DNA of 64,000 nucleotides, taken from positions 594,501-658,500 of the forward strand of contig NZ_CP007029.1 of assembly GCF_000227685.2 (NCBI RefSeq), given 5' to 3'. Position numbers and translations under genes: made by a program. Origin of the DNA: Thioalkalivibrio paradoxus ARh 1 (GTDB taxonomy: Bacteria > Pseudomonadota > Gammaproteobacteria > Ectothiorhodospirales > Ectothiorhodospiraceae). Shown in pieces: positions 1-64,000 of the stretch. Every line of letters begins with the position of its first letter. Positions within the stretch are counted from its first letter, which is position 1. The notes beneath the pieces were generated by a model that saw only the letters and a list, made by a program, of their open reading frames with translations, made no database searches and was not told the DNA's origin.

Positions 1-1458
<1,458 letters not shown>

Positions 1459-1470
1459 TTCCGGCTCCCG

Positions 1471-2088
1471 ATGCGGGCCAGCGTCGTCACCATCCACGGC
1501 TGGCACATGACCGGTGCCGAGATGTGGCCGTTGCGGCGGCGATTGCAGCGGCACGGTTACGAAGTCCACGCATTCCGCTATCGTTCGCGCCGCGAAACCC
1601 CCGAGCAGGCCGCGCGTCGCCTGGCGGTATTCCTGGAACGGGTTCCGGGCGAGGTGATCCATCTGGTCGCGCACAGCCTGGGCGGCATGGTCGTGCGCCA
1701 CTTGTTCGCGTTGGCGCCGGTCCAGCGCCCCGGGCGCATCGTGATGCTCGGGGCGCCGCTGGCGGGCAGCCGTAGCGCGGCGCGCATGGCCGGCACGCGG
1801 GCCGGGCGCTGGTGGCTCGGGGCGGCGCTGGACCGCGGCCTGGTGGGCGGCAGCCCGGCGCTGCAGGGCCGCAGGATCGGCATGATCGCGGGCAACCGCG
1901 GGCTCGGCGTCGGCAGCCTGCTGCCCGGGACGCTGCCCCGGCCCAACGATGGCACGGTCGCGGTCGACGAGACCTACGGGCCGGAGGTGGTCCGCCATCT
2001 CGAAGTGCCCTACGGGCATTTCCGCCTGCTGCTGGCGGGCCCGGTCGCGGATGCGGTGGTCCGATTCCTGGAGCAGGGCGAATTCTGA
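1471..2088 (+). CDS. Small alpha/beta-hydrolase (triacylglycerol lipase/esterase-like)
   Basis: A 205-residue serine hydrolase of unknown substrate. The nucleophile elbow is visible as [10 protein letters not shown] (G/A-H-S-L-G pattern, Ser near residue 68), an early oxyanion region as TIHGWHMTG, and a likely catalytic His in YGHFRLLL near the C-terminus. There is no signal peptide or membrane segment, so it is probably cytoplasmic. It starts 12 bases after aspS and may be cotranscribed. The family (small alpha/beta hydrolases annotated as permease or lipase-like) is clear, but the natural substrate is not. Confidence 0.8.
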
Positions 2089-2182
2089 GCCGCGGGGGCG
2101 GCGGGCGGCCAGGGCCGGCGACAGCGGGTACACTGGCGCGGAACATTCTTCAGGTTTTTCATTCAACGACACGGGACACACG

Positions 2183-2923
2183 ATGGCCGGTCACAGCAAA
2201 TGGGCGAACATCCAGCACCGCAAGAACGCCCAGGATGCCAAGCGGGGCAAGCTCTTCACCAAACTGATCCGCGAGATCACCGTCGCGGCACGGGCCGGGG
2301 GTGCGGACCCCGCGTCCAACCCGCGCCTGCGCCTGGCGACCGACAAGGCGCTGGCCGCGAACATGACCCGCGACACCATCGATCGCGCAGCCAAGCGCGG
2401 CGCTGGCGCGATGGAGGGCGACGCCTACGAGGAGGTGCGCTACGAGGGCTACGGCCCGGGCGGCGCCGCGATCCTGGTCGACTGCATGACCGACAACCGC
2501 AACCGGACCGTGGCCGATGTGCGGCACGCGTTCACCAAGACCGGCGGTAACCTGGGCACCGACGGCTCGGTCGCCTACCTGTTCGAGAAGAGGGGCGTGA
2601 TCGAGTATCCGGCGGGCACCGACGACGAGAAGGTGATGGAAGCCGCGCTCGAAGGCGGTGCCGAGGACGTGCAGGTGGACGAAGACGGCGCGATCGAGGT
2701 GCTGACCGGCCCCGAGGACTTCGAGCCGGTGCTCGCGGCGCTGCGCGAGCACGGGCTGGAACCCGAGAACGCCGAGGTCACGATGCGCGCGGGAACCCTG
2801 GCCCCGCTCGACGAGGACACCGCGCAGTCGGTGCTGAAGCTGCTGAACATGCTCGACGATCTCGACGATGTCCAGAATGTCTACACCAATGCCGATTTCC
2901 CCGAGTCCGTGACCGGCGCCTGA
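2183..2923 (+). CDS. yebC: YebC/PmpR-family regulatory or translation factor
   Basis: A 246-residue member of the YebC family, exactly the usual length. The start is set by the diagnostic N-terminus [14 protein letters not shown] at 2183; an upstream in-frame ATG is not used by the family. Members act as DNA-binding regulators in some bacteria, and others have been linked to translation of proline-rich sequences, so the molecular role here is open. It sits directly ahead of ruvC with 4 bases between stop and start, the standard yebC-ruvCAB arrangement of proteobacteria. Confidence 0.96.
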
Positions 2924-2927
2924 CCCG

Positions 2928-3443
2928 ATGCGCGTGCTGGGCATCGATCCCGGATCCCGAGTCACCGGTTTCGCGGTCGTCGAGGCGCGCGGTGCCGCGC
3001 TGCACCCGATCGGATTCGGCGTGATCCGGCCGGCCGCCGGCGAGATGGCCGGGCGTCTGGCCGAGATCTTCGCCGGCGTGGCGCGGGTGGTGGCCGAACT
3101 CCGGCCCGAGGCGCTGGCGATCGAATCGGTATTCCTGGCCCGCAATGCGCAGTCGGCGCTGAAATTGGGGCAGGCCCGCGGTGCCGCGATCTGCGCCGCG
3201 GCCCAGGCAGGTCTTCCGGTGTTCGAGTACGCGCCCCGGGCGGTGAAGCTCGCGGTGGTGGGCAGCGGCCGGGCGCACAAGGCGCAGGTTCAGCACATGA
3301 TGCGCCAGATCCTGCGCATCGACGAACCGCTGGCCGCCGATGCCGCCGACGCCTTGGCCGTCGCCGTCTGCCATTCCCACACCCAGCAGACCCAGGGCTA
3401 TGCGAGCCGGCGTCTGACGCGCGTGCAGGAGGCTGCGCGATGA
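2928..3443 (+). CDS. ruvC: Holliday junction resolvase RuvC
   Basis: Endonuclease that cuts Holliday junctions on the RuvAB complex during recombinational repair. The 171 residues show the RNase H-like fold signatures: first catalytic Asp in LGIDPGSRVTGF, a Glu in ALAIESVFLARN, and the paired C-terminal acids in DAADALAVAVCH. The length is normal. The stop codon overlaps the ruvA start (ATGA), so translation is probably coupled. Confidence 0.97.
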   Translation: MRVLGIDPGSRVTGFAVVEARGAALHPIGFGVIRPAAGEMAGRLAEIFAGVARVVAELRPEALAIESVFLARNAQSALKLGQARGAAICAAAQAGLPVFEYAPRAVKLAVVGSGRAHKAQVQHMMRQILRIDEPLAADAADALAVAVCHSHTQQTQGYASRRLTRVQEAAR

Positions 3444-4036
3444 TCGCACGGCTCGAGGGCGTGCTGCTGCTGCGCGATCTGCAGGGCGTGGTGCTGGACG
3501 TCGGCGGGGTCGGCTACGAGGTCGAGGTGCCGCTGTCGACGCTGGCCAGCCTGCCGGAGGTGGGAAGCCGGGTCGTGCTGTTTACCCATTTGATGGTGCG
3601 CGAGGATGCCCATAGCCTGTTCGGTTTCCTGAAAGCGCGTGACCGTGACCTGTTCCGGCGGCTGATTCGGGTCAACGGGATCGGCGCACGGCTGGCGCTG
3701 GCAATGCTCTCGACCATGGCTGCGGACGAGCTGGCGGGGCACATCACTGGGGGGCATACGGCGGCGCTGACCCGGATCCCCGGGATCGGCAAGCGCACCG
3801 CCGAGCGGGTCGTGCTGGAACTCGGCGAGCGTCTGGCGGACCTGGGATTCGGGCCGGACCCCGGTGCCGCGTCCGGGGCGCCGGCTGCGGGGGTCGAACG
3901 CGAGGCGGCGGCAGCGCTGGAGGCGCTGGGGTACCGCGCGGCCGATGTCGAGCGGATGCTGGCCGCGGTTCGGGGGCAGGCGGAAAGCACCGAGGCCCTG
4001 GTGCGGCTTGCGTTGCGCGCGACGCTGCGGTCCTGA
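3440..4036 (+). CDS. ruvA: Holliday junction branch-migration protein RuvA
   Basis: DNA-binding subunit that clamps the Holliday junction and loads RuvB. The 198 residues show the N-terminal OB fold, tandem helix-hairpin-helix motifs (LIRVNGIGARLALAML and LTRIPGIGKRTAERVV), and a C-terminal domain after an Ala/Gly-rich linker that contacts RuvB. The start overlaps the ruvC stop by 4 bases. Length and domain order are as expected. Confidence 0.97.
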   Translation: MIARLEGVLLLRDLQGVVLDVGGVGYEVEVPLSTLASLPEVGSRVVLFTHLMVREDAHSLFGFLKARDRDLFRRLIRVNGIGARLALAMLSTMAADELAGHITGGHTAALTRIPGIGKRTAERVVLELGERLADLGFGPDPGAASGAPAAGVEREAAAALEALGYRAADVERMLAAVRGQAESTEALVRLALRATLRS

Positions 4037-4147
4037 ACACGGCCGCGAATCCGGCGTGGCGCAGGCGCTGGATCACGGGGAGTGCGCGGGAATTTATTGC
4101 CCTGGGTGCGGGTGTAAACCGCGATCCCTTGCGGTCATACTGTGACC

Positions 4148-5197
4148 ATGGAATCGCGTCTGGTCGACATGCACCGCCTCCCCGAGGATCGGGGAAGCGA
4201 GGTTTCGCTGCGTCCGCAGCGGCTGGCCGAATTTACCGGCCAGCCGCGCGTACTGGAGCAGATGGACCTGTTCATCCGCGCCGCGCGCGGGCGTGGCGAT
4301 GCGCTGGATCACACGCTGATCGCGGGTCCGCCAGGGCTGGGCAAGACCACGCTGGCGCATATCGTCGCCCACGAACTCGGCGTCGGGCTGCGCCAGACCT
4401 CGGGTCCGGTACTGGAGCGGGCCGGGGATCTGGCCGCGATCCTGACGGCGCTGGAACCTCGCGACGTATTGTTTGTCGACGAGATTCACCGGTTGCCCGC
4501 GGTGGTCGAGGAGGTGCTGTACCCCGCGCTGGAGGATTTCCAGCTCGATATCATGATCGGCGAGGGTCCTGCCGCGCGCTCGATCAAGCTGGATCTGCCA
4601 CCGTTCACGCTGGTGGGCGCGACGACGCGAGCGGGCCTGCTGACCGCGCCGCTGCGTGACCGGTTCGGTATCGTCCAGCGGCTGGAGCATTACAATGTCC
4701 CGGACCTGGCGGCGATCGTGCGCCGGGCGGCGGCCTTGCTGGAGGTCGGCATCGACGGCGAGGGTGCAACCGAGGTCGCGCGCCGCGCGCGCGGGACGCC
4801 GCGCCTGGCCAACCGCCTGCTGCGTCGGGTCCGCGATTTCGCGCAGGTGCGCGCGGACGGGCGCATCTCCCGGACGGTGGCGTCCGACGCGCTGGATCTG
4901 CTGGCGATCGACGCGTCGGGTCTCGACGCCCAGGACCGCCGCTTGCTGGAAATCCTGGTGGAGAAGTTCGACGGCGGGCCGGTGGGTGTGGACAGCCTGG
5001 CGACGGCGCTGAACGAGGACCGGGGAACGCTGGAGGATGTCGTGGAACCGTTCCTGATTCAGCAGGGCTATCTGATGCGTACGCCGCGGGGCCGGCAGGC
5101 AACTCGGCAGACGTTTCTGCTGCTGGGGCTGCCCGACCGGGTGTCGGCGCGGCCGGATCTGTTCGGGGTTCCCGGCGTGCCGGGAGGCGAGGGCTGA
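4148..5197 (+). CDS. ruvB: Holliday junction ATPase RuvB
   Basis: Hexameric AAA+ motor that drives branch migration. It has Walker [13 protein letters not shown], Walker [12 protein letters not shown], sensor region [19 protein letters not shown], and a C-terminal winged helix. The ATG at 4148 gives 349 residues; a GTG two codons upstream is equally open but less likely. A gap of about 110 bases separates it from ruvA, and its stop overlaps the ybgC start, linking the ruv and tol-pal groups on one strand. Confidence 0.97.
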
Positions 5198-5649
5198 TGG
5201 TGGCAGCTTCGTCGCCGGCTGGAGGTGAACGCGGTGCCGCGTTCGTCTGGCCGGTCCGGGTGTATTACGAGGACACCGACGCCGGCGGCGTGGTGTACTA
5301 CGCGAATTACCTGAAGTTCATGGAACGTGCGCGCACCGAGTGGCTGCGCGGGCGCGGATTCGAACAGGACCGGCTGCGGATCGACAGCGGCATCCTGTTC
5401 GTCGTGCGCTCGGTCGCTCTCGAGCTGCGGCGGCCCGCGCGCTTCAACGACGCCCTGTCCGTGAGTTGCCGGCCCGTCGCCCTCGGGCGCGCGAGCCTGG
5501 ACGTGGCGCAGGTAGTGTGGCGCGATGCGACGGAACTGGCGCGGGCGACGGTCCGCCTGGCCTGCGTGGATGCCGAACGCTTCGTGCCGGTGGCCATCCC
5601 CGCCCCCGTTCGGGCAGCGGTTGAATCGGATCTAGGAGACGAACTGTGA
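5197..5649 (+). CDS. ybgC: Tol-Pal-associated acyl-CoA thioesterase YbgC
   Basis: Hot-dog-fold thioesterase, 150 residues. The active-site segment reads [19 protein letters not shown], with the catalytic Asp. In other gammaproteobacteria YbgC is the first gene of the tol-pal operon and hydrolyses acyl-CoA or interacts with lipid synthesis enzymes at the inner membrane. It overlaps both neighbours by a few bases (ruvB stop and tolQ GTG start), so coupled translation is likely. Confidence 0.95.
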
Positions 5650-6329
5650 GTGTGGACCTCTCCCTCTACCGGCTGATCATGGATGCCAGCCTGATCGTGC
5701 AACTGGTCATGGTGATCCTGGTCGTGGCCTCGGTGCTTTCGTGGCTGGTGATTCTGGTCAAAGCCCGTACGATCAAGGTGGCGCACCGGGCGGCCGACGA
5801 CTTCGAGGAACGGTTCTGGTCCGGGGTGGATCTGGCCCACCTCTACGACGGGGTCCGCCGCAAGACCGACATGTCCGGGATGGAGCACGTGTTCTCGTCG
5901 GGATTCAAGGAATTTCTGCGGGTGCGCCAGCATCCTCCTCAGGTCGCCGATGCCACGCACCGTTCGATGCGGGTCGCGATCGCGCGCGAAAGCGACGATC
6001 TCGAGCGCTATCTGCAGTTCCTCGCGACGGTCGGTTCCACCAGTCCCTACATCGGTCTGTTCGGCACCGTCTGGGGCATCATGCACGCGTTCTTGGGGCT
6101 GTCGGGCGTGCAGCAGGCGACGCTGGCGATGGTGGCCCCGGGGATTGCCGAGGCACTGATCGCGACCGCGCTCGGACTGTTTGCGGCGATCCCTGCGGTG
6201 ATCGCGTACAACCGATTCGCCACCGACGTGGATCGGGTGATCGGTCGTTTCGAGAACTTCAGCGACGAATTCGTGGCCCTGCTCGCTCGCCAGACCGCCG
6301 GGCGCGGGTCCGCGGAAGCGCGGGAATAG
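5646..6329 (+). CDS. tolQ: Tol-Pal system proton-channel subunit TolQ
   Basis: Inner-membrane proton-channel protein of the MotA/TolQ/ExbB family, 227 residues. Three hydrophobic helices are visible: near residues 15-38, 125-150 and 165-190, the last two carrying [13 protein letters not shown] and the Ala/Gly-rich [16 protein letters not shown]. With TolR it energises TolA for outer-membrane constriction at division. The GTG start lies inside the ybgC stop codon. Confidence 0.96.
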
Positions 6330-6338
6330 CGCGTCGTC

Positions 6339-6794
6339 ATGGCGGAAATGTCACGCCACAACGGACGCCGGCTGCGGCGCCCGATCTCCCAGATCAACGT
6401 CGTGCCGTTCATCGACGTAATGCTGGTGCTGTTGATCATCTTCATGATCACCGCACCGATGCTCCAGCAGGGAGTCGAGGTGGATCTGCCCGAGGCCGAG
6501 GCACAGGCGCTGGACACCGATCAGCGCGCTGCCGAGCCGATCGTGGTGACGGTGACGGCTGCCGGCGCGATGAGCGTGAATCAGGGGGCGCTGGCCAACG
6601 AACCGCTGGCGCGCCCGGAACTGGTCGAACTGGTCGCCGATCTGCTGGTGGCGAACCCGGGGATCCAGACCTACGTGCGCGGGGACCGCCATGTCGACTA
6701 CGGGCGCGTGATGGACGCCATGGTCGCGTTGCAGCAAGCGGGTGCAGGTCGGGTCGGATTGCTGACCGAGCCGCCCCGCAGGGAAGCCGACTGA
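6339..6794 (+). CDS. tolR: Tol-Pal system protein TolR
   Basis: Single-pass partner of TolQ, 151 residues, ExbD/TolR family. The transmembrane helix follows QINVVPFIDVMLVLLIIF and carries the conserved proton-relay Asp; the rest is a periplasmic domain ending in the usual amphipathic segment. It lies between tolQ and tolA with short gaps. Confidence 0.96.
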   Translation: MAEMSRHNGRRLRRPISQINVVPFIDVMLVLLIIFMITAPMLQQGVEVDLPEAEAQALDTDQRAAEPIVVTVTAAGAMSVNQGALANEPLARPELVELVADLLVANPGIQTYVRGDRHVDYGRVMDAMVALQQAGAGRVGLLTEPPRREAD

Positions 6795-6812
6795 CGTCTC
6801 CGTGAGCATGCC

Positions 6813-7883
6813 GTGTTCAGCCTGATTCGACAGCACTTTGGCCAGCTGCTGCTGGTGCTTCTGCTGCACCTGGTGTTGTTCGGGGCGCTGGTGCTGAACG
6901 TGTCGTTCCTGCATCCCTCGGCGTCGTCCGCGGTGCGGTTTTCGCCGGATCCCGCGGAGGTGATCGAGGCGGTCGCGTTGGACGTCGAAACCTTCGAGCG
7001 CATCGAGCGCGAGTTCCGTACCGCCGAACAGGAGCGTATCGCAGCGGAACTGCAGGCCGAGGAAGACGCGCGCCGTGAGGAGGAGCGCCAGCGCCAGGAG
7101 GAGCTGCGGCGCCAGCGCGAGGAGCAGGAACGGCGCGAGGCCGAGGAACGGGCCCGGCAGGAGGCGCTGCGAGCCGCCGAGGAGGCGCGCGAGGAAGCCC
7201 GGCGGGTGGCCGAGGAGGCCCAGCGGGAGGCCCAGCGCGTCGCCGAAGAGGCCCGGCGCATGGCCGATGCCGAACGGGCGCGCATCGAGCAGGAACGGCG
7301 CGAGGCCGAGGCCGAGCGCGCGCGTGCCGAGCAGGAACGCCGTGCGGCGGAGGAAGCGCGCCGCGCTGCCGAGGAGGCGCGGCGCGCCGAGGAGGCGGAA
7401 CGCCGGGAGCGGGAAGCCGCGGCTCAGCGGGAACGCGAGGCCGCGGAGCAGCGCCGGGCCGAAGAAGAGGCGCGCCGGCGCGAGGCCCAGGCGCGCGAAC
7501 TGGAAGAGCAGCGCAGGCGCGAGCAGATGGAACAGGAACGCCAGCGTCTGGCGCAGGCGCAGGCGCAGCGCGAGGCGGCCGAACGACGCGCCCGGCAGGA
7601 CGCGCTGCGGGATGCCTACGTGGCCGAGGTGCAGAGCACGGTCGAGCGCCGCTGGCGCCGGCCCGACGGTCTGCGCAGCGGTGACGAGGCCTTCGTGCTG
7701 GTCAGAGTCAATCCCGACACTGGGCGTATCCTGAGTTTTCAGGTGCAGAGCTGCTCCGGGGCGTCAGCCTTCTGCGACTCCGTGCGCCAGACCATGGAGC
7801 GGTTGCAGTCCCTGCCCCGTCCACCGGACGCCGCAGTCGTCCAGGGCGGGATCCGAATCCGTTTTGCGCCCGATCAGGGCTAG
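6813..7883 (+). CDS. tolA: Tol-Pal system protein TolA
   Basis: Periplasm-spanning protein that links the TolQR motor to Pal, 356 residues from a GTG start. An N-terminal membrane helix covers about residues 10-34. It is followed by a very long charged helix (about 60-270) made almost wholly of Glu, Arg, Ala and Gln, then a C-terminal globular TonB-like domain (RRPDGLRSGDEAFVLVRVNP and onward) with two Cys that could pair. The helix-coding stretch is strongly repetitive DNA, which is coding and not an independent repeat. Confidence 0.94.
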   Translation: MFSLIRQHFGQLLLVLLLHLVLFGALVLNVSFLHPSASSAVRFSPDPAEVIEAVALDVETFERIEREFRTAEQERIAAELQAEEDARREEERQRQEELRRQREEQERREAEERARQEALRAAEEAREEARRVAEEAQREAQRVAEEARRMADAERARIEQERREAEAERARAEQERRAAEEARRAAEEARRAEEAERREREAAAQREREAAEQRRAEEEARRREAQARELEEQRRREQMEQERQRLAQAQAQREAAERRARQDALRDAYVAEVQSTVERRWRRPDGLRSGDEAFVLVRVNPDTGRILSFQVQSCSGASAFCDSVRQTMERLQSLPRPPDAAVVQGGIRIRFAPDQG

Positions 7884-7893
7884 GTGAAGAACG

Positions 7894-9189
7894 ATGAAAC
7901 GAAGAGGTCTTCAGATCTGGTTTCTGGGTGTGCTGATGCTGCTGGCCGGGCCGGCCGCGGCGGTGCTGGAGGTCACGGTCACCGAAGGCGTGACCGGCGC
8001 GATCCCGGTGGCTGTCGCGCCTTTCGCCTGGGATGGGGCCGGCAGCCCGCCCGAGGATGTCGCGCAGATCGTCGGTGCGAACCTCGCGCGCAGCGGCCTG
8101 TTCGAGGTGCTGTCGCGCCAGGCGTTGCCCGAGGCGCCGGAGAGTCCGGACGGCTTTCTGGCCGAGAGCTGGGCCGCGGTGGGCGCCGAATACCTGGTGA
8201 TCGGCCGGCAGCGGCCGGAACCGGAGCAGGAGCAGGTGCTGATCGAGTTCCACGTGTTCGACGTGCTGGCGAACCAGCGCCTCGGCGGCTTCCGCATCCC
8301 GGTGCCGCTGGACATGATGCGCCGCGGCGCGCACCGCGTGTCGGACATCGTCTACGAGGAAATCACCGGCGACAAAGGCGCGTTCAGCGCGCGCATCGCC
8401 TATGTCGGGGTCGCGGGTGAGGGGGACCGGCGCCGGTTCACGCTGGAAGTGGCGGATTCCGACGGCGCCAACCCGCGCACGCTGTTTCGTTCCAGCGCGC
8501 CGCTGATGTCGCCGGACTGGTCGCCCGACGGGCGCGAACTCGTCTACGTGTCGTTCGAGAACCGCCGTTCCGAGGTGTTCCGGCAGAACGTCGAGACCGG
8601 CGCGCGCCAGCGCATTGCGGCGTTCCAGGGCATCAACAGCGCGCCGGTGTGGTCTCCCGACGGCCGGCGCATCGCGCTGACGCTGTCGCGCGACGGCACC
8701 GCCAACATCTACATGCTGGAACTCGACAGCGGCGAACTGACCCCGGTGGTGCGTTCGAACGCGATCGACACCGAGCCGGCCTGGTCTCCGGACGGCGATA
8801 CGCTCTACTTCACGTCCGACCGTGCGGGTTCGCCCCAGGTGTATCAGCTGCAGCTCCCGGGCGGCACCCCCCGGCGTCTGACCTTCGAGGCGACCTCGGC
8901 GGGGGCGCCCACGGTGTCGCCCGATGGCAAGTCTCTGGTGTACGTCCACGCCGGCGACGGTGGCCTGCGGCTCGCGCGGCTGGATCTGGAATCGCGCCGG
9001 GTCACGCTGCTGACCCGCGGGCGCTACGACAAGTCGCCGAGTTTCGCACCGAATGGCAGCATGGTGATCTACTCGACCACGGATCGCGGCCGCGGCATCC
9101 TCGGGTCCGTAAGCCGGGATGGCCAGGTGCACCAGCGGCTGGCCGCGCGTTCGGGCGAGGTGCGCGAGCCCGCCTGGTCACCACTGTAA
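7894..9189 (+). CDS. tolB: Tol-Pal system periplasmic propeller TolB
   Basis: Periplasmic protein that binds Pal, 431 residues. It has a Sec signal peptide (hydrophobic LGVLMLLAGPAAAV), an N-terminal domain, then a six-bladed beta-propeller with repeated WSPDGR-type blade motifs (SPDWSPDGRELVYVS, APVWSPDGRRIALTLS, EPAWSPDGDTLYFTS). It starts 10 bases after tolA. Confidence 0.96.
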   Translation: MKRRGLQIWFLGVLMLLAGPAAAVLEVTVTEGVTGAIPVAVAPFAWDGAGSPPEDVAQIVGANLARSGLFEVLSRQALPEAPESPDGFLAESWAAVGAEYLVIGRQRPEPEQEQVLIEFHVFDVLANQRLGGFRIPVPLDMMRRGAHRVSDIVYEEITGDKGAFSARIAYVGVAGEGDRRRFTLEVADSDGANPRTLFRSSAPLMSPDWSPDGRELVYVSFENRRSEVFRQNVETGARQRIAAFQGINSAPVWSPDGRRIALTLSRDGTANIYMLELDSGELTPVVRSNAIDTEPAWSPDGDTLYFTSDRAGSPQVYQLQLPGGTPRRLTFEATSAGAPTVSPDGKSLVYVHAGDGGLRLARLDLESRRVTLLTRGRYDKSPSFAPNGSMVIYSTTDRGRGILGSVSRDGQVHQRLAARSGEVREPAWSPL

Positions 9190-9259
9190 CGGATGCACGC
9201 CAGATGCTGCGCGGACCATGCGCATTTTCCAACCCGATACACCCATTGAGGAAAGCAAG

Positions 9260-9847
9260 ATGAATGCACCGTTTCGTTGGGTTCTGGTATTGCTGATGGC
9301 CGGCGTGCTCGCGGCCTGTGCTCAGCCCAAGCGCGAGATGACCGATGCCGAGCGTGCGGCGGCCGAAGCGGCAGCGGCGGAGGCTGCGGCTGCCGCCGAG
9401 GCCGAGGCCGCCGCAGCCGAGGAGCGCGCGCGCCGGGAAGCGGAAGCCGCGGGAATCGGAGTCGACCGCGACCTGCGTGTCGACCCGCTCGACGATCCTC
9501 AGAGTCCGCTTGCCGAGCGGCTGGTCTATTTCGATTTCGACCGTGATACCGTACGGTCGGAATTCATTCCGATGCTCGAGGCACATGCCCGCTACCTGTC
9601 GCAGCATTCCGGCGCCCGCCTGCGTTTGGAGGGGCATACGGACGAGCGCGGAACCCGCGAGTACAACCTCGCGCTGGGCGAACGGCGGGCGCAGGCCGTG
9701 CGCCGGATCATGACCCTCAACGGTGCCCGCGATGCCCAGTTGGACGTGATCAGCTACGGCGAGGAGATGCCCGTGGCCTTTACCCAGACCGAGGAATCCT
9801 GGGCCAAAAACCGGCGCGTGGAACTCGTCTACGAGGTGCGCCGCTGA
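9260..9847 (+). CDS. pal: Peptidoglycan-associated lipoprotein Pal
   Basis: Outer-membrane lipoprotein, 195 residues. The ATG at 9260 is preceded by a GAGGAAAG ribosome site. A signal peptide ends in the lipobox LAAC. It is followed by a short Ala/Glu-rich linker (about residues 35-70) and an OmpA-like peptidoglycan-binding domain (VYFDFDRDTVRSEF, then LEGHTDERGTREYNLALGE). It is the standard partner of TolB and TolA. Confidence 0.96.
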   Translation: MNAPFRWVLVLLMAGVLAACAQPKREMTDAERAAAEAAAAEAAAAAEAEAAAAEERARREAEAAGIGVDRDLRVDPLDDPQSPLAERLVYFDFDRDTVRSEFIPMLEAHARYLSQHSGARLRLEGHTDERGTREYNLALGERRAQAVRRIMTLNGARDAQLDVISYGEEMPVAFTQTEESWAKNRRVELVYEVRR

Positions 9848-9905
9848 CCCCGGCCTGGCGCCGGGCCGCCGGCCCGGCCGCTGCCGGAAGAGGAGGAACC
9901 CATCG

Positions 9906-10694
9906 ATGACTGGCTATACGGATGCCACCGTAATCCGCCGGACCCGCTGCTCCGTAGCAGGGGTGCTCGGGCTTGCGCTGCTGCTCCTGGGCGCTCCGGC
10001 CGGGGCACAGTCCGGCTCGCCCGTGGTCACGCAGCACCAGCTGCAGATGGTCGACAGCCGCCTGGAGCGGGTCGAGCGTCTGCTCGATTCGGGCGTGCTG
10101 ACCGAGATGCTCCAGAACACCGATGAACTGCAGGCGGAGCTGCGCCGGCTACGCGGGCAGGTGGAACGCCTCGAACACGAGGTTCGGACCCTGCGTGCCC
10201 GGCAGCACGACGAAAGCCGCCGGCTCGAGGAGCGTCTGGCCTTGCTGGAAGGCGACCTGACCGCTCGGGAGCCCGCCGCACCGGTGCCCGAGGTGATCGA
10301 TACGTTGCCGGATGCGGACGAACAGGGGGCCTACCAGGCGGCCTTCGACAAGTTGATGTCCGGCGATTATCCGGAGGCGATCCTGAATCTCGAGCGTTTC
10401 ATGGAACGCTGGCCGGACGGTGTCTACTCGGCCAATGCACTGTACTGGCTTGGGGAGGCCAAGTACGCAAGCCAGGATTACGAGGGCGCTCTGGTCGATT
10501 TCCAGGCGGTTCGGGACCGCTTTCCCGACAGCGACAAGGCCGGCGATGCACTGCTGAAGATCGGCTACTCCCATTTCGAGCTGGGCCAGGCCGACCAGGC
10601 GCGTGAGGCGTTGAATCGGGTCGTGTCGGAACACGCGGGAACGACCCTCTCGCGCCTGGCGCAGGATCGGCTGCGCCGGCTGGATGGCCGGTGA
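9906..10694 (+). CDS. cpoB: Cell-division coordinator CpoB (YbgF)
   Basis: Periplasmic tol-pal operon protein, 262 residues. It has a signal peptide ending near GAPAGAQS, an N-terminal trimerising coiled coil (about residues 45-105), then TPR repeats (YQAAFDKLMSGDYPEAI, ANALYWLGEAKYASQDYEGA, GDALLKIGYSHFELGQADQA). In E. coli it adjusts PBP1B activity to Tol constriction. It lies last in the tol-pal run. Confidence 0.94.
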   Translation: MTGYTDATVIRRTRCSVAGVLGLALLLLGAPAGAQSGSPVVTQHQLQMVDSRLERVERLLDSGVLTEMLQNTDELQAELRRLRGQVERLEHEVRTLRARQHDESRRLEERLALLEGDLTAREPAAPVPEVIDTLPDADEQGAYQAAFDKLMSGDYPEAILNLERFMERWPDGVYSANALYWLGEAKYASQDYEGALVDFQAVRDRFPDSDKAGDALLKIGYSHFELGQADQAREALNRVVSEHAGTTLSRLAQDRLRRLDGR

Positions 10695-10701
10695 TGGCCC
10701 G

Positions 10702-11391
10702 ATGACGCAGACGGCGGCCGTGCCCGGCGGGGCACGTGCGGAGCGCGCGCCGGCGCGGCTGCGGATCACCGAAACCTTTCTGTCGCTGCAGGGCGAGGCG
10801 GCACAGGTGGGCTGGCCCACGGTATTCGTGCGCCTGACCGGGTGCCCGCTGCGCTGCCGCTGGTGCGACACCGCGTACAGTTTTTCCGGTGGCCAGATGC
10901 TCGGGCTGGACGAAATCCTGGATACGGTGGCGGGTTTCGGGGTCCGCCACGTTTGCGTGACCGGCGGCGAGCCGCTCGCCCAGCCCGGTTGCCCCGCGTT
11001 GCTCGAGGCGCTCTGCGAGCGCGGACACGCGGTGTCGCTCGAGACCAGCGGTGCGCTGGAGCTCAGGGAGGTCGACCCGCGGGTGCGCATCGTGATGGAT
11101 CTGAAGGCCCCGGCCTCCGGGGAAAGTGCCCGTAACCGGCTGGATAACCTCGAACGGCTCCGGCCCGGCGACCAGATCAAGATCGTGCTTGCCGATCGCG
11201 CGGACTTCGACTGGGCCCTGGAGCTGCTGTTGCGCCATCCGCGGCCGGACGGCGTCGAGGTGCTGTTCTCCCCGGTGTACGGCGAACTCGAGCCGCAGCG
11301 GCTCGCCGAGTGGATTCTGGAAGCGCGCGCGCCGGTGCGCTTCCAGCTGCAGTTGCACAAGCTGCTTTGGGGCGATGTCGCGGGCCACTGA
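10702..11391 (+). CDS. queE: 7-carboxy-7-deazaguanine synthase
   Basis: Radical-SAM enzyme of queuosine/7-deazaguanine synthesis that converts carboxytetrahydropterin to 7-carboxy-7-deazaguanine. The SAM-cluster motif is [17 protein letters not shown] (C-x3-C-x2-C), followed by VTGGEPL. The ATG at 10702 gives 229 residues; an upstream ATG at 10684 inside cpoB is also open. It overlaps queC, the next enzyme of the pathway, by 17 bases. Confidence 0.94.
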
Positions 11392-12106
11392 CCGAACCGG
11401 GCAGGGCGGCGGCACGGAGGGCGGTCGTGCCGCGGTGGTGCTGCTTTCCGGCGGCCTCGACTCCGCGACCTGTCTTGCGCTGGCGCGGGCTGCTGGGTAC
11501 CGCTGTCACGCGCTGAGCGTGGATTACGGCCAGCGCCATCGCGCCGAGCTGGAGGCCGCGGGCCGGGTCGCGGCCGCGCTCGGCGCGGCCAGCCACCGGG
11601 TCATCCGGATCGACCTCGGTGCGATCGGCGGTTCCGCCCTCACGGATTCCTCGATACCCGTGCCGGAAACACCCACCGAGGGAATCCCCGTAACCTATGT
11701 GCCCGCCCGCAACACCACGTTGCTGGCGCTGTCGCTGGCGCTGACTGAGGCACTCGACCTGGACGAGATCTTCATCGGCGTGAATGCGGTCGACTATTCC
11801 GGATACCCGGACTGCCGGCCCGAGTTCATCGCGGCCTTCGAGAATCTGGCCAATCTGGCGACGCGGGCTGGGGCCGAGGGCCGCCGCTTCCGGATCCGGG
11901 CACCGCTGCTGACCATGACCAAGGCCGAGATCATCGGTGTCGGTACCGCCTGCCGGCTCGACTACTCGCTGACCGTCAGCTGCTACCAGGCCGATGCCGA
12001 AGGCCGGGCCTGCGGAGTCTGCGACAGCTGCAGGATCCGGCGTGCCGGATTCGAGGCCGCCGGTGTGCCCGACCCCACCCGCTACCGGCCCGATGCCCCG
12101 GCTTGA
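11375..12106 (+). CDS. queC: 7-cyano-7-deazaguanine synthase
   Basis: ATP-dependent enzyme that converts the QueE product to preQ0. The PP-loop is [17 protein letters not shown] near the N-terminus, and the zinc site is the C-terminal CGVCDSC plus an upstream Cys. The start at 11375 gives 243 residues. The ORF is open much further upstream, but that part overlaps queE and is not homologous sequence. Confidence 0.94.
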
Positions 12107-12125
12107 ACCCGCGCGGCGGCACAGC

Positions 12126-12153
12126 TTGCGTTTTGTGCTCCAGAACGTACACT
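12126..12153 (+). promoter_or_regulatory. Probable sigma-70 promoter of tRNA-Lys
   Basis: A -35-like TTGCGT (12126-12131) and -10-like TACACT (12148-12153) are separated by 16 bases and lie 15 bases before the mature tRNA. Position and spacing fit a tRNA promoter; the strength is inferred. Confidence 0.55.
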
Positions 12154-12168
12154 AGGGCCCCTCGCCCG

Positions 12169-12244
12169 GGGCCGTTAGCTCAGCTGGTAGAGCAGTGGAC
12201 TTTTAATCCATTGGTCGTAGGTTCGAATCCTACACGGCCCACCA
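12169..12244 (+). tRNA. tRNA-Lys (anticodon UUU)
   Basis: Complete 76-base tRNA with encoded CCA. The acceptor arms GGGCCGT/ACGGCCC pair perfectly, the D loop holds AGCTGGTAGAGC, the anticodon loop is CTTTTAA and the T arm is GTAGGTTCGAATCCTAC. Its 3' 48 bases recur at 18856-18903, so the gene is also the integration site of the following island; the tRNA stays intact. Confidence 0.98.
12197..12244 (+). repeat. Left attachment-site core (attL)
   Basis: Anticodon-loop-to-CCA part of tRNA-Lys, identical over 48 bases to 18856-18903. It is the left crossover region of the island. Confidence 0.88.
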
Positions 12245-12296
12245 AATTTCAATCAGTTACGATCAGGATTTGCCCTGTCTCTCCGGGCATATTGGT

Positions 12297-12318
12297 TCTG
12301 GGTAGCGCATGGGTAGCG
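12297..12318 (+). repeat. Integrase arm-type site candidate, left copy
   Basis: A 22-bp sequence containing two GGGTAGCG units separated by CAT; the identical 22 bp occurs at 18727-18748 beside the other end of the island. A repeated motif just inside both attachment cores fits tyrosine-integrase arm binding sites. No function is proven. Confidence 0.5.
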
Positions 12319-12922
12319 CTTGCCAGTGAAAGGGCTCAAGTCCGTCATGCTTCATCCGGCCGCGGTGTTCCGTGATGACGGATCGAAATCTGGCTCCGAG
12401 GCAGACGGGGAGACCCTAAGCACCGCTGCCAATGCTCCGGCTATCCTGACCCGTTCCTATCTCGCCTTCCCTGGGCCCTCGGTGTCCGAGCTGCATCCCG
12501 TCGTGCCGAACTGCGACCGGTGCGCAGATCATGCGCGACCAACCCAGTGCTCTGGCCGTTAAGCACTATCACGCGCGGCTGTTGGACCTGCTTCGGAAGT
12601 GGCATGCGAACATCGAGGCGTGGATACGGGTTGAGGTTGGAATCTCGCGGCTAGCGGCAGGCACGGACAGTTTGCGAGCCGTGACACTAGGCTAGGCGCA
12701 CGCAAGAGAGCGGGGAACTTCGACCCCTACCTCCCGAATCCAGCATTCGTTGTCGATGGTTAAATGAAACAATTGCTTAGCGCATCTGGCCCCGCGCTAA
12801 CGTGACCGGAGACGACATGAGTGTGCACCGCGTGCCTGGAGCGCGTCACGATCCGGTCACGCGGTGAACGCGGGATGGTTCGGCAGCGGAGTGCCGTACC
12901 GATGTTTCGAATACGCGTTGCT
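12319..12922. other. Island left part without recognisable genes
   Basis: About 600 bases with no ORF that looks coding. Short open frames have no start or composition support. A degenerate partial copy of the palindromic motif of the later direct repeats (GAGTGCCGTACC) lies at about 12889-12900. Probably decayed island DNA. Confidence 0.5.
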
Positions 12923-13149
12923 CCGCCAGAACCCTGGTCTCGAACCCGCTCAACGCCATTCTTGACTGCCCGGAGCCCCGCCTCGCTTGCTTCGCGCTTC
13001 TACCTCCTCCTGACTGCGACTTCGGCGCGGATGCCGAAAGTCGCGTCTCAGAGCCCCGTCGGCTCATAACCTCCTGACTATGACGCGCCGTGGTACGGAA
13101 CCGCGCGTTTTTCGGACTGCTTGGTACGGGAGTGCCGTACCGAATAGCG
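12923..13149 (+). repeat. Diverged direct repeat, copy A (left of the deaminase)
   Basis: About 227 bp that recurs in the same orientation at 15882-16109. The last 75 bases are nearly identical, the first part more diverged. It ends in a perfect hairpin GGTACGG-N5-CCGTACC (13123-13141), and an inner CGCGCC...GGCGCG-like stem followed by T5 resembles a terminator. It brackets the lysis remnant and deaminase gene. Confidence 0.8.
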
Positions 13150-13176
13150 CACGCTGATTGCCGGAGCACGGTAACT

Positions 13177-13273
13177 GACGCGCAGCAGGCTTGGACCGAG
13201 ACCGATCAGGCGCTCTGGGCCGGTGTGCTCAACTTCTGGTTCCTGGGCCGGGTCCTGGACAAGGTGCGGCGAT
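13177..13273 (+). pseudogene. Possible holin C-terminal remnant (3TM holin type)
   Basis: One frame reads TWTETDQALWAGVLNFWFLGR then VLDKVRR with no start. The FWF-G-R-x-L-x-K ending just before a lysozyme gene is what I expect of phage/GTA three-helix holins. Only about 30 residues remain, so the call rests on this ending and on its position in front of an endolysin remnant. Confidence 0.35.
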
Positions 13274-13737
13274 GTTCGATGTGCCGCCGCAGGCAATCGA
13301 ACTCGCCGAGCGCTTCGAGGGCTTCCATCGGGACCAGAAGAACGGTCCGGGGCGGGCGCACCCCTACGTTTGCCCGGCAGGCTACTGGACAATCGGATAC
13401 GGCCGCCTGTGCGACCGCGACCATCCACCGGTCACTGAGGTCGAAGCCGACGCCTACCTTGTGGAAGACCTCAGAGAGGTGTGCATTGGGCGGGACGCAG
13501 CGGCACTGCCCGGTGCTCGCCACCGAGACGGACAAGCGTCTGGCGGCTATCGTCGACTTCACGTTCAACCTCGGTGCGGGTCGTTTGCAGATATCCACGC
13601 TGCGGCAGCGGATCAACGAGCGGGACTGGCTAGCCGCGAAGAGGGAGATCTGGCTCTGGGTCGACGGGGGGGCATAAGGTTCCCAGGGCCTCTTGACAAG
13701 GCGCGAGGCGGAGGTGCGGTTGATTCAAACGGGGGCG
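13272..13737 (+). pseudogene. Phage endolysin (GH24 lysozyme), frameshifted
   Basis: Starting at ATG 13272 the frame reads an N-terminal lysozyme half: IELAERFEGFH with the catalytic Glu, then PYVCPAGYWTIGYGRLCD. Near 13480-13510 the match moves to another frame, giving LAAIVDFTFNLGAGRLQIST and INERDWLAAKREIWLW. After a TAA at 13675 it continues as GLLTRREAEVRLIQTG, the usual family ending. Two or more frame changes plus a stop make it non-functional. It is evidence that the island includes a former prophage lysis cassette. Confidence 0.75.
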
Positions 13738-13862
13738 CTGCCAACCTATCGCAACCGCGTGCCACTCAGAGACCAAAATGGCACGGAAATTCACGCGGGG
13801 GTCCCAAATTCCCCGGAAAACCGGTACAGCGTCTGCCATACTCCACCAGAACTAACCCGACT

Positions 13863-15530
13863 ATGACTACCACGATGCTTGAGATAGACACAGGCATAAT
13901 TCCGCCAGATCTTGATCCGCTCAAGGCTATCGATAAGCCAGAATTGGTCATCGGCTTGGTCGGTCCTATCGGCACCGATCGCGGCGAGATCTTTGCCGCT
14001 CTTGAAGCTGCTCTCGACGCCTACGGCTATACTACACGTCGAATCCGCGTCAGCAACACGCTCCATGAGTTGCCCGGACTTGGATGGCTGGCAGATCTTG
14101 AACGCGACGAGTTCCGACGCATTAAGAAGCACATGCGTGCTGGGACCTTAGTACGTGAGATCACCGGTCGGGCAGACGCTCTTGCCTGCTTTTCTATCGC
14201 TGAAATCAGAAAAATACGCTCTGAACTTCACTCGCCAGTTCCCGATACGAGTGGACCTCAGTACGACCCAGGGACTCGTGTTCGTCCGGCCACCGCGTAT
14301 GTACTGGATTCGTTGAAACATCCACAAGAGATCCACACGCTTCGTGCTGTATATGGAAGAGCTTTTATTGCTCTCTCCATTCATACACCGCAGGACAAGC
14401 GTGTCCGAAACCTCTCTCAGCGATTGGCTGAAGCGCAATACGATGCGCAAAATACGAATAAATTCGACGTCGAAGCAACGAAGCTTATTCAGATTGATGA
14501 AAAAGAAGAAGGGACTGCGCTTGGCCAGGATGTGCGCTCTTCTTTTCCGCGAGCAGATTTTTTTCTCAATGCATCCAGCACTCCAACTATCCATTCGGAT
14601 ATAAAGCGATTCTTAGCGCTTTTCTTCAATCACCCGTTCCGGACCCCGACCTACGATGAATTCGGAATGTTCTTCGCAGAAGCATCTTCTTGGCGGTCTT
14701 CAGATCTAGGGCGCCAGGTGGGGGCATCTATTCTAAGCGCAACTGGTGAACTTCTTGCTGTCGGGTTTAACGAAGTTCCAAAGCCAAATGGCGGCTACAA
14801 CTGGGAAGGCGAGACTCCCGACTATCGGGACTTCCAATACGGTAAAGATGAGGGTACTCGTCAAAAGAATCTGATGGTCGCAGAGGTTTTGCAACGGATC
14901 GCAAGTAGTAATCTTGTGTCTAGCGACAAACAGGCAGAGGTGCAGAAGCTAATTTCAGATGTTGCCAATGGCCTGGGTCATCCATTAACAAAGAACCTTA
15001 AAGCGCTGAGCGTTATTGAATTTAATCGCTCAGTTCATGCAGAGATGGCAGCGATCTGTGATGCAGCGTCACGCGGCGTTTCAATTAGGGGCGCGCAATT
15101 ATTTGTCAACACCTTTCCCTGCCACATTTGCGCGCGCCACATCCTTGCGGCGGGCATTAGTCGGGTCGTTTACATCGAGCCTTATCCAAAGAGCCTTACA
15201 ACAACGCTGTACGCGGATCAGATTGGCCAATCGTCGAGTGGTGACTGCCGCGACACAGTACCGTTTGAGGCGTTCAGAGGAGTCGCGCCGCGGATGTACC
15301 AGTTCCTTTTTAAGGCGCAGGGTGAAAGAAAGGAAAGCTCCGGTGTGGTAACTAGGTGGAATGAGAGAGATGCAAACACAAAATTAAAGAGGTATGTTCT
15401 CTCGTATGTTGCGATTGAGCAGACTGTGGTTGGGCGTCTTTTGGAAAAGCTAGCGGAAGACTTGAATCGTAATGAGGTGGCACTAGTGTCTTTACAACAT
15501 GAGGAGGAAAGCGACCATGGCGCAAAATAA
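13863..15530 (+). CDS. Anti-phage dCTP/dCMP deaminase (AvcD/DCD-like)
   Basis: A 555-residue two-domain protein. Residues about 28-230 form a P-loop-kinase-like domain (GLVGPIGTD at 31-39, replacing a classical GKT/S loop). Residues about 280-500 form a cytidine/deoxycytidylate deaminase domain with the zinc site HAE at 392-394 and PCHIC (Cys420, Cys423). This order and length match the AvcD/DCD anti-phage deaminases, which deplete deoxycytidine nucleotides when phage infection disturbs the host; in Vibrio AvcD is held inactive by an upstream RNA, AvcI. ATG 13863 is chosen because the family begins just before the P-loop; the frame is open far upstream across the lysozyme remnant. The region is clearly more A/T-rich than the core, suggesting acquisition. 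Catalytic residues are intact. Confidence 0.88.
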   Translation: MTTTMLEIDTGIIPPDLDPLKAIDKPELVIGLVGPIGTDRGEIFAALEAALDAYGYTTRRIRVSNTLHELPGLGWLADLERDEFRRIKKHMRAGTLVREITGRADALACFSIAEIRKIRSELHSPVPDTSGPQYDPGTRVRPATAYVLDSLKHPQEIHTLRAVYGRAFIALSIHTPQDKRVRNLSQRLAEAQYDAQNTNKFDVEATKLIQIDEKEEGTALGQDVRSSFPRADFFLNASSTPTIHSDIKRFLALFFNHPFRTPTYDEFGMFFAEASSWRSSDLGRQVGASILSATGELLAVGFNEVPKPNGGYNWEGETPDYRDFQYGKDEGTRQKNLMVAEVLQRIASSNLVSSDKQAEVQKLISDVANGLGHPLTKNLKALSVIEFNRSVHAEMAAICDAASRGVSIRGAQLFVNTFPCHICARHILAAGISRVVYIEPYPKSLTTTLYADQIGQSSSGDCRDTVPFEAFRGVAPRMYQFLFKAQGERKESSGVVTRWNERDANTKLKRYVLSYVAIEQTVVGRLLEKLAEDLNRNEVALVSLQHEEESDHGAK

Positions 15531-15693
15531 TGGGTATGCGGAGCAGATTGCCGCTGCGAAGCGTTCGCTTGAAACTTGGCCGGATTGGATGAAAGTTAAC
15601 GCAAGATTTCACGGGTCCGAGATTTCGAAGGGATCCAAGGAGAGTCGCTCAGGTGAGGCGCAAAAGAACATGCGGAATAGAGGCGACGGATGA
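15517..15693 (+). CDS. 58-residue ORF overlapping the deaminase end, unknown
   Basis: Starts inside the last 14 bases of the deaminase gene with a strong ribosome site (GAGGAGGAAA, 7 bases before ATG), so it is probably translated from the same mRNA. The protein is small and polar: Ala/Lys-rich helix, then the aromatic motif TWPDWMKVNARFHG, then a basic Ser/Lys-rich tail. I do not recognise a named family. The tight overlap suggests a function tied to the deaminase, such as modulator or partner, but this is inference. Confidence 0.65.
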   Translation: MAQNNGYAEQIAAAKRSLETWPDWMKVNARFHGSEISKGSKESRSGEAQKNMRNRGDG

Positions 15694-15805
15694 AGGGAGA
15701 ATTATCTTGGATCGAGGGTATGCCCCGGGGCAGTATTTCGGGTCCCAGGGGGGCGCCGCGATTCCCAGATTCAAATGAGTGAGCCGATGGGGAATGTGGA
15801 GACTT

Positions 15806-15832
15806 AATTCGAATCCCCTTCGGCGACCAGCG
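15806..15832 (+). repeat. tRNA 3'-end-like fragment
   Basis: The stretch TTCGAATCCCCTTCGGCGACCA resembles a T-loop, T-stem, acceptor and CCA end, but no matching 5' half exists nearby. It may be a relic attachment site of another element or of a composite island. Confidence 0.3.
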
Positions 15833-15881
15833 CCGGATTTAAAACGGTGAAAAGAGAGTTCGGGCGGTAGGTGGTACTGCA

Positions 15882-16109
15882 CCGCCAGCACTCTAGATCG
15901 CGAACCCGCTCAGCGCGATTCGTGACTGCCCGGAGCCTCGCACCAAGCGGGGCTTCGCGCTTCTGCCTCCTGGCTACGACTTCGGTCCAGACGCTGAAAG
16001 TGGCGTACCAGATCTCCATCGGCTCAAGACCTCCCGACTATGACGCGCCGTGGTACGGAACCGCGCGTTTTTCGCACCGCTTGGTACGGAAGTGCCGTAC
16101 CGAATAGCG
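15882..16109 (+). repeat. Diverged direct repeat, copy B (right of the deaminase)
   Basis: About 228 bp matching 12923-13149 in the same orientation, ending in the same hairpin (GGTACGG-N5-CCGTACC, 16083-16101). The two copies bracket the lysozyme remnant, deaminase and small ORF. Confidence 0.8.
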
Positions 16110-16274
16110 GCGTGCGGGATAAGGATTATCTTGGTAGCCGAGGCGTAGCTGGATGCACTTCAAGGAATCCCCGCGATTCGCGCGGAACCCACCGTGCATG
16201 TCCGAGTATGGGCTTGCTACTTGGTGCGAGTCAGCAAGCCGTTGGGTCCCTGTTGCTCATCCGGTCGGCGTTGC

Positions 16275-16360
16275 TCAGTTGAGTTCGAATGGCCCGCTGT
16301 CCCACACAGACTGGGTGAAGCCGTTTAGAGTGATCGCCATCTTTCCGGGATCTCGGTGTT
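16275..16360 (-). pseudogene. 3' fragment of a gene cut by the IS3 element
   Basis: On the minus strand, immediately outside the left inverted repeat, one frame reads KHRDPGKMAITLNGFTQSVW and onward to a TGA at 16275-16277. The composition looks coding, but only about 28 residues remain and I do not recognise the family. It is not a recognisable C-terminus of the truncated integrase at the other side of the IS. Confidence 0.3.
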
Positions 16361-16383
16361 TGTCAACGTAGTTGTCCGCTTTT

Positions 16384-17460
16384 TCATGCCGCCTGAGCGA
16401 CCATCAGGGCTGGCGTTTGGGCATGTTCCTTCGGTGGGTTGAGCCAGACGTGATCGATCGGTGTCCAGTTGCGCGTGTGCCGCGACCAGCGTGTCGGGTT
16501 GGCGCGTTGGGCGTCTTGGTACACCCGGTGCCGGTGCGCCAGGATCGCGATGTCCTCCCCGCGATGACGCTGGCCGGGGGTGACGAAGCGGATCTTGCTG
16601 TGGCGATGTTCCTCGTTGTACCAGTGGACGAAGCGCGCGACCCAAGCGCGGGCGTCGGCGAGGCTGGCAAACGGCTGAGGCGGAAAGGCCGGCGTGTATT
16701 TCAAGGTCCGGAACAGGCTTTCCGCGTAGGGGTTGTCGTCGCTCACCGAGGGGCGACTGAAGGACGGGACGACACCCAGGCGCTGCAAGGTGCTGAGCAT
16801 GGTGGCACCCTTCATGGGGCTGCCATTATCCGAGTGCAGCACCAGGCCCGGGCGATGGACGCCCTCGGCGAGACAGGCGCGTTCGATCAGGCGACTGGCG
16901 TGTTCGGCGCTTTCCTCGGTGTGCACCTCCCAGCCGACGACCTTGCGGCTGAAGACGTCCTCGATCAGGTACAGGCGGTAGAACTGCCCCCGGATCGAAG
17001 AGGCCAGGAAGGTGATGTCCCACGCCCAGCAAACATTGGGCGCAGTCGCGCAGACCCCCTCCGGTTTGGGCACCTGCCGTGGGGCCGCCGCCCGGCCCCG
17101 GCGCTGTACCTGGTCATGGGCCCGCAGCACGCGGTAGAAGCTCGCCTCGGACGCGATGTACACGCCCTGGTCGGCCAGGCGCGGCACGATCTGGGTCGGT
17201 GGCAGGCTACGGTACTCCGGCGCGTTACAGACCGTCAGGATCGTCTCCTGCTCTTCGGCACTCAGGCGGTTGGCCGGCACCCGCGGGGTGCAGGTGCGCC
17301 GGTCCACCAGCCCGGTGTCGCTGCCGGCGAGGGCGCGCCAGCGGCGCAGCGTGCGCGGCGTCAGGCCGAGGACCGCACAGGCCGGGGTGAGCCGGGCACC
17401 GGCGGCGACCGCCTCGTCGATCAGGTCCAGCGCCAAGGCACGGGTCTCGGGCGTGATCAT
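16384..17460 (-). CDS. IS3-family transposase OrfB (DDE catalytic part)
   Basis: A 358-residue rve-type integrase/transposase. The DDE triad is visible in VCWAWDITFLAS, LVLHSDNGSPM and NPYAESLFRTLK, with the usual HWYNEEHRHSKI segment. Its ATG overlaps the orfA stop (ATGA), and its frame also stays open upstream to 17694, as needed for an OrfAB fusion made by -1 frameshifting. Confidence 0.93.
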   Translation of the reverse strand: MITPETRALALDLIDEAVAAGARLTPACAVLGLTPRTLRRWRALAGSDTGLVDRRTCTPRVPANRLSAEEQETILTVCNAPEYRSLPPTQIVPRLADQGVYIASEASFYRVLRAHDQVQRRGRAAAPRQVPKPEGVCATAPNVCWAWDITFLASSIRGQFYRLYLIEDVFSRKVVGWEVHTEESAEHASRLIERACLAEGVHRPGLVLHSDNGSPMKGATMLSTLQRLGVVPSFSRPSVSDDNPYAESLFRTLKYTPAFPPQPFASLADARAWVARFVHWYNEEHRHSKIRFVTPGQRHRGEDIAILAHRHRVYQDAQRANPTRWSRHTRNWTPIDHVWLNPPKEHAQTPALMVAQAA

Positions 17461-17954
17461 GCGTCCTCGTCGTCCCCCCAGATCGCCTGGGCTTTTTTTT
17501 TCAACACCAGCAAGGCGGCTGCCTCGGCCAGGGCTTTCTCTTTCCGGCGCAGCTCGCGCTCCAGGTCGCGCACGCGCTTCTTCTCCTGCTGCCAGGCGGC
17601 ACGCTCGTCCCGGGTCAGCCGCTGGGGATCGGCGCTGCCGGCCATGGCCGCTTCCTTCCAGCGCTCGATCTGCTCGGGATACAGACCCTTGCACCGGCAG
17701 TACTCCGAGAGCGCCTGCTCATTCAGCGCGGCGGTTTCGATCACCACCGCGAGCTTGTCCCGGCCACTCCAGGATTCCGGGTTCGCCGGATCCGCCGGCA
17801 CCGCATGCCCCCGGTCCTGGAACTCCCGGCGCCAGGCATACAGGGTGGGTTCCGACACCCCCGTCTCCCGGTGCACGTCGGCCACCGCCCGGGCATTGGG
17901 CGGCATCATCTTCTCGACCACCTTGGCTTTGAACTCTTCGCTGTACCGTGGCAT
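17457..17954 (-). CDS. IS3-family transposase OrfA (helix-turn-helix part)
   Basis: A 165-residue DNA-binding subunit. It starts MPRYSEEFKAKVVEKM, carries a helix-turn-helix (ARAVADVHRETGVSEPTLYAW) and ends in a leucine-zipper-like Glu/Lys/Arg coil. A longer upstream ATG (18002) is open but lacks homology. Confidence 0.92.
   Translation of the reverse strand: MPRYSEEFKAKVVEKMMPPNARAVADVHRETGVSEPTLYAWRREFQDRGHAVPADPANPESWSGRDKLAVVIETAALNEQALSEYCRCKGLYPEQIERWKEAAMAGSADPQRLTRDERAAWQQEKKRVRDLERELRRKEKALAEAAALLVLKKKAQAIWGDDEDA
17493..17501 (-). promoter_or_regulatory. Programmed -1 frameshift run (A9) in the IS3 element
   Basis: On the coding (minus) strand nine A residues are followed by GCCC, giving an A-AAA-AAG slippery heptamer near the end of orfA where the orfB frame is open. 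This is the usual IS3 mechanism for making the OrfAB transposase. Confidence 0.75.
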
Positions 17955-18025
17955 TCCATCCGCTCTCTCCGCCCCCTCGAGGGTTAAGTTTACTGCGTCC
18001 AATCCAGCGGACTTCTATGCTGACA

Positions 18026-18672
18026 GAGGGGGAACACCAGTTCAGGCAGGTCCGCAGCAACCGGTAGCCGCGTGCGGCTACCGTGGGACGCGTGGCCTTC
18101 TCCTCTTCAAGCCAAGCGGCGATCCGGGCCGGCGTGAGATTCTCGATCCGCTCGTTCCTGAGCGCGAACAGGACCCCGGGCTTGGTCTTCTTCGGGGACC
18201 GCTTGCGGTCCTGGCCTGGCGCGGTCATGACCTGCCGATGGTCATGCAGATGCGCGGCGCTCCAGTCAGCAGAGCGGGCCGCGACATAGGCGTCCCACGC
18301 CTCGCCGAAGGTGATCCGGGTCGCCTCCTCACGCTGCTTGGCTGCCGCCTCGGCTTCCTCGCGCTCGGCCCTTTCCCGGCGGGGATCGATGCCCTTGTCA
18401 ACGAGGGTCCGCAGCCTGCGGGCCTCCTTGCGGGCGCGGTCGATATCCCAGGTCTTGGGATCGCCGATCCGCATCTTGAAGGGCTTGCCGTGGATGCGCG
18501 CCTGGAAGACGAACGTCTTGCTTCCACCCGCGCGAGCGCGAAGTCCCAGACCCGGGCACGCCGAGTCCCAGAGGAACGCCTCCAGCTTGCCCGGCGCACA
18601 TTGGAAGGCGTTGACCCTGCCCAGGGTGAAGCTCACGATGTTTCTGTCCGGATCCTTCGCTGGCTTCGCCAT
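18026..18672 (-). pseudogene. Island tyrosine integrase, 5' part, truncated by the IS3 element
   Basis: About 216 residues remain from ATG at 18672. They comprise the N-terminal DUF4102-type arm-binding domain (CPGLGLRARAGGSKTFVFQA, MRIGDPKTWDIDRARKEA) and the start of the core-binding domain (TFGEAWDAYVA, NLTPARIAAWL, RGYRLLRTCLNWC). The catalytic domain with its R-H-R-Y residues is gone. The gene starts about 180 bases inside the right attachment core, consistent with P4-type tRNA integrases. Confidence 0.9.
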
Positions 18673-18726
18673 GGCTCCTCCTCTGAGCACCTGGGGCTTT
18701 CCGAACGTTCTGTCCGACCGATCGAA

Positions 18727-18748
18727 TCTGGGTAGCGCATGGGTAGCG
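18727..18748 (+). repeat. Integrase arm-type site candidate, right copy
   Basis: Identical to 12297-12318; two GGGTAGCG units separated by CAT, lying between the integrase start and the right attachment core. Confidence 0.5.
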
Positions 18749-18855
18749 ATCGGAAAAAATACAGGCTAATTCCGATCAGTCCATGGGATATGAATATGCC
18801 GCATAAACCGAGAGATAGCAAACGCGGAACAATTCCTGCTAACCCCTATTCGGGC

Positions 18856-18903
18856 GGACTTTTAATCCATTGGTCGTAGGTTCGAATCCTACACGGCCCA
18901 CCA
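18856..18903 (+). repeat. Right attachment-site core (attR)
   Basis: 48-bp copy of the tRNA-Lys 3' half including CCA; the sequence before it (CCTATTCGGGC) does not match the tRNA, so it is only a partial duplicate and not a second tRNA gene. Confidence 0.88.
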
Positions 18904-18987
18904 CAAAAACAACCAGTTACATGCCTGCGCCTAAGCCGAAAAGGCTGGTGCAGAGTCTTGGGAACCCCTCGGGAACCCTCCGAGCAC

Positions 18988-19010
18988 AAAAAACCCGGCA
19001 CGGGGCCGGG
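18988..19010 (-). terminator. Rho-independent terminator for the minus strand
   Basis: Minus-strand hairpin CCCGGC-CCCGT-GCCGGG followed by T6. It would end transcripts coming leftward from the small minus-strand unit at 19038-19581. Confidence 0.7.
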
Positions 19011-19037
19011 GTCGGTGGGGCTGTTGCCGCTTCCGGT

Positions 19038-19240
19038 CTATGCGGCGGGTCGCAAGCCCACCTCCAGCCGTTCCGCGGCAAGCTCGATCAGGTGCAGCAG
19101 GCTCTCGGTTTCGAGCGGCGTCAGCATGGCGGTGTGCTCGGCGGACTCGTTGCAGCGTGACGCTTCAGCCCGGCGCAGCAGGACGGCAGTCGTGCGGATC
19201 GCGCCGGCAGGTCCGTGGTGGTAAGGCTCATGGCGTTCAT
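19038..19240 (-). pseudogene. Small ORF, apparently frameshifted, unknown
   Basis: An ATG at 19240 with a good ribosome site (AGGAGT) opens MNAMSLTTTDLPA. The coding-like sequence then continues in another frame as RTTAVLLRRAEASRCNESAE and LLHLIELAAERLEVGLRPAA to a stop at 19038. The distance is not a multiple of three. It may be a broken accessory gene of the unit that includes the next upstream gene; a sequencing error is also possible. Confidence 0.3.
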
Positions 19241-19308
19241 GGTCGGCACTCCTGTCGGGGTCGGTCGTGGAAAGTGCCTTGGTCGGGTGGTGCCGGCCTG
19301 GGTGCGCT

Positions 19309-19581
19309 TCATCTGCGGTCGGGAGCTACAGTGGGGTCGTGCAGCACGGTCCATCCGCCCGGCCCGAGTTCGCTGGCAGTGCGTTGCGCGAGGCGTTCAT
19401 TGGCGACCAGCCGGTGGACCACCTCGCCGAGCGTCTTGCCCTGTTCCCGGGCCTCGGTCCGCAACCAATCGGCGGTTCCGCGGTGAACCGTGATTTCCAA
19501 CCGGACCTTGCCCCGGTCGGCTTCGCGCTCCCGGTGGGCGCGGGATCGCTCCCGGTTGCTGTCGTGGATACGCTTCGTCAT
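19309..19581 (-). CDS. Small basic protein, possible ribbon-helix-helix regulator
   Basis: 90 residues with a strong ribosome site (AGGAGGGGAACC) before the ATG. The N-terminus is highly charged (Arg/Glu-rich). The centre, VRLEITVHRGTADWLRTEAR then GKTLGEVVHRLV, looks like the beta-strand plus two helices of Arc/MetJ-type regulators. Such proteins commonly autoregulate; a perfect 18-bp palindrome lies about 70 bases upstream. The family call is by pattern only. Confidence 0.5.
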   Translation of the reverse strand: MTKRIHDSNRERSRAHREREADRGKVRLEITVHRGTADWLRTEAREQGKTLGEVVHRLVANERLAQRTASELGPGGWTVLHDPTVAPDRR

Positions 19582-19650
19582 CGGTTCCCCTCCTGTCCCC
19601 GGCAGCAGTGCGCTCCGGGGGGGCCGGTGTCAACGCCGGGCCGGTCGGCT

Positions 19651-19668
19651 TTGCATCCGCGGATGCAA
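19651..19668. promoter_or_regulatory. Perfect 18-bp palindrome, operator candidate
   Basis: TTGCATCCGCGGATGCAA is exactly self-complementary and lies upstream of the minus-strand gene at 19309-19581, between it and the IS66 element. Confidence 0.45.
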
Positions 19669-19748
19669 CGGGCCATCCGAACCTTGGCTCTCCGAACCAA
19701 GCTTCGGCAGGCGACTCGTAAGCGTCCGGGGAACCCCGGGTTCTCCGC

Positions 19749-21425
19749 TTACAGTTCCGGCGCCGGGATTTTCAGATCCTCGGGCGTGAGCCGATGCGGC
19801 AGCAGGGCCGCGATGCCGCCCGGGGTGGTCACCGCCGGCAGGGTCTCGAACAGGTAATGCAGGTAGGCGCGCGGCTCCAGGCCGTTGGCCTTCGCCGTCT
19901 CCACCAGGGTGTAGAGCATCGCACTGGCCTCGGCACCGCGCGGGCTGCCGCTGAACAGCCACGCCTTGCGCCCCAGGGCGAATGGCCGGATCGCGTTCTC
20001 GGCCAGATTGTTGTCGATCTCGAGGTGACCGTCCTGCAGGAACGTGATCAGGATCGGCCACTGCCTGCGGGCATACTGGATCGCCTCGCCCAGCAGGCCC
20101 TTGGGCAGCACCTTCTGCGCCTTGTCGTCGAGCCAGGCCTGGATCTCATCCAGGATCGGCTGCGACTGTTCCCGCCGCACCGCGTGGCGGTGTTCCGGGG
20201 CCGTGCCGCGGATCCGGCGCTCGACCTCGTAGAGCTTGCCGATCAAGGCCACGAAGGCATGCGCGGCCCCGGTCTTGGTTCGACTGTTGGCCGCCTCGAC
20301 GGCCTTGCGCCGGACGTGGGCCCAGCACCCCATGTGGCCCCGGATGCCCTCTTTCTCTGCCAGCGCGTGATAGCCCGCATAGCCATCCGTCTGCAGATAG
20401 AACCGGAGTTCCGGAGGCCGGCCGTCTCCTTCCGGGAACAGGAAGTCGATCGGCACCTCGCCGCTGCGGCTCGGGGCGTACTGGAACCAGATCACTGGTC
20501 TTCCAGACGGCCCACCGCGGTAGACCCACATATAGGACTTGGTGGTGTTGGCCCGGCCCGGTTCATCGAGCACCTGCACCGGGGTCTCGTCGATCTGCAG
20601 CACCGGGCCTTGGGTCAGGTGCTGCTTCAAAGCGGCCAGCACCGGGGCGAGCGGGGTGGCCAGTTGTACGATCCAGCCGGACAGGGTCTGGCGGGAGAGC
20701 TCGATGCCCTCGCGGGCGAAGACCTTCTCCTGGCGGTACAGCGGCAGGCCATCGACGAACTTGCCCGTAACCACCTCCGCGAGCAGCGAACTGTGCGCGA
20801 TGGCTTTCGGCAGGATCTGCGCCGGGCGGGGTGCGATCCGCAGCCCCGCCTCGGCGCCGGGTACGTCGGCGTGGATCGGCGCGTACTTGGCGCGCTTGAT
20901 CTTGATCACGTAGTACTGCTTGGGCAGCACCCCCAGCTGCTCGGACTCGTCGAAGCCGATCCGCACGTGGGTCTCGGCGAGCGCCGCCTGTTCCGCCTCG
21001 GACAGGTCCAGGATGCGCTCCACCCGCGGCAGGTGCGCCGGCAGCGGCTTGCGCTTCGGGGTCTGCTTCTTGGGTTCGGTACGTTCCGAGCGTGGCGGCG
21101 CCTTGGCTTCGGCGATCTGGGCGTCCAGTTCCTCGATCAGGACGTTCAGCTCGGCTTCGTCAAAGAGCGCGAGCTGCTCCCGCGCGACGCGATCCGCCTT
21201 CGGTCCGAAGCGCTGGTGGCGCAGCAGATCCAGGCGCTCCAGGAGGAGCTCGATCTTGCGGTCGAGCTTATCGATGGTCTCGTTCCGCACCCGAAGTTCT
21301 GCATCGCGTGCCTGCAACTCGGCCTCGAAGCGCTGTTCCCGCGCGACCTTCTCGGCCGCCATCCGGGCGATGATCGCGTGCAGCTCCGCGGGGTCCTTGG
21401 GGAGCTTCTGAGCGGCTTCGGGCAT
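19749..21425 (-). CDS. tnpC: IS66 transposase TnpC
   Basis: 558-residue IS66 transposase. It has an N-terminal coiled coil (about 20-75), a zinc-finger-type region, and the DDE catalytic core with LQIDETPVQVL, TDGYAGYHALAE and the C-terminal NNLAENAIRPFALGRKAW plus IS66 C-terminal element. It is separated by about 50 bases from tnpB. Confidence 0.96.
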   Translation of the reverse strand: MPEAAQKLPKDPAELHAIIARMAAEKVAREQRFEAELQARDAELRVRNETIDKLDRKIELLLERLDLLRHQRFGPKADRVAREQLALFDEAELNVLIEELDAQIAEAKAPPRSERTEPKKQTPKRKPLPAHLPRVERILDLSEAEQAALAETHVRIGFDESEQLGVLPKQYYVIKIKRAKYAPIHADVPGAEAGLRIAPRPAQILPKAIAHSSLLAEVVTGKFVDGLPLYRQEKVFAREGIELSRQTLSGWIVQLATPLAPVLAALKQHLTQGPVLQIDETPVQVLDEPGRANTTKSYMWVYRGGPSGRPVIWFQYAPSRSGEVPIDFLFPEGDGRPPELRFYLQTDGYAGYHALAEKEGIRGHMGCWAHVRRKAVEAANSRTKTGAAHAFVALIGKLYEVERRIRGTAPEHRHAVRREQSQPILDEIQAWLDDKAQKVLPKGLLGEAIQYARRQWPILITFLQDGHLEIDNNLAENAIRPFALGRKAWLFSGSPRGAEASAMLYTLVETAKANGLEPRAYLHYLFETLPAVTTPGGIAALLPHRLTPEDLKIPAPEL

Positions 21426-21473
21426 ACCCGGAAGTTTACCAAAACCCAGCCAATAACGCTGCAGAATCAGCGA

Positions 21474-21827
21474 CTAAAGCAGAGAAAAAGACGCCTTGAG
21501 ATGGCCCTGCACGGCGGTCGGATCCAGGCCCTCCAGCAACCACTGCAGTTCGCGCACCGACAGTTCAACCGAACTCTGCTCGGTGCCCGCCGGCCACCAG
21601 AAGCGCTGCTTCTCCAGGCGCCGGTACCACAGCCAGAAGCCGTTCCGGTACCACACCAGCACCTTGATCTTGTCCCGCGCCCGGTTGCAGAACACGAACA
21701 GGTGCGAGGAAAACGGATCCGCCTGCAGCACGTCCTCGACCCGCGCCGCGAGACCGTCGATCTGGCAGCGCATGTCGGTGTGGCCGCGCGCCAGATACAC
21801 CTTGGTGTGCGCGTCCAAGGCGATCAT
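21474..21827 (-). CDS. tnpB: IS66 accessory protein TnpB
   Basis: 117 residues with the family motifs HTDMRCQIDGLAARV, HLFVFCNRARDKIKVLVW and NGFWLWYRRLEKQRF. Required with TnpA and TnpC for IS66 transposition. The start at 21827 overlaps the tnpA stop by 4 bases. Confidence 0.95.
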   Translation of the reverse strand: MIALDAHTKVYLARGHTDMRCQIDGLAARVEDVLQADPFSSHLFVFCNRARDKIKVLVWYRNGFWLWYRRLEKQRFWWPAGTEQSSVELSVRELQWLLEGLDPTAVQGHLKASFSLL

Positions 21828-22162
21828 GCGCGCTCCCGCAGCACACCCAGCACCCGCTGCAGCGTCTCGGCCGAACACCCCGGCCCGATCTCCAGACGCA
21901 GACCACCGGCCAGCACCAGCGTCAGATCGGCAGCCCGCGTCCCGGGCGCGTCATCGACCAGGGTGACCGGCACGAACTCCGGCACCGGGGCCGCCACCGG
22001 CGACTCGGTCCGGGGCTCCGGCGCCAGCAGTCGCCGCCAGCGCTGCAGGCTGGCCACCGAAATCCCGCGCCGCTCACAGTACGCCTGCTGCGACAGACCG
22101 CTGCGCTCCCAGCCCCGCACCAGCCGCTCCCACTCCTGCCGACTGCGCCGCACGCCCCACAT
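21824..22162 (-). CDS. tnpA: IS66 accessory protein TnpA (helix-turn-helix)
   Basis: 112 residues. It has an N-terminal helix-turn-helix (WERSGLSQQAYCERRGISVASL), a short variable linker and a C-terminal DLTLVLAGGLRLEIGPG segment typical of IS66 OrfA. It lies first in the IS66 operon. Confidence 0.93.
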   Translation of the reverse strand: MWGVRRSRQEWERLVRGWERSGLSQQAYCERRGISVASLQRWRRLLAPEPRTESPVAAPVPEFVPVTLVDDAPGTRAADLTLVLAGGLRLEIGPGCSAETLQRVLGVLRERA

Positions 22163-22421
22163 GATCCCGCCCTCCGGTTATCCTGGACTGGCGGCTATCA
22201 TCCGGAGGCCGCCGGGGCGGCGGAAGAACGTATTTCGCAGGACGCTTACGGCGACTCCCCCCCGCGGGAGCCCGGCCGGTGGTCGATAGTGCGGCAGTAT
22301 CGCCTAGTCAGATGACGTGGTCCTGCAGGACCCCGGGCTCGGGGTCACACGCCGACACGTCCGCGCGCGGGGTGACGGCTGGACCGCCACCCCGCGGTTG
22401 ACTCCGTTCATCGCACTGCAG

Positions 22422-23906
22422 CTACGGTTCGGTGGGCGCGTTCGGGTTGCTGCTGAACGTGCCGGTGGCCGGAAGCCCCGCCTTGAGTGCCGCTCCGTCG
22501 GCCAGCGAGATCATCCCGGACGGGATCGTCGCCGATGGGTCGGAACCGCCGAGGTTGATCGGGTTGCCGGCGATGTTGTTCACCACGATCACTGCGACAG
22601 CACCGGCGGCCTGCGCGTTCGCGACCTTCTGGACGAACGGGCAGACGCCCCGGTCGACCACGGCGATCGCGGTCGCCGGGAAGCCGACGAGCGGGTCGCA
22701 GCCCAGGGTCGGGTTGCCCGAGCCGTCGTTTACGAGCGCCAGCTCGCCGCTGACCCCGGACTCGGTGGTGGCCGGCCCGAACGCAGCCCCGGTCACGCCG
22801 TACACGCCGGCCGCGCTCGACGGCGGGTCGACCGCCAGCAGGTTGGGCAGGGTGATCGGCTCGCCAAGGTCGGGATTCAGCCCGACGGTGCCTTCTGCCT
22901 CAAGCCCGGCGACGATCGTAGCGCCGTCGGCCTGCGACACCATGACCGAGGGGATCGTGACGTCGTCCGACGACCCGCCCATTGTGATCGGGGCGCCCTC
23001 GACGTTGTTGATCACGATCGCCGCGATGGCACCGGCCTGCTGCGCGTTCCCCACCTTCTGCACGAACGGGCAGGTACCCCGCTCGATGACGGCGATCGCG
23101 CCGGCCGGGAACCCGAAGAGCGTTTCGCAGCCTTGGTAGTACTGGTCCGTGGCATCGTTCACCACGACGAGAGCGCCAGTGGCCCCCGCCTGCGTCGGCG
23201 ACGGCCCGAATGCCGCGCCGGTGGCGCCGTAGACACCGGCGGCGATCGAGGGCAGATGAACCGTCACGAGGTTCGGCAGCAGGATCACGTCGGGGATTAG
23301 TCCCACGGTGCCATCGGCGGGCAGACCCGCCTTGATCGCCGCGCCGTCGGCCTGCGACACCATGACCGAGGTGATCCCGGCGCTATCGACCGCGGCGCCC
23401 ATCACGATCGGCGCCGTCGCGACGTCGTTTACCACGATCACCGCGACGGCACCCGCTGCCTCCGCGTTGGCGACCTTGGTCGCGAACTGGCAGCCGCCGC
23501 GGTCCACGACCGCGATGGCCCCGTAGTTGAAACCGGTCAGCGGGCCGCAGCCCTCGGAGGGCACGCCGGACGCGCTGTTCACGACCTCGACCGTCCCGTC
23601 GACCCCTTCCGCGGTCGGGGGCGGACCGAAGTCCGCCGCTACGGCCTCGTAGACCCCCGCGGCCCCCGATGGTGCGTAGATGCGCACGAGATCCTCGAGT
23701 GTTCCGGGTTCGGGCTCTTCGGGCTCCGGCAAGCCGGCGCCGCTCGGGTTGAACGTACCGTGTTCGTCGCAGTTGGGGTTGTTCGCGCCCGCCGGCGTGG
23801 CGCAGGGGTTCGCGCCACCGCCGGGCTGCGCCATTGCGACGCTCAGAGGCATCATGGCAACAAGCACCACGGCACTGAGCGAGCCCAGGGTTCGCACACT
23901 GATCAT
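22422..23906 (-). CDS. Secreted protein with three PA (protease-associated) domains
   Basis: 494 residues. A Sec signal peptide (MISVRTLGSLSAVVLVAMM, cleavage near SVAMAQP) is followed by a Pro/Asn-rich linker and three tandem repeats of about 135 residues. Each repeat reads like AGVYGATGAAFGP, then a Cys pair around GCETLFGFPAGAIAVIERG and CPFVQKVGNAQQAGAIAAI, then ITMGG...IPSVMVSQADG. This is the PA fold that in other proteins accompanies proteases or binds ligands. No protease catalytic domain is present, so the function is unknown; it may be a surface or secreted scaffold. It stands alone on the minus strand, convergent with nothing and divergent from the rhodanese operon. Confidence 0.85.
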   Translation of the reverse strand: MISVRTLGSLSAVVLVAMMPLSVAMAQPGGGANPCATPAGANNPNCDEHGTFNPSGAGLPEPEEPEPGTLEDLVRIYAPSGAAGVYEAVAADFGPPPTAEGVDGTVEVVNSASGVPSEGCGPLTGFNYGAIAVVDRGGCQFATKVANAEAAGAVAVIVVNDVATAPIVMGAAVDSAGITSVMVSQADGAAIKAGLPADGTVGLIPDVILLPNLVTVHLPSIAAGVYGATGAAFGPSPTQAGATGALVVVNDATDQYYQGCETLFGFPAGAIAVIERGTCPFVQKVGNAQQAGAIAAIVINNVEGAPITMGGSSDDVTIPSVMVSQADGATIVAGLEAEGTVGLNPDLGEPITLPNLLAVDPPSSAAGVYGVTGAAFGPATTESGVSGELALVNDGSGNPTLGCDPLVGFPATAIAVVDRGVCPFVQKVANAQAAGAVAVIVVNNIAGNPINLGGSDPSATIPSGMISLADGAALKAGLPATGTFSSNPNAPTEP

Positions 23907-24774
23907 CAGGATACCTCCCGCCCCTTGGGGCGATCACCCTGCCATGTGCTTGAAGGCCTGGTTGCACCCGCCTCTCCCACCGGTGGGGTACAGATCGGCC
24001 GCACGTTACATGGATTGACTATAAGAAGCATAGACATCCATTGTTCGATCTGCCCGACGCACGTCCCGGAGCATGGCTGCGGCGCCGGGGTGGTCCGGGC
24101 TGCCGGAATCGGCGGTGCCCTGTTCTGCCGTGTGAGCACGGTCACCGTGTTGGCATGGCTGGGGTTCAGGTGTTAATGGCCTTTGCGATGCCCGCAGCAG
24201 AAACTCGCCCCAATCCGTCTGCTCACCGGCCACGATCGTGCTGCCGTCGAGAACCCCTGTGACGAGCCCGCCGTGACGCATTCTGGCTAGGTGGACGGGC
24301 ATCGATCGGCCGCAGTGCTGATCTGTGCGCCCGCGCACGAGTGCTTACGCATCCGGTTGAACGCCACGTCGGCGATGGGCTGAGCTCGCCCTCGGCTCGG
24401 GATGAGGCGTGCGCAATTCCCAGTTCCAATTCTCATTCTATGGTCTATATGCTACTTCGAGGGTAACGAACTGCCCAGGAAGAGGCAGGGGTGCGACACA
24501 TCGGGGGGGCTCAACAGGTTCATGACCACGGCAGCCATCAGCCTGTCCATCGGCAGGGCGGTGTTGACCGCCCGCGTGAGGGCATTGGCGCTCAGGCCGG
24601 TCAGCCCCTATGCATCTTTGAAAGACCCGGCAGCGTGTGGCGGCAGCAAGGCTATCTGTCGTCAACAGCAATGCTGTCAATCACAGGCTTCAATCGCATC
24701 TCCATGACGAAACGCTGCCGGCGCGGAACGATGCATGCGTTCGACGGCCGGCGAACGACCGAGGGGTGGTGACC
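23907..24774. other. 868-bp region between divergent genes, no clear gene
   Basis: Separates the PA-domain gene (minus) from the rhodanese-psr operon (plus) and must hold both promoters. I see no coding-like frame with a start and ribosome site. An A/T-richer stretch near 24424-24460 (CCAATTCTCATTCTATGGTC) and TTGACTATAAGAAGCATAGA near 24015 are the best promoter areas. Nothing else is recognised. Confidence 0.4.
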
Positions 24775-26073
24775 ATGCGCTGGAATGTTCTGGCCCGACT
24801 GGGTCTCGCTGTGCTGCTTCTGTTTCCGACCGCACTGCTGGCGGACACGGTTCAGGGCCGGATCATGGAGATCTCGCGCCTCGCGAACACGATCCAGATC
24901 AGGGTTCCTGATCAGGACCCGGTCGTGATCCGCTTCGATGCGAATACCCGTTTCGTCGAGGCTGACGGCATCGAGGACCTTGCCGGGAACGACCTGGTCG
25001 AGGTCGAGTACACGCCGGGGCGCCCGGCGACCCAGATCCGCAAGGTGGTCTTCGGGTTGCCACCGGGTATCGAGATCGATGTCCGCGAGGTGCTCGCGAT
25101 TCTCACCGGAGATGAGCCTTACACGCTCGTCGACACGCGGCCCCGCGGACCGTTCCTCTCGGGCACGATTCCCTCGTCGATGAATTCCTTCACCCGTGTC
25201 GATGAGGCGGATTTCATCGCAACGCTGCCCGAGGACAAGGACCGGTTGCTGGTCTTCTACTGCGGCGGTTCGACCTGCCCCTATACCGGCGAAGCGGTCG
25301 AAATGGCACAGAACGCCGGCTACACCAACATCAAGGGCTACCAGGGTGGAATCCCCGACTGGCGGCGGACGCAGCTCCCGTTGCACGCCGATCCGAACTG
25401 GGTGGCGGACCGCCTGAATCCTGGGCATGTGATCATCGACACGCGCAACCCGGTGGACAGCGCTCTGGGGCATCTGCCCGGCGCTGTCGCGATGCCGGCG
25501 GCGAATTTCGAGGTGCTGACCGAGCGCTTCATCCGCGAGGACCGGGAGGCGATGCTGCCGCGGGTCAGCGACCGGCGTGCGCCGATCATACTTTACAGCG
25601 ACCAGCACCACAGCGATGACGTGCTGATCGCCTTCCGCGAACTGAGCAGTTGGGGGTACGGCCGGGTTGCGATTCTCAGGGACGGGTTCGAAGGCTGGCA
25701 GGCCGCCGGGCTGCCGGTCGAGCACGACCAGATCGCGTACGCGATCGACTATCAGCGGCAACTGCTGCCCGGGGAGATCTCGCCGGAGGAATTCGCGGCT
25801 ACCGACCTGACCCGTGACGACCTGATCGTTCTCGACGTGCGTTCCGATCAGGAGATCGCAGACGGTGTGATCGCGGGAGCGATCCACATCCCGCTGGAGA
25901 AGGTCGAGGACAGCCTGGACCGGCTCGACAAGAGCAAGGAAATCCTTGCGGTCTGTGCGACCGGGATCCGTGCCGAGATGGTGTACCGCGTGCTCAATGC
26001 CGCGGGATACAACGTGCGTTTCCTGAACGAGCACATCGAAGTGGCCGAGGACGGTAGCGTCCGCGTGCTGTAG
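24775..26073 (+). CDS. Exported triple-rhodanese sulfurtransferase
   Basis: 432 residues. A Sec signal peptide (VLARLGLAVLLLFPTALLA) is followed by a short beta domain (DTVQGRIMEISRLANTIQIR) and three rhodanese domains. Domain 1 has the active Cys163 in LLVFYCGGSTCPYTG, domain 2 has Ser275 (IILYSDQHHSDD) where Cys is expected, and domain 3 has Cys394 in ILAVCATGIRAEM. It probably binds or transfers sulfane sulfur in the periplasm. It lies first in a run with a psrABC-like operon and a second rhodanese, suggesting delivery or removal of sulfur for that enzyme. The start at 24775 is chosen for the signal peptide; the frame is open upstream. Confidence 0.88.
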   Translation: MRWNVLARLGLAVLLLFPTALLADTVQGRIMEISRLANTIQIRVPDQDPVVIRFDANTRFVEADGIEDLAGNDLVEVEYTPGRPATQIRKVVFGLPPGIEIDVREVLAILTGDEPYTLVDTRPRGPFLSGTIPSSMNSFTRVDEADFIATLPEDKDRLLVFYCGGSTCPYTGEAVEMAQNAGYTNIKGYQGGIPDWRRTQLPLHADPNWVADRLNPGHVIIDTRNPVDSALGHLPGAVAMPAANFEVLTERFIREDREAMLPRVSDRRAPIILYSDQHHSDDVLIAFRELSSWGYGRVAILRDGFEGWQAAGLPVEHDQIAYAIDYQRQLLPGEISPEEFAATDLTRDDLIVLDVRSDQEIADGVIAGAIHIPLEKVEDSLDRLDKSKEILAVCATGIRAEMVYRVLNAAGYNVRFLNEHIEVAEDGSVRVL

Positions 26074-26142
26074 GCCGATTCGCCCGGGTTCCGTTCGTGG
26101 TTCCCGGGCCGTCCGCACCACCAAGCAGCGGGATCCCATCTG

Positions 26143-28332
26143 ATGAAGCGTCGCGAATTCCTCAAGCTCTCCGCGATCGTCGGTGCGGGTGCGGCGACAC
26201 CGGGTCTGATGACCGGTTGCGCCAGCCCCCGGCTGCCGGGCACCGGCGAGGTCGAGACCAGTCCCACCGTCTGCAACGTCTGCTTCTGGCGCTGCGCGGG
26301 AACCGTGTACAAGGAGGACGGACAGCCTTGGAAGATCGAGGGCAACCCCGGTGACCTCCACTCCGAGGGGCGCTTCTGCACGCGCGGCAGCGGCGGACTG
26401 GGCATGTACCGGGATCCGGATCGCCTGCGTCAGCCGATGCTGAGGGTCACGGAAAACGGTCGGCAGACGTTCAAACCCGTATCCTGGGACGAAGCCCTCG
26501 ACTTCATCGCCTCTCGCATGAACGGGATTGCCGAGACGCACGGAGACGACCGTCTCTGTCTGTTGTCTCACGGTGTCGGCGGCGCCTATTTCCGGCGGCT
26601 TCTCGCAGCCTTCGGCTCGACCGGGTTCGCCCAGCCGTCGTTCGCGCAGTGCCGCGGGCCGCGCGATGTTGGTTTCGCGCTCACCTTTGGCGAGGGGGTG
26701 GGGTCGCCCGACCGTACCGACATGGAAAAGTCGCGTTGCATCGTGCTGATCGGTTCCCATCTCGGCGAGAACCTGCATAACAGCCAGGTCCAGACCTGGA
26801 TCAAGGCGGTTGCGAACGATGCCACGGTGATCACCGTCGATCCGCGCTTCTCGGTCGCGGCGGGCAAGTCGCGATACTGGCTGCCGATCCGGCCCGGTAC
26901 CGATATGGCATTGTTGCTCGCGTGGATCCACGTGCTGATCCACGAGGGGCTTTTTGATCGCGACTACGTCGCCCGCTACACGACCGGCCTCGAGCAACTG
27001 GCCGAACACGTGCTGCCGTTCAGTCCGGAATGGGCCTTCCTCGAAACCGGGATCGAAGCCGACCTGATCCGCGAGACCGCGCGCGAGATGGCGCGGCATG
27101 CGCCGGCAACGCTGGTGCACCCCGGGCGCCACGTGACCTGGTATGGAGACGACACCCAGCGCAGCCGGGCGATCGCGATCCTCAGCGCGCTGCTGGGGTC
27201 CTGGGGACGCGAGGGGGGGTATTTCATTCCCGAGTCGGTGCAGCTTCCCGGTTACCCCACGCCGGAGCCGCCCGAACCGCGCAGCGACTGGATGGCGGAG
27301 GTGCAGAAGGATTATCCGCTGGCGCCGGTCGGTATCACCAACGTGATCATCGAGGACTCGATCGGAGACGACGCCTTCTTCAAGGGCTGGTTCGTCTACG
27401 GGACGAATCTTCCCTATTCGATTCCAGCCAGCGCCGCGCAGATCGAGGCGGCTGCGCAGTCGCTCGACCTGCTCGTGGTCGTCGACACGATGCCCTATGC
27501 GATCACCGGCTATGCGGATGTGGTGCTGCCGGAGTGCACCTACCTCGAGCGCCTGGACCCGATCCGGAACAGTCCCGAGCGGCAGCCGTCGCTGGCCGTG
27601 TCGTTCCCGGCGTTCGAGCCCCGGTACGACAGCAAGCCCGCGTGGTGGATCGCGAAGCAGATTGCCGAACGGCTGGGGCTGGGAGCGCACTTCCCCTGGG
27701 ACGACTACGCCGAGGAACTCGACTGGCAGTTGCAGCAGGTGGGCAGTTCGCTGGACGAGATGCGGCGGCTCGGGGTCAAGAACTTCCCGCGCACCACGGC
27801 GCAGTACTTCGAGCCAGGCGGGGCGCGCGAATTCCGGACGCCGAGCGGCAGGATCGAGCTGTACTCCGAGACGCTCGCCGCCTACGGGTACGATCCGCTG
27901 CCGGGATATACCCCGCCTACGCGCCCGCCGGAGCGTTACTTTCACCTGAATTACGGTCGGGCGCCGGCGCACACCTTCGGACGCACGATCAACAATCCGA
28001 CACTGTTCGAGCTGATGCCCGAGAACGCGGTCTGGGTGAACCCCCTGGTGGCCAGGGATTTCGGTCTCCGTAGCGGTGACTACGTGCAGCTGCGCAACCA
28101 GGACGGGGTGACGAGCAATCGGGTCCGGGTCCGTGTGACCGAGCGGATCCGGCCCGATTCCGTGTACATCGTGCACGGCTTCGGGCACCGGGACCCGCGC
28201 CTGCGGCTCGCCGATCAGCGTGGCGCCGACGACAACGATCTGATGACCCGTGTTCTGATCGACCCGATCATGGGCGGTACCGGCATGCGCGGGAATTTCG
28301 TGACTCTGGTTCCTGAGGAGCAACTCGCATGA
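26143..28332 (+). CDS. Molybdopterin oxidoreductase, PsrA/PhsA-like catalytic subunit
   Basis: 729 residues. A Tat signal (KRREFLKLSAIVG) starts the protein. The [4Fe-4S] site is Cys44, Cys47, Cys51 and Cys79, and the Mo ligand is probably Cys170 in PSFAQCRGPRDVG. The molybdopterin-binding folds follow, with HPGRHVTWYGDD in the middle and a C-terminal dinucleotide domain. Length, Cys ligand and FeS plus NrfD partners place it with polysulfide/thiosulfate reductases, though tetrathionate or an oxidative sulfur reaction are possible. It is periplasmic. The stop overlaps the next gene (ATGA). Confidence 0.9.
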   Translation: MKRREFLKLSAIVGAGAATPGLMTGCASPRLPGTGEVETSPTVCNVCFWRCAGTVYKEDGQPWKIEGNPGDLHSEGRFCTRGSGGLGMYRDPDRLRQPMLRVTENGRQTFKPVSWDEALDFIASRMNGIAETHGDDRLCLLSHGVGGAYFRRLLAAFGSTGFAQPSFAQCRGPRDVGFALTFGEGVGSPDRTDMEKSRCIVLIGSHLGENLHNSQVQTWIKAVANDATVITVDPRFSVAAGKSRYWLPIRPGTDMALLLAWIHVLIHEGLFDRDYVARYTTGLEQLAEHVLPFSPEWAFLETGIEADLIRETAREMARHAPATLVHPGRHVTWYGDDTQRSRAIAILSALLGSWGREGGYFIPESVQLPGYPTPEPPEPRSDWMAEVQKDYPLAPVGITNVIIEDSIGDDAFFKGWFVYGTNLPYSIPASAAQIEAAAQSLDLLVVVDTMPYAITGYADVVLPECTYLERLDPIRNSPERQPSLAVSFPAFEPRYDSKPAWWIAKQIAERLGLGAHFPWDDYAEELDWQLQQVGSSLDEMRRLGVKNFPRTTAQYFEPGGAREFRTPSGRIELYSETLAAYGYDPLPGYTPPTRPPERYFHLNYGRAPAHTFGRTINNPTLFELMPENAVWVNPLVARDFGLRSGDYVQLRNQDGVTSNRVRVRVTERIRPDSVYIVHGFGHRDPRLRLADQRGADDNDLMTRVLIDPIMGGTGMRGNFVTLVPEEQLA

Positions 28333-28871
28333 GGGTGTACGCGATGGTGATCGACACCAATCTCTGCATCGGCTGCGGAGATTGCGTGGTGGCCTGCAAG
28401 ACGGAGAACAAGCTGCCGGCGGGCCTGAACCGGGACTGGGTCGTCGAGGCGACACGCGGGCGCTATCCCGATCTGACCACCGAGTTCCGCTCGGAGCGCT
28501 GCAACCATTGTACCCACGCCACCTGCGTGCACGCCTGCCCGACAGGCGCGACCTACCTGTGGCAGAACACGAACATCGTGCTGGTCGAGCCGAACAAGTG
28601 CACCGGCTGCAAGGCCTGCATCGTCGCCTGCCCGTACGACGCGCGGTTGATCATGACGCCGAGTGGCTATGTCGACAAATGCACCTTCTGCCATCACCGC
28701 GTCGAGAAGGGCGATGACCCGGCCTGTGTCAGCGCCTGTCCGACCCGTTGCATGCATTTCGGTCTGCTGAGCGATCCCCAGTCGACGGTGAGCCGTTTGC
28801 TGGCCACGCGCCGGCACAAGGCGCTGCTGGAAGAGACGGGGAACGAACCGCAGGTGTATTACCTGACCTGA
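28329..28871 (+). CDS. PsrB-like 4x[4Fe-4S] electron-transfer subunit
   Basis: 180 residues with four cysteine clusters: CIGCGDCVVACK, CNHCTHATCVHACP, CTGCKACIVACP and CTFCHHRVEKGDDPACVSACP. It has no signal peptide, as is usual for a subunit co-exported with its Tat partner. It carries electrons between the molybdoenzyme and the membrane subunit encoded next. It overlaps the catalytic gene by 4 bases. Confidence 0.93.
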   Translation: MRVYAMVIDTNLCIGCGDCVVACKTENKLPAGLNRDWVVEATRGRYPDLTTEFRSERCNHCTHATCVHACPTGATYLWQNTNIVLVEPNKCTGCKACIVACPYDARLIMTPSGYVDKCTFCHHRVEKGDDPACVSACPTRCMHFGLLSDPQSTVSRLLATRRHKALLEETGNEPQVYYLT

Positions 28872-28895
28872 AGCAGCGACAGGGAAAACGACGCC

Positions 28896-29891
28896 ATGTT
28901 GGAAGAAGTGCTGGTCACCGTACGCAGTAACCCCGGCATCGACCCGTCGCTGGCGGTGTGGAACTGGGAGATTCCGCTGTACCTGTTCCTCGGAGGACTG
29001 GTCGCGGGCATCCTGCTGTTTGGCTCGCTGATGGTGCTGCTCGACCGGGAAAAGGATTTTCCGTTCGTCGCCCGCAAGCTGCCGATCTGGGCGTTCGTCG
29101 GGCTGTCGATCGGCATGTTCGCGCTGTTCCTCGACCTCAGCCACAAGTTCTACGTGTGGCGGTTCTACACGACGTTCCAGGTGTCCTCGCCGATGTCCTG
29201 GGGTGCCTGGATCCTGGTGCTGGTCTATCCGGTGATCATTCTGCTGACGGCCTGCACGCTGCGCGAGGGGTATCCGGCGCTCGGGAGGCTGGTCGACCGC
29301 TTCCGCGCCGGTCACGCGCTGATCGAGTTCGCCTGCAAGCACCGGGCGCTGGTCGCGCAATGGGGCATTGTGCTGGCCGTCTTTCTCGGCTTCTATACCG
29401 GGATCCTGTTGTCTGCGCTGAGCGCCCGGCCGTTCTGGAACACGGGGTTTCTCGCGCCGCTGTTCCTGGTCTCGGGCATGTCGGCGGCGGCCGCGCTGGT
29501 GCTGCTCGGGACCCGCAGCGAGATCGAACGCCACACGTTCACGCGCATCGACATCGTGCTGATCGCGGTGAAGCTGTCGTTGATCGCGCTGCTGCTGGTC
29601 AACCTCGCGACCGGTTCGAGGGTGCAGATCGAGGCCGCGCAGATGGTCTTCGAGGGCGAATTCGCGATTCCGTTCTGGGTCTTCCTGGTGATTCCGGGTC
29701 TGATGATTCCGCTGATCCTCGAGTACTGGGAACTCAAGGGGAGGCGACGGGCGTGGATGCTGGTGAGCCCGGTCCTGGTGCTCTACGGCAGCTATATGCT
29801 GCGCCAGCTCACCGTGGACATGGGGCAGGCGTCGAGTTACGTCAGTTACATCAACGCGTTCGATCCCACCCTGCTCGAGTTGCTGCGGTGA
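28896..29891 (+). CDS. NrfD/PsrC-like membrane quinone subunit
   Basis: 331 residues with about eight to nine hydrophobic helices (for example YLFLGGLVAGILLFGSLMVL, WGIVLAVFLGFYTGILLSAL, FWVFLVIPGLMIPLILEYWE). It anchors the complex and exchanges electrons with the quinone pool. It completes a PsrABC-type three-subunit set, 24 bases after psrB. Confidence 0.92.
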   Translation: MLEEVLVTVRSNPGIDPSLAVWNWEIPLYLFLGGLVAGILLFGSLMVLLDREKDFPFVARKLPIWAFVGLSIGMFALFLDLSHKFYVWRFYTTFQVSSPMSWGAWILVLVYPVIILLTACTLREGYPALGRLVDRFRAGHALIEFACKHRALVAQWGIVLAVFLGFYTGILLSALSARPFWNTGFLAPLFLVSGMSAAAALVLLGTRSEIERHTFTRIDIVLIAVKLSLIALLLVNLATGSRVQIEAAQMVFEGEFAIPFWVFLVIPGLMIPLILEYWELKGRRRAWMLVSPVLVLYGSYMLRQLTVDMGQASSYVSYINAFDPTLLELLR

Positions 29892-29968
29892 GTGCGGCCG
29901 TTTCCATTTCCGTCCGGCGAACCACCGGGGTCCGGACGTCAACCGTTCGCTGAGAGGGACCTGTACCC

Positions 29969-30907
29969 ATGACACGCAAGCTGCTTATCCCTCTGATCAT
30001 CCTCGGCTTCCTGCTGGTCGGTGCCGCGGCGCTGTTCGCCTATGCCCAGCGTCCGATGGTCGGCGCGATGGAGGAACAGATCTCACTCGCCGGCCGGGTG
30101 ATCGTGCGTGGCGAGGACAGCGTCGAGGTGCCGGCGCTGGCGCAACGGATCGTCGCCGATCGGCGCGACTACGTGCTCGTCGATCTGCGCTCGGCGGCGG
30201 CCTTCCGTGACGAGCATATCCCGGGGGCGACGAATATCGCGCTGACCGACATCCTGCAGCCGGAAAGGGCGCGCGAGATCGCGCGCGGCCGGACGCTGAT
30301 CCTGTATTCGGAACACACCGCCGAGGCCGCACAGGCCGCGATTCTGCTGCGGGTGGCCGGAGTCGATGCGATGGCGCTGCGCGGTGGGTTCGAAGGTTGG
30401 CTGCGCTACACCGGGGATCCGGACAGCGACCCCGGCGATGTCCGGCCGGTGCTGAGCCGGGCCGAGCGGCAGGCCCTGGCCTGCCTGTTCCACGGCGATT
30501 ACATGCCGTCGGCGGGAATCCCGATCGAGGCGGTACGTACCGCGTACACGCCCCCGCTCGCGCCGGTTGCGCCGCCGGCGGTCGAGGAGCCGGTGGTCAC
30601 AGCACACGCTGAAGTGCCCGAGCCTGCTGACCCGCTCGGTCTCGGGCAACACCTGGGCGTGGGTATCCTCCCTCCCGAGCCCGAACGGCACCCGGATCCG
30701 TTGGGGCTGGGTCTGCACCTCGGGGTCGGTCTGGTCAGTCTCCCGGAGCCGCATCCCGATCCGCTCGGCCTGGGGCTTGCGCTCGGTCTGGGTGTCGGCC
30801 TCGAAGACCTGCAGCCGGAGCCTGAAGCCCCCGCTGCGGCCGCGCCGGCGCCCGCGCCGGCGGCACCCCCGCCACGGCGGGCGCTGCGGATCGGAGAGGG
30901 TTGCTGA
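29969..30907 (+). CDS. Membrane-anchored rhodanese-like protein with C-terminal repeats
   Basis: 312 residues. An N-terminal membrane helix (LIPLIILGFLLVGAAALFAY) is followed by one rhodanese domain (about 45-150) whose catalytic loop reads LILYSEHTAE, with Ser in place of Cys, so it is probably non-catalytic or sulfur-binding only. The C-terminus has three near-repeats of DPLGLG-x-x-LGVG followed by a PEP-rich segment, then a Pro/Ala tail. It sits directly after the psrC-like gene and presumably serves the same complex; the repeats are of unknown role. Confidence 0.8.
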   Translation: MTRKLLIPLIILGFLLVGAAALFAYAQRPMVGAMEEQISLAGRVIVRGEDSVEVPALAQRIVADRRDYVLVDLRSAAAFRDEHIPGATNIALTDILQPERAREIARGRTLILYSEHTAEAAQAAILLRVAGVDAMALRGGFEGWLRYTGDPDSDPGDVRPVLSRAERQALACLFHGDYMPSAGIPIEAVRTAYTPPLAPVAPPAVEEPVVTAHAEVPEPADPLGLGQHLGVGILPPEPERHPDPLGLGLHLGVGLVSLPEPHPDPLGLGLALGLGVGLEDLQPEPEAPAAAAPAPAPAAPPPRRALRIGEGC

Positions 30908-30932
30908 CGTGAACGAAGGGTTCCAGTGACCC

Positions 30933-31046
30933 GTAGGGCGGAAGAGGCCGAAGGCCGTCATCCGCCGCATGGGCGCAGTTCGTGGCGAAAACGCGTCGGG
31001 GTTTCCCTGCGCCGATCGGCGGATGACGCTGCGCTCTTCCGCCCTA
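30933..31046 (+). mobile_element. Palindromic MITE-like element, copy 1
   Basis: About 114 bp beginning GTAGGGCGGAAGAGGCCGAA and ending GCTCTTCCGCCCTAC, arms complementary over about 30 bases with an unrelated centre. It lies between the rhodanese gene and the multihaem cytochrome gene. Copies 2-4 are at 33262, 37733 and 39807; copies 1 and 4 share one orientation, 2 and 3 the other, judged by which arm has GGCCGAAGGCC and which has CGCTGCGC. Confidence 0.8.
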
Positions 31047-31065
31047 CGCCTACGCCTTGCGCTTG

Positions 31066-32715
31066 ATGACCAAGGTGCACCGTGTCCGTCCGAGCCGGCG
31101 CGCCGTCGGGAGTGTGAAGGCATTGCTCCTGATTGCGGCGTTGCTTCTCACGTTCGGCGCGGGCGCGGACTGCCTGTCCTGCCACGAAGACCATGCGCTG
31201 CATCCGGCGGACCCGCATTACGGCCTGGCCGAATCCTGCGCGTCCTGCCACGGGGGCGACCCGACGGCCACCTCGCTGCCGCGGGCTCATTCCCGCCTGA
31301 TCGGCGCACCCGGCGAGTTGTCCAACGCCAGCCGGGCGTGTGCGGGCTGTCACACCCAGGAGGTGATTCATGTCCTGTCCGGGCTGATGCATACCGGCCG
31401 GGGCATGGTGAACGTCACCCGTTTCACCTTCGGCGAAACGCCCCATCCGGAGGGGCTGGGCGACCTGTCGTTCGGCGCCCGGCTCGGTGATTCGCCGGCG
31501 GACTCGCTGCTGCGCAAACGCTGCGCAAGCTGCCATCTGGGGCAGCCCCGGCATCAGATCGGCACCGACGATCCGATCGGGAGTCGGGGCGGCGGCTGCC
31601 TCGCCTGCCATCTTTCGACCGAACACGGGGGAGGGCACCCGGTGCTGACGAGACGGGTTCGCGACGAGTCGTGCATCGGCTGCCATTCCCGATCGGGCCG
31701 GATCGCGCTGAGCTACGCCGGGCTGGCCGAGGTGGACGACGACGCGTTGCATCGGCCCGATACCAGCCGGCTCGGTTATCTGCCCGACGGGCGCCTGGTG
31801 GAGCGGATCGCCGCCGACCTGCACCACACGGCGGGCTTGGCCTGCATCGATTGCCATACCAAGCGCGACGTGATGGGGCCCACGAGTGGATTCGCGCATG
31901 GCAGCGATGCGGTGGACATCCAGTGTCAGGATTGTCATGCGAACGAGCAGTCTCGGATCACGGTGCAGGACTGGCCGCAGGATCTCGAGGGGCTTCTCGA
32001 CGCGATCCCGTACCGGGTCACCGATCGAACCGAGTTTCTGGTGACCGAGCGGCGGGGGACGCCACTCTGGCACATCGAGGTGGGGCCGAACGAAAAGCTC
32101 CTGCACCGGAAGATTCTCGGCGAACGAGTCCGGATTCCACCGATGTCCGCGACCCACCATCCCGACGACGGGCATCACGACCGCCTCGCGTGCTCGGCGT
32201 GCCACAGCGGCTGGGCGCCGCAGTGTTATGGCTGTCACATGGAGTACGATCCGAATCAGGAGCAGTGGGACCATGCACGCCGGGAGTTCACCCCGGGCGC
32301 GTGGATCGACGAGCGCTGGGGCATTCGCAACGAACAGCCCCCGCTGGGGATCGACGGCCATGGGCGGATCGTGCCGTTCATTCCCGGGATGATCCGGAGC
32401 ATCGATCATTCCGAGCTCGCCGGCCCGCGGTTCCGGCGCCTGTTCGCGCCGATCGCACCGCATACCACGGTTCGGGGGCTGGACTGCGCGGCCTGCCATC
32501 GCTCGTCCGTCGCGCTGGGGCTCGGCCGCGGACAGTTGCGCCGCGGCACCGCCGGCTGGGAGTTCGAGCCAGCCCGCCCGCTGCTCGAAGACGGGATGCC
32601 CGACGACGCGTTCGTCACGCTGGACGGAAAGGCCGGCGAGACCACGCGCCGGCACGCCCGGGGATTCGAGCCCGAGGAACTGCTCCGTATTCTCGACGCG
32701 GCGATTCCGGAGTGA
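31066..32715 (+). CDS. Undecahaem (11 CxxCH) periplasmic cytochrome c
   Basis: About 549 residues from ATG 31066; a TTG at 31057 is also in frame. A signal peptide or anchor (LLLIAALLLTFGAGA) precedes eleven CxxCH haem sites: CLSCH, CASCH, CAGCH, CASCH, CLACH, CIGCH, CIDCH, CQDCH, CSACH, CYGCH and CAACH. Several additional His residues could be distal ligands (for example DLHHTAG and HHPDDGHH). It matches no named family I can recall. Its place at the end of the rhodanese-psr locus suggests an electron carrier for a sulfur-converting complex. Copies 1 and 2 of the MITE flank it. Confidence 0.88.
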   Translation: MTKVHRVRPSRRAVGSVKALLLIAALLLTFGAGADCLSCHEDHALHPADPHYGLAESCASCHGGDPTATSLPRAHSRLIGAPGELSNASRACAGCHTQEVIHVLSGLMHTGRGMVNVTRFTFGETPHPEGLGDLSFGARLGDSPADSLLRKRCASCHLGQPRHQIGTDDPIGSRGGGCLACHLSTEHGGGHPVLTRRVRDESCIGCHSRSGRIALSYAGLAEVDDDALHRPDTSRLGYLPDGRLVERIAADLHHTAGLACIDCHTKRDVMGPTSGFAHGSDAVDIQCQDCHANEQSRITVQDWPQDLEGLLDAIPYRVTDRTEFLVTERRGTPLWHIEVGPNEKLLHRKILGERVRIPPMSATHHPDDGHHDRLACSACHSGWAPQCYGCHMEYDPNQEQWDHARREFTPGAWIDERWGIRNEQPPLGIDGHGRIVPFIPGMIRSIDHSELAGPRFRRLFAPIAPHTTVRGLDCAACHRSSVALGLGRGQLRRGTAGWEFEPARPLLEDGMPDDAFVTLDGKAGETTRRHARGFEPEELLRILDAAIPE

Positions 32716-32893
32716 GGTCCCGGGGCCGTCACGGACCTGGACAGGGAATCACGGGGGCACGGTGGATTCAGCCCGGGTCGAAACCTTCTTGAGGCTTGCA
32801 AGGCCAGCCTGCGGATGGCCGAATATCGCCGCTGTCGCTGACCCATTGCGTGGCCCGGGGGGACCCGCTGGGCAGGGCGTGACCGGCGGCGTA

Positions 32894-33166
32894 TCAGGGG
32901 GGCTGCCGACCGTCCCCTGGCTCCGCGGAAGGATCTCCGTCCGGGCGTTCCGTTTCCTCGTCCGATTGGGCCGGATGCTTCTCGTGGGCCAGGCCGGAAT
33001 CCTTTTCCTCTCCCTTCGGCACCACGGTCAGCACGCCGGAACAGCTGTAGAACACTTGGTCCGCGACCGTGGCGGATACGCATTCAGCGCTCAGCGGTTG
33101 CGGGCCGACCAGAACCAGCAGCGTCACGACGATGATGGTTGATGCCTTCGATGGGTAAAGACGCAC
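32894..33166 (-). CDS. Small exported protein, unknown
   Basis: 90 residues from a GTG at 33166 (weak GGCGGGG ribosome site). An N-terminal signal (STIIVVTLLVLVGPQPLSA) is followed by ECVSATVADQVFYSCSG with two Cys that could pair, then a hydrophilic Glu/Lys/Asp/Pro-rich tail. It has no recognised family. It is convergent with the cytochrome gene, and MITE copy 2 lies just upstream. Confidence 0.55.
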   Translation of the reverse strand: MRLYPSKASTIIVVTLLVLVGPQPLSAECVSATVADQVFYSCSGVLTVVPKGEEKDSGLAHEKHPAQSDEETERPDGDPSAEPGDGRQPP

Positions 33167-33261
33167 GGATGCCCCGCCATGAAATGCCCGTATTGCTCCC
33201 ACTAGGATAGAACATCCGGTTCGCGTGAAAGTTACGGCCTGTCTCGTGTCCCGGGCGACCC

Positions 33262-33374
33262 GTAGGGCGGAATAGCGCAGCGTCATCCGCCGTACGGCGT
33301 TCGCAGGGCCCAGGCGCCCGAGGCAATCCGGGCGCCAGCTGGCGGATGACGGCCTTCTGCCTTTTCCGCCCTAC
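33262..33374 (-). mobile_element. Palindromic MITE-like element, copy 2
   Basis: About 113 bp with the same terminal arms (GTAGGGCGGAA...TTCCGCCCTAC) but inverted relative to copy 1: the CGCAGCG arm is on the left and the GGCCTTCTGCC arm on the right. The following TTTCATCATCGGGG resembles the flank of copy 3, so the repeat may extend further. Confidence 0.78.
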
Positions 33375-33911
33375 GCCTCTTTCATCATCGGGGGTGGCCA
33401 CATAGGCCATGAGAGTTAGCGCGAATCGGACGTGCCCCGATGCCTTCGCCGGACTTGACCTGGGAGACCGGCACGGATCGTTGGGTGGTCGGTTGATAAA
33501 CCCCGGGGCGCGGATCATGGGACCGCCGAAGGGAACCCGGATCCTCTGCCTGCGGCGACCTGTGAGGGAGGAGACTGTGCCAAACACTCAAGCCCGCGAA
33601 GCAGATCTCCGCACCCGGATGAACCAGGGAAGCCCTGCACAGGCCCTTCGTGGAACTCATGCGCAGCACGTAGGGACGCTGCTGGAAGATCACCGGCAAT
33701 CCCGCGGTGGCCGCTGCGTCTCGGGCGGCATACCGTGTCCGGTAGCGTCTTCCGAATACGCTGAGTACCGGGATCCAAGCCCGATGGCATGGCCTTCGAG
33801 ACTCCCGATTCCTTGATGACAGCCGATCGTCCGAAAAACGAGGTCGCTGGACAGTTTCCTTCCGATGGTCTAGTTCAGTAATTCGAACGATTGTCCGCGT
33901 GGGGGCAAACG
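33375..33911. other. 537-bp region without a convincing gene
   Basis: One short + frame from GTG 33577 (strong GGGAGGAG site) runs 79 codons to 33816 but its composition is not protein-like. Overlapping minus frames are no better. No repeats other than the MITE flank are seen. Confidence 0.4.
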
Positions 33912-34193
33912 ATGACCGAAGCTGAAAGAGAATCCTGCCTCGTTTCCGCCCTGCTGCGTGACCTGAACAACCAGCGGTTGCCGAAACTGTTTGCAATCAA
34001 GGAGCGCCTCGACCGTGGCGAGCTCGCGGATCCGGAGGACATCCGGTATATCCACGACGGCGTGCACGATGCGCTGTGGGTGCGCCGCCTGTGCGAGCGC
34101 CATCCGGACCTGGCGTCGATCTGCACTCAGGTGACCAAGCTGTACAAGGAAATCACCGAGCAGGCCCTGGAGAACGAGACGCGAGTCCACTGA
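33912..34193 (+). CDS. Conserved-looking 93-aa hypothetical protein
   Basis: Mostly helical, soluble and without a signal peptide: MTEAERESCLVSALLRDLNN, then LFAIKERLDRGELADPEDIR, then a helix LASICTQVTKLYKEITEQAL. Codon use is like real genes and the ATG is preceded by a weak site. I do not recognise the family; the region around it holds no partner genes. Confidence 0.65.
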   Translation: MTEAERESCLVSALLRDLNNQRLPKLFAIKERLDRGELADPEDIRYIHDGVHDALWVRRLCERHPDLASICTQVTKLYKEITEQALENETRVH

Positions 34194-34607
34194 CCGCCCG
34201 GGATATCGTTCCGAGCCCTGCACCGCACGGGGCCTTCACCAGCAGCATCGGACGCAGATCGCGTCCAGTCTACCGATCTTCGGATTCCGTGCCCGCGGCC
34301 TCAGGCATCCGTCGCCCCTCGCGGGAGCCGATATACGATGGCCGAGAGACAGCAGAAGATCATTCCACATCTTTGGTTCGACTTGCAGCGGACGGGCCGC
34401 TACGCGGCTCCCGGTGGCGATCCCTGCACAGGTAGTGAACGCGTGCGCTGATCTCCCAGGCGTCGGACGCGATCCAGGTGAAGGGATAGTGCGGGTTGAA
34501 CCGGTAGGGTTGCTGCCGACGCGGTTGAGACAGACCGAACGGGCGTCCAAGCGCCCATTCAGTCCAGGAATCTGGGCGACCCGAAAACGTTTCGACAGGT
34601 GAAGCGT
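34194..34607. other. Gene-poor region with fragment remains
   Basis: Holds the VOC-type fragment at 34338-34451. On the minus strand about 34390-34520 a coding-like stretch (RFNPHYPFTWIASDAWEISA) has no start or end, probably another fragment of unknown origin. Confidence 0.4.
34338..34451 (+). pseudogene. N-terminal fragment of a VOC/PhnB-type protein
   Basis: ATG 34338 opens MAERQQKIIPHLWFD, which matches the start of PhnB/3-demethylubiquinone-methyltransferase-like VOC proteins (KI-x-PHLWFD). The match ends abruptly and the frame stops after 37 residues. Confidence 0.45.
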
Positions 34608-35576
34608 CTACAGGGCCGCTTCGAGGAACAGGTAGGTGCGGTTCACGTTGACCCGATGCCAGTCGTCGTAGTGTCGCAGATGCTGGAACTGCGGAGGCTC
34701 GGCGATGCGCGCCACCGTGTCGTCCAACGTTTCCCAGTCGTCGAGGCCGGCCCGCACCTCGTGGATCACGAACTCCAGATAGTCGCCAGTATCGCGCCGG
34801 GCAGTCGCCAGGTCGGTCGCGGCGCCGTGACCCGGAACCACGATGCCGGGGTCGAGTTCCTCGAGCCTGCGGAAGCTTTCCAGCTTGCCGACCGGGTCGC
34901 TCTGCGGGTGAATGCCCAGCATGCGCTCGGTGTAGACGACGTCGCCGGTGAACACGACATCCTCGTTCGGCAGGTGCAGCATGCTGTCGCCGGGGAAGTG
35001 GGCGTTCGCGACGAATATCAGTTCGAACTGCACGCCGCCGATCTCGAACGTGTGCCGGTCGGCACCGACCGGATCAGGCGCGGTCACCGGTTCGGTGCCG
35101 GCCATCGCCTCCTCGCCCAGGGTCCGGGTCAGGCGGTCCAAATGCGTCGCGGCGAAGCGTTCCTGGGTTTCGGCGGTCCGCTGCAATGCGATGATCTCCG
35201 CACCGTGTTCGAGGAACCAGCCGTTGCCCAGCCAGCGGTGATCCTGGCTGCCGAGATTGATCACGTGGGTGATCGGCTGGTCGGTCACCGATGCCACCGC
35301 CTCGGCGATCATGGCCGCGACCTGGTAGCCGGGGCCGCTGTCGATCAGCACCACCCCGGCATCGGTGACCACGAAGCCGACATTGTTGTTCATGCCCAGG
35401 TTCACCGGCGTGCGCGCCTCGATCGACCCGTAGAAGTAATAGACCCGGTCGGTCAACTGGATCGGCTCGAGGATCTCGTCGATCGGCCGGTCGGCATCCG
35501 CTTGGGCGGCGGCAGTGGTCAGGACCAGCAGTACGACGGCGGCGGCCGCGGACAGTGCAGCTAGACGGCGATGCAT
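34608..35576 (-). CDS. Exported metallo-beta-lactamase-fold protein (SoxH-like)
   Basis: 322 residues. It has a signal peptide (LAALSAAAAVVLLVLTTAAA, cleavage near AQADA) and an MBL fold. The first metal motif, normally THxHxDH, here reads NLGSQDHRW, keeping only the Asp-His; the downstream sites VANAHFPGDSM, VVFTGDVVY and VVPGHGAAT are present. Such a motif is, as I recall, seen in SoxH-type and quinoprotein-relay hydrolases, so it may be a subfamily trait and not a lesion. Substrate unknown; periplasmic. Confidence 0.82.
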   Translation of the reverse strand: MHRRLAALSAAAAVVLLVLTTAAAQADADRPIDEILEPIQLTDRVYYFYGSIEARTPVNLGMNNNVGFVVTDAGVVLIDSGPGYQVAAMIAEAVASVTDQPITHVINLGSQDHRWLGNGWFLEHGAEIIALQRTAETQERFAATHLDRLTRTLGEEAMAGTEPVTAPDPVGADRHTFEIGGVQFELIFVANAHFPGDSMLHLPNEDVVFTGDVVYTERMLGIHPQSDPVGKLESFRRLEELDPGIVVPGHGAATDLATARRDTGDYLEFVIHEVRAGLDDWETLDDTVARIAEPPQFQHLRHYDDWHRVNVNRTYLFLEAAL

Positions 35577-36005
35577 GGACGGCTCCGGTGTGATGATGGT
35601 TTCGATGCTTGCAGGACGGCGGGCAGGTTGGATGAATTCCCTGTGCAGGGGGGCTTCAGGAAATATAAACGCTTGCGGTCACCGGCCGCGACCGAAGGAA
35701 CAAAGCATTGGGCCCGCGACGGAGCAATCCCTCAGCGAACGCGGTGTCAGCCGGGCGCCGCTGTTCGGGAGGGCTTCCGGCTCGGTTGGCGAAAACATTG
35801 GGTGCATGCCTCGCATCCCCGTGCTGGCGTGTCTGCCAGGAGTGGGTCCGGCACCCTGCAAGTCGCTCTCCCGATGGGTCACCCGGGTCGGACCAGCGGC
35901 ACTGGCGCTGGTATTCGCGCCAGGTGGGGGAGGCCGACCGGAACCCGGGATTCCCATCGTGTGGGGCATGGCCCCTCCTGCTGTCCCGCATGTCTGGTGC
36001 AGATC
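35577..36005. other. 429-bp gap, nothing recognised
   Basis: Lies upstream of the MBL gene and downstream of the next minus-strand gene. Only an A/T-rich GGAAATATAAACGC near 35660 stands out as possible promoter DNA for the MBL gene. Confidence 0.35.
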
Positions 36006-37505
36006 TCAGTTCGGTTCCTGGCTTCCCGGGATCCAGCCCAGATGGTGAAGGTGTACCGACTCCCACTCCAGCGCCTCTCCCGGTTCCAAGGTGATCGTTT
36101 CCAGCGTGGCGCGGGCTGTGTTGAGCGATTCCAGGATGAGCCGGACCCGGCCTGCGTCGGACACCTCCAGCAGATGGATTCGCAGCTGCGCCGCGGGCAG
36201 CTGCCCGGACTGCCACGGCCAGAGGGCCACCTGGTTCCGCCGGGGACCCCAGCGCCCGTCCCGCCACAGGAGCATCACAGGAGCACCCGTGGGCTCGACG
36301 GCGGGCGTCGACTGCTCCGGCGTATCGGCCACCTGCACCAGCAGCGTTCCGCTCGGTACCGGAAGCAGCGTTCGCGCGTCGAAACCCGGTGCCGCGACCA
36401 CGTCTCTGGGAATCTCGAGTGAATGGCCCGCCAACGCCAGCGTGAATGCCGAGACTGCGGGAAACACCCGGGCAATTTCCCGCATGGCGCTGTTCGCCTC
36501 GTTCCAGTTTGCTTCCAACACTCGGATGTCATGGGGCAACACGGGCGCGGGTGCCTGTTCGCAACGTTGAATATGCACCGTGTCCGCTGACCCGCGAGCG
36601 CATAGCTCGCCCGTCCGGAATCTCGAGGGCAGTCTTTCCAGGACCTCGGCCAGATCCGCTTGGCTGGGTGTCCTGCTCAACCCCGCGGCGTCGTAGTCGA
36701 CGGCGAGAGCCTGAGCCCCGCGGGCGAGACCAGGCTGAGGCCACTCCATCTCGGCAATGATCACGTCACCGCGGCGTACCTGAAGGTGCACTCGATCCAC
36801 ATTGACCCGTTCGGTGAGACGGTCGGCCCCGCCCGGTCGCATCGGAGCGGCGTCGCCGGCCAGCGCACGCAGCGAGGCGAGCGACCGGTAGTTGCCGAAC
36901 GCCTGCTCTGGCCACGCCACTTCCAGGAGCAGTACGCCGGCCTCGTGCTGAAAATCCATCCGTGCCCCCGGAGGCAGTGTCCGGTTTGCCAGTGCCTCGA
37001 CTGCACCGGGGAGTCCTGCACGCTCCGCGCGCAACGCCTGTTCCTGGTTCCAGGCATGCTGGATCGGAAACGCCGCAATGCTGGCGATCGCCGCAACCCC
37101 AAGTCGCGCGATGAAGCGACCGCGCCTGAGCCATGGCTCCTGCGGGTGGTGGTAAAGAGCCGCAAAGGCCACGGCCGGCAGCCACCATCCCACCATCGTC
37201 ACCGCGCGCAGCCCGATGGTGTCCCAGGCCGACACCCCGGATGCGGCGCGAACCCAGTACAGGCTGCTCAACACCACTGCCATCACGGCGATCACCACCA
37301 GATCCGCGGACCCCGGATTCCTTGCGGCCGATGCCGGAGCCGACCGTATGAACCGGGTTGACGCAGCCAGGAGGATCACCACCAGGAACACGCCGAGCAA
37401 TCCTTCGCGCAGGAAAGCCGGTGGAGCCAAGCCTGCAAGTGCCAGGAACAGGGCCGCAAGGGCCAAGGGGTACAACCAACCCATTACACGACCTCTCCGG
37501 ATCAT
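36006..37505 (-). CDS. Membrane protein of unknown function
   Basis: About 499 residues from ATG 37505 with a GGAG site upstream; an ATG at 37529 is also in frame. Four hydrophobic segments occur in the first 170 residues (LYPLALAALFLALAGLAPPA, LLGVFLVVILLAAS, ADLVVIAVMAVVLSSLYWV, AVTMVGWWLPAVAFAALYH). A large soluble, probably periplasmic domain of over 300 residues follows. I do not recognise the family. It is alone on its strand. Confidence 0.7.
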   Translation of the reverse strand: MIRRGRVMGWLYPLALAALFLALAGLAPPAFLREGLLGVFLVVILLAASTRFIRSAPASAARNPGSADLVVIAVMAVVLSSLYWVRAASGVSAWDTIGLRAVTMVGWWLPAVAFAALYHHPQEPWLRRGRFIARLGVAAIASIAAFPIQHAWNQEQALRAERAGLPGAVEALANRTLPPGARMDFQHEAGVLLLEVAWPEQAFGNYRSLASLRALAGDAAPMRPGGADRLTERVNVDRVHLQVRRGDVIIAEMEWPQPGLARGAQALAVDYDAAGLSRTPSQADLAEVLERLPSRFRTGELCARGSADTVHIQRCEQAPAPVLPHDIRVLEANWNEANSAMREIARVFPAVSAFTLALAGHSLEIPRDVVAAPGFDARTLLPVPSGTLLVQVADTPEQSTPAVEPTGAPVMLLWRDGRWGPRRNQVALWPWQSGQLPAAQLRIHLLEVSDAGRVRLILESLNTARATLETITLEPGEALEWESVHLHHLGWIPGSQEPN

Positions 37506-37550
37506 CACGGAAGCTCCGCAAATCGGCACGCTCCGTCTTCCATACCACCG

Positions 37551-37720
37551 TCATCGCGAGAAGCGTAGCCTTTGGCCGCAAGCGCAGCGTGGCGGGACGT
37601 GGCGATCCAAGCGGCGTTAGTCGACGTGAAAGTCGCTACCATGCCCGCGCGCCGTGTGGGAGCGTGCCTTGCACGCGAACGCGCCGCAGGCGCGCCTGGA
37701 GTGAAACAACACGGCTTCTC
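37551..37720. repeat. Degenerate dispersed-repeat sequences
   Basis: CGTCATCGCGAGAAGCGTAG at 37551 resembles the widespread repeat that starts GTCATTGCGAGGAGCGAAGC. GTGTGGGAGCGTGCCTTGCA followed by a GCGCGCC palindrome near 37655 resembles REP-type sequences. Both are degenerate. Together with MITE copy 3 they fill the gap between two minus-strand genes. Confidence 0.45.
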
Positions 37721-37732
37721 TCGGGTGCGACG

Positions 37733-37852
37733 TGTAGGGCCAAAGAGCGCAGCGTCATCCGCCGTGCCGCGGTCGGATCGCCCCCCGCGCGCCCCCGCGG
37801 TAATCCCGGCCTGGGAATGGCGGATGACGGCCTTCGGCTTCTTCCGCCCTGC
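37733..37852 (-). mobile_element. Palindromic MITE-like element, copy 3
   Basis: About 120 bp, the most diverged copy (GTAGGGCC at the left, CCGCCCTGC at the right). It has the same orientation as copy 2, with CGCAGCGTCATCCGCC on the left arm and GGCGGATGACGGCC on the right. Confidence 0.7.
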
Positions 37853-38027
37853 GCGTCTTGCATCATCGGGGATGGCTCGCCTGCGCCATGGAAGCTGGTG
37901 CCGCGGCAAATGGCTGCGGTCTTCGCCGATATCCACAGTCAGATGGTGGAGCAACGGTGTGCTGGGGCGTTCGCATGCACACCGGGGGCGGTGCGGTCAT
38001 CCGCTGGCCGTGGCAGGCTCCAGCGTA

Positions 38028-39098
38028 TCATCCCATCAATGCCACTGACTTGATCAACGCGTAGGCCTGTGTGCCGGGACGCAGCGCGAGTTGCTCGACC
38101 GCCCAGGGCGTGACCTCGGCGAGCAGGAGCTGCCGGTCGTGCAGGCGGGTCGCGACCAGGCAACGGCCTGCGCGCGGGGCGTCGATCCGCTCCACCTGCA
38201 CTTTCAGGTGATTCTGGATGCTGATCCGGCGCGGGTCGTCGAGCGCGAGGCTGACGTCGCGCGCGAGGATGCGGACCCGGGTCTGTTGCCCCGCGGGCCA
38301 TGCGTCGTCAGCGGGCAGCCAGAGGCGGGCACCTTCGGGGCCGAACGGCCGCAGCCCGTGCTCATTGGCCGGTCCAAGCCGACCCTCGAGCACCGACGCC
38401 GCGCCCTCGTCGGCAAACAGCGGCGAATCGGGGCGGGCGAGGGCCTGCCGCAATGGCTCGCTGCGCTCGACCCGGCCGTCGCGCATGAGCACCACGCGGT
38501 CGGCGAGCCGCTCGACCTCGTCCGGCGCATGGGTGACCAGCACGATCGGAACCCCCGCCTCGCCCGCCATGCGTGACAGGAACGGCATGATCTCGCGCTT
38601 GGTCTGGGTGTCCAGCGCAGCCATCGGCTCGTCCAGCAGCAGCAGCTGCGGGCTGGTGAGCAACGCGCGGCCGAGCGACACGCGCTGGCGCTGGCCGCCG
38701 GAGATGCGGTCGATCGGGCGGTCGAGCAGTTCGCCGATGCCGAGCATGTCGGTGATCTCGCGCAGGTGCAGGCGCCGATGCGCCCTGGGCGTGCGCTTGT
38801 AGCCATACAGCAGGTTGCCGCGAACGGACAGGTGCGGCAGCAGGCTGTGTTCCTGGAACACGAGCCCGATGCGCCGCTTGTGCAGCGGCACGAAACGGCG
38901 CCCCCGCTGCCAGACCTGATCGCCGAAACGGACCTCGGCCCCACGCACCTTCTCCAGGCCCGCGGCGATGCGCAGCAGCGTCGTCTTTCCGCAGCCGGAG
39001 CGCCCGAACAGCGAGGTCACCCCGTCCCGGGGGATCTCGAGGTCGACGTCGAGCCGGAAGCTGCCCCGATCCAGCAGCGCCCGCAGTGCGAGGCTCAT
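38028..39098 (-). CDS. modC: Molybdate ABC transporter ATP-binding protein
   Basis: 356 residues. Walker A is FGRSGCGKTTLLR, the signature is ISGGQRQRVSLGRA, Walker B is LLLLDEPMAALD and the switch His is in VLVTHAPDEV. A C-terminal TOBE/MOP-like domain (about 285-356) binds oxyanion and is typical of ModC. The start at 39098 overlaps the modB stop by 4 bases. Confidence 0.94.
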   Translation of the reverse strand: MSLALRALLDRGSFRLDVDLEIPRDGVTSLFGRSGCGKTTLLRIAAGLEKVRGAEVRFGDQVWQRGRRFVPLHKRRIGLVFQEHSLLPHLSVRGNLLYGYKRTPRAHRRLHLREITDMLGIGELLDRPIDRISGGQRQRVSLGRALLTSPQLLLLDEPMAALDTQTKREIMPFLSRMAGEAGVPIVLVTHAPDEVERLADRVVLMRDGRVERSEPLRQALARPDSPLFADEGAASVLEGRLGPANEHGLRPFGPEGARLWLPADDAWPAGQQTRVRILARDVSLALDDPRRISIQNHLKVQVERIDAPRAGRCLVATRLHDRQLLLAEVTPWAVEQLALRPGTQAYALIKSVALMG

Positions 39099-39781
39099 AC
39101 CTTCGCCACCGCGAAGCGGCGCGTGATCGAATAGACGATGACCAGTGTCAGGAATGCGAATACCAGCAGCATCGCGGAGAGCCGGTGTGCGGCTTCGTAG
39201 TTCATCGCCTCGGCATGGTCGTAGATCAGCACCGACAGCACCTTGGTTTCTCCGGGAATGCTGCCTCCCAGCATCAGGATGACTCCGAACTCGCCGATGG
39301 TATGCGCGAAGGTCAGCGTGGCCGCGACGACGAAACCGCCGCGTGTCAGCGGCAGGATCACGGTGAAGAAACGGTCGAACAGGCCGGCCCCGAGGCTGCT
39401 CGCCACCTCGACCGGACGTTTGCCGAGGTTGTGGAACGCCTCGGTCAGCGGCTGCACCGCGAACGGCATCGAGTACAGCACTGACGCGACCAGGATGCCC
39501 TCGAAGGTGAACGCCAGATGATGCAACCCGACCGACTCCAGCGTGCCGCCGACAAACCCGCGCGGGCCGAGCACGATCAGCAGGTAGAACCCGAGCACCG
39601 TCGGTGGCAGCACCAGCGGCAGCGCGACGACCGCCTGCACCGCCACCCGCGCCGCGGAACGCCCGCTGGCGAGCCACCAGGCGATCGGCGTGGCGAGAAT
39701 CAGCAGGATGATCGTGGTGTACAGGCACAGTCTGAACGTCAGCTCGATCGCCTGCCAGTCTTCGGGCCCGAGTCCGAGCAT
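39095..39781 (-). CDS. modB: Molybdate ABC transporter permease
   Basis: 228-residue inner-membrane permease with about five to six helices and the cytoplasmic EAA loop (EVASSLGAGLFDRFFTVILP). Between it and modA lies MITE copy 4, so the modA-modB spacing is enlarged to about 135 bases. The molybdate importer matches the need of the molybdoenzyme encoded at 26143-28332. Confidence 0.94.
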   Translation of the reverse strand: MLGLGPEDWQAIELTFRLCLYTTIILLILATPIAWWLASGRSAARVAVQAVVALPLVLPPTVLGFYLLIVLGPRGFVGGTLESVGLHHLAFTFEGILVASVLYSMPFAVQPLTEAFHNLGKRPVEVASSLGAGLFDRFFTVILPLTRGGFVVAATLTFAHTIGEFGVILMLGGSIPGETKVLSVLIYDHAEAMNYEAAHRLSAMLLVFAFLTLVIVYSITRRFAVAKV

Positions 39782-39806
39782 GTCCTATCCTCTGTCCAGT
39801 CCCAGG

Positions 39807-39919
39807 GTAGGGCGGAAAAGGCCGAAGGCCGTCATCCGCCGAGCGGCGCCCGAGGCAACCCTCACGGGAGGTGGCGCTGGACGCTGCATGGCGGATGACG
39901 CTGCGCTCTTCCGTCCTAC
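39807..39919 (+). mobile_element. Palindromic MITE-like element, copy 4 (inside the mod operon)
   Basis: About 113 bp (GTAGGGCGGAAAAGGCCGAA ... TCTTCCGTCCTAC), oriented like copy 1. Its right terminus CTAC supplies the modA stop codon (TAG on the minus strand, 39916-39918). Confidence 0.8.
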
Positions 39920-40710
39920 GAGCCGGCGTCCGTGCCCGGAATCACGAAGCCGTAACGTTCCATGATGCCGTGCGCCTCGTCGGTCGCCATGAAGTCGGCA
40001 AACGTCTTCGCGGCTCTGTTGTTTTCCGCGCGCCTGGTCACGATGTACGCCTGGGTCAAGGGCTCGTGCAGCGCATCGTCGATCAGGTGGTGCGGGTGTT
40101 CCGCGAGCGCCGGAAACCGGGCCAGCGACAGCGCGATGATGCCGACGTTGGCAGCGCCCGACTCGACCATCTGGGCGGTGTGGGCGATGTTCTCGCCAAA
40201 GACCAGCCGCGGCTGCACGGCCTCCCAGACTCCGGCCGACTCCATCGCCTCCTGCGCGCGCAGTCCGTAGGGCGCATGCGCGGGTTGGGCGATCGCGATG
40301 CGGCGGATGCGGGGGGCCGCCGGAAGGTCCTCGAGCCGCAGTTCCGAGGCATCGAGCGTATTGCTCCAGATCACGATCCGGCCGATCGCATAGACCTCCG
40401 GCTCGGTGGTCGTGAGGCCTGCCTCCTTCAGCCGTTCGGGGAAGGCGATGTCCGCGGAGAAGAACACGTCGAACGGGGCCCCGTTGATGATCTGGGTGGT
40501 CATCTTGCCCGAGGATCCGTAGATGACGTTGAACCGTTGCTCCGGATGCCGCTCGCGGTAGATCTCGGCGATGTCGTCCAGTGCGTAGCGCAGGTCCGCC
40601 GCCGCCGCGATGGTGAACCGCTCCGCGTAGGCCGGTTGGGCGAACGGCAGGAAGACAGCGAGAAGAACGGCTGCGAACCAATGCGATACCCGGAGATCAC
40701 GATGTCTCAT
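39916..40710 (-). CDS. modA: Molybdate-binding periplasmic protein
   Basis: 264 residues. The signal peptide is WFAAVLLAVFLPFAQPAYA. The mature protein begins ERFTIAAAADLRYALDDIAE, with the oxyanion-binding Ser in YGSSGKM and PFDVFFSADIAFPERL, the usual ModA/WtpA type II binding protein. The last codons run into the MITE, whose terminus provides the stop; C-terminal length is still normal. The start at 40710 is chosen for the signal peptide. Confidence 0.93.
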   Translation of the reverse strand: MRHRDLRVSHWFAAVLLAVFLPFAQPAYAERFTIAAAADLRYALDDIAEIYRERHPEQRFNVIYGSSGKMTTQIINGAPFDVFFSADIAFPERLKEAGLTTTEPEVYAIGRIVIWSNTLDASELRLEDLPAAPRIRRIAIAQPAHAPYGLRAQEAMESAGVWEAVQPRLVFGENIAHTAQMVESGAANVGIIALSLARFPALAEHPHHLIDDALHEPLTQAYIVTRRAENNRAAKTFADFMATDEAHGIMERYGFVIPGTDAGS

Positions 40711-40826
40711 CGTCAGGATCCTCGCTGTGGCTTCAAGGTTTGTCCCCGGACATCCGCCGATCTGCGTGGGGAGCAGGCTTGCATGCGGTACGGGCCGCAT
40801 TGTCGGTCGCCGGTATTCGTGTCGGG

Positions 40827-41029
40827 TCATTCGGACACCGCGTGGAGCACGTGCCGCGCCTTGTTCAGCGCGCAGGCCTGGGCGCCTGGTAGCTCATGCG
40901 CGTCGCCCGGGCTGCAGCCGAAATCGAGCCGGTCGCCTCGATGTTCTCCAACAGTGCGATACGTCCATGCCCGAGGAAACCCTTGCCGTCGACATTTGGC
41001 CAGAATCGGACGTCAACATCTGTCTTCAT
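40827..41029 (-). pseudogene. modE-type molybdate regulator remnant
   Basis: From ATG 41029 the frame reads KGFLGHGRIALLENIEATGS then ISAAARATRMSYQAPRPAR and stops at 40865. This is the first helix-turn-helix half of a short ModE-type regulator (LGHGRIALLE, TGSISAAAR, MSY). After a shift the next frame gives ALNKARHVLHAVSE and a stop at 40827, matching the family's LVDALN part. An internal deletion and frameshift leave it non-functional. Confidence 0.75.
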
Positions 41030-41047
41030 AATCTCCCCCATCGGGTT

Positions 41048-41071
41048 CGTTATATACTGAAACGCCTAACG
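41048..41071. promoter_or_regulatory. ModE-box candidate
   Basis: The 24-bp dyad CGTTATAT-N10-CTAACG closely resembles the E. coli modA operator (CGTTATAT-N10-ATAACG). It lies about 20 bases upstream of the modE remnant start. Confidence 0.6.
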
Positions 41072-41311
41072 AGGGGCAAGCTGCCTCGCGTCGGCTGTCC
41101 CCATTCTTCTATCGGTCCGTTGCGTGTCCTCGAGCTTCCGGACCAGTCGCTCGAATTCAAGTCGCGGCACACATTAAGGAAGCTGACGAAGTACAGTGGT
41201 ATGGTAGGCCAAAGCCCGATTCCTCGTTTCGCTTCAACGTTTTGTGGTGAAACCATTGTGTCGAAAACGGCCCAGAAATCGGGCCATCTCTTTGAATCAG
41301 GTAGCAGTGGG
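41072..41311. other. 240-bp gap, nothing recognised
   Basis: Between the ModE box and the transposase fragment. No coding-like frame and no repeat seen. Confidence 0.3.
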
Positions 41312-41488
41312 TTCGACTCCGCCCAGCGTCTCAAGGCCACCCTGGAGAACCATCGCACCGTGTGCAAACACCACATCTCGCAGAAGGCACTCCAGCACCG
41401 CACCCCGATCGACGCCCTCAAACAATGGCAAACCGACCACCCCGAGCTCCTCGTAAAGCGTGTATATAATCACGCGGGTCTTGACACC
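41312..41488 (+). pseudogene. 3' fragment of an IS481-type transposase
   Basis: The frame reads FDSAQRLKATLENHRTVCKH then QKALQHRTPIDALKQW and LLVKRVYNHAGLDT, the typical C-terminal end of IS481-like transposases (ALxxxTPIxALKxWQ, YNxAGLDT). No 5' part or inverted repeats are present. It lies just upstream of the injection-system locus. Confidence 0.7.
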
Positions 41489-41654
41489 TGGATCCTGATA
41501 GTTGACATATATAGATCCCGGGTCTAGCTTCCTTCCTGCCGCTTGTTGGGCGTTTGCGCGCTCGCTCGTCAGGCAAGTGCCAAGTGTATCCAGCGGGCGG
41601 GTCGGCCGTGAGGGCGGCCAGATTACGCGTGCCAGGAAGCGGGGGGCTGCGAGT

Positions 41655-42242
41655 GTGGCGTCGTATCGGGGGGTCAAGGCATCGTTGTTGGCACTCGCGG
41701 AGTTCCTTTCGCGCCGGCTGCCCGACGAACTCCGTGACGACCCGGTCAATGGGCGTGTGTCCCTGCTCGGCAGCGCCGACGTCGCCACGCCGCTGGCCGG
41801 CAACCTGCTGGGCATCTATCTGCACCGGGTGGTCGTCGATCCCCATGGCCGGAGTCGGCACTTTCCACAAACCGGCACCGGTGCAGACGTGCCGCGGGCC
41901 GAGCTGCCGCTCAATCTGCACGTCCTGCTGATCGCGAATGGCACGAGCCCCGAGAACGAAGCGGACCTGCTGACCTGGGCCATGCTCGAACTCGCGAATG
42001 ACTGCCAGCTGGACGTGGCGCACATGGTCGAGATCGATGATGGCTGGGGTGAGCGCGAACTGCTCACGGTGATGCCGGAAGAAATGTCTACGGAGGACCT
42101 GATGCGAATCTGGGACGTCTTCGAGGCCAAGTACACGAGTACCGCGCCCTATGTGCTGCGCACGGTGAGGCTCAGACTCAGGCCGCCGCGCAGCGAGGGA
42201 CCGCCGGTGACGACGCGCGTGCTGCCCGCGGGAGCCTTGTGA
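41655..42242 (+). CDS. DUF4255 protein, CIS tail-terminator/cap (Pvc16-like)
   Basis: 195 residues from a GTG at 41655; the ORF is open upstream without homology. DUF4255 hallmarks are visible: the early LLALAEFLSRRLPDEL, then LLGIYLHRVVVDPHGR, ELPLNLHVLLIANGTSPENE and a C-terminal PYVLRTVRLRLRP. In contractile injection systems this protein caps the tube/sheath distal end. It is the first gene of the long + strand CIS run and overlaps the next gene by 4 bases. Confidence 0.85.
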   Translation: MASYRGVKASLLALAEFLSRRLPDELRDDPVNGRVSLLGSADVATPLAGNLLGIYLHRVVVDPHGRSRHFPQTGTGADVPRAELPLNLHVLLIANGTSPENEADLLTWAMLELANDCQLDVAHMVEIDDGWGERELLTVMPEEMSTEDLMRIWDVFEAKYTSTAPYVLRTVRLRLRPPRSEGPPVTTRVLPAGAL

Positions 42243-43021
42243 ATCTGCGCGTACTCGAGACCAACGTCCTGCACGCGGGGGACGTGGTGTATTTCCTGGA
42301 CGCGACCACGGGCACCCACGCGGATGACCGGGAACGCGTGGACGCCACGCTCGACATCGAACTCAGCAACCCGCCGCCGCGCCTGCGCTGGCTTCAGAAG
42401 GCCGGAGCCTGGGCATTGTGGCTCCGGCCGGATGACGACGACGGCGTGGTCGCAGGCATGGCCGGCGACGCTGCGCGCAGCCGGCCTGCCGCGCCGCCGC
42501 TGCGCCTGGTTGGGCGCATGCGCGACCCCCACGCCCGCTACAACCCGCGCAGCTTCGATATCACGGTGGGCGACGGTGGCGGCCATGCACTGCTGCTCTA
42601 CCCGAGTCCGCTCGGGAGCCGTCTGCCCGGGGGAGGGGCCCTGATCGGGACGGTCCGACGCGCGGACGGCACCCCACTGCCCTGGGCGCTGCTGGATCTC
42701 ACCGTTGCCGCGCCCGAAGCCAGCCTCGCGTTCGTGGCCCAGACCGACGCCCATGGCGACTTCGTGCTGGGGCTGCGTCGCCTGCCGCCGCTACCGGAGA
42801 GCGTCGAGCACTATCCCGCGCAACTGACGATCCGCGCGCACCCGGTGGCGGATCCCCGCGTGCCGGCTGACCCGGCCGCGGCCGACGTTGCGCTCGACAT
42901 CGAGGCTGCCGACGACTCGGGATTCCATGCCCACATCGCGCTCAGCATTACGCCGGGCGAGGTCCGCTTGTTGAGATCGTTCGACAAGAACCACCTCGCG
43001 GTGCAACCACGCCAACCCTAG
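42239..43021 (+). CDS. CIS-locus protein with carboxypeptidase-regulatory-like domain
   Basis: 260 residues from a GTG inside the previous stop. The middle (LIGTVRRADGTPLPWALLDL, AQTDAHGDFVLGL) has the beta-sandwich pattern of carboxypeptidase regulatory-like (CarboxypepD_reg) domains; the rest is beta-rich and unassigned. There is no signal peptide. Between the cap and sheath genes, it is likely a structural accessory of the particle; its role is unknown. Confidence 0.7.
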   Translation: MNLRVLETNVLHAGDVVYFLDATTGTHADDRERVDATLDIELSNPPPRLRWLQKAGAWALWLRPDDDDGVVAGMAGDAARSRPAAPPLRLVGRMRDPHARYNPRSFDITVGDGGGHALLLYPSPLGSRLPGGGALIGTVRRADGTPLPWALLDLTVAAPEASLAFVAQTDAHGDFVLGLRRLPPLPESVEHYPAQLTIRAHPVADPRVPADPAAADVALDIEAADDSGFHAHIALSITPGEVRLLRSFDKNHLAVQPRQP

Positions 43022-43030
43022 GAGGTCACC

Positions 43031-45238
43031 ATGTCCCAGTACCTTGCGCCCGGCGTATTTGTCGAGGAAGTCAGCTTCCGTGCCAAGTCGATCGAGGGCG
43101 TTGGCACCAGCGTTGCCGCCATCGTCGGGCCCACGCGCACCGGACCGTTGCGCGGGAAACCCGAGATCGTCACGAGCTTCGGCGAGTTCGAGCGCATCTA
43201 TGGCGATAGCGGGAATCTGAGCCTGGGCGGTCATTCGGTGCTGAACCACACCGCGATTGCAGCCCGCGCCTTTTTCGACAACGGAGGCAAGCAGCTCTTC
43301 GTGGCCCGTACCCTGGCAGGGATCAACAACACCGATGCCGACGGTGGAGGCAGCACCGCCGAGGTCTCGACCGCGGCGGATCCCGGCGCCGTGGTGACCT
43401 TCCGCAGCCGCTTTCCCGGGGTGGCCGGAGACTACACGCTGGAATTGCACTGGCGGGACAGCGAGAATCTGCTGCGTTCCCAATCCACGACCGCACCGCT
43501 GGCCGACGGCGAATTGGCGCATCTGGAGGCGACCGGGCTGCCGGGGGACGTGCGCGTGGGCGATATCGGCGACCGGGCCCCGGATGTGCGTTTTCCGATC
43601 GCCGTCAGCGGGCTGGTTCGCAGGGTCGGCGACCACTACGTGCTGGTGGGTAACCAGGCCGTGATCGAGACCGCCGATGCCGAAGCGCTCGCAGCGGAGG
43701 ATCTCCGTCCGGAAGGTGCTCCGGATTCCGATGAAGGTGTACTGGCGGCCGACGCGGTGGTCAACGCCGCCGGGGCAAGTGTGCGCTTCACGCGTGTCCA
43801 CGCGAAGGCCCCTGCGGGCGGCGCGCTGGCCGACGGCAGCTTCGCCACGCTCACGCTGCAGGAAGCGACGGATCTCTCCGACAGCACCGGTGGATCCCAC
43901 TGGGGCAACCTGACGGTTCTGCACGGCACCTTGAACGCGGAGGGCACGGTCTTCACGGTCAGCGCCGCGGTCAATTCCGGCGTGGAGGACCCGATCGAAC
44001 TGCAGCTGACGGCCCTGGCCGCTGCGCCGTCGGCGGCTTCGGCGAGCATTGTGCTGCGCAACTTCGACATTGACGTGCGTTCGGGCGGAGCCGACGGGAG
44101 GATCGTCTACACCTACGCCAATGTGTCGACGGCCCCAGGCGGCGAACGCAGCCTGCCCCGGGTGCTGTCCCCGAGGCCCGCGAGGCACTACGACAGCCTG
44201 ACCAGTCCCGTCGCGTGCAGCCTGGCCGACGGCGCCACGGGGGAGACCATACGGGCGGCGCTGTACGCGATGTTCGATGACGACGCGCTTCAGCCACCGC
44301 CTCTATCGGTCGAGGAGCCACGCTACCTGATCCGGTTGTCCGGCGGATCCGACGGCAACGTGCCGACCGCATCCGACTATGCCGGTGTTGTCGACGAGGT
44401 GAACGGCAGCACGGGCCTTGCCGCGCTCGAGGACATCGAAGACATCTCGATCGTAATGACACCTGCAGCCGCCGCGCACCCGAACAGCCACCAGGCGGTG
44501 GTCGTCGAGATGCAGAAGCACTGCCGCAGGATGCGCTACCGAATCGGCATCGTCGACTCGCAACAGGGCATGGCGCTGTCCCAGGTCCGTGATTTCGGGT
44601 CCAATTTCGACGACTCCCGGCTGGCTCTGTACTACCCGTGGGTCGTGATCTCCGACCCGCGCGGTCTCGAGGAGCACATCACGGTGCCGCCGGCCGGCTT
44701 CATAGCCGGAATCTACGCCAATACCGACGTCACCCGCGGCGTGCACAAGGCGCCGGCAAACGAACCGGTGATCGGCGCGCTGCGTTTTGCCCAGGAGGTC
44801 AACCGGTTCCAGCAGGAACTGCTGAACCCGGCGGGCATCAACTGCCTGCGCTCGTTCCCCGGTCGTGGTCATCGCGTCTGGGGCGGGCGCACCCTCTCGA
44901 GCGACCCGGAGTGGATCTACGTCAACGTCCGCCGCTATTTCCTCTACCTCGAGCGATCCATCGATCGCTCGACCCAATGGGTGGTGTTCGAGCCCAACGG
45001 CGAGCGGCTGTGGGCGAACGTGCGCTCGTCGGTCGAGGATTTCCTCTACAACGAGTGGTTCAACGGTCGCCTGCTCGGCTCCTCGCCAAAGGCGGCCTAC
45101 TTCGTGCGCTGCGACCGCAGCACCATGACCCAGAACGATCTGGACAACGGCCGCCTGGTCTGCGAGGTGGGCGTGGCTGCCCTGAAGCCGGCCGAGTTCG
45201 TGATTTTCCGCATCGGCCAGAAGACGGCTGACGCCTGA
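43031..45238 (+). CDS. Contractile sheath protein
   Basis: 735-residue phage-tail-sheath family protein with an AGGAGG site before ATG. The N-terminus YLAPGVFVEEVSFRAKSIEG is the standard sheath start, and IAARAFFDNGGKQLFVARTL and the C-terminal VEDFLYNEWFNGRLLGSSPK ... YFVRCDRSTMTQNDLDNGRL are signature regions. A large insertion (about residues 100-430) makes it longer than minimal sheaths, probably surface-exposed. It drives tube ejection by contraction. Confidence 0.95.
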   Translation: MSQYLAPGVFVEEVSFRAKSIEGVGTSVAAIVGPTRTGPLRGKPEIVTSFGEFERIYGDSGNLSLGGHSVLNHTAIAARAFFDNGGKQLFVARTLAGINNTDADGGGSTAEVSTAADPGAVVTFRSRFPGVAGDYTLELHWRDSENLLRSQSTTAPLADGELAHLEATGLPGDVRVGDIGDRAPDVRFPIAVSGLVRRVGDHYVLVGNQAVIETADAEALAAEDLRPEGAPDSDEGVLAADAVVNAAGASVRFTRVHAKAPAGGALADGSFATLTLQEATDLSDSTGGSHWGNLTVLHGTLNAEGTVFTVSAAVNSGVEDPIELQLTALAAAPSAASASIVLRNFDIDVRSGGADGRIVYTYANVSTAPGGERSLPRVLSPRPARHYDSLTSPVACSLADGATGETIRAALYAMFDDDALQPPPLSVEEPRYLIRLSGGSDGNVPTASDYAGVVDEVNGSTGLAALEDIEDISIVMTPAAAAHPNSHQAVVVEMQKHCRRMRYRIGIVDSQQGMALSQVRDFGSNFDDSRLALYYPWVVISDPRGLEEHITVPPAGFIAGIYANTDVTRGVHKAPANEPVIGALRFAQEVNRFQQELLNPAGINCLRSFPGRGHRVWGGRTLSSDPEWIYVNVRRYFLYLERSIDRSTQWVVFEPNGERLWANVRSSVEDFLYNEWFNGRLLGSSPKAAYFVRCDRSTMTQNDLDNGRLVCEVGVAALKPAEFVIFRIGQKTADA

Positions 45239-45255
45239 GCCCAAGGAGACAAGAC

Positions 45256-45717
45256 ATGGCTGAACTGAGGGATACCCCGTATTCGGTCTTCAACTACCTG
45301 GTGAACCTGGGCGACGGGTCCGAAGGCGACGTGCAGGGCGGCTTCTCCGAGGTGTCGGGGCTCAATGCCGAGGTCACCGTCGCCGAGTACCGCAACGGTA
45401 ACGCTCCGGTAAACTACGTGAGCAAGATCCCCGCGATCCACAAGGCGGGAGACGTCACCCTGAAACGCGGGGTGATCGGCGCGCAGAACCTGTATTCGTG
45501 GCTCAACCAGATCCGCGCCGGGGACGTGACCGCCAAGCGCAACGTCGAGATCAAGCTCAAGAGCGAGGATCCGGGCGGCCAGGGCGCCGTCGTGACCTGG
45601 AAGCTGATCAACGCCATGCCCATCAAGTGGACCGGGCCGACGCTGACCGCCAAGGGAGGCAGCGACGTCGCGATCGAGGAACTGGTGCTCGCGGTCGAGT
45701 CCATCGAGCAGTCGTAG
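45256..45717 (+). CDS. CIS inner-tube protein (gp19/Hcp-like), first copy
   Basis: 153 residues: DTPYSVFNYLVNLGDGSEGD, GGFSEVSGLNAEVTVAEYRN, and a C-terminal VEIKLKSEDPGGQGAVVTWK, the T4-gp19 tail-tube fold. It polymerises to the tube expelled by the sheath. It lies 18 bases after the sheath gene, with AAGGAGA before the start. Confidence 0.93.
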   Translation: MAELRDTPYSVFNYLVNLGDGSEGDVQGGFSEVSGLNAEVTVAEYRNGNAPVNYVSKIPAIHKAGDVTLKRGVIGAQNLYSWLNQIRAGDVTAKRNVEIKLKSEDPGGQGAVVTWKLINAMPIKWTGPTLTAKGGSDVAIEELVLAVESIEQS

Positions 45718-45721
45718 CCGC

Positions 45722-47197
45722 ATGGAACTCCTCCACCAACGTATCCGGGTCGCCCCGCGGCCGCCGGCCAGCCAGCGGCCGGTACTGCCGGTGCTGCTGC
45801 TCGGCCACGCCCCCGGGCGGGTGCGGCGCCCGCGCATCCCGGACGAGGCACTCGAGCAGATGCGTTCGGTGGGTCTGGGTCCGCTGCTGGAGGAGCGCCT
45901 GTTCGCGGCCCCGGAGGAACGAGCGCTATGTCATCTGCCGCTGCCGCTCAACTCCGTTGCCGAGTTCGACGACATCTTCCCCGATGCGCGCGAGGCTGCG
46001 ACCGACTACCGCAGCATCCTCGCCGGTCGGCGGGCCTGGCTGCCGCAGGCGGTGACCGACTTCTTCGCCAATGGCGGCGAGCGGCTGTGGGTGCTGCGGA
46101 TTCCCGAGGATGAGGCGCAGGCGGGGTTTCTACCGTCGCGCATGCTGGTTCCGCACGATCTGCACAGCCTGCGCGGTATCGCCCTGCTGCTGTCGCTGCC
46201 CGAGGTGGGCGTGGTTGCGCTGCCGGACCTGGAGCGGTTGCAGATTCCGGCCAACCTGCCCGACATTCCGCGCATGCGGCTGGCCAACCCGGAGCCACCG
46301 TTCCTGCCCTGTGGCGCGGAGATCGACAACGGCCATCGCGAGCGGCGCAATCCCGGTGAGATCGAACACGCTCCGCCGCCGCTGCCTACCGGCGACCTGC
46401 TGCGGCCCGTGCAGTACCTGCTGGCGCGGCACCGTCCCGATGTGCAGTGCCTGTTCACGTTGCCGCTGGCCTATTCCGACACCGACAATGCTGACCGGCC
46501 GGGACTCGACCCTGCGGCGCTGGCTGATATCGAGGCGATCAAGGCGGACAGCGACGGGCCCCAGCTGCGCCGGCTGCAGTTGCTCTTTCCCTACCTGCGT
46601 GGCGCGGGTTACCGGCTGGTCAGCAGCGTCGGTGCGCTCGCCGGCCTGCAGGCCGGCGGCGCTCGCCGACGGGGCATCTGGCGTTCGGTGGCGGGGCGGC
46701 CGATGCGCACCGATGCGCGACCGTATCCCGCGGTGACCCTGCAACGCACCCTCGAACTGCGCGAGCGGCCGGGCATCGGCGTGCTGCAGGTCAACGGCGG
46801 CCGCGTGCTCCTGGACGACGAGCGCCTCGCGGTGCCCGCGCTGCCGCCCGACCAGTACACCCTCACCGGGCGCGCGGAGTACCGCAGCGGCGAGGTGGCC
46901 CGCTTCATGGGGTTCCTGCTCCGCCAGTTGCGGGCGCTGGGCGAAACGCTGGCGTTCAACGTGGACCACCGCGACCCGCGGCCCCGGCTGCTGCTGGAGG
47001 ATTTCTTCCGGCGCCTGTACCGGCAGGGCGCGCTGCGCGGCCGCAAGTCAGAGGACGCCTACCGCATCCGGCAGATCACCGGCCAGGACGCTGTAATCAT
47101 CTTCGAGATCGAGGTGGCGCCGGCCTTTCCGATCGATCGCATTCATATCGCCTTCGTCCATCGCGGTGGTGACTGGACGGCGGAGCTGCGGACATGA
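45722..47197 (+). CDS. Divergent second sheath-like protein
   Basis: 491 residues. The sheath pattern is retained in VTDFFANGGERLWVLRIPED (compare FFDNGGKQLFVAR of the main sheath) and in the C-terminal VARFMGFLLRQLRALGETLA and FFRRLYRQGALRGRKSEDAY. It lacks the large insertion and the N-terminal YLAPGVFVEE. It is followed by a second tube gene, so it may form a special ring or collar. The call rests on these local matches. Confidence 0.7.
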   Translation: MELLHQRIRVAPRPPASQRPVLPVLLLGHAPGRVRRPRIPDEALEQMRSVGLGPLLEERLFAAPEERALCHLPLPLNSVAEFDDIFPDAREAATDYRSILAGRRAWLPQAVTDFFANGGERLWVLRIPEDEAQAGFLPSRMLVPHDLHSLRGIALLLSLPEVGVVALPDLERLQIPANLPDIPRMRLANPEPPFLPCGAEIDNGHRERRNPGEIEHAPPPLPTGDLLRPVQYLLARHRPDVQCLFTLPLAYSDTDNADRPGLDPAALADIEAIKADSDGPQLRRLQLLFPYLRGAGYRLVSSVGALAGLQAGGARRRGIWRSVAGRPMRTDARPYPAVTLQRTLELRERPGIGVLQVNGGRVLLDDERLAVPALPPDQYTLTGRAEYRSGEVARFMGFLLRQLRALGETLAFNVDHRDPRPRLLLEDFFRRLYRQGALRGRKSEDAYRIRQITGQDAVIIFEIEVAPAFPIDRIHIAFVHRGGDWTAELRT

Positions 47198-47700
47198 CCG
47201 AGTTCGTCCCCTTTCGCTTCCGGGTCTCGCTCTACAACGGCGACCGGTCCGAGCTCCTGTGCGGTGGTCAGTTCAGCGAGGTGACCGGGCTCGAGGTGAC
47301 CATGGAGCCCAAGCTGATCGCCGAAGGCGGCCGGAACTGGGGTGCTTTCCAGCGCGCCGGCCAGACCCGGTTCGCGCCGGTGGTGCTCAAGCGCGGCGTC
47401 ACCAGCATCGATGATCTCTGGAAGTGGTTCGATATCACCACCCGCGGTGCGAACTACGGCTATCGCCTGGAGGGTGAGATCGAGGTACTCGGACACCCGT
47501 CGGTCACGGTCGACGGTACCGGCGACGTGACCTCGGTGCAGGACAGCCCGGTTCTGGTCTGGAAGCTGGCCCAGGTACTGGCCACCAGGTTCAAGGGACC
47601 GGACCTGTCGGCTACGGCGAGCCAGGCCGCGATCGAGGAACTGCACCTCGTTCACGAGGGACTTACGCTGGTGCGCCCGGCGGCGGGGGAGGGCGCCTGA
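47194..47700 (+). CDS. CIS tube protein, second copy (Pvc5-like)
   Basis: 168 residues, gp19 fold: FVPFRFRVSLYNGDRSELLC, GGQFSEVTGLEVTMEPKLIA, then GEIEVLGHPSVTVDGTG and LVWKLAQVLATRFKGPDLSA. CIS loci often hold a main tube plus one or two initiator tube proteins. It overlaps the previous stop and the next start. Confidence 0.9.
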   Translation: MTEFVPFRFRVSLYNGDRSELLCGGQFSEVTGLEVTMEPKLIAEGGRNWGAFQRAGQTRFAPVVLKRGVTSIDDLWKWFDITTRGANYGYRLEGEIEVLGHPSVTVDGTGDVTSVQDSPVLVWKLAQVLATRFKGPDLSATASQAAIEELHLVHEGLTLVRPAAGEGA

Positions 47701-48587
47701 TGGCCGATATCGAGCGCGCACAACTGATCCCCGTCTCCGGCAGCAACGACCAGCCGGATACCCACGACGCGATCGACGTGCAGTTCAACCCGGCCTCACT
47801 CAAGGTCGCGCTGTCGAACACGCTGAAGGCCAACCCGCGCAATGGCACGAGCCAGGCGGCACAGTTTGTGGACAAAAGCTCGTCGACGCTGAGCGTGGAG
47901 CTGATCTTCGACACGACCGTCGGCTCGGATGCGCAGGGCGAGCCCGCGTCGAAGAGGATCGAGGAAGGGTCCGACGTGCGCAAGCTGACCGGGCAGATCG
48001 CCGAGCACTTCATGAAGCCGGTGGCGGCGGGCGATCAGCTGCAGGCCCCGCGCCGCTGCCTGTTCCAGTGGGGTGCATTCGAGTTTCTCGGCCTGGTGCA
48101 GAGCTTCGACGAGACGCTGGACTTCTTCTCTCCCGAAGGGCGGCCGCTGCGAGCCACCGTCTCGCTGAAGCTCAGCGAGGACCGCTACCAGTTCCGCAGC
48201 CGGGACATCGAGCAGGCGGAACGGGCGACGCCCAGGCTCACGCCGACCGGTGGCGCCGCGCCGGACGCGGACAACCCCGCCGCCGGGAGCGACACCCCGG
48301 TGCACGAGGCGTCTGCGGCCGCCGGGCAGGATCCCCGTGACTGGCGCGAGACCGCCCTTTACAACGGGATCGAGTCGCCGCGGCTGCCGGCGGCGTCGGC
48401 CCTGGCGGTGCCGCCGGCCGGCGCCGCGGTGACCGGGGGCGCGGCCTTCAGGGTCGGGGTGTCGGCCAGCGTTGGGACCGGGATCGGCGGTGCCTTCGCC
48501 AGTACCCAGACGGCCGGAAGCATGCGTGCGGAGGTCAAGACCGTGGCGACCTCCAAGCCCAGGCTGTCAGGCGTGGGTTTCGACTGA
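47700..48587 (+). CDS. CIS tube/LysM-type connector (Pvc7-like)
   Basis: 295 residues. The N-terminal CIS-tube domain has AIDVQFNPASLKVALSNTLK, DKSSSTLSVELIFDTTVGSD and RCLFQWGAFEFLGLVQSFDE. The C-terminal region DWRETALYNGIESPRL resembles the residual LysM element of this family, followed by a long Ala/Gly-rich tail. It probably links tube to baseplate. Confidence 0.85.
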   Translation: MADIERAQLIPVSGSNDQPDTHDAIDVQFNPASLKVALSNTLKANPRNGTSQAAQFVDKSSSTLSVELIFDTTVGSDAQGEPASKRIEEGSDVRKLTGQIAEHFMKPVAAGDQLQAPRRCLFQWGAFEFLGLVQSFDETLDFFSPEGRPLRATVSLKLSEDRYQFRSRDIEQAERATPRLTPTGGAAPDADNPAAGSDTPVHEASAAAGQDPRDWRETALYNGIESPRLPAASALAVPPAGAAVTGGAAFRVGVSASVGTGIGGAFASTQTAGSMRAEVKTVATSKPRLSGVGFD

Positions 48588-48607
48588 CGTGACCAGAGGA
48601 ACATCGA

Positions 48608-48769
48608 ATGCCGGTAGTGATCCACGAAGTCATCGCCGAGGTCGAGGGGACGCCCGTACCGGAGCAGGCGCCAGCCGCCGAGTCGGTGCCACTCGGGCCC
48701 GACGAGCGCGACCTGATGGAGAACCTGGCGCTGCTGGAGGAACGCCGGGCGCGCCTGGCGGTGGATTGA
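48608..48769 (+). CDS. Small DUF5908-type CIS protein
   Basis: 53 residues, MPVVIHEVIAEVEGTP at the N-terminus, which fits the DUF5908 proteins found in CIS loci, and a C-terminal helix DLMENLALLEERRARLA. The ATG at 48608 follows an AGAGGAAC site, and the TGA overlaps the next ATG. Easily missed because of size. Confidence 0.75.
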   Translation: MPVVIHEVIAEVEGTPVPEQAPAAESVPLGPDERDLMENLALLEERRARLAVD

Positions 48770-49812
48770 TGCACGACACCGCCTTCGCAAGCAGCCGCCC
48801 CCGGATCCGGGTCGCTGGCGAGGCGCGCCGCGATCTGCAGGACGCGCTGTCGGCGATGATCGTGAACCTTCCGCTCACCGGTTGTGCTCATGCCGAGTTG
48901 CAGCTGGCTAATTTCGGTCAGGGTGAAGGCCAGGCCCCCGGGCTGTCGTTCGAGGATCTCCGGCTGGGCGATGAGGTGGAACTGGCCATCGATACCGATG
49001 GCGAGGGCAGGATTTTCCAGGGCGAAATCACCGCGCTCGAGGAGCGCTACGGCGATGGGGCCCCGCGGCTGGTCCTGCTGCTCCAAGACCCGCTGCACCG
49101 GCTGGGCCGCAGGCGTCGCAGCCGCGTGTTCGAGGACACGACGCTGGATGCGGTGGTGCGCTCGGTGGCCGATGACGCCGGCCTGGAGGTCGAAGTCAGC
49201 GCCTCGACGGTGGCCACGGACTATCACCAGCTGAACGAGAGCGACCTGGCCTTCCTGCTGAGGCTGCTCGCTCCGCTGGATATCGCGCTGCGCCTGGAGG
49301 ATGGCCGCCTGCGGGTTCGTCCGGAAGAGCCCGACGCCACTCCGGTACGGGTGGACCCGCAGGACAATGCCCTGCAGGTGCGGCTGATCGCGGATCTCAA
49401 CCACCAGCACGATGCCACCGAGGTCCGCGGCTTCAATGCGGCGACCGACCAGGCGGCGGTGGCCTCTGCGAGCACGCTGGCCACCCCGCCGCCGGGCACC
49501 ACCGCCGCGCAATTACTGGGGAGGCTGGGCTGGCCCGGTCCGGAGGTCGTGGTGCAGCCGTTTGCACGCTCGCAGGGCGAGGCCGACGCCTTCGTCGCCG
49601 GCCGTTTCCGCCGCCGCGCGAAATACTTCGTCAGTGGCGACATCCGCATGCTCGGCCAGTCCGCGCTGCGCAGCGGCCGCGAGATCGAACTCGCCGGTGT
49701 CTCCGGGCGGCTGCGGGGAACCTACCAGGTGGTGCATTGCGTGCACCGGTTCGATAACGCGGCGGGCTACGAGACCGAACTCAGGGTCCACCGCCCGGAC
49801 TGGAACGATTGA
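48769..49812 (+). CDS. CIS hub protein, gpD/gp27-like
   Basis: 347 residues of the phage late-control-D/VgrG N-terminal type. It shows MIVNLPLTGCAHAELQLANF, LRLGDEVELAIDTDGEGRIF, the domain AVVRSVADDAGLEVEVSAST and NESDLAFLLRLLAPLDIALR, and AFVAGRFRRRAKYFVSGDIR. It forms the baseplate hub with the next protein; in Pvc8-type systems both parts are one polypeptide, here they are split. Confidence 0.9.
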   Translation: MHDTAFASSRPRIRVAGEARRDLQDALSAMIVNLPLTGCAHAELQLANFGQGEGQAPGLSFEDLRLGDEVELAIDTDGEGRIFQGEITALEERYGDGAPRLVLLLQDPLHRLGRRRRSRVFEDTTLDAVVRSVADDAGLEVEVSASTVATDYHQLNESDLAFLLRLLAPLDIALRLEDGRLRVRPEEPDATPVRVDPQDNALQVRLIADLNHQHDATEVRGFNAATDQAAVASASTLATPPPGTTAAQLLGRLGWPGPEVVVQPFARSQGEADAFVAGRFRRRAKYFVSGDIRMLGQSALRSGREIELAGVSGRLRGTYQVVHCVHRFDNAAGYETELRVHRPDWND

Positions 49813-49815
49813 TCG

Positions 49816-50457
49816 ATGACTCCCCATGCCATCGGCGGTCTTTCGAGCCTGCATCTCGGCGAGGTGACCGACAACGCCGACCCGGAGGGCCGGGGCCGGG
49901 TCAAGGTGCGGCTGCACGGGGTGGACATGGAGCTCTGGGCTGCGGTGGTCGCCTCGTCCGCGGGAAGCGGGTACGGCGCGAGTTTCATTCCCCGCCGCCA
50001 GGAGGTGGTGGTGCTGGCGTTCGTCACGCCGGAGCTGCCACTGGTCCTCGGCAGCATCTGGAGCGGGCAGGGCAGTGTGCCCGACGACGCCGAGCCGCAG
50101 GAGGAGCGCTATGTCGTGCGCACCCCGGCCGGCACCGTGCTGGAGTTCGACGACGGCGAGGGCCCCAGGCTGGAGATCCGCACCCCTCAGGGCCATCGTT
50201 TGACCGTCACCGACGGCAACGGTGGCGAGGTCGAACTCGCGCGCGGCGGCCAGAGCGTAAAGATGACCGCCAGCGAGGTCAGCGTACGCTCCACCGGCGA
50301 GGTGAAGGTCGATGCCGCCAGCATCACCGTCAGCGCCGGCATGGTGACGGTCAACGCCGGAATGTCGAAGTTCAGCGGCGTGGTGCAGGCCGATACCGTG
50401 ATCACCAATGCCGTCGTGAGTTCGAGCTACACGCCGGGTGCCGGCAACGTCTGGTGA
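49816..50457 (+). CDS. CIS spike protein, gpV/gp5-like
   Basis: 213 residues. An N-terminal OB-fold (LHLGEVTDNADPEGRGRVKV, SFIPRRQEVVVLAFVTPELP, PLVLGSIW) is followed by a repetitive beta-helical tail (VYVRTPAGT-type strands, VKVDAASITVSAGMVTVNAG). It makes the puncturing spike with the upstream hub. No PAAR or toxin domain is fused. Confidence 0.92.
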   Translation: MTPHAIGGLSSLHLGEVTDNADPEGRGRVKVRLHGVDMELWAAVVASSAGSGYGASFIPRRQEVVVLAFVTPELPLVLGSIWSGQGSVPDDAEPQEERYVVRTPAGTVLEFDDGEGPRLEIRTPQGHRLTVTDGNGGEVELARGGQSVKMTASEVSVRSTGEVKVDAASITVSAGMVTVNAGMSKFSGVVQADTVITNAVVSSSYTPGAGNVW

Positions 50458-50468
50458 GAGGAACGCCC

Positions 50469-52115
50469 ATGGCAACCACAGCAGTCCGACACGCAAACCA
50501 CAGGGTACGGCTGCAGCGGCCCTACTATGCACTCGAGGCGGGAACCGAACTGCATCGTTACCAGGAAACCGACTTCATCCCCCGCTTCCTGCAGGATCTG
50601 GAGAGTCATGCGCTGGAGCAGCCGCAGGCATCGATCTGGCAGTTCCAGGACCGCTTCAGCCGTCACGACGAAAGCGTAGTGCTGCGTCTGCCGATCCATC
50701 GCAGCTTCTACCTGATCAGCTGCGAGATCGCCTGCGACCGTCCCGGCTTTCCGGCGCTCGATCCGGCCCGCATCGCGTCGGCCGGGTTCGTGATCCGCAG
50801 CGTGCGCGGCAACGAGGAGCACGCCTGGATGCTGGAGGACGGCGCGGCGCTCGGCTGGCAGCCCGCTGCGGCCGAGCCGCGCGACCCCGATGCGCGGCGC
50901 CGGCTGTGTCCGGACGGCAGCGTGCGGCCGCGGCAGGACACGCCCACCTACAGCGGTGAGGAGACCCACCCACTGCACCCGGTGGTGACCCGCGATCGTA
51001 ACGGCAAATGCCGCACCGTACTCTACGGCTACCTGCCGCTGGGCGGATTTCACTACTACCAGCACAGCGCAGGCGAGACGCCGTTTGATGCAGCCTCCGA
51101 GCGCAGCGTGCAGCAGGCGCTGGAGCGCCAGCTGCCGTGGCCGTTTGGTCTGCGCGAGGCCCCGGCGCGGCGGCGCTGGCGTGACGGCGACGCGTGCCAC
51201 GTGGAGGGCGGCCGGCCGACGATGGCGTTCTTTGAACTGCTGCGGATGCTGGTCAACCGATACCATCTCGGTGAGGCCGGAATCGTGGAGAACGCCGGCC
51301 TGGAGGAACTGCTCGGGGAGGTCCGTTTTCTGAACGTCAGGCGCGGTCGGGAGAGCGAGCAGGTGCGACCGCGCGAGAGTCTGGCCGAGTACCTGCGCAG
51401 CTGCGCCGGCCACGGCGGCGACAATCCGCTGCTGCGCTGGATCATCGGGCAGGAGGACACCATGGACCGCCACGGTGGCGCGGCCCCGCTGGCGCAGCTG
51501 CCGGATGCCACGCAGCCGGCCAGCGATTCCAGCGGCAGCATCGAGTACCGGCTCGAATTCACCGAGGCTCAGGCCGCCCGGCTCCGGGAGTTGCTCCTGG
51601 CCCGGGTATCCGGGCAGTTGACGGAACGGGCAAGGGAGGTGCCGATTCCGAAGTTTCAGCAAGGCCGGCACGATCTCTACCAGGTTGTCCCGTTCGTGCG
51701 CGTGCTGGACGGCGACGGGAGGGAGCACCTGGTCTGGGCCACCGCGGGCCAGCGCAGCCGGCGTTTCCGTGTTGCCGCTCCGTTCGATCCCGAGGCCAGC
51801 CGTCCGGCGGTGATCCAGATGCCAGGGCTGGCCGATCTCAAGCGCGGTCTGGCGAAGGGGGTGAGCATGATCACCCCGGCCGACACCTTCAATCTGATCG
51901 ACCGGATCAAGTTCAAGAAGGGCGTCACCGCGGACGCGGTCCCCGACAGCGCTCCGCCGGGTGGAACGCTGCAGTGGATCTGCTCGTTCAGCCTGCCGGT
52001 TGTCACGCTGGTCGCGATGATCCTGCTGATGATCATGGTCTCGCTGTTGAACATCCTGTTCTGGTGGCTGCCGTGGGTGCGCATCTGCCTGCCGTTCCCC
52101 AAACTCAAACGCTAG
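50469..52115 (+). CDS. CIS-locus protein with a C-terminal transmembrane segment
   Basis: 548 residues, unrecognised family. The body is soluble and Trp/Arg-rich (for example SIWQFQDRFSRHDESVVLRL, VVTRDRNGKCRTVLYGYLPL). The last about 35 residues form a membrane helix pair (LPVVTLVAMILLMIMVSLLN, ILFWWLPWVRI) ending in basic KLKR. In the middle of the baseplate genes, a membrane anchor suggests attachment of the particle to the producing cell's inner membrane; this is inference. The start at 50469 has a GAGAGGAA site. Confidence 0.75.
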   Translation: MATTAVRHANHRVRLQRPYYALEAGTELHRYQETDFIPRFLQDLESHALEQPQASIWQFQDRFSRHDESVVLRLPIHRSFYLISCEIACDRPGFPALDPARIASAGFVIRSVRGNEEHAWMLEDGAALGWQPAAAEPRDPDARRRLCPDGSVRPRQDTPTYSGEETHPLHPVVTRDRNGKCRTVLYGYLPLGGFHYYQHSAGETPFDAASERSVQQALERQLPWPFGLREAPARRRWRDGDACHVEGGRPTMAFFELLRMLVNRYHLGEAGIVENAGLEELLGEVRFLNVRRGRESEQVRPRESLAEYLRSCAGHGGDNPLLRWIIGQEDTMDRHGGAAPLAQLPDATQPASDSSGSIEYRLEFTEAQAARLRELLLARVSGQLTERAREVPIPKFQQGRHDLYQVVPFVRVLDGDGREHLVWATAGQRSRRFRVAAPFDPEASRPAVIQMPGLADLKRGLAKGVSMITPADTFNLIDRIKFKKGVTADAVPDSAPPGGTLQWICSFSLPVVTLVAMILLMIMVSLLNILFWWLPWVRICLPFPKLKR

Positions 52116-52124
52116 GTGCCGCGA

Positions 52125-52520
52125 ATGAACGTGCCGGTCCCCAGGCTCATCAGCTGGCCACTGCTCGGTGGCATCCAGCACGGCCGCCTGCCGCATGCCG
52201 AGCATGACCGCAGCATCCGCGAGGTGATGCTCAATATCCTGCTCACGCGCCCCGGGGAGCGGCTGATGCGGCCCGACTTCGGTGCCGGGCTGCTGGACTT
52301 CGTGCACCAGCCCAACACCGAGACCACCCGCGCGCTGATGGCGCGGGTGGTACGCAAGTCGCTGGAGCGCTGGGAACCGCGGGTCGTGGTGGAGGGAGTG
52401 GATGTGCAGACGGCGCGCGAGCGCCTGTCCGAGGTGCACCTGACCGTGCGCTATCGCCTGCGTCATTCCGACGCCCCGCAGTCGCTCGCCCTCGCGCTGG
52501 ATCTGAACCAGCTGACCTGA
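52125..52520 (+). CDS. Baseplate wedge protein, gp25/GPW-like
   Basis: 131 residues: DRSIREVMLNILLTRPGERL, MRPDFGAGLLDFVHQPNTET and the C-terminal YRLRHSDAPQSLALALDLNQ, the GPW/gp25 family. It forms the wedge with the J-like protein encoded next. ATG at 52125 chosen; a GTG nine bases upstream is also in frame. Confidence 0.93.
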   Translation: MNVPVPRLISWPLLGGIQHGRLPHAEHDRSIREVMLNILLTRPGERLMRPDFGAGLLDFVHQPNTETTRALMARVVRKSLERWEPRVVVEGVDVQTARERLSEVHLTVRYRLRHSDAPQSLALALDLNQLT

Positions 52521-52534
52521 AGATGGAATGACCG

Positions 52535-54700
52535 ATGCCGCTACCGGTGCCCAACCTGGACGATCGCCGCTTCGAAGATCTGGTCGCAGAGGCCAGGGCG
52601 AGGCTCGCCACTCACTTGCCGGAACTCACACAGCTCGCGCCGGGCGATCCGGTGCACAACTTCATCGAGCTGTTCGCGTGGCTGACCGAGACCATTCTCT
52701 ATCGCGCCAACCTGATCCCCGAACGGCAGCGGCGGGTGTTCCTGAACCTGCTTCAGATTCCGGTACGGCCGGCACAGCCCGCGGTGGGAGTCGCCTGCAT
52801 CGGCACCGGACCGCGCTCGGTACGCATCCCGCCGGTGGTGCCCGCCGGTCTGCAGCTGACCGGTGCGGGCCAGACCTTCACGACGGTGGGCGAGGTGCAG
52901 CCGACGCCACTCGAGTTGTCGGTCGCGATCAAGCAGACACTGGATGCGGAGGATCTGCAGGCATTGGGGCTGACGCTCGATGATCTGCACGAGCAATACG
53001 CGCTCGCGCGCGGCGAGATTCCCGCACCGTTTCAGCCGCACGTATTCGACGTTCCCCGCGAACCGCTGAGCCTCGTGCGGAGTCTGGACAAGGTGTACTA
53101 CGTCGCCTTTTCGGTCCCGCGCACGCTGGTCGCGAGCATCGACGAGATCCGCGCCGGCCTGGCCGGCATCGTCCTCAATATCGCGATCGCGCCGGACGAT
53201 GCGGACACGGGTGAGAGTGTCAGCGACCTGCGCGCACGGGCGCTGGACTGGACACTGATGGTGCAGGGTCAGGAGGGCGAGATCCTTTCACTGCCGCTGG
53301 AGGTGGTGCACGACAGTTCGCTGGGCGGGCGCCGCGCCGGGGTGGCGCGCCTGCGCCTGCCGCGTAACCCGGCGCTGTTCCAGGGGCTGACCCGGGAGGA
53401 TCCGATGTTTGCCGGTCTCGGCGAACTGCCGCCGGAGCTCCCGACGCAGATTGCCGCCAACCGCATCGTGTTCTGGGTCCGGCTCGGCTGTGCCGAAGAA
53501 CCCGATCTGCCGCTGGGGTACCTGGACGTCAACGGTGTCGACATCGTCGGCCAGGGACTCAAGCGCGACCTGATGGTCGGGATCGGCAACGGCCGGCCCG
53601 ATCAGGTCGTCGTGCTGCCGGACACTCAGATCGACGCCGGGACGCTGGAACTGACCGTGGCGGAAGAGGGGGCCTGGGTGCCCTGGCAGCGTGTGGACTT
53701 TCTTGCCGGCCATGGCCCGGAGGACCGGGTGTTCCGGCTCGACGCGGTGGCCGGTCACGTCCATTTCGGCAACGGCGAGAATGGCAAGCGGCCGCCCGAG
53801 GGTCACCGCATCCGCGTGGCGGCTTACCGTTTCGGCGGCGGCCGCGAGGGCAACCTGCCTCCCGGCAGCCTGACCGAACTGACCGGGGCCAGCAGCCGGT
53901 TGGTGTTGCGCCAGGACTGGCCGACCCGTGGCGGGGTCGATGCCGAGACGGTGGAACAGGCCGAACAACGGATCCCGCAGTTCCTCACCCACCGCAACCG
54001 TGCGGTGACACGGGACGACTTCCGCCTGCTGACGCTGGCGAATCCCATCAACCCGGTGGCGCGCTGCGAGGTGCTGGAGGGCTTCCTTCCCGGGGCCAGC
54101 ATCCGCGCAGTGCGGGAGGGCGTGCCCGGGGTCGTGAGCCTGTTCGTGCTGCCGCCCGGCGAGCCGGCGCTCAATGCCGCGCCGCGACCCACGCAGGGCC
54201 TGCTGAAGGACGTCTTCAACTACCTGCGTCAACGCCTCCTGATCGGCACCGAGCTGTACGTGCTGAGTCCCGAGTTCGTGCCGGTTGCGGTCTCCGTGAA
54301 GATTTCGGTCCACGACGTGCAGACCGAGCAGCAGACCCTGCGGGCGGTGCGCGAGGCACTGATCCGTTACCTCTGGGCGCTGGCGCCGGGCGGCGCCCAG
54401 GGCGAAGGCTGGCCGCTGGGAGCTGCGGTACGTGGCAGGGAACTGCTGACGCAGGCGGCGCGTGCACCGGGCGTGCGGGAGGTGAACGCGCTTGCCGTGT
54501 TCGTCCGTGTTGACGGCCATTGGCGGCGTCTGGAGCTCGACGAGCCGCTGGACCTGGCCGCCTACCAACTGCCCGAACTGGTCGGCATCGGCGTCGGTAG
54601 CGGAACGGGAACGCCCGGGTTGCCTGAAGGGCTCGCACCGGCTCCGGGCGGCGGTGGCGGGCGCCCGGTGCCGGCGCCCGTGATTCCGGATGTGTGCTAG
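52535..54700 (+). CDS. Baseplate protein J-like (gpJ/gp6)
   Basis: 721 residues. The N-terminus DRRFEDLVAEARARLATHLP, then GDPVHNFIELFAWLTETILY and LIPERQRRVFLNLLQI, is that of Pvc11/12-type J proteins. The C-terminal half shows FGGGREGNLPPGSLTEL, the repeat FLTHRNRAVTRDDFRLL, and AVSVKISVHDVQTEQQT, the core J domain. It builds the wedge ring whose opening triggers sheath contraction. Confidence 0.93.
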   Translation: MPLPVPNLDDRRFEDLVAEARARLATHLPELTQLAPGDPVHNFIELFAWLTETILYRANLIPERQRRVFLNLLQIPVRPAQPAVGVACIGTGPRSVRIPPVVPAGLQLTGAGQTFTTVGEVQPTPLELSVAIKQTLDAEDLQALGLTLDDLHEQYALARGEIPAPFQPHVFDVPREPLSLVRSLDKVYYVAFSVPRTLVASIDEIRAGLAGIVLNIAIAPDDADTGESVSDLRARALDWTLMVQGQEGEILSLPLEVVHDSSLGGRRAGVARLRLPRNPALFQGLTREDPMFAGLGELPPELPTQIAANRIVFWVRLGCAEEPDLPLGYLDVNGVDIVGQGLKRDLMVGIGNGRPDQVVVLPDTQIDAGTLELTVAEEGAWVPWQRVDFLAGHGPEDRVFRLDAVAGHVHFGNGENGKRPPEGHRIRVAAYRFGGGREGNLPPGSLTELTGASSRLVLRQDWPTRGGVDAETVEQAEQRIPQFLTHRNRAVTRDDFRLLTLANPINPVARCEVLEGFLPGASIRAVREGVPGVVSLFVLPPGEPALNAAPRPTQGLLKDVFNYLRQRLLIGTELYVLSPEFVPVAVSVKISVHDVQTEQQTLRAVREALIRYLWALAPGGAQGEGWPLGAAVRGRELLTQAARAPGVREVNALAVFVRVDGHWRRLELDEPLDLAAYQLPELVGIGVGSGTGTPGLPEGLAPAPGGGGGRPVPAPVIPDVC

Positions 54701-54707
54701 GGGCTCG

Positions 54708-54863
54708 ATGATGCACGTTGCGCACTGCCAGGCTGGGCTCGTCGGGTACGCGGCGGCCAAGCCCCTGACCCCAATCGGCGGGCGGGGCTGGGCGCGCTGT
54801 GGTCCCTACCGGAGCCACCCGGCGCCGGAATCCCGTCCAGTGCGGCCGTGGCGGGGGTGGTGA
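54708..54863 (+). CDS. Possible 51-residue ORF, doubtful
   Basis: ATG 54708 (or 54711) opens a Gly/Pro/Arg-rich frame ending just before the next gene start. No recognisable motif and no clear ribosome site. It fills an otherwise unusual 165-base gap in a tightly packed operon, so it is listed with low confidence. Confidence 0.2.
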   Translation: MMHVAHCQAGLVGYAAAKPLTPIGGRGWARCGPYRSHPAPESRPVRPWRGW

Positions 54864-54865
54864 TC

Positions 54866-57238
54866 ATGGACGTCAACAACACCCCGTATTTTCTGTTCAA
54901 GGACGAAGCGGACTTCGACAACGGCTCGTCCTTCTATGCCTGGAACGGTGGCTGCGGCGGCGCGCTCACGCTCGCCCAGCAACAATCCCTGCAACTGCCG
55001 GGCAATTCGCCGGCGGCGGCCCGAGCGCAGTGGCCGACTGCCGCGCCGCTGGTGCTCGATCCACACGGCCAGATCGGCCGCATCAGCCCGGATGGCCAAC
55101 GCCTCGAATGCAGCGTGGGCGGCGAGTTCCGGCCGCTGGAGGATCGGGAACTGGCGCCGGTGCAGGCGCCGGCCGGACGCTTCGTCGACCTGCACCTGGG
55201 CGGCGATGGCCGCCTCGTCGCGGCGTACCGGAACGACGACGGGCAAGGCATCGTGGTGTTCCACCTGCGCCGGCGCTGGCAGCAGCACCTGCCCCTGCCG
55301 CAGCCCGTGCTGCGTGCCGTGGTGGACCCGGACAGCCGGATCTGGTGCCTCAGCCAGGATCGCCTGTCGCTGTGCGAAGGGGAGCCCCTGCCGCTGCCGT
55401 ACCGCGCGCAGCCCGAGCGCTTCGAACCGCTGCATCAGGTGCCACAGCCGCTGCGCCTGCGCTGGCAGCAACCGCTGCCGGATGGCCTGACTCCGCTGGC
55501 CGTGGCCGCCGACGACGCGCACGTGTATGTGCTGGCCTATACCGCTTCCAACCGGCAGCGGATCCTGGTGCGACCGCGGACACCGGAGCCCGAGCGGGCA
55601 CTGAAGCCGTACCGGGTGGATCAGGCGGTGCCGTTTGCGCTGGACCTGACGGTCGCCGGTCCCGGCAAACTGGCGCTGATGCCGCCGGGGCTGTTTCCGG
55701 GCCTGCCCCGGCGCGACCTGGGCGCGAGCCGGCAACCGAGGGACTGTCCGGTGATCCGGCTGCAGGCGAGCGGCAAGGCGAGTTTGATCCGGGAACGCTA
55801 CCCCATGCAGTCCAAGGCCGGGCTGCGGTTCGTCAGCGCACTGGACGGCCGGTTGCGCTACCCGGCCGAAGCGGACCCGGCGTTCCCCGAGTTCTCCCCC
55901 AGGCCGCGGGAGCTGCATCCGCTGCGCCAGCCGCGATACGCCACTGCGGCGGCCGCAACGCTCCGGCAGACGCTGGATTCCGGCCAGCCGGGCAGCGTTT
56001 GGCACCGGATCTATCTGGAGGCTTCGATTCCCCGGAGCTGCGCGATCACGATCTACGCGAAGGCCTTCGACAACCCGGATGCACGCACTGCGACGCCCTA
56101 TCTGCGCCAGGTTGCCCCGCTGTGGACGCCGCACGCGTCGGAGCTTGCGTTCCAGTCCTGCGCGGTGACACCCAGGCCGAACGAGGCCGGATTGTTCGAG
56201 ATTCTGCTGCAGCGCCCTGGCGGCAATGTGCGACGCCTCTCCGGGCGCTACCTGCAGTTGCGCATCGTGATGCAGGGCGATGGCCGCCAGACGCCGTCCA
56301 TCCACGCGATGCGCGTGTACGGCCCCCGCTTCTGCTACCAGGAGGCGTACCTGCCCGGACATTTCCGCCAGGAAGAGGCGTACCTGCCCACAGCGGGCGG
56401 CGAGCCCGCCAGCGCCAATGCGGCCGACCTGCGCGAGCGCTTCCTGGCTTCCCTGGAGGGTATGCTGACACCCATCGAGGCCACGGTGGCAACCGCGGAG
56501 GCGCTGGTCTCTCCCGAATCCACCCCGGCTGACAACCTGCCGTGGATCGCCGAGCTCCTTGGTCAGCCGATTCCCGCCGGCTGGCCCGAAGGGCGCCGGC
56601 GGCGCCTGGTGCGGCATGCGACCCGGCTGCAGCAGTACCGCGGCACCGTGGCCGGCGTGCAGCTGGCGCTGGATATCGCCACCGACGGCGGCGTCCAGCG
56701 GGGCGAGGTGGTCGTGGTGGAGAATTTCCGCCTGCGCCGGACGATGGCGACGATCCTGGGCGTCGACATGGATGACCGCGACCACCCGCTGACCCTGGGC
56801 ACCGGCGTGACCGGCAACAGCATCGTGGGCGACAGCCTGATCCTGTCCGAAAGCGGTGCGCTGGAGTTCCTGGCGCTGTTCGCGCCGGAGCTGGCCGGGC
56901 TCGAACGCGAACAGGCGGTGCAGGCGTTCTTCGACCGGTACAGCCACCAGGTGAGCGTGCTGCTGCATGGCGACGCGCGTGCCCGTCGGCCGCAGGTGGA
57001 GCAGACGCTGTCCGAACAGATGCCGGCACACGTGCGCTGGCGGGTGTTCGAAAGCGATCACCCGTTCGTACTCGGTCTGGCGCCGCTGCTCGCGGTGGAT
57101 ACCTTCCTCGAGCACGCGCCGGCGCCAGGCCGCGTCACTCTGAACGACACCTATCTCGGCAGGGAAGGCCTGCTAAACAACCCGACGGCGCTGTCGCCGC
57201 GCGACGTCAACGCGCGGACCGGCGCCCCCGGAGCCTGA
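54866..57238 (+). CDS. Propeller-gpI tail protein
   Basis: 790 residues from ATG 54866 (in-frame GTGs lie upstream at 54848 and 54860). The first about 330 residues have beta-propeller-like repeated patterns (VLDPHGQIGRISPDGQRLEC, LRAVVDPDSRIWCLSQDRLS, TPLAVAADDAHVYVLAYTAS). The C-terminal part carries a P2-gpI-like tail domain (DNLPWIAELLGQPIPAGWPE, LVRHATRLQQYRGTVAGVQL). Such fused proteins occur in CIS loci at the baseplate periphery. Confidence 0.82.
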   Translation: MDVNNTPYFLFKDEADFDNGSSFYAWNGGCGGALTLAQQQSLQLPGNSPAAARAQWPTAAPLVLDPHGQIGRISPDGQRLECSVGGEFRPLEDRELAPVQAPAGRFVDLHLGGDGRLVAAYRNDDGQGIVVFHLRRRWQQHLPLPQPVLRAVVDPDSRIWCLSQDRLSLCEGEPLPLPYRAQPERFEPLHQVPQPLRLRWQQPLPDGLTPLAVAADDAHVYVLAYTASNRQRILVRPRTPEPERALKPYRVDQAVPFALDLTVAGPGKLALMPPGLFPGLPRRDLGASRQPRDCPVIRLQASGKASLIRERYPMQSKAGLRFVSALDGRLRYPAEADPAFPEFSPRPRELHPLRQPRYATAAAATLRQTLDSGQPGSVWHRIYLEASIPRSCAITIYAKAFDNPDARTATPYLRQVAPLWTPHASELAFQSCAVTPRPNEAGLFEILLQRPGGNVRRLSGRYLQLRIVMQGDGRQTPSIHAMRVYGPRFCYQEAYLPGHFRQEEAYLPTAGGEPASANAADLRERFLASLEGMLTPIEATVATAEALVSPESTPADNLPWIAELLGQPIPAGWPEGRRRRLVRHATRLQQYRGTVAGVQLALDIATDGGVQRGEVVVVENFRLRRTMATILGVDMDDRDHPLTLGTGVTGNSIVGDSLILSESGALEFLALFAPELAGLEREQAVQAFFDRYSHQVSVLLHGDARARRPQVEQTLSEQMPAHVRWRVFESDHPFVLGLAPLLAVDTFLEHAPAPGRVTLNDTYLGREGLLNNPTALSPRDVNARTGAPGA

Positions 57239-58143
57239 TGGAGCCCGCCATGTCGTCATCGGCCAAAGACTTTGCCACCGTCGAACAGGACGCCAACCTG
57301 GAGAGCCCGCTGCGGCGCGTTGCCTACGAGGCCGGCATGATGCTGGGCCTGGAGGCGACCCGTGACGAGCAGGGGTATCACCGCCGCCGGCTGACTCGCC
57401 AGCAGTACTGGCTGCACGGGGCCGGCACACTGGCCGGAATGGCGGTGAGTATCGACCCCGACGCGGCCGAGGATCCGGACACCGACATGACGGTGCGTGT
57501 GCTGGTCGGGCCGGGATTCGGCATCGACGGGCTGGGCCGCGAGGTGCTGGTGCATGAACCGTACTGCGTGAACCTAGGGGAGTGGCTGGCCGCGCAGGGC
57601 GAAACCGCCCTGCACGATGGCTTCGATGCCGGCGAAAGCCGCCTCTGGCTGCGCGTGAGCGTGCGCTACCAAGACTGCCCGGTGGCCGCACAGCCGGTAT
57701 TGGCACGCAAGCTCAACATGAGCACCGATCCGGTCCAGCCCAGCCGCATCGCCGATGGCGTGCTGCTCGAAATCCAGCCGGAACTGCCGCCAGCCGGGGA
57801 GCCCGGCTACCGGCCATGGCAGGCACACGGTCCGCTGGCGGATGCGCCCGAAGGGCTGACCGACGCCGAGCAGGCGACCCTGGCGGCCGCCGAAGCCGAG
57901 AGCGAGGCCGCCGGCCGGCTGATGAACCTGCACGCGCGGCTGCTGCACGCGCTGGATGACGGCGTCAGCCCCCAGACCGTGGCCGACCGGCTGCACGAGA
58001 GTGCCCGGCTGCTGCTTGCGCGCATCGCTATCGAGACCACCAGCCTGTCCCACATCGTGGTCAATCCTTCCCGCATCAGTGTCAACAACCTGGTCCGTCC
58101 ATTCCTGGTCACGCCCGGCCAGCTCGCCCATCTGGCGCGCTAG
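57238..58143 (+). CDS. CIS-locus protein, shared N-terminal module, first of three
   Basis: 301 residues, no signal peptide. The module shared with the next two proteins is seen as YEAGMMLGLEATRDEQGYHR, RLTRQQYWLHGAGTLAGMAV and VLVGPGFGIDGLGREVLV. The rest is unassigned, with an Ala/Glu-rich helix (about 205-245). The GTG/ATG start abuts the previous stop. Confidence 0.72.
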   Translation: MEPAMSSSAKDFATVEQDANLESPLRRVAYEAGMMLGLEATRDEQGYHRRRLTRQQYWLHGAGTLAGMAVSIDPDAAEDPDTDMTVRVLVGPGFGIDGLGREVLVHEPYCVNLGEWLAAQGETALHDGFDAGESRLWLRVSVRYQDCPVAAQPVLARKLNMSTDPVQPSRIADGVLLEIQPELPPAGEPGYRPWQAHGPLADAPEGLTDAEQATLAAAEAESEAAGRLMNLHARLLHALDDGVSPQTVADRLHESARLLLARIAIETTSLSHIVVNPSRISVNNLVRPFLVTPGQLAHLAR

Positions 58144-58162
58144 CCCTGAGCACGAGGTCGTC

Positions 58163-59851
58163 ATGAGCAACTCTACCGGTTTTCAACCCCTCGGCAGCGT
58201 TGGCCCCGCCGGGCGCGAGCTGGAACGCGTCGCGGACATCGATGCAAGGCTCACCCGCACGCATTACTTCGATGGCCGCCTGCTGACCGCGGAAGACCTG
58301 ATTCGCGACCAGGTGTACCTGGACCGGCGGCTCCGGGAGGTCGGCCAGGCGCTGGGTTCGGGTGTCGTGCGCGGGCTCGAGGTATCGCTGTCCGCAGCCG
58401 TGCTGGAGGTCAGCCCGGGCACGGCGGTCTCCGCGGCGGGACGGGTGCTCCAGCTCGCTCGTCCGCTGTCGCTCCATCTCGACGACCGGGCACTGATTGC
58501 ACGGTTGAACGCCGGCCGTCACCGCCGCCTGGAACGCGGCCTGTACGCGGTGACGCTGCACTACGCCGAGGTCCGAACGGATGTGGCCGAGGTGTTCCCG
58601 CGAGATCTGGGCGCGCGCGCCGAGGTGCAGCACGATCGCGTCAACGAGGGGGTGCAGCTGGCGCTCACGCCCCTGCCGCACCCGCTGCCGCAGCAAAGCC
58701 AACTGCACCTGCGTGCGCTGCTGATGCGCGAATACCTGGGTGGGGCGGCTGCGGGCGTGGTGCCGGAGGATGCGGTGGCGCTTGGGGTGCTCGCGGTTGC
58801 CGGCGACCGGCCACTGTGGCTGGACGGCGAGCTGCTGCGCCAGCCGCTGCGGCCACCGCACGCGCCCAACGCCCTGCAGTCGGACTTGGCCCGCCTGTAC
58901 GAGGCCCTGCTGCGCGACGTGCTCCGCGAACGCCGGATCACCAGCCCGGGCGCCGAGTTTGCCGCCGACCAGTATTTCAAGCTGCTGCCCCCGGTCGGAT
59001 CCCTGCCCAAGGCGGCCGTCGATCCATCGGCGGGACGCCAGAGTTACTTCCCCGAGTCCTTCCAGGTCTGGGTCGCGCCGGTGCGCGTGTCGGACCTGGA
59101 ACTGGTGCGGCAGGAGTCGCTGCGCCTGGAGCCGATCGACCTCGGCCACGACCAGGCGGTGGACATCATCGTGCTCGCGCCGCTGGCCAACCGGGACTAC
59201 GGCCGCTTCGCTCGCGCGCTGGAGCGCAGTCCTGCAGACACGGCTCGCCTTCCCTTCACCGACCCGCTGATGCTGCGCATCTACCCGATGCGGCCCGTGC
59301 ACGAACTCGATACCGACCGGGTGACCTGGGAAGCGATCTGGGACCGCGTCGGCGATGACCGGCTCATCTACGTGCGCCGGCCGTTGCGGGTGGCCGAAAC
59401 CGCGTTGAGCGGCATCGTGCTGGCCCAGGGCACCGCCCCTCCGCCGGAGCCGGACGACGGTCAAAGCCCCGCCGATGGCGTCCGACTGCTGCGGGACGAA
59501 GACTCGGTGCTGCTGAACCGGATCAACCTCGGGTGGCTCGCGTCGCTGCGCCCGCCGGGGGGGCGTGCCGCCGAGACCGCGCTCAGGGCGCTGATCCATG
59601 ACCACGGCGACGATGCGGTCACCCTCCAGGCGATGCTCGCGATCCTGCTGCGGGTCGAGCGCCGCTATGACGGCGTGATCTGGCAGACCCTGCGTCAGCT
59701 CGCCGACGACGGCCGGGTGCCCGCTTTCCGCGAGCGGCTGGTGGAGGCGCAGGCATCCGGGGAGACCACCGCCGATGCGGTCGCCGGCCTGGCCGGAGAG
59801 TTTGGCTTTGGAGCCGCCCTGGTCCGGTCCTGGCGGGCCGTGGAAGCCTGA
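58163..59851 (+). CDS. CIS-locus protein, shared N-terminal module, second of three
   Basis: 562 residues from ATG 58163. The module reads HYFDGRLLTAEDLIRDQVYL, DRRLREVGQALGSGVVRGLE and LEVSPGTAVSAAGRVLQL. Downstream it is rich in Leu/Arg helices and Pro, with no known domain. It is a soluble protein, probably a structural or fibre-associated part of the particle. Confidence 0.72.
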   Translation: MSNSTGFQPLGSVGPAGRELERVADIDARLTRTHYFDGRLLTAEDLIRDQVYLDRRLREVGQALGSGVVRGLEVSLSAAVLEVSPGTAVSAAGRVLQLARPLSLHLDDRALIARLNAGRHRRLERGLYAVTLHYAEVRTDVAEVFPRDLGARAEVQHDRVNEGVQLALTPLPHPLPQQSQLHLRALLMREYLGGAAAGVVPEDAVALGVLAVAGDRPLWLDGELLRQPLRPPHAPNALQSDLARLYEALLRDVLRERRITSPGAEFAADQYFKLLPPVGSLPKAAVDPSAGRQSYFPESFQVWVAPVRVSDLELVRQESLRLEPIDLGHDQAVDIIVLAPLANRDYGRFARALERSPADTARLPFTDPLMLRIYPMRPVHELDTDRVTWEAIWDRVGDDRLIYVRRPLRVAETALSGIVLAQGTAPPPEPDDGQSPADGVRLLRDEDSVLLNRINLGWLASLRPPGGRAAETALRALIHDHGDDAVTLQAMLAILLRVERRYDGVIWQTLRQLADDGRVPAFRERLVEAQASGETTADAVAGLAGEFGFGAALVRSWRAVEA

Positions 59852-59861
59852 GGAGGCCGTG

Positions 59862-62800
59862 ATGTCGAGCATTCTGCTGCACGATCCGATCCCCGCGTCA
59901 CCCCACCTGGAACGGCTGCATCTTTTCCCGGGCCGCCATCTGGGCGAGGACGAGTTCGACCGCCTACAGGCCTACGCCGATGCGCGGCTGGAACCGCTGC
60001 TGGCGGGCTACCCCCCGGGAATCCTCCACGGCCTGGAAGTCGCGGCCGACCGCGTGCCCGACGGCATCGACCCGCTGCACCCGTACCGACTGGGCGACGG
60101 CTGCTCGGTGGCGCCGGGGATGGCGGTGGCCGGCAACGGCAGGGCCGTCGGCGTGTACTACCCGCTTTACCAGCACTGGAACAGCCTGATCGAGACCCAC
60201 CTCGCCGAGACCGAAACCAGCGACGCGGGCGGAATATATTTCCTGATCCTGCGGCGCGCGCCGTTTCACATCGACGCCGATCCCGACGTCGATCCGTGCC
60301 AGCGCACCGAACTCGACCCGAACCGCGATTCCAGAAGGGTGGTGCTCGGGGCGCTGGCACTGCGTCGTGTCGCCTTGCCCTCCGGCGTCGCGGCCGGAGC
60401 CAGCCAGGAGCAGGCCGAGAACGCGGTGGCCGCGTACTGCGCGGACGGAGAATTCCTCGGCGACCTCGGCCACGCGGTACCCCTGGGATTGCTGGCGGTG
60501 GAGGAGACGGCCGAGGGGCCTCGGCCCCGCTGGTTTTCTGCCACCGTCGGGCGCTACCTGGCGCAGCCCGACAGCGGCTACAGGGTGCTGCACAGCCAGG
60601 TGACCGAGGCGTTTCGCCGCCTGGTCACCCGGGCGCGGCGCGCGGGCGAGCTTTCGGGCGACCCGGAATTCGATTTGCTGGCGTATCTCGAGGAGCATCT
60701 GCTGCTGGATTATCTGCCGGCGGCCGGCCAGCTGCCGTTGGCGCTGCTCCAGGATGCCGCGTCGGTAACGCCGCGCGTGGCGTTTCTGCCATCGCACCTG
60801 CGCATCGACGCGGTGGCAGTCCCCGACACGGCGGTCGATGAGCTCATTGACCGCCACTTGCCGCGGCGCGTGGTGGATCTGCGCCGTCCGGCAGGCGAAC
60901 ACCTGCGCCTGCTGCTGGCTGTCCCCGAACGCCACTACCGGCCGGAGATGCTCGACATCCCGCAGACCGATGGCCGCCTGGAGCAGGACGTCTACCGCTA
61001 TTTCATGCGCGCGCACGACAGCTGGCTTGCCTGGAGGCGCCAGTTCGGCCGGCTGTATTCCGTGCAGGAGGAGGCCGGTGCGGCCCTGACGCCGGAGCAG
61101 TTGCGCGCGCTGTCGCTGCCGCAGCCGGTCCCGCCCCCGGCCGTGCCGTCGACGGTGTTCGAGGCCATCGTCGAACGTGCGCGGTCGGAGCTGGAGAGTC
61201 CGCTCCCGCATCCCTACGACCGCGCGCTCCCGGAGCCGCCGGAGCGCTATCAGCAATGGTTCGATGACGGCGCACCGCCCGCGGCCTCTGAGCCGGAGGA
61301 CGACGGGCTGGTCATCCAGTACGCCATCGGCCAGGTGGAACTGGAGGCGCTCGATAACCGGATCCGCATCCTGCAGACGCGACTGAACAAGACCCAGGAC
61401 TACCTGCTGCTGCAACGTCAGCAGCTCGACTCGCAGACCGTGTCGCTGGCTGCACTGGCCGGCGGCGTCGCCGGCGATGGCTCGGGGCTGCAACTCGCGC
61501 GCTGGATGCCCTACACGCGGCTCAATCCGCTGCCGCTGGCGGCCGAGGCGGTGGCAGAAGCGGCAGAGCGGGAACAGCCGTCGCCGCCGGAGGAGGATGC
61601 GACGCCCCTACGTTCCTCCTCCGCCTCGCGGGAGGCGCTGTTCACGACGCTCTCGATGACGGCCGCCGACACGACCCACCGGGTCGCAATGACCCAGCCG
61701 CTAATTCCGACGCAGATCTCGTCGCTGGCCCGCAAGACGATCTCCACCACTGCCCAGAGCCAGCGTTTCTCCGTGCTGAAGCCGGCGACCCGATCCGCGG
61801 TCGAGTTCGGCATCAACAAGGCGCGCCTGGAGCAGATGACCACGCCCGCACGGAATCCGGTCGCGCCGCCTGCCTTCCAGGCGGAAACGCCGCGGGTCGG
61901 TGTGCTGAGCCACATCCATCCCGAGTTCAACGAGTACAAGAAGGCCTACGACGACATGGAGGCGCTGCTCGCCAACCTGGACGGGCTGTTCGACAGGAAG
62001 GAAACCAGGGCGATCAAGCGCCGGCTCCAGCGCATCCGCGATCGTGTGGGGCTGGAGCACCCGACCCAGATGGAAGAGAACCTACCCTGTGGTGATTCTA
62101 CCGCCGAGTTGGTCCAGCACCGCTACCAGCAACTGTTCAAGGCGGGGCAGATCCTGACCCAGCAGATTGCGATCATCGAGGCCCGTTTCGATACCCTTGA
62201 ACGTGACCTCAATGCCCGCTTGCGCGACCGCCAGGACCTGCAGCAGCGCCTGGTCAAGCTCGCGGCGATGATCGTCCAGGAACGGCAGGAACTCGATGTC
62301 CTGGACGGTCGGCGTCTGGAGCGCCTGGGAGACTATGCCGTGACGCAGCGGCTGCTCGATGAAGACTGGCGCAGGACCTACCTGCGCAACCAGGAGCGCA
62401 CCCGCCTGCTGACGACCGGGCTCTCCGGGCTGTACTACGTGCGGGTGAACTCCGCCGGGGTGAGTCTGCCGCTGGCCGACCCGCTGACGCTGCGCCACGG
62501 CAGCGCGCGCGATATCGTGCCCGGCTGTCCGGCCGACGCCGAGTACGAGCTGCCGGACAGCCTGGCGGCCTTCTTCGATACCGTGCGCGAGGTGCCGGTG
62601 GCCGACTGGGCGGCGCTGGCACCGGTACTTCCGCGGCTTGCCAACGCGGTACGTGTCGAGCAGGCAGCCGAACTGCGTCAGCTGCGGCTCGCCAGGCTTG
62701 GGCAACCGACGCCGAATCAGTCGACGCGGCTCCCGCTGCAGCAGGCGATGTCGAACCTGAACCGGCAGAACCTCGCCGTGCTGGGCACGCTGGCCAGTCA

Positions 62801-63488
62801 GGAGCCGCCGCTTCGGACCGCGTCGCTGAGCGCCTTCAACCGGGGCAATGCCCGCGTGCTTTCGCTGCAGGATCTGCTCACCGGCAGCGCCGGCAGGCCA
62901 CGCTACGACGCGAACCAGCTCCAGACCCGGCTCGAGCAGTGCATCGGCTGCCTGGTCGAGCACCTGGAACGCCTCGCTCCGTCGCTTCGCCTGGAGTGGT
63001 CGCAGCTGGCCGAGGACGACCGGCTGCCGCTGCCGGGTACGGGCCGCTGGCCGGGCCTCGATCGCGCCGAGCAGGACGACTTCAATACCGTGCGCACCAT
63101 CGTCGAACTGATCGACTGGTGGTTCCGCCAGCTCGTCCCGGACGCCTCCGGGGCCGGCCGGTCGGCGCTGCGGAACATGATTCGCGCGGCCGTGATTCAC
63201 TCTGCCCTGGGCGACCCGGCTGGGATCCTGCACGGGGAGGTGCAGGTGCCGCCGCGCCGCCTTGTGGTAGGCGAGCCGATGCGGCTGTCCCTGAACAAGC
63301 CGCCGCCGCCCGGAACGCTGCTGCAGTTGCTCGACCGCAGCCAGCAGGTGGTCGGGTTGCTCAGCGTCGCCGACGCCGATCAGCGTGGCGTGGTGGCCAA
63401 TCTCGTGCAGGTCGATCGCCCGGGTATCCCTGTGGGCAGCGGTTTCACCGTGGTGGCGAGCAAGTTGACCAAGGGGCTGGGCCGCTAG
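59862..63488 (+). CDS. Very large CIS-locus protein, shared N-terminal module, third of three
   Basis: 1208 residues from ATG 59862 with an AGGAGG site. The module is LFPGRHLGEDEFDRLQAYAD then GILHGLEVAADR and SVAPGMAVAGNGRAVGV. The C-terminal 500 residues are helical with coiled-coil-like stretches (VELEALDNRIRILQTRLNKT, AGQILTQQIAIIEARFDTLE). It is the largest protein in the window. Long helical proteins beside CIS baseplates can be tape-measure or fibre parts; I cannot assign which. Confidence 0.75.
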   Translation: MSSILLHDPIPASPHLERLHLFPGRHLGEDEFDRLQAYADARLEPLLAGYPPGILHGLEVAADRVPDGIDPLHPYRLGDGCSVAPGMAVAGNGRAVGVYYPLYQHWNSLIETHLAETETSDAGGIYFLILRRAPFHIDADPDVDPCQRTELDPNRDSRRVVLGALALRRVALPSGVAAGASQEQAENAVAAYCADGEFLGDLGHAVPLGLLAVEETAEGPRPRWFSATVGRYLAQPDSGYRVLHSQVTEAFRRLVTRARRAGELSGDPEFDLLAYLEEHLLLDYLPAAGQLPLALLQDAASVTPRVAFLPSHLRIDAVAVPDTAVDELIDRHLPRRVVDLRRPAGEHLRLLLAVPERHYRPEMLDIPQTDGRLEQDVYRYFMRAHDSWLAWRRQFGRLYSVQEEAGAALTPEQLRALSLPQPVPPPAVPSTVFEAIVERARSELESPLPHPYDRALPEPPERYQQWFDDGAPPAASEPEDDGLVIQYAIGQVELEALDNRIRILQTRLNKTQDYLLLQRQQLDSQTVSLAALAGGVAGDGSGLQLARWMPYTRLNPLPLAAEAVAEAAEREQPSPPEEDATPLRSSSASREALFTTLSMTAADTTHRVAMTQPLIPTQISSLARKTISTTAQSQRFSVLKPATRSAVEFGINKARLEQMTTPARNPVAPPAFQAETPRVGVLSHIHPEFNEYKKAYDDMEALLANLDGLFDRKETRAIKRRLQRIRDRVGLEHPTQMEENLPCGDSTAELVQHRYQQLFKAGQILTQQIAIIEARFDTLERDLNARLRDRQDLQQRLVKLAAMIVQERQELDVLDGRRLERLGDYAVTQRLLDEDWRRTYLRNQERTRLLTTGLSGLYYVRVNSAGVSLPLADPLTLRHGSARDIVPGCPADAEYELPDSLAAFFDTVREVPVADWAALAPVLPRLANAVRVEQAAELRQLRLARLGQPTPNQSTRLPLQQAMSNLNRQNLAVLGTLASQEPPLRTASLSAFNRGNARVLSLQDLLTGSAGRPRYDANQLQTRLEQCIGCLVEHLERLAPSLRLEWSQLAEDDRLPLPGTGRWPGLDRAEQDDFNTVRTIVELIDWWFRQLVPDASGAGRSALRNMIRAAVIHSALGDPAGILHGEVQVPPRRLVVGEPMRLSLNKPPPPGTLLQLLDRSQQVVGLLSVADADQRGVVANLVQVDRPGIPVGSGFTVVASKLTKGLGR

Positions 63489-64000
63489 ATGCCGGCGCCG
63501 CGCTGGGGCGTGGTGGTTGATCGACTGCGTCTGCCCGGGCAGACGCCCGACGTCCGCGCCGTGATGGCGCTGGTTGAAACCGCCGACTGGCCGCAGCGAC
63601 GCGACTGGGTGATCGTGCGCAGGATCGAGGCACGCGCGCCGCTTGGCCGCCTTGCCCGGCGCCTCGGTGAGGCGACCGATGCGCAGATCGATCAGGCGGT
63701 GTCGCCCGGTTCGGCGGGCGCGGACCGCGCGGCGGCGATCCGCTTCGTCGACCGGGCCGATCTGCTGGCCTGGCTGAGCGAGGATCTGGCCCGGGGGCGC
63801 GCGGCGACCCGCTGGTATTGGCAGCACTGGCGGCACCTGTTCGGCCGTCCGCCGGCGCGCGCGCTGGCGACACTCTGGCAGGATGACATCGCCCACCTTC
63901 CGGCGGTAACCGCCCGGCTGGCGGAACGCGGGGTCCTGGTCACCGTCTGGCAGGCACTGGATGTCGAGGCCGCGCAAGGGCTGGTCGCTGCGTATGCGCG
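63489..64000 (+). CDS. CIS-locus protein, partial (runs off the window)
   Basis: Starts one base after the previous stop and is open to the last base, 170 codons. It reads MPAPRWGVVVDRLRLPGQTP, Trp- and Arg-rich with WYWQHWRHLFGRPPARALAT. I do not recognise it. Probably a further component of the injection system. Confidence 0.7.
   Translation, partial: MPAPRWGVVVDRLRLPGQTPDVRAVMALVETADWPQRRDWVIVRRIEARAPLGRLARRLGEATDAQIDQAVSPGSAGADRAAAIRFVDRADLLAWLSEDLARGRAATRWYWQHWRHLFGRPPARALATLWQDDIAHLPAVTARLAERGVLVTVWQALDVEAAQGLVAAYA

Follow-up and report, generated by a model that had tools for sequence, protein, structure and literature searches.

The locus and its surroundings

The locus considered here lies within a stretch of 64,000 nucleotides from Thioalkalivibrio paradoxus ARh 1, referred to throughout as the window, where a deaminase gene and a small overlapping ORF sit in an island of 6.7 kb that is bounded on one side by the 3' portion of a tRNA-Lys gene and on the other by an exact 48-bp copy of that portion (Table 1). 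The order within the island is a lysozyme remnant, the deaminase gene, the small ORF and then an integrase region filled by transposase ORFs, which we take to be IS3-like. Because these ORFs occupy the integrase region (16384-18690), the island has probably lost the ability to move on its own. An earlier note on this DNA had described the deaminase as standing in an otherwise decayed island, a description with which the 48-bp tRNA-Lys repeat, the integrase frame running into transposase sequence and the lysozyme in two frames all agree. The adjoining lysozyme remnant suggests that the deaminase and the small ORF came as phage or satellite cargo.

Two copies of a direct repeat of about 215 bp, some 2,960 bp apart, bracket the lysozyme remnant, the deaminase gene and the small ORF. 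The repeat carries short inverted GGTACGG/CCGTACC motifs, and one more partial copy (70%) is found elsewhere in the genome. Just beyond the island, on the minus strand at 19749-21425, there is a 558-aa ORF that is presumably an IS66-like transposase. Among Rfam matches listed up to an E-value of 1, the tRNA alone passes the gathering score in the window, and the plus strand between 13600 and 15900 holds no sigma-70-like promoter match.

Table 1. Features of the island, with positions in the window.
Feature	Position	Strand	Basis or remark
tRNA-Lys(TTT)	12169-12244	+	3' 48 bases (12197-12244) form the island's left boundary
Direct repeat of about 215 bp, left copy	12938-13149	+	84% identical to right copy
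Phage lysozyme remnant	13272-13770 (end approximate)	+	two reading frames, upstream of deaminase
Anti-phage dCTP deaminase (DCD/AvcD type)	13863-15530	+	555 aa; PADLOC, NCBIfam, structure model
AGGAGG ribosome-binding site of the small ORF	15502-15507	+	6-base Shine-Dalgarno match, within the deaminase gene
Overlap of deaminase and small ORF coding sequences	15517-15530	+	14 nt; sequence reading
Small ORF (putative partner protein)	15517-15693	+	58 aa; ORF reading, profile, structure model
Direct repeat of about 215 bp, right copy	15896-16110	+	84% identical to left copy
Transposase ORFs in integrase region (presumed IS3-like)	16384-18002	-	rve integrase core 16384-17694; HTH_Tnp_1 17457-18002
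Integrase N-terminal part (Arm-DNA-bind_3)	17719-18690	-	frame continues into transposase sequence
Exact 48-bp copy of tRNA-Lys 3' part	18856-18903	+	direct repeat; right end of the island

The deaminase

Deaminases of the DCD/AvcD type convert dCTP and dCMP to dUTP and dUMP, and HAE...PCxxC is the motif of the deaminase active site. The window enzyme scores 414.8 bits against the NCBIfam model NF041025, 'anti-phage dCTP deaminase', and thus passes its equivalog cut-off of 400, and the PADLOC dCTPase model PDLC02373 matches it at E=1.3e-148. Residues H392, E394, P419, C420 and C423 are invariant in an alignment of 39 rows, in which the HAE...PCxxC site of the window enzyme is intact; by reference to the cytidine deaminase superfamily we take H392, E394, C420 and C423 to be the zinc and catalytic residues. 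The structure model (mean pLDDT 87.1) comprises a kinase-like domain at residues 28-255, similar to the AdkA-like structure 3lw7 (Z 16.0, rmsd 2.4, 169 aligned), and a deaminase domain at residues of about 262-482, with a Z of 18.4 to the dCMP deaminase 2hvv. Read by eye, the loop of the kinase-like domain is GPIGTD, without the classical GK[ST]. The earlier note's identification of an anti-phage deaminase with its zinc residues and kinase-like domain intact is thereby borne out. In a tree of 148 rows the sister of the window deaminase, with a support of 100, is that of Idiomarina baltica, whose own small ORF also belongs to the downstream family described below.

The small ORF

The small ORF starts at -13 relative to the deaminase stop, behind a ribosome-binding site that lies inside the deaminase gene, and the resulting overlap makes translational coupling of the two possible. 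That the ORF overlaps the deaminase end behind a strong ribosome site had been noticed from the letters alone, as had its TWPDWMK motif, which is present in the 58-aa protein as part of the longer LETWPDWMK. The protein is basic, with helices predicted at residues 5-19 and 23-28 followed by a coil tail of low confidence, and the ORF occurs once in the host genome (one 3.76-Mb contig).

A family of small ORFs beside deaminases

Other deaminases were collected as 167 loci picked by similarity to the window deaminase, of which 6 came from a genome search, 15 from plasmids, 80 from genome contigs (the best 80 of at least 561) and 66 from viral contigs. Three loci without a deaminase stop were removed to leave 164, which were reduced to 150 at 95% identity and to 148 in the tree; L041 and L064, with an in-frame stop within the deaminase, were retained in the counts. 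Two 5-kb records from human faeces that carry a deaminase gene, MT838710.1 and MT839973.1, are labelled 'Bacteriophage sp.', and by their size may be small plasmids.

The main profile was seeded with 15 downstream ORFs, including that of the window, and was searched against all six-frame ORFs of at least 30 aa, at first 15,090 of them and then, in six rounds, 15,337. The window ORF matches this profile at E=2.9e-15, being itself one of the seeds. In the final round all 31 included matches, from the 167 loci, lay immediately behind a deaminase gene and in its orientation, although they represent fewer independent cases because L003/L021 and L111/L112 are near-copies. All 35 matches with E<0.05 in that round fell in the downstream slot, to which 227 of the 15,337 ORFs belong; in the second round 2 of the 36 matches below 0.05 had fallen outside it. 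The search beside other AvcD/DCD genes that the earlier note had proposed thus found the ORF's relatives in the same place. When the 27 members of the main profile were randomly halved ten times, 11-14 of the 14 held-out members were regained at E<0.01, and among the 15-21 non-training matches of each split just one, in a single split, lay outside the downstream slot; since the 27 members were themselves picked by profile, it is the place of the matches that is the telling part.

A downstream partner was found in 27/150 non-redundant loci with the main profile and in 37/150 when further profiles were added. These 37 partners have a median length of 59 aa; with starts chosen by a Shine-Dalgarno and ATG score, 12 overlap the deaminase stop or abut it, 24 begin 1-70 nt after it and one begins at 118, and a Shine-Dalgarno match precedes 34 of them. 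Relatives are 12-30% identical to the small protein of the window. By record and tree labels, the downstream members with profile support are spread over Pseudomonadota, Acidobacteriota, Nitrospirota, Thermodesulfobacteriota (Dadabacteria), Cyanobacteriota and Actinomycetota. When plasmids and phages were searched by tblastn with single small proteins, no clear relative emerged beyond Vibrio nigripulchritudo, where the matches were the source record itself and another plasmid record of the same species carrying an identical copy; the other matches had an E of at least 0.09, and the family is too divergent for searches of this kind. The small partner is missing from the gene table of the V. nigripulchritudo record, a table known to be incomplete. 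One tblastn match led to a Vibrio phage region in which no annotated deaminase was seen. By profile comparison, then, the ORF of the window belongs to a protein family that is retained in the downstream slot across a broad clade of deaminases.

Specificity of the association

Searches of Pfam and NCBIfam gave no match to the small proteins better than E 0.026, and PADLOC gave none. The phage family phrog_38465, which has 55 positions and no known function, gives weak matches to 5 of 19 members (best E 1.7e-5) and does not match the window's own protein; a search with it found matches in 0/299 genomes, a result without weight because its control gave none either. The best match of the small protein among solved structures, at E 0.011, is to a designed helical repeat protein, and no stretch of this match is significant by itself.

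In 36 deaminase-carrying genomes, profile A3 gave matches with E<1e-4 in 16, one in each and all adjoining the deaminase, which counts as an absence of second copies because 13 of the 16 genomes are rows of the A3 profile. Positions were compared for 20 genomes, with contigs matched by coordinate and not by name. Weaker A3 matches lie far from the deaminase in L035 and L026, and on its other side in L074. Across 398 genomes of the phylum the window's own match is alone below 1e-4, with at most 16 candidates scored per genome so that weak relatives were possibly missed. Four weak matches in these genomes (E 0.0025-0.0084) were dismissed as chance, there being by eye no recognisable deaminase among the adjoining ORFs of at least 100 aa.

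Position of the partner across deaminase clades

Eleven further small profiles were seeded on ORFs chosen by eye at the same or other positions. With these, the 150 non-redundant loci divide into 37 with a downstream partner, 30 with a divergent upstream partner, 11 with a co-directional upstream partner and 72 with none, counts that are descriptive because each seed profile scores the very loci from which it was made, in some cases from two sequences. No locus of the 78 has partners at two positions. In the 148-row tree the divergent label falls entirely in one 47-row branch and the co-directional upstream label in one 17-row branch, with the downstream label in a 55-row and an 8-row branch; the exclusivity of the slots therefore in part reflects shared descent. 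One of the six matches to profile D5 lies outside the three slots.

An independent check on the position counts was made by a homology-free test, in which any ORF with an ATG or GTG start, 40-100 codons and a Shine-Dalgarno match was accepted if it began between -30 and +70 nt of the deaminase stop. Such an ORF occurs at 48/61 loci in the window's clade versus 1/59 in the divergent and AvcID-type clades together (Fisher p 3e-20, a value that overstates independence because the clades were drawn after the profile labels were known and the loci are related within a clade). An opposite-strand control region yielded ORFs at 6/61 loci in the window's clade, 16/44 in the divergent clade and 0/15 in the AvcID-type clade, so that chance occurrences of such ORFs are not rare everywhere. 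The contrast between the clades is nevertheless plain. The divergent slot was filled at 33/44 loci of the divergent clade versus 6/73 others, and the co-directional upstream slot at 9/12 AvcID-type loci versus 19/105 others, the latter made up of 12/61 in the window's clade and 7/44 in the divergent clade. In these tests L163, L005 and L006 were assigned no clade and loci with short flanks were dropped slot by slot. Taken together, the profile, the half-splits and the homology-free test indicate that the pairing of deaminase and small ORF exceeds chance.

Within the window's clade 26/63 loci lack a profile-supported partner, and at the 24 of these that could be tested a suitable ORF fills the slot in 15, with none in the other 9. 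The remaining group of 20 loci has a downstream ORF in 11 and a profile-supported partner in none; its plasmid members L016 (about 4587-5104) and L017 (about 4537-5075) have the place of the small ORF downstream taken by a larger overlapping one, 172 and 179 aa long, respectively, that of L016 having no Pfam family match.

The relationship between the families at different positions can also be addressed by profile. When a single-pass profile was made from the eight ORFs of the divergent group B1, the nine top matches outside its seed, among the 15,337 ORFs, were all downstream ORFs, with E from 1.3e-5 to 0.10 and two below 0.01. The hhalign comparison of the downstream family with the divergent members of B1 alone gave a probability of 68% and a score of 22.9, where 40 column shuffles reached no more than 16.8; higher values of 94.6% for B1 and 88.8% for B3 were discarded because those profiles contained downstream members. 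A relationship of the B1 divergent ORFs to the downstream family is thus supported at the profile level. For B2 (5.4%), for B3 with divergent members alone (0.3%) and for the ORFs at the AvcI site (1.1%), homology to the downstream family was not supported by hhalign, and these groups, together with B4, B5 and the D groups, appear to be like it in place and size only.

Coding signal

Seventeen pairs of small ORFs could be compared, of which two are identical and the other 15 have pN/pS ratios of 0.10-0.51 and an excess of third-position changes. In several pairs the silent sites are close to saturated, which makes the ratios of those pairs rough; among the less saturated pairs are L102/L104 (0.11), L119/L123 (0.14), L086/L089 (0.16) and L053/L054 (0.29). 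L149 was paired twice, with near-identical partners, and the window ORF is without a close enough relative for the comparison. The comparable small-ORF pairs evolve as coding sequence.

The AvcI site

Published accounts describe AvcID, from Vibrio cholerae, V. parahaemolyticus and ETEC, as a deoxycytidylate deaminase together with AvcI, and call it a type III toxin-antitoxin system (PMC10511110, PMC12409362). AvcI is there a non-coding RNA antitoxin, which is lost upon transcription shut-off and so triggers the system (PMC10511110), and in Vibrio it lies upstream of avcD (PMC9455884). Over-production of AvcD without AvcI is described as leading to filamentation, and AvcD and its homologues as being toxic in E. 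coli (PMC9455884).

An ORF is also found at this site. In the clade of L171, an upstream ORF of 56-79 aa is present in nine profile C loci, and the ETEC-type group D5 has an upstream ORF that looks related to those of profile C. L171 itself is the ETEC p58 gene, which we take to be the ETEC AvcD with AvcI upstream of it. The ORFs at the AvcI-type site are annotated 'hypothetical protein' in L171, L172, L173, L175 and L013, and in the last four of these they end in a common basic stretch closing in W-stop. Their pN/pS ratios fit coding, at 0.51 for L172/L175 and 0.11 for L149/L150 (three changes), and RNAalifold found 0 pairs in the AvcI-type upstream region, on a very divergent alignment of 10 rows. 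Coding-like ratios do not overturn the published RNA experiments, and the ORF is worth testing.

The upstream slot of the window has no match to profile C or D5. Since the window's clade shows no enrichment of co-directional upstream ORFs, the small protein looks like a replacement of AvcI and not a second layer of control. The earlier note had proposed that a small downstream protein could be an additional modulator beside the upstream RNA; such a protein is indeed conserved beside deaminases, and it is the word additional that fares poorly, given the 12/61 against 9/12 for an ORF at the upstream AvcI site.

A proposed role for the small protein and its alternatives

That the small ORF encodes a dedicated partner of the deaminase is well supported from sequence. 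The reading that we favour, with moderate confidence, is of a two-gene anti-phage nucleotide-depletion system in which the small protein stands in AvcI's place, probably as a labile inhibitor. Under this proposal the N-terminal helix and the W-P-x-W motif of the small protein would bind the deaminase and keep the enzyme off in uninfected cells, with the 14-nt overlap coupling synthesis of the small protein to that of the deaminase. The loose tail, rich in K, R, S, T, N and Q, would make the small protein short-lived, such that when a phage stops host gene expression the inhibitor would be lost first and the deaminase would drain the dC pool. The logic would be the same as with the AvcI RNA, executed here by a protein. 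We infer inhibition as the economical reading because AvcD is toxic when unrestrained, because the upstream slot is not enriched in the window's clade and because the partner is small, basic and overlapping or close.

The main rival to the inhibitor reading is that the small protein acts as an activator, sensor or adaptor, perhaps for a phage product or for replication sites, and that the deaminase is inactive without it. Position and exclusivity would fit equally well and the conservation data are the same for both, and a divergence as fast as that seen (12-30% identity) would suit a protein that has to meet variable phage triggers; nevertheless, the filamentation and toxicity reported for AvcD (PMC9455884) show that the known need is for restraint, and the predicted protein is just a short helical pair with a loose tail, so that we regard this role as rather unlikely. 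It is improbable that the 3' end of the transcript is itself an AvcI-like RNA antitoxin, with the ORF incidental or serving merely to make translation stop there. AvcI is published as an RNA and the AvcID-type upstream sites carry a conserved ORF too, and the presence of an ORF is consequently no argument against an RNA; what does argue against it are the pN/pS ratios well below 1, the third-position excess and a conservation that is visible at the protein level, with the Shine-Dalgarno matches at 34/37 weighing less because the starts were partly picked by that score. Improbable as well, finally, is a passenger role, in which the ORF would be a small mobile gene of the same defence islands that does not work with the deaminase. 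The weak matches of phrog_38465 would be in keeping with such a gene, but at E<1e-4 none was found away from deaminases in the 398 and 36 genomes, and the positions are tight and exclusive over many clades.

The inhibitor reading can be extended to the anti-phage dC deaminases as a whole, which would then generally be two-component systems where, in each major clade, a fast-evolving small protein holds the enzyme and its gene has moved among three positions. The conserved ORF at the AvcI site, which ETEC and Klebsiella records annotate as a hypothetical protein, would on this basis make a protein that acts with or instead of the RNA, and the 'type III' class would mainly be controlled by protein. 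This generalisation is tentative, and we consider it possible though on balance doubtful.

Relation to known systems and significance

The anti-phage dCTP deaminase, DCD, was reportedly described by Tal et al. in 2022 as a single-gene system. The enzyme of the window falls within DCD as defined by NF041025 and the PADLOC dCTPase, its score lying above the NCBIfam cut-off, whereas the libraries give no model match for a small partner. With AvcID the window shares the deaminase family, a small regulatory element beside the gene and the setting in a mobile island. The putative element differs in that it is a protein-coding ORF, lies downstream with an overlap and comes from another sequence family, and the ETEC p58 deaminase belongs to another clade, in which the element is co-directional upstream. 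In type II toxin-antitoxin systems a small, partly disordered protein from an overlapping gene pair binds and neutralises the toxin. The window resembles these in its small protein, predicted to be partly disordered, and its overlapping pair, and is unlike them in that the partner gene follows the enzyme gene and that no antitoxin domain is recognised by Pfam or NCBIfam. Clover consists of the dGTPase CloA and of CloB, an enzyme that is described as making an inhibitory nucleotide (PMC12265719). The likeness to Clover lies in a nucleotide-depleting defence enzyme checked by a neighbouring gene, a check that for the window we infer, and the difference lies in the neighbour, which at 58 aa is too small for a CloB-like enzyme.

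The available parts of PMC10511110, PMC9455884, PMC12409362, PMC10250203 and PMC12265719 do not mention a small protein as partner of DCD, the founding papers lying outside this search. The enzyme is already known; on this weak evidence, what appears to be new is the conserved small partner, its clade-linked switch of position and its exclusivity. The position switch and mutual exclusivity serve as a natural control, and suggest that the partner is functionally equivalent to the AvcI site. The proposal also predicts that a DCD gene of the window's clade tested alone is one tested without its partner, and the downstream family supplies a set of small ORFs for inhibition tests. Central to the study of nucleotide-depletion defence is the question of how such deaminases stay harmless and what then activates them, and for this the small partner would provide a direct handle.
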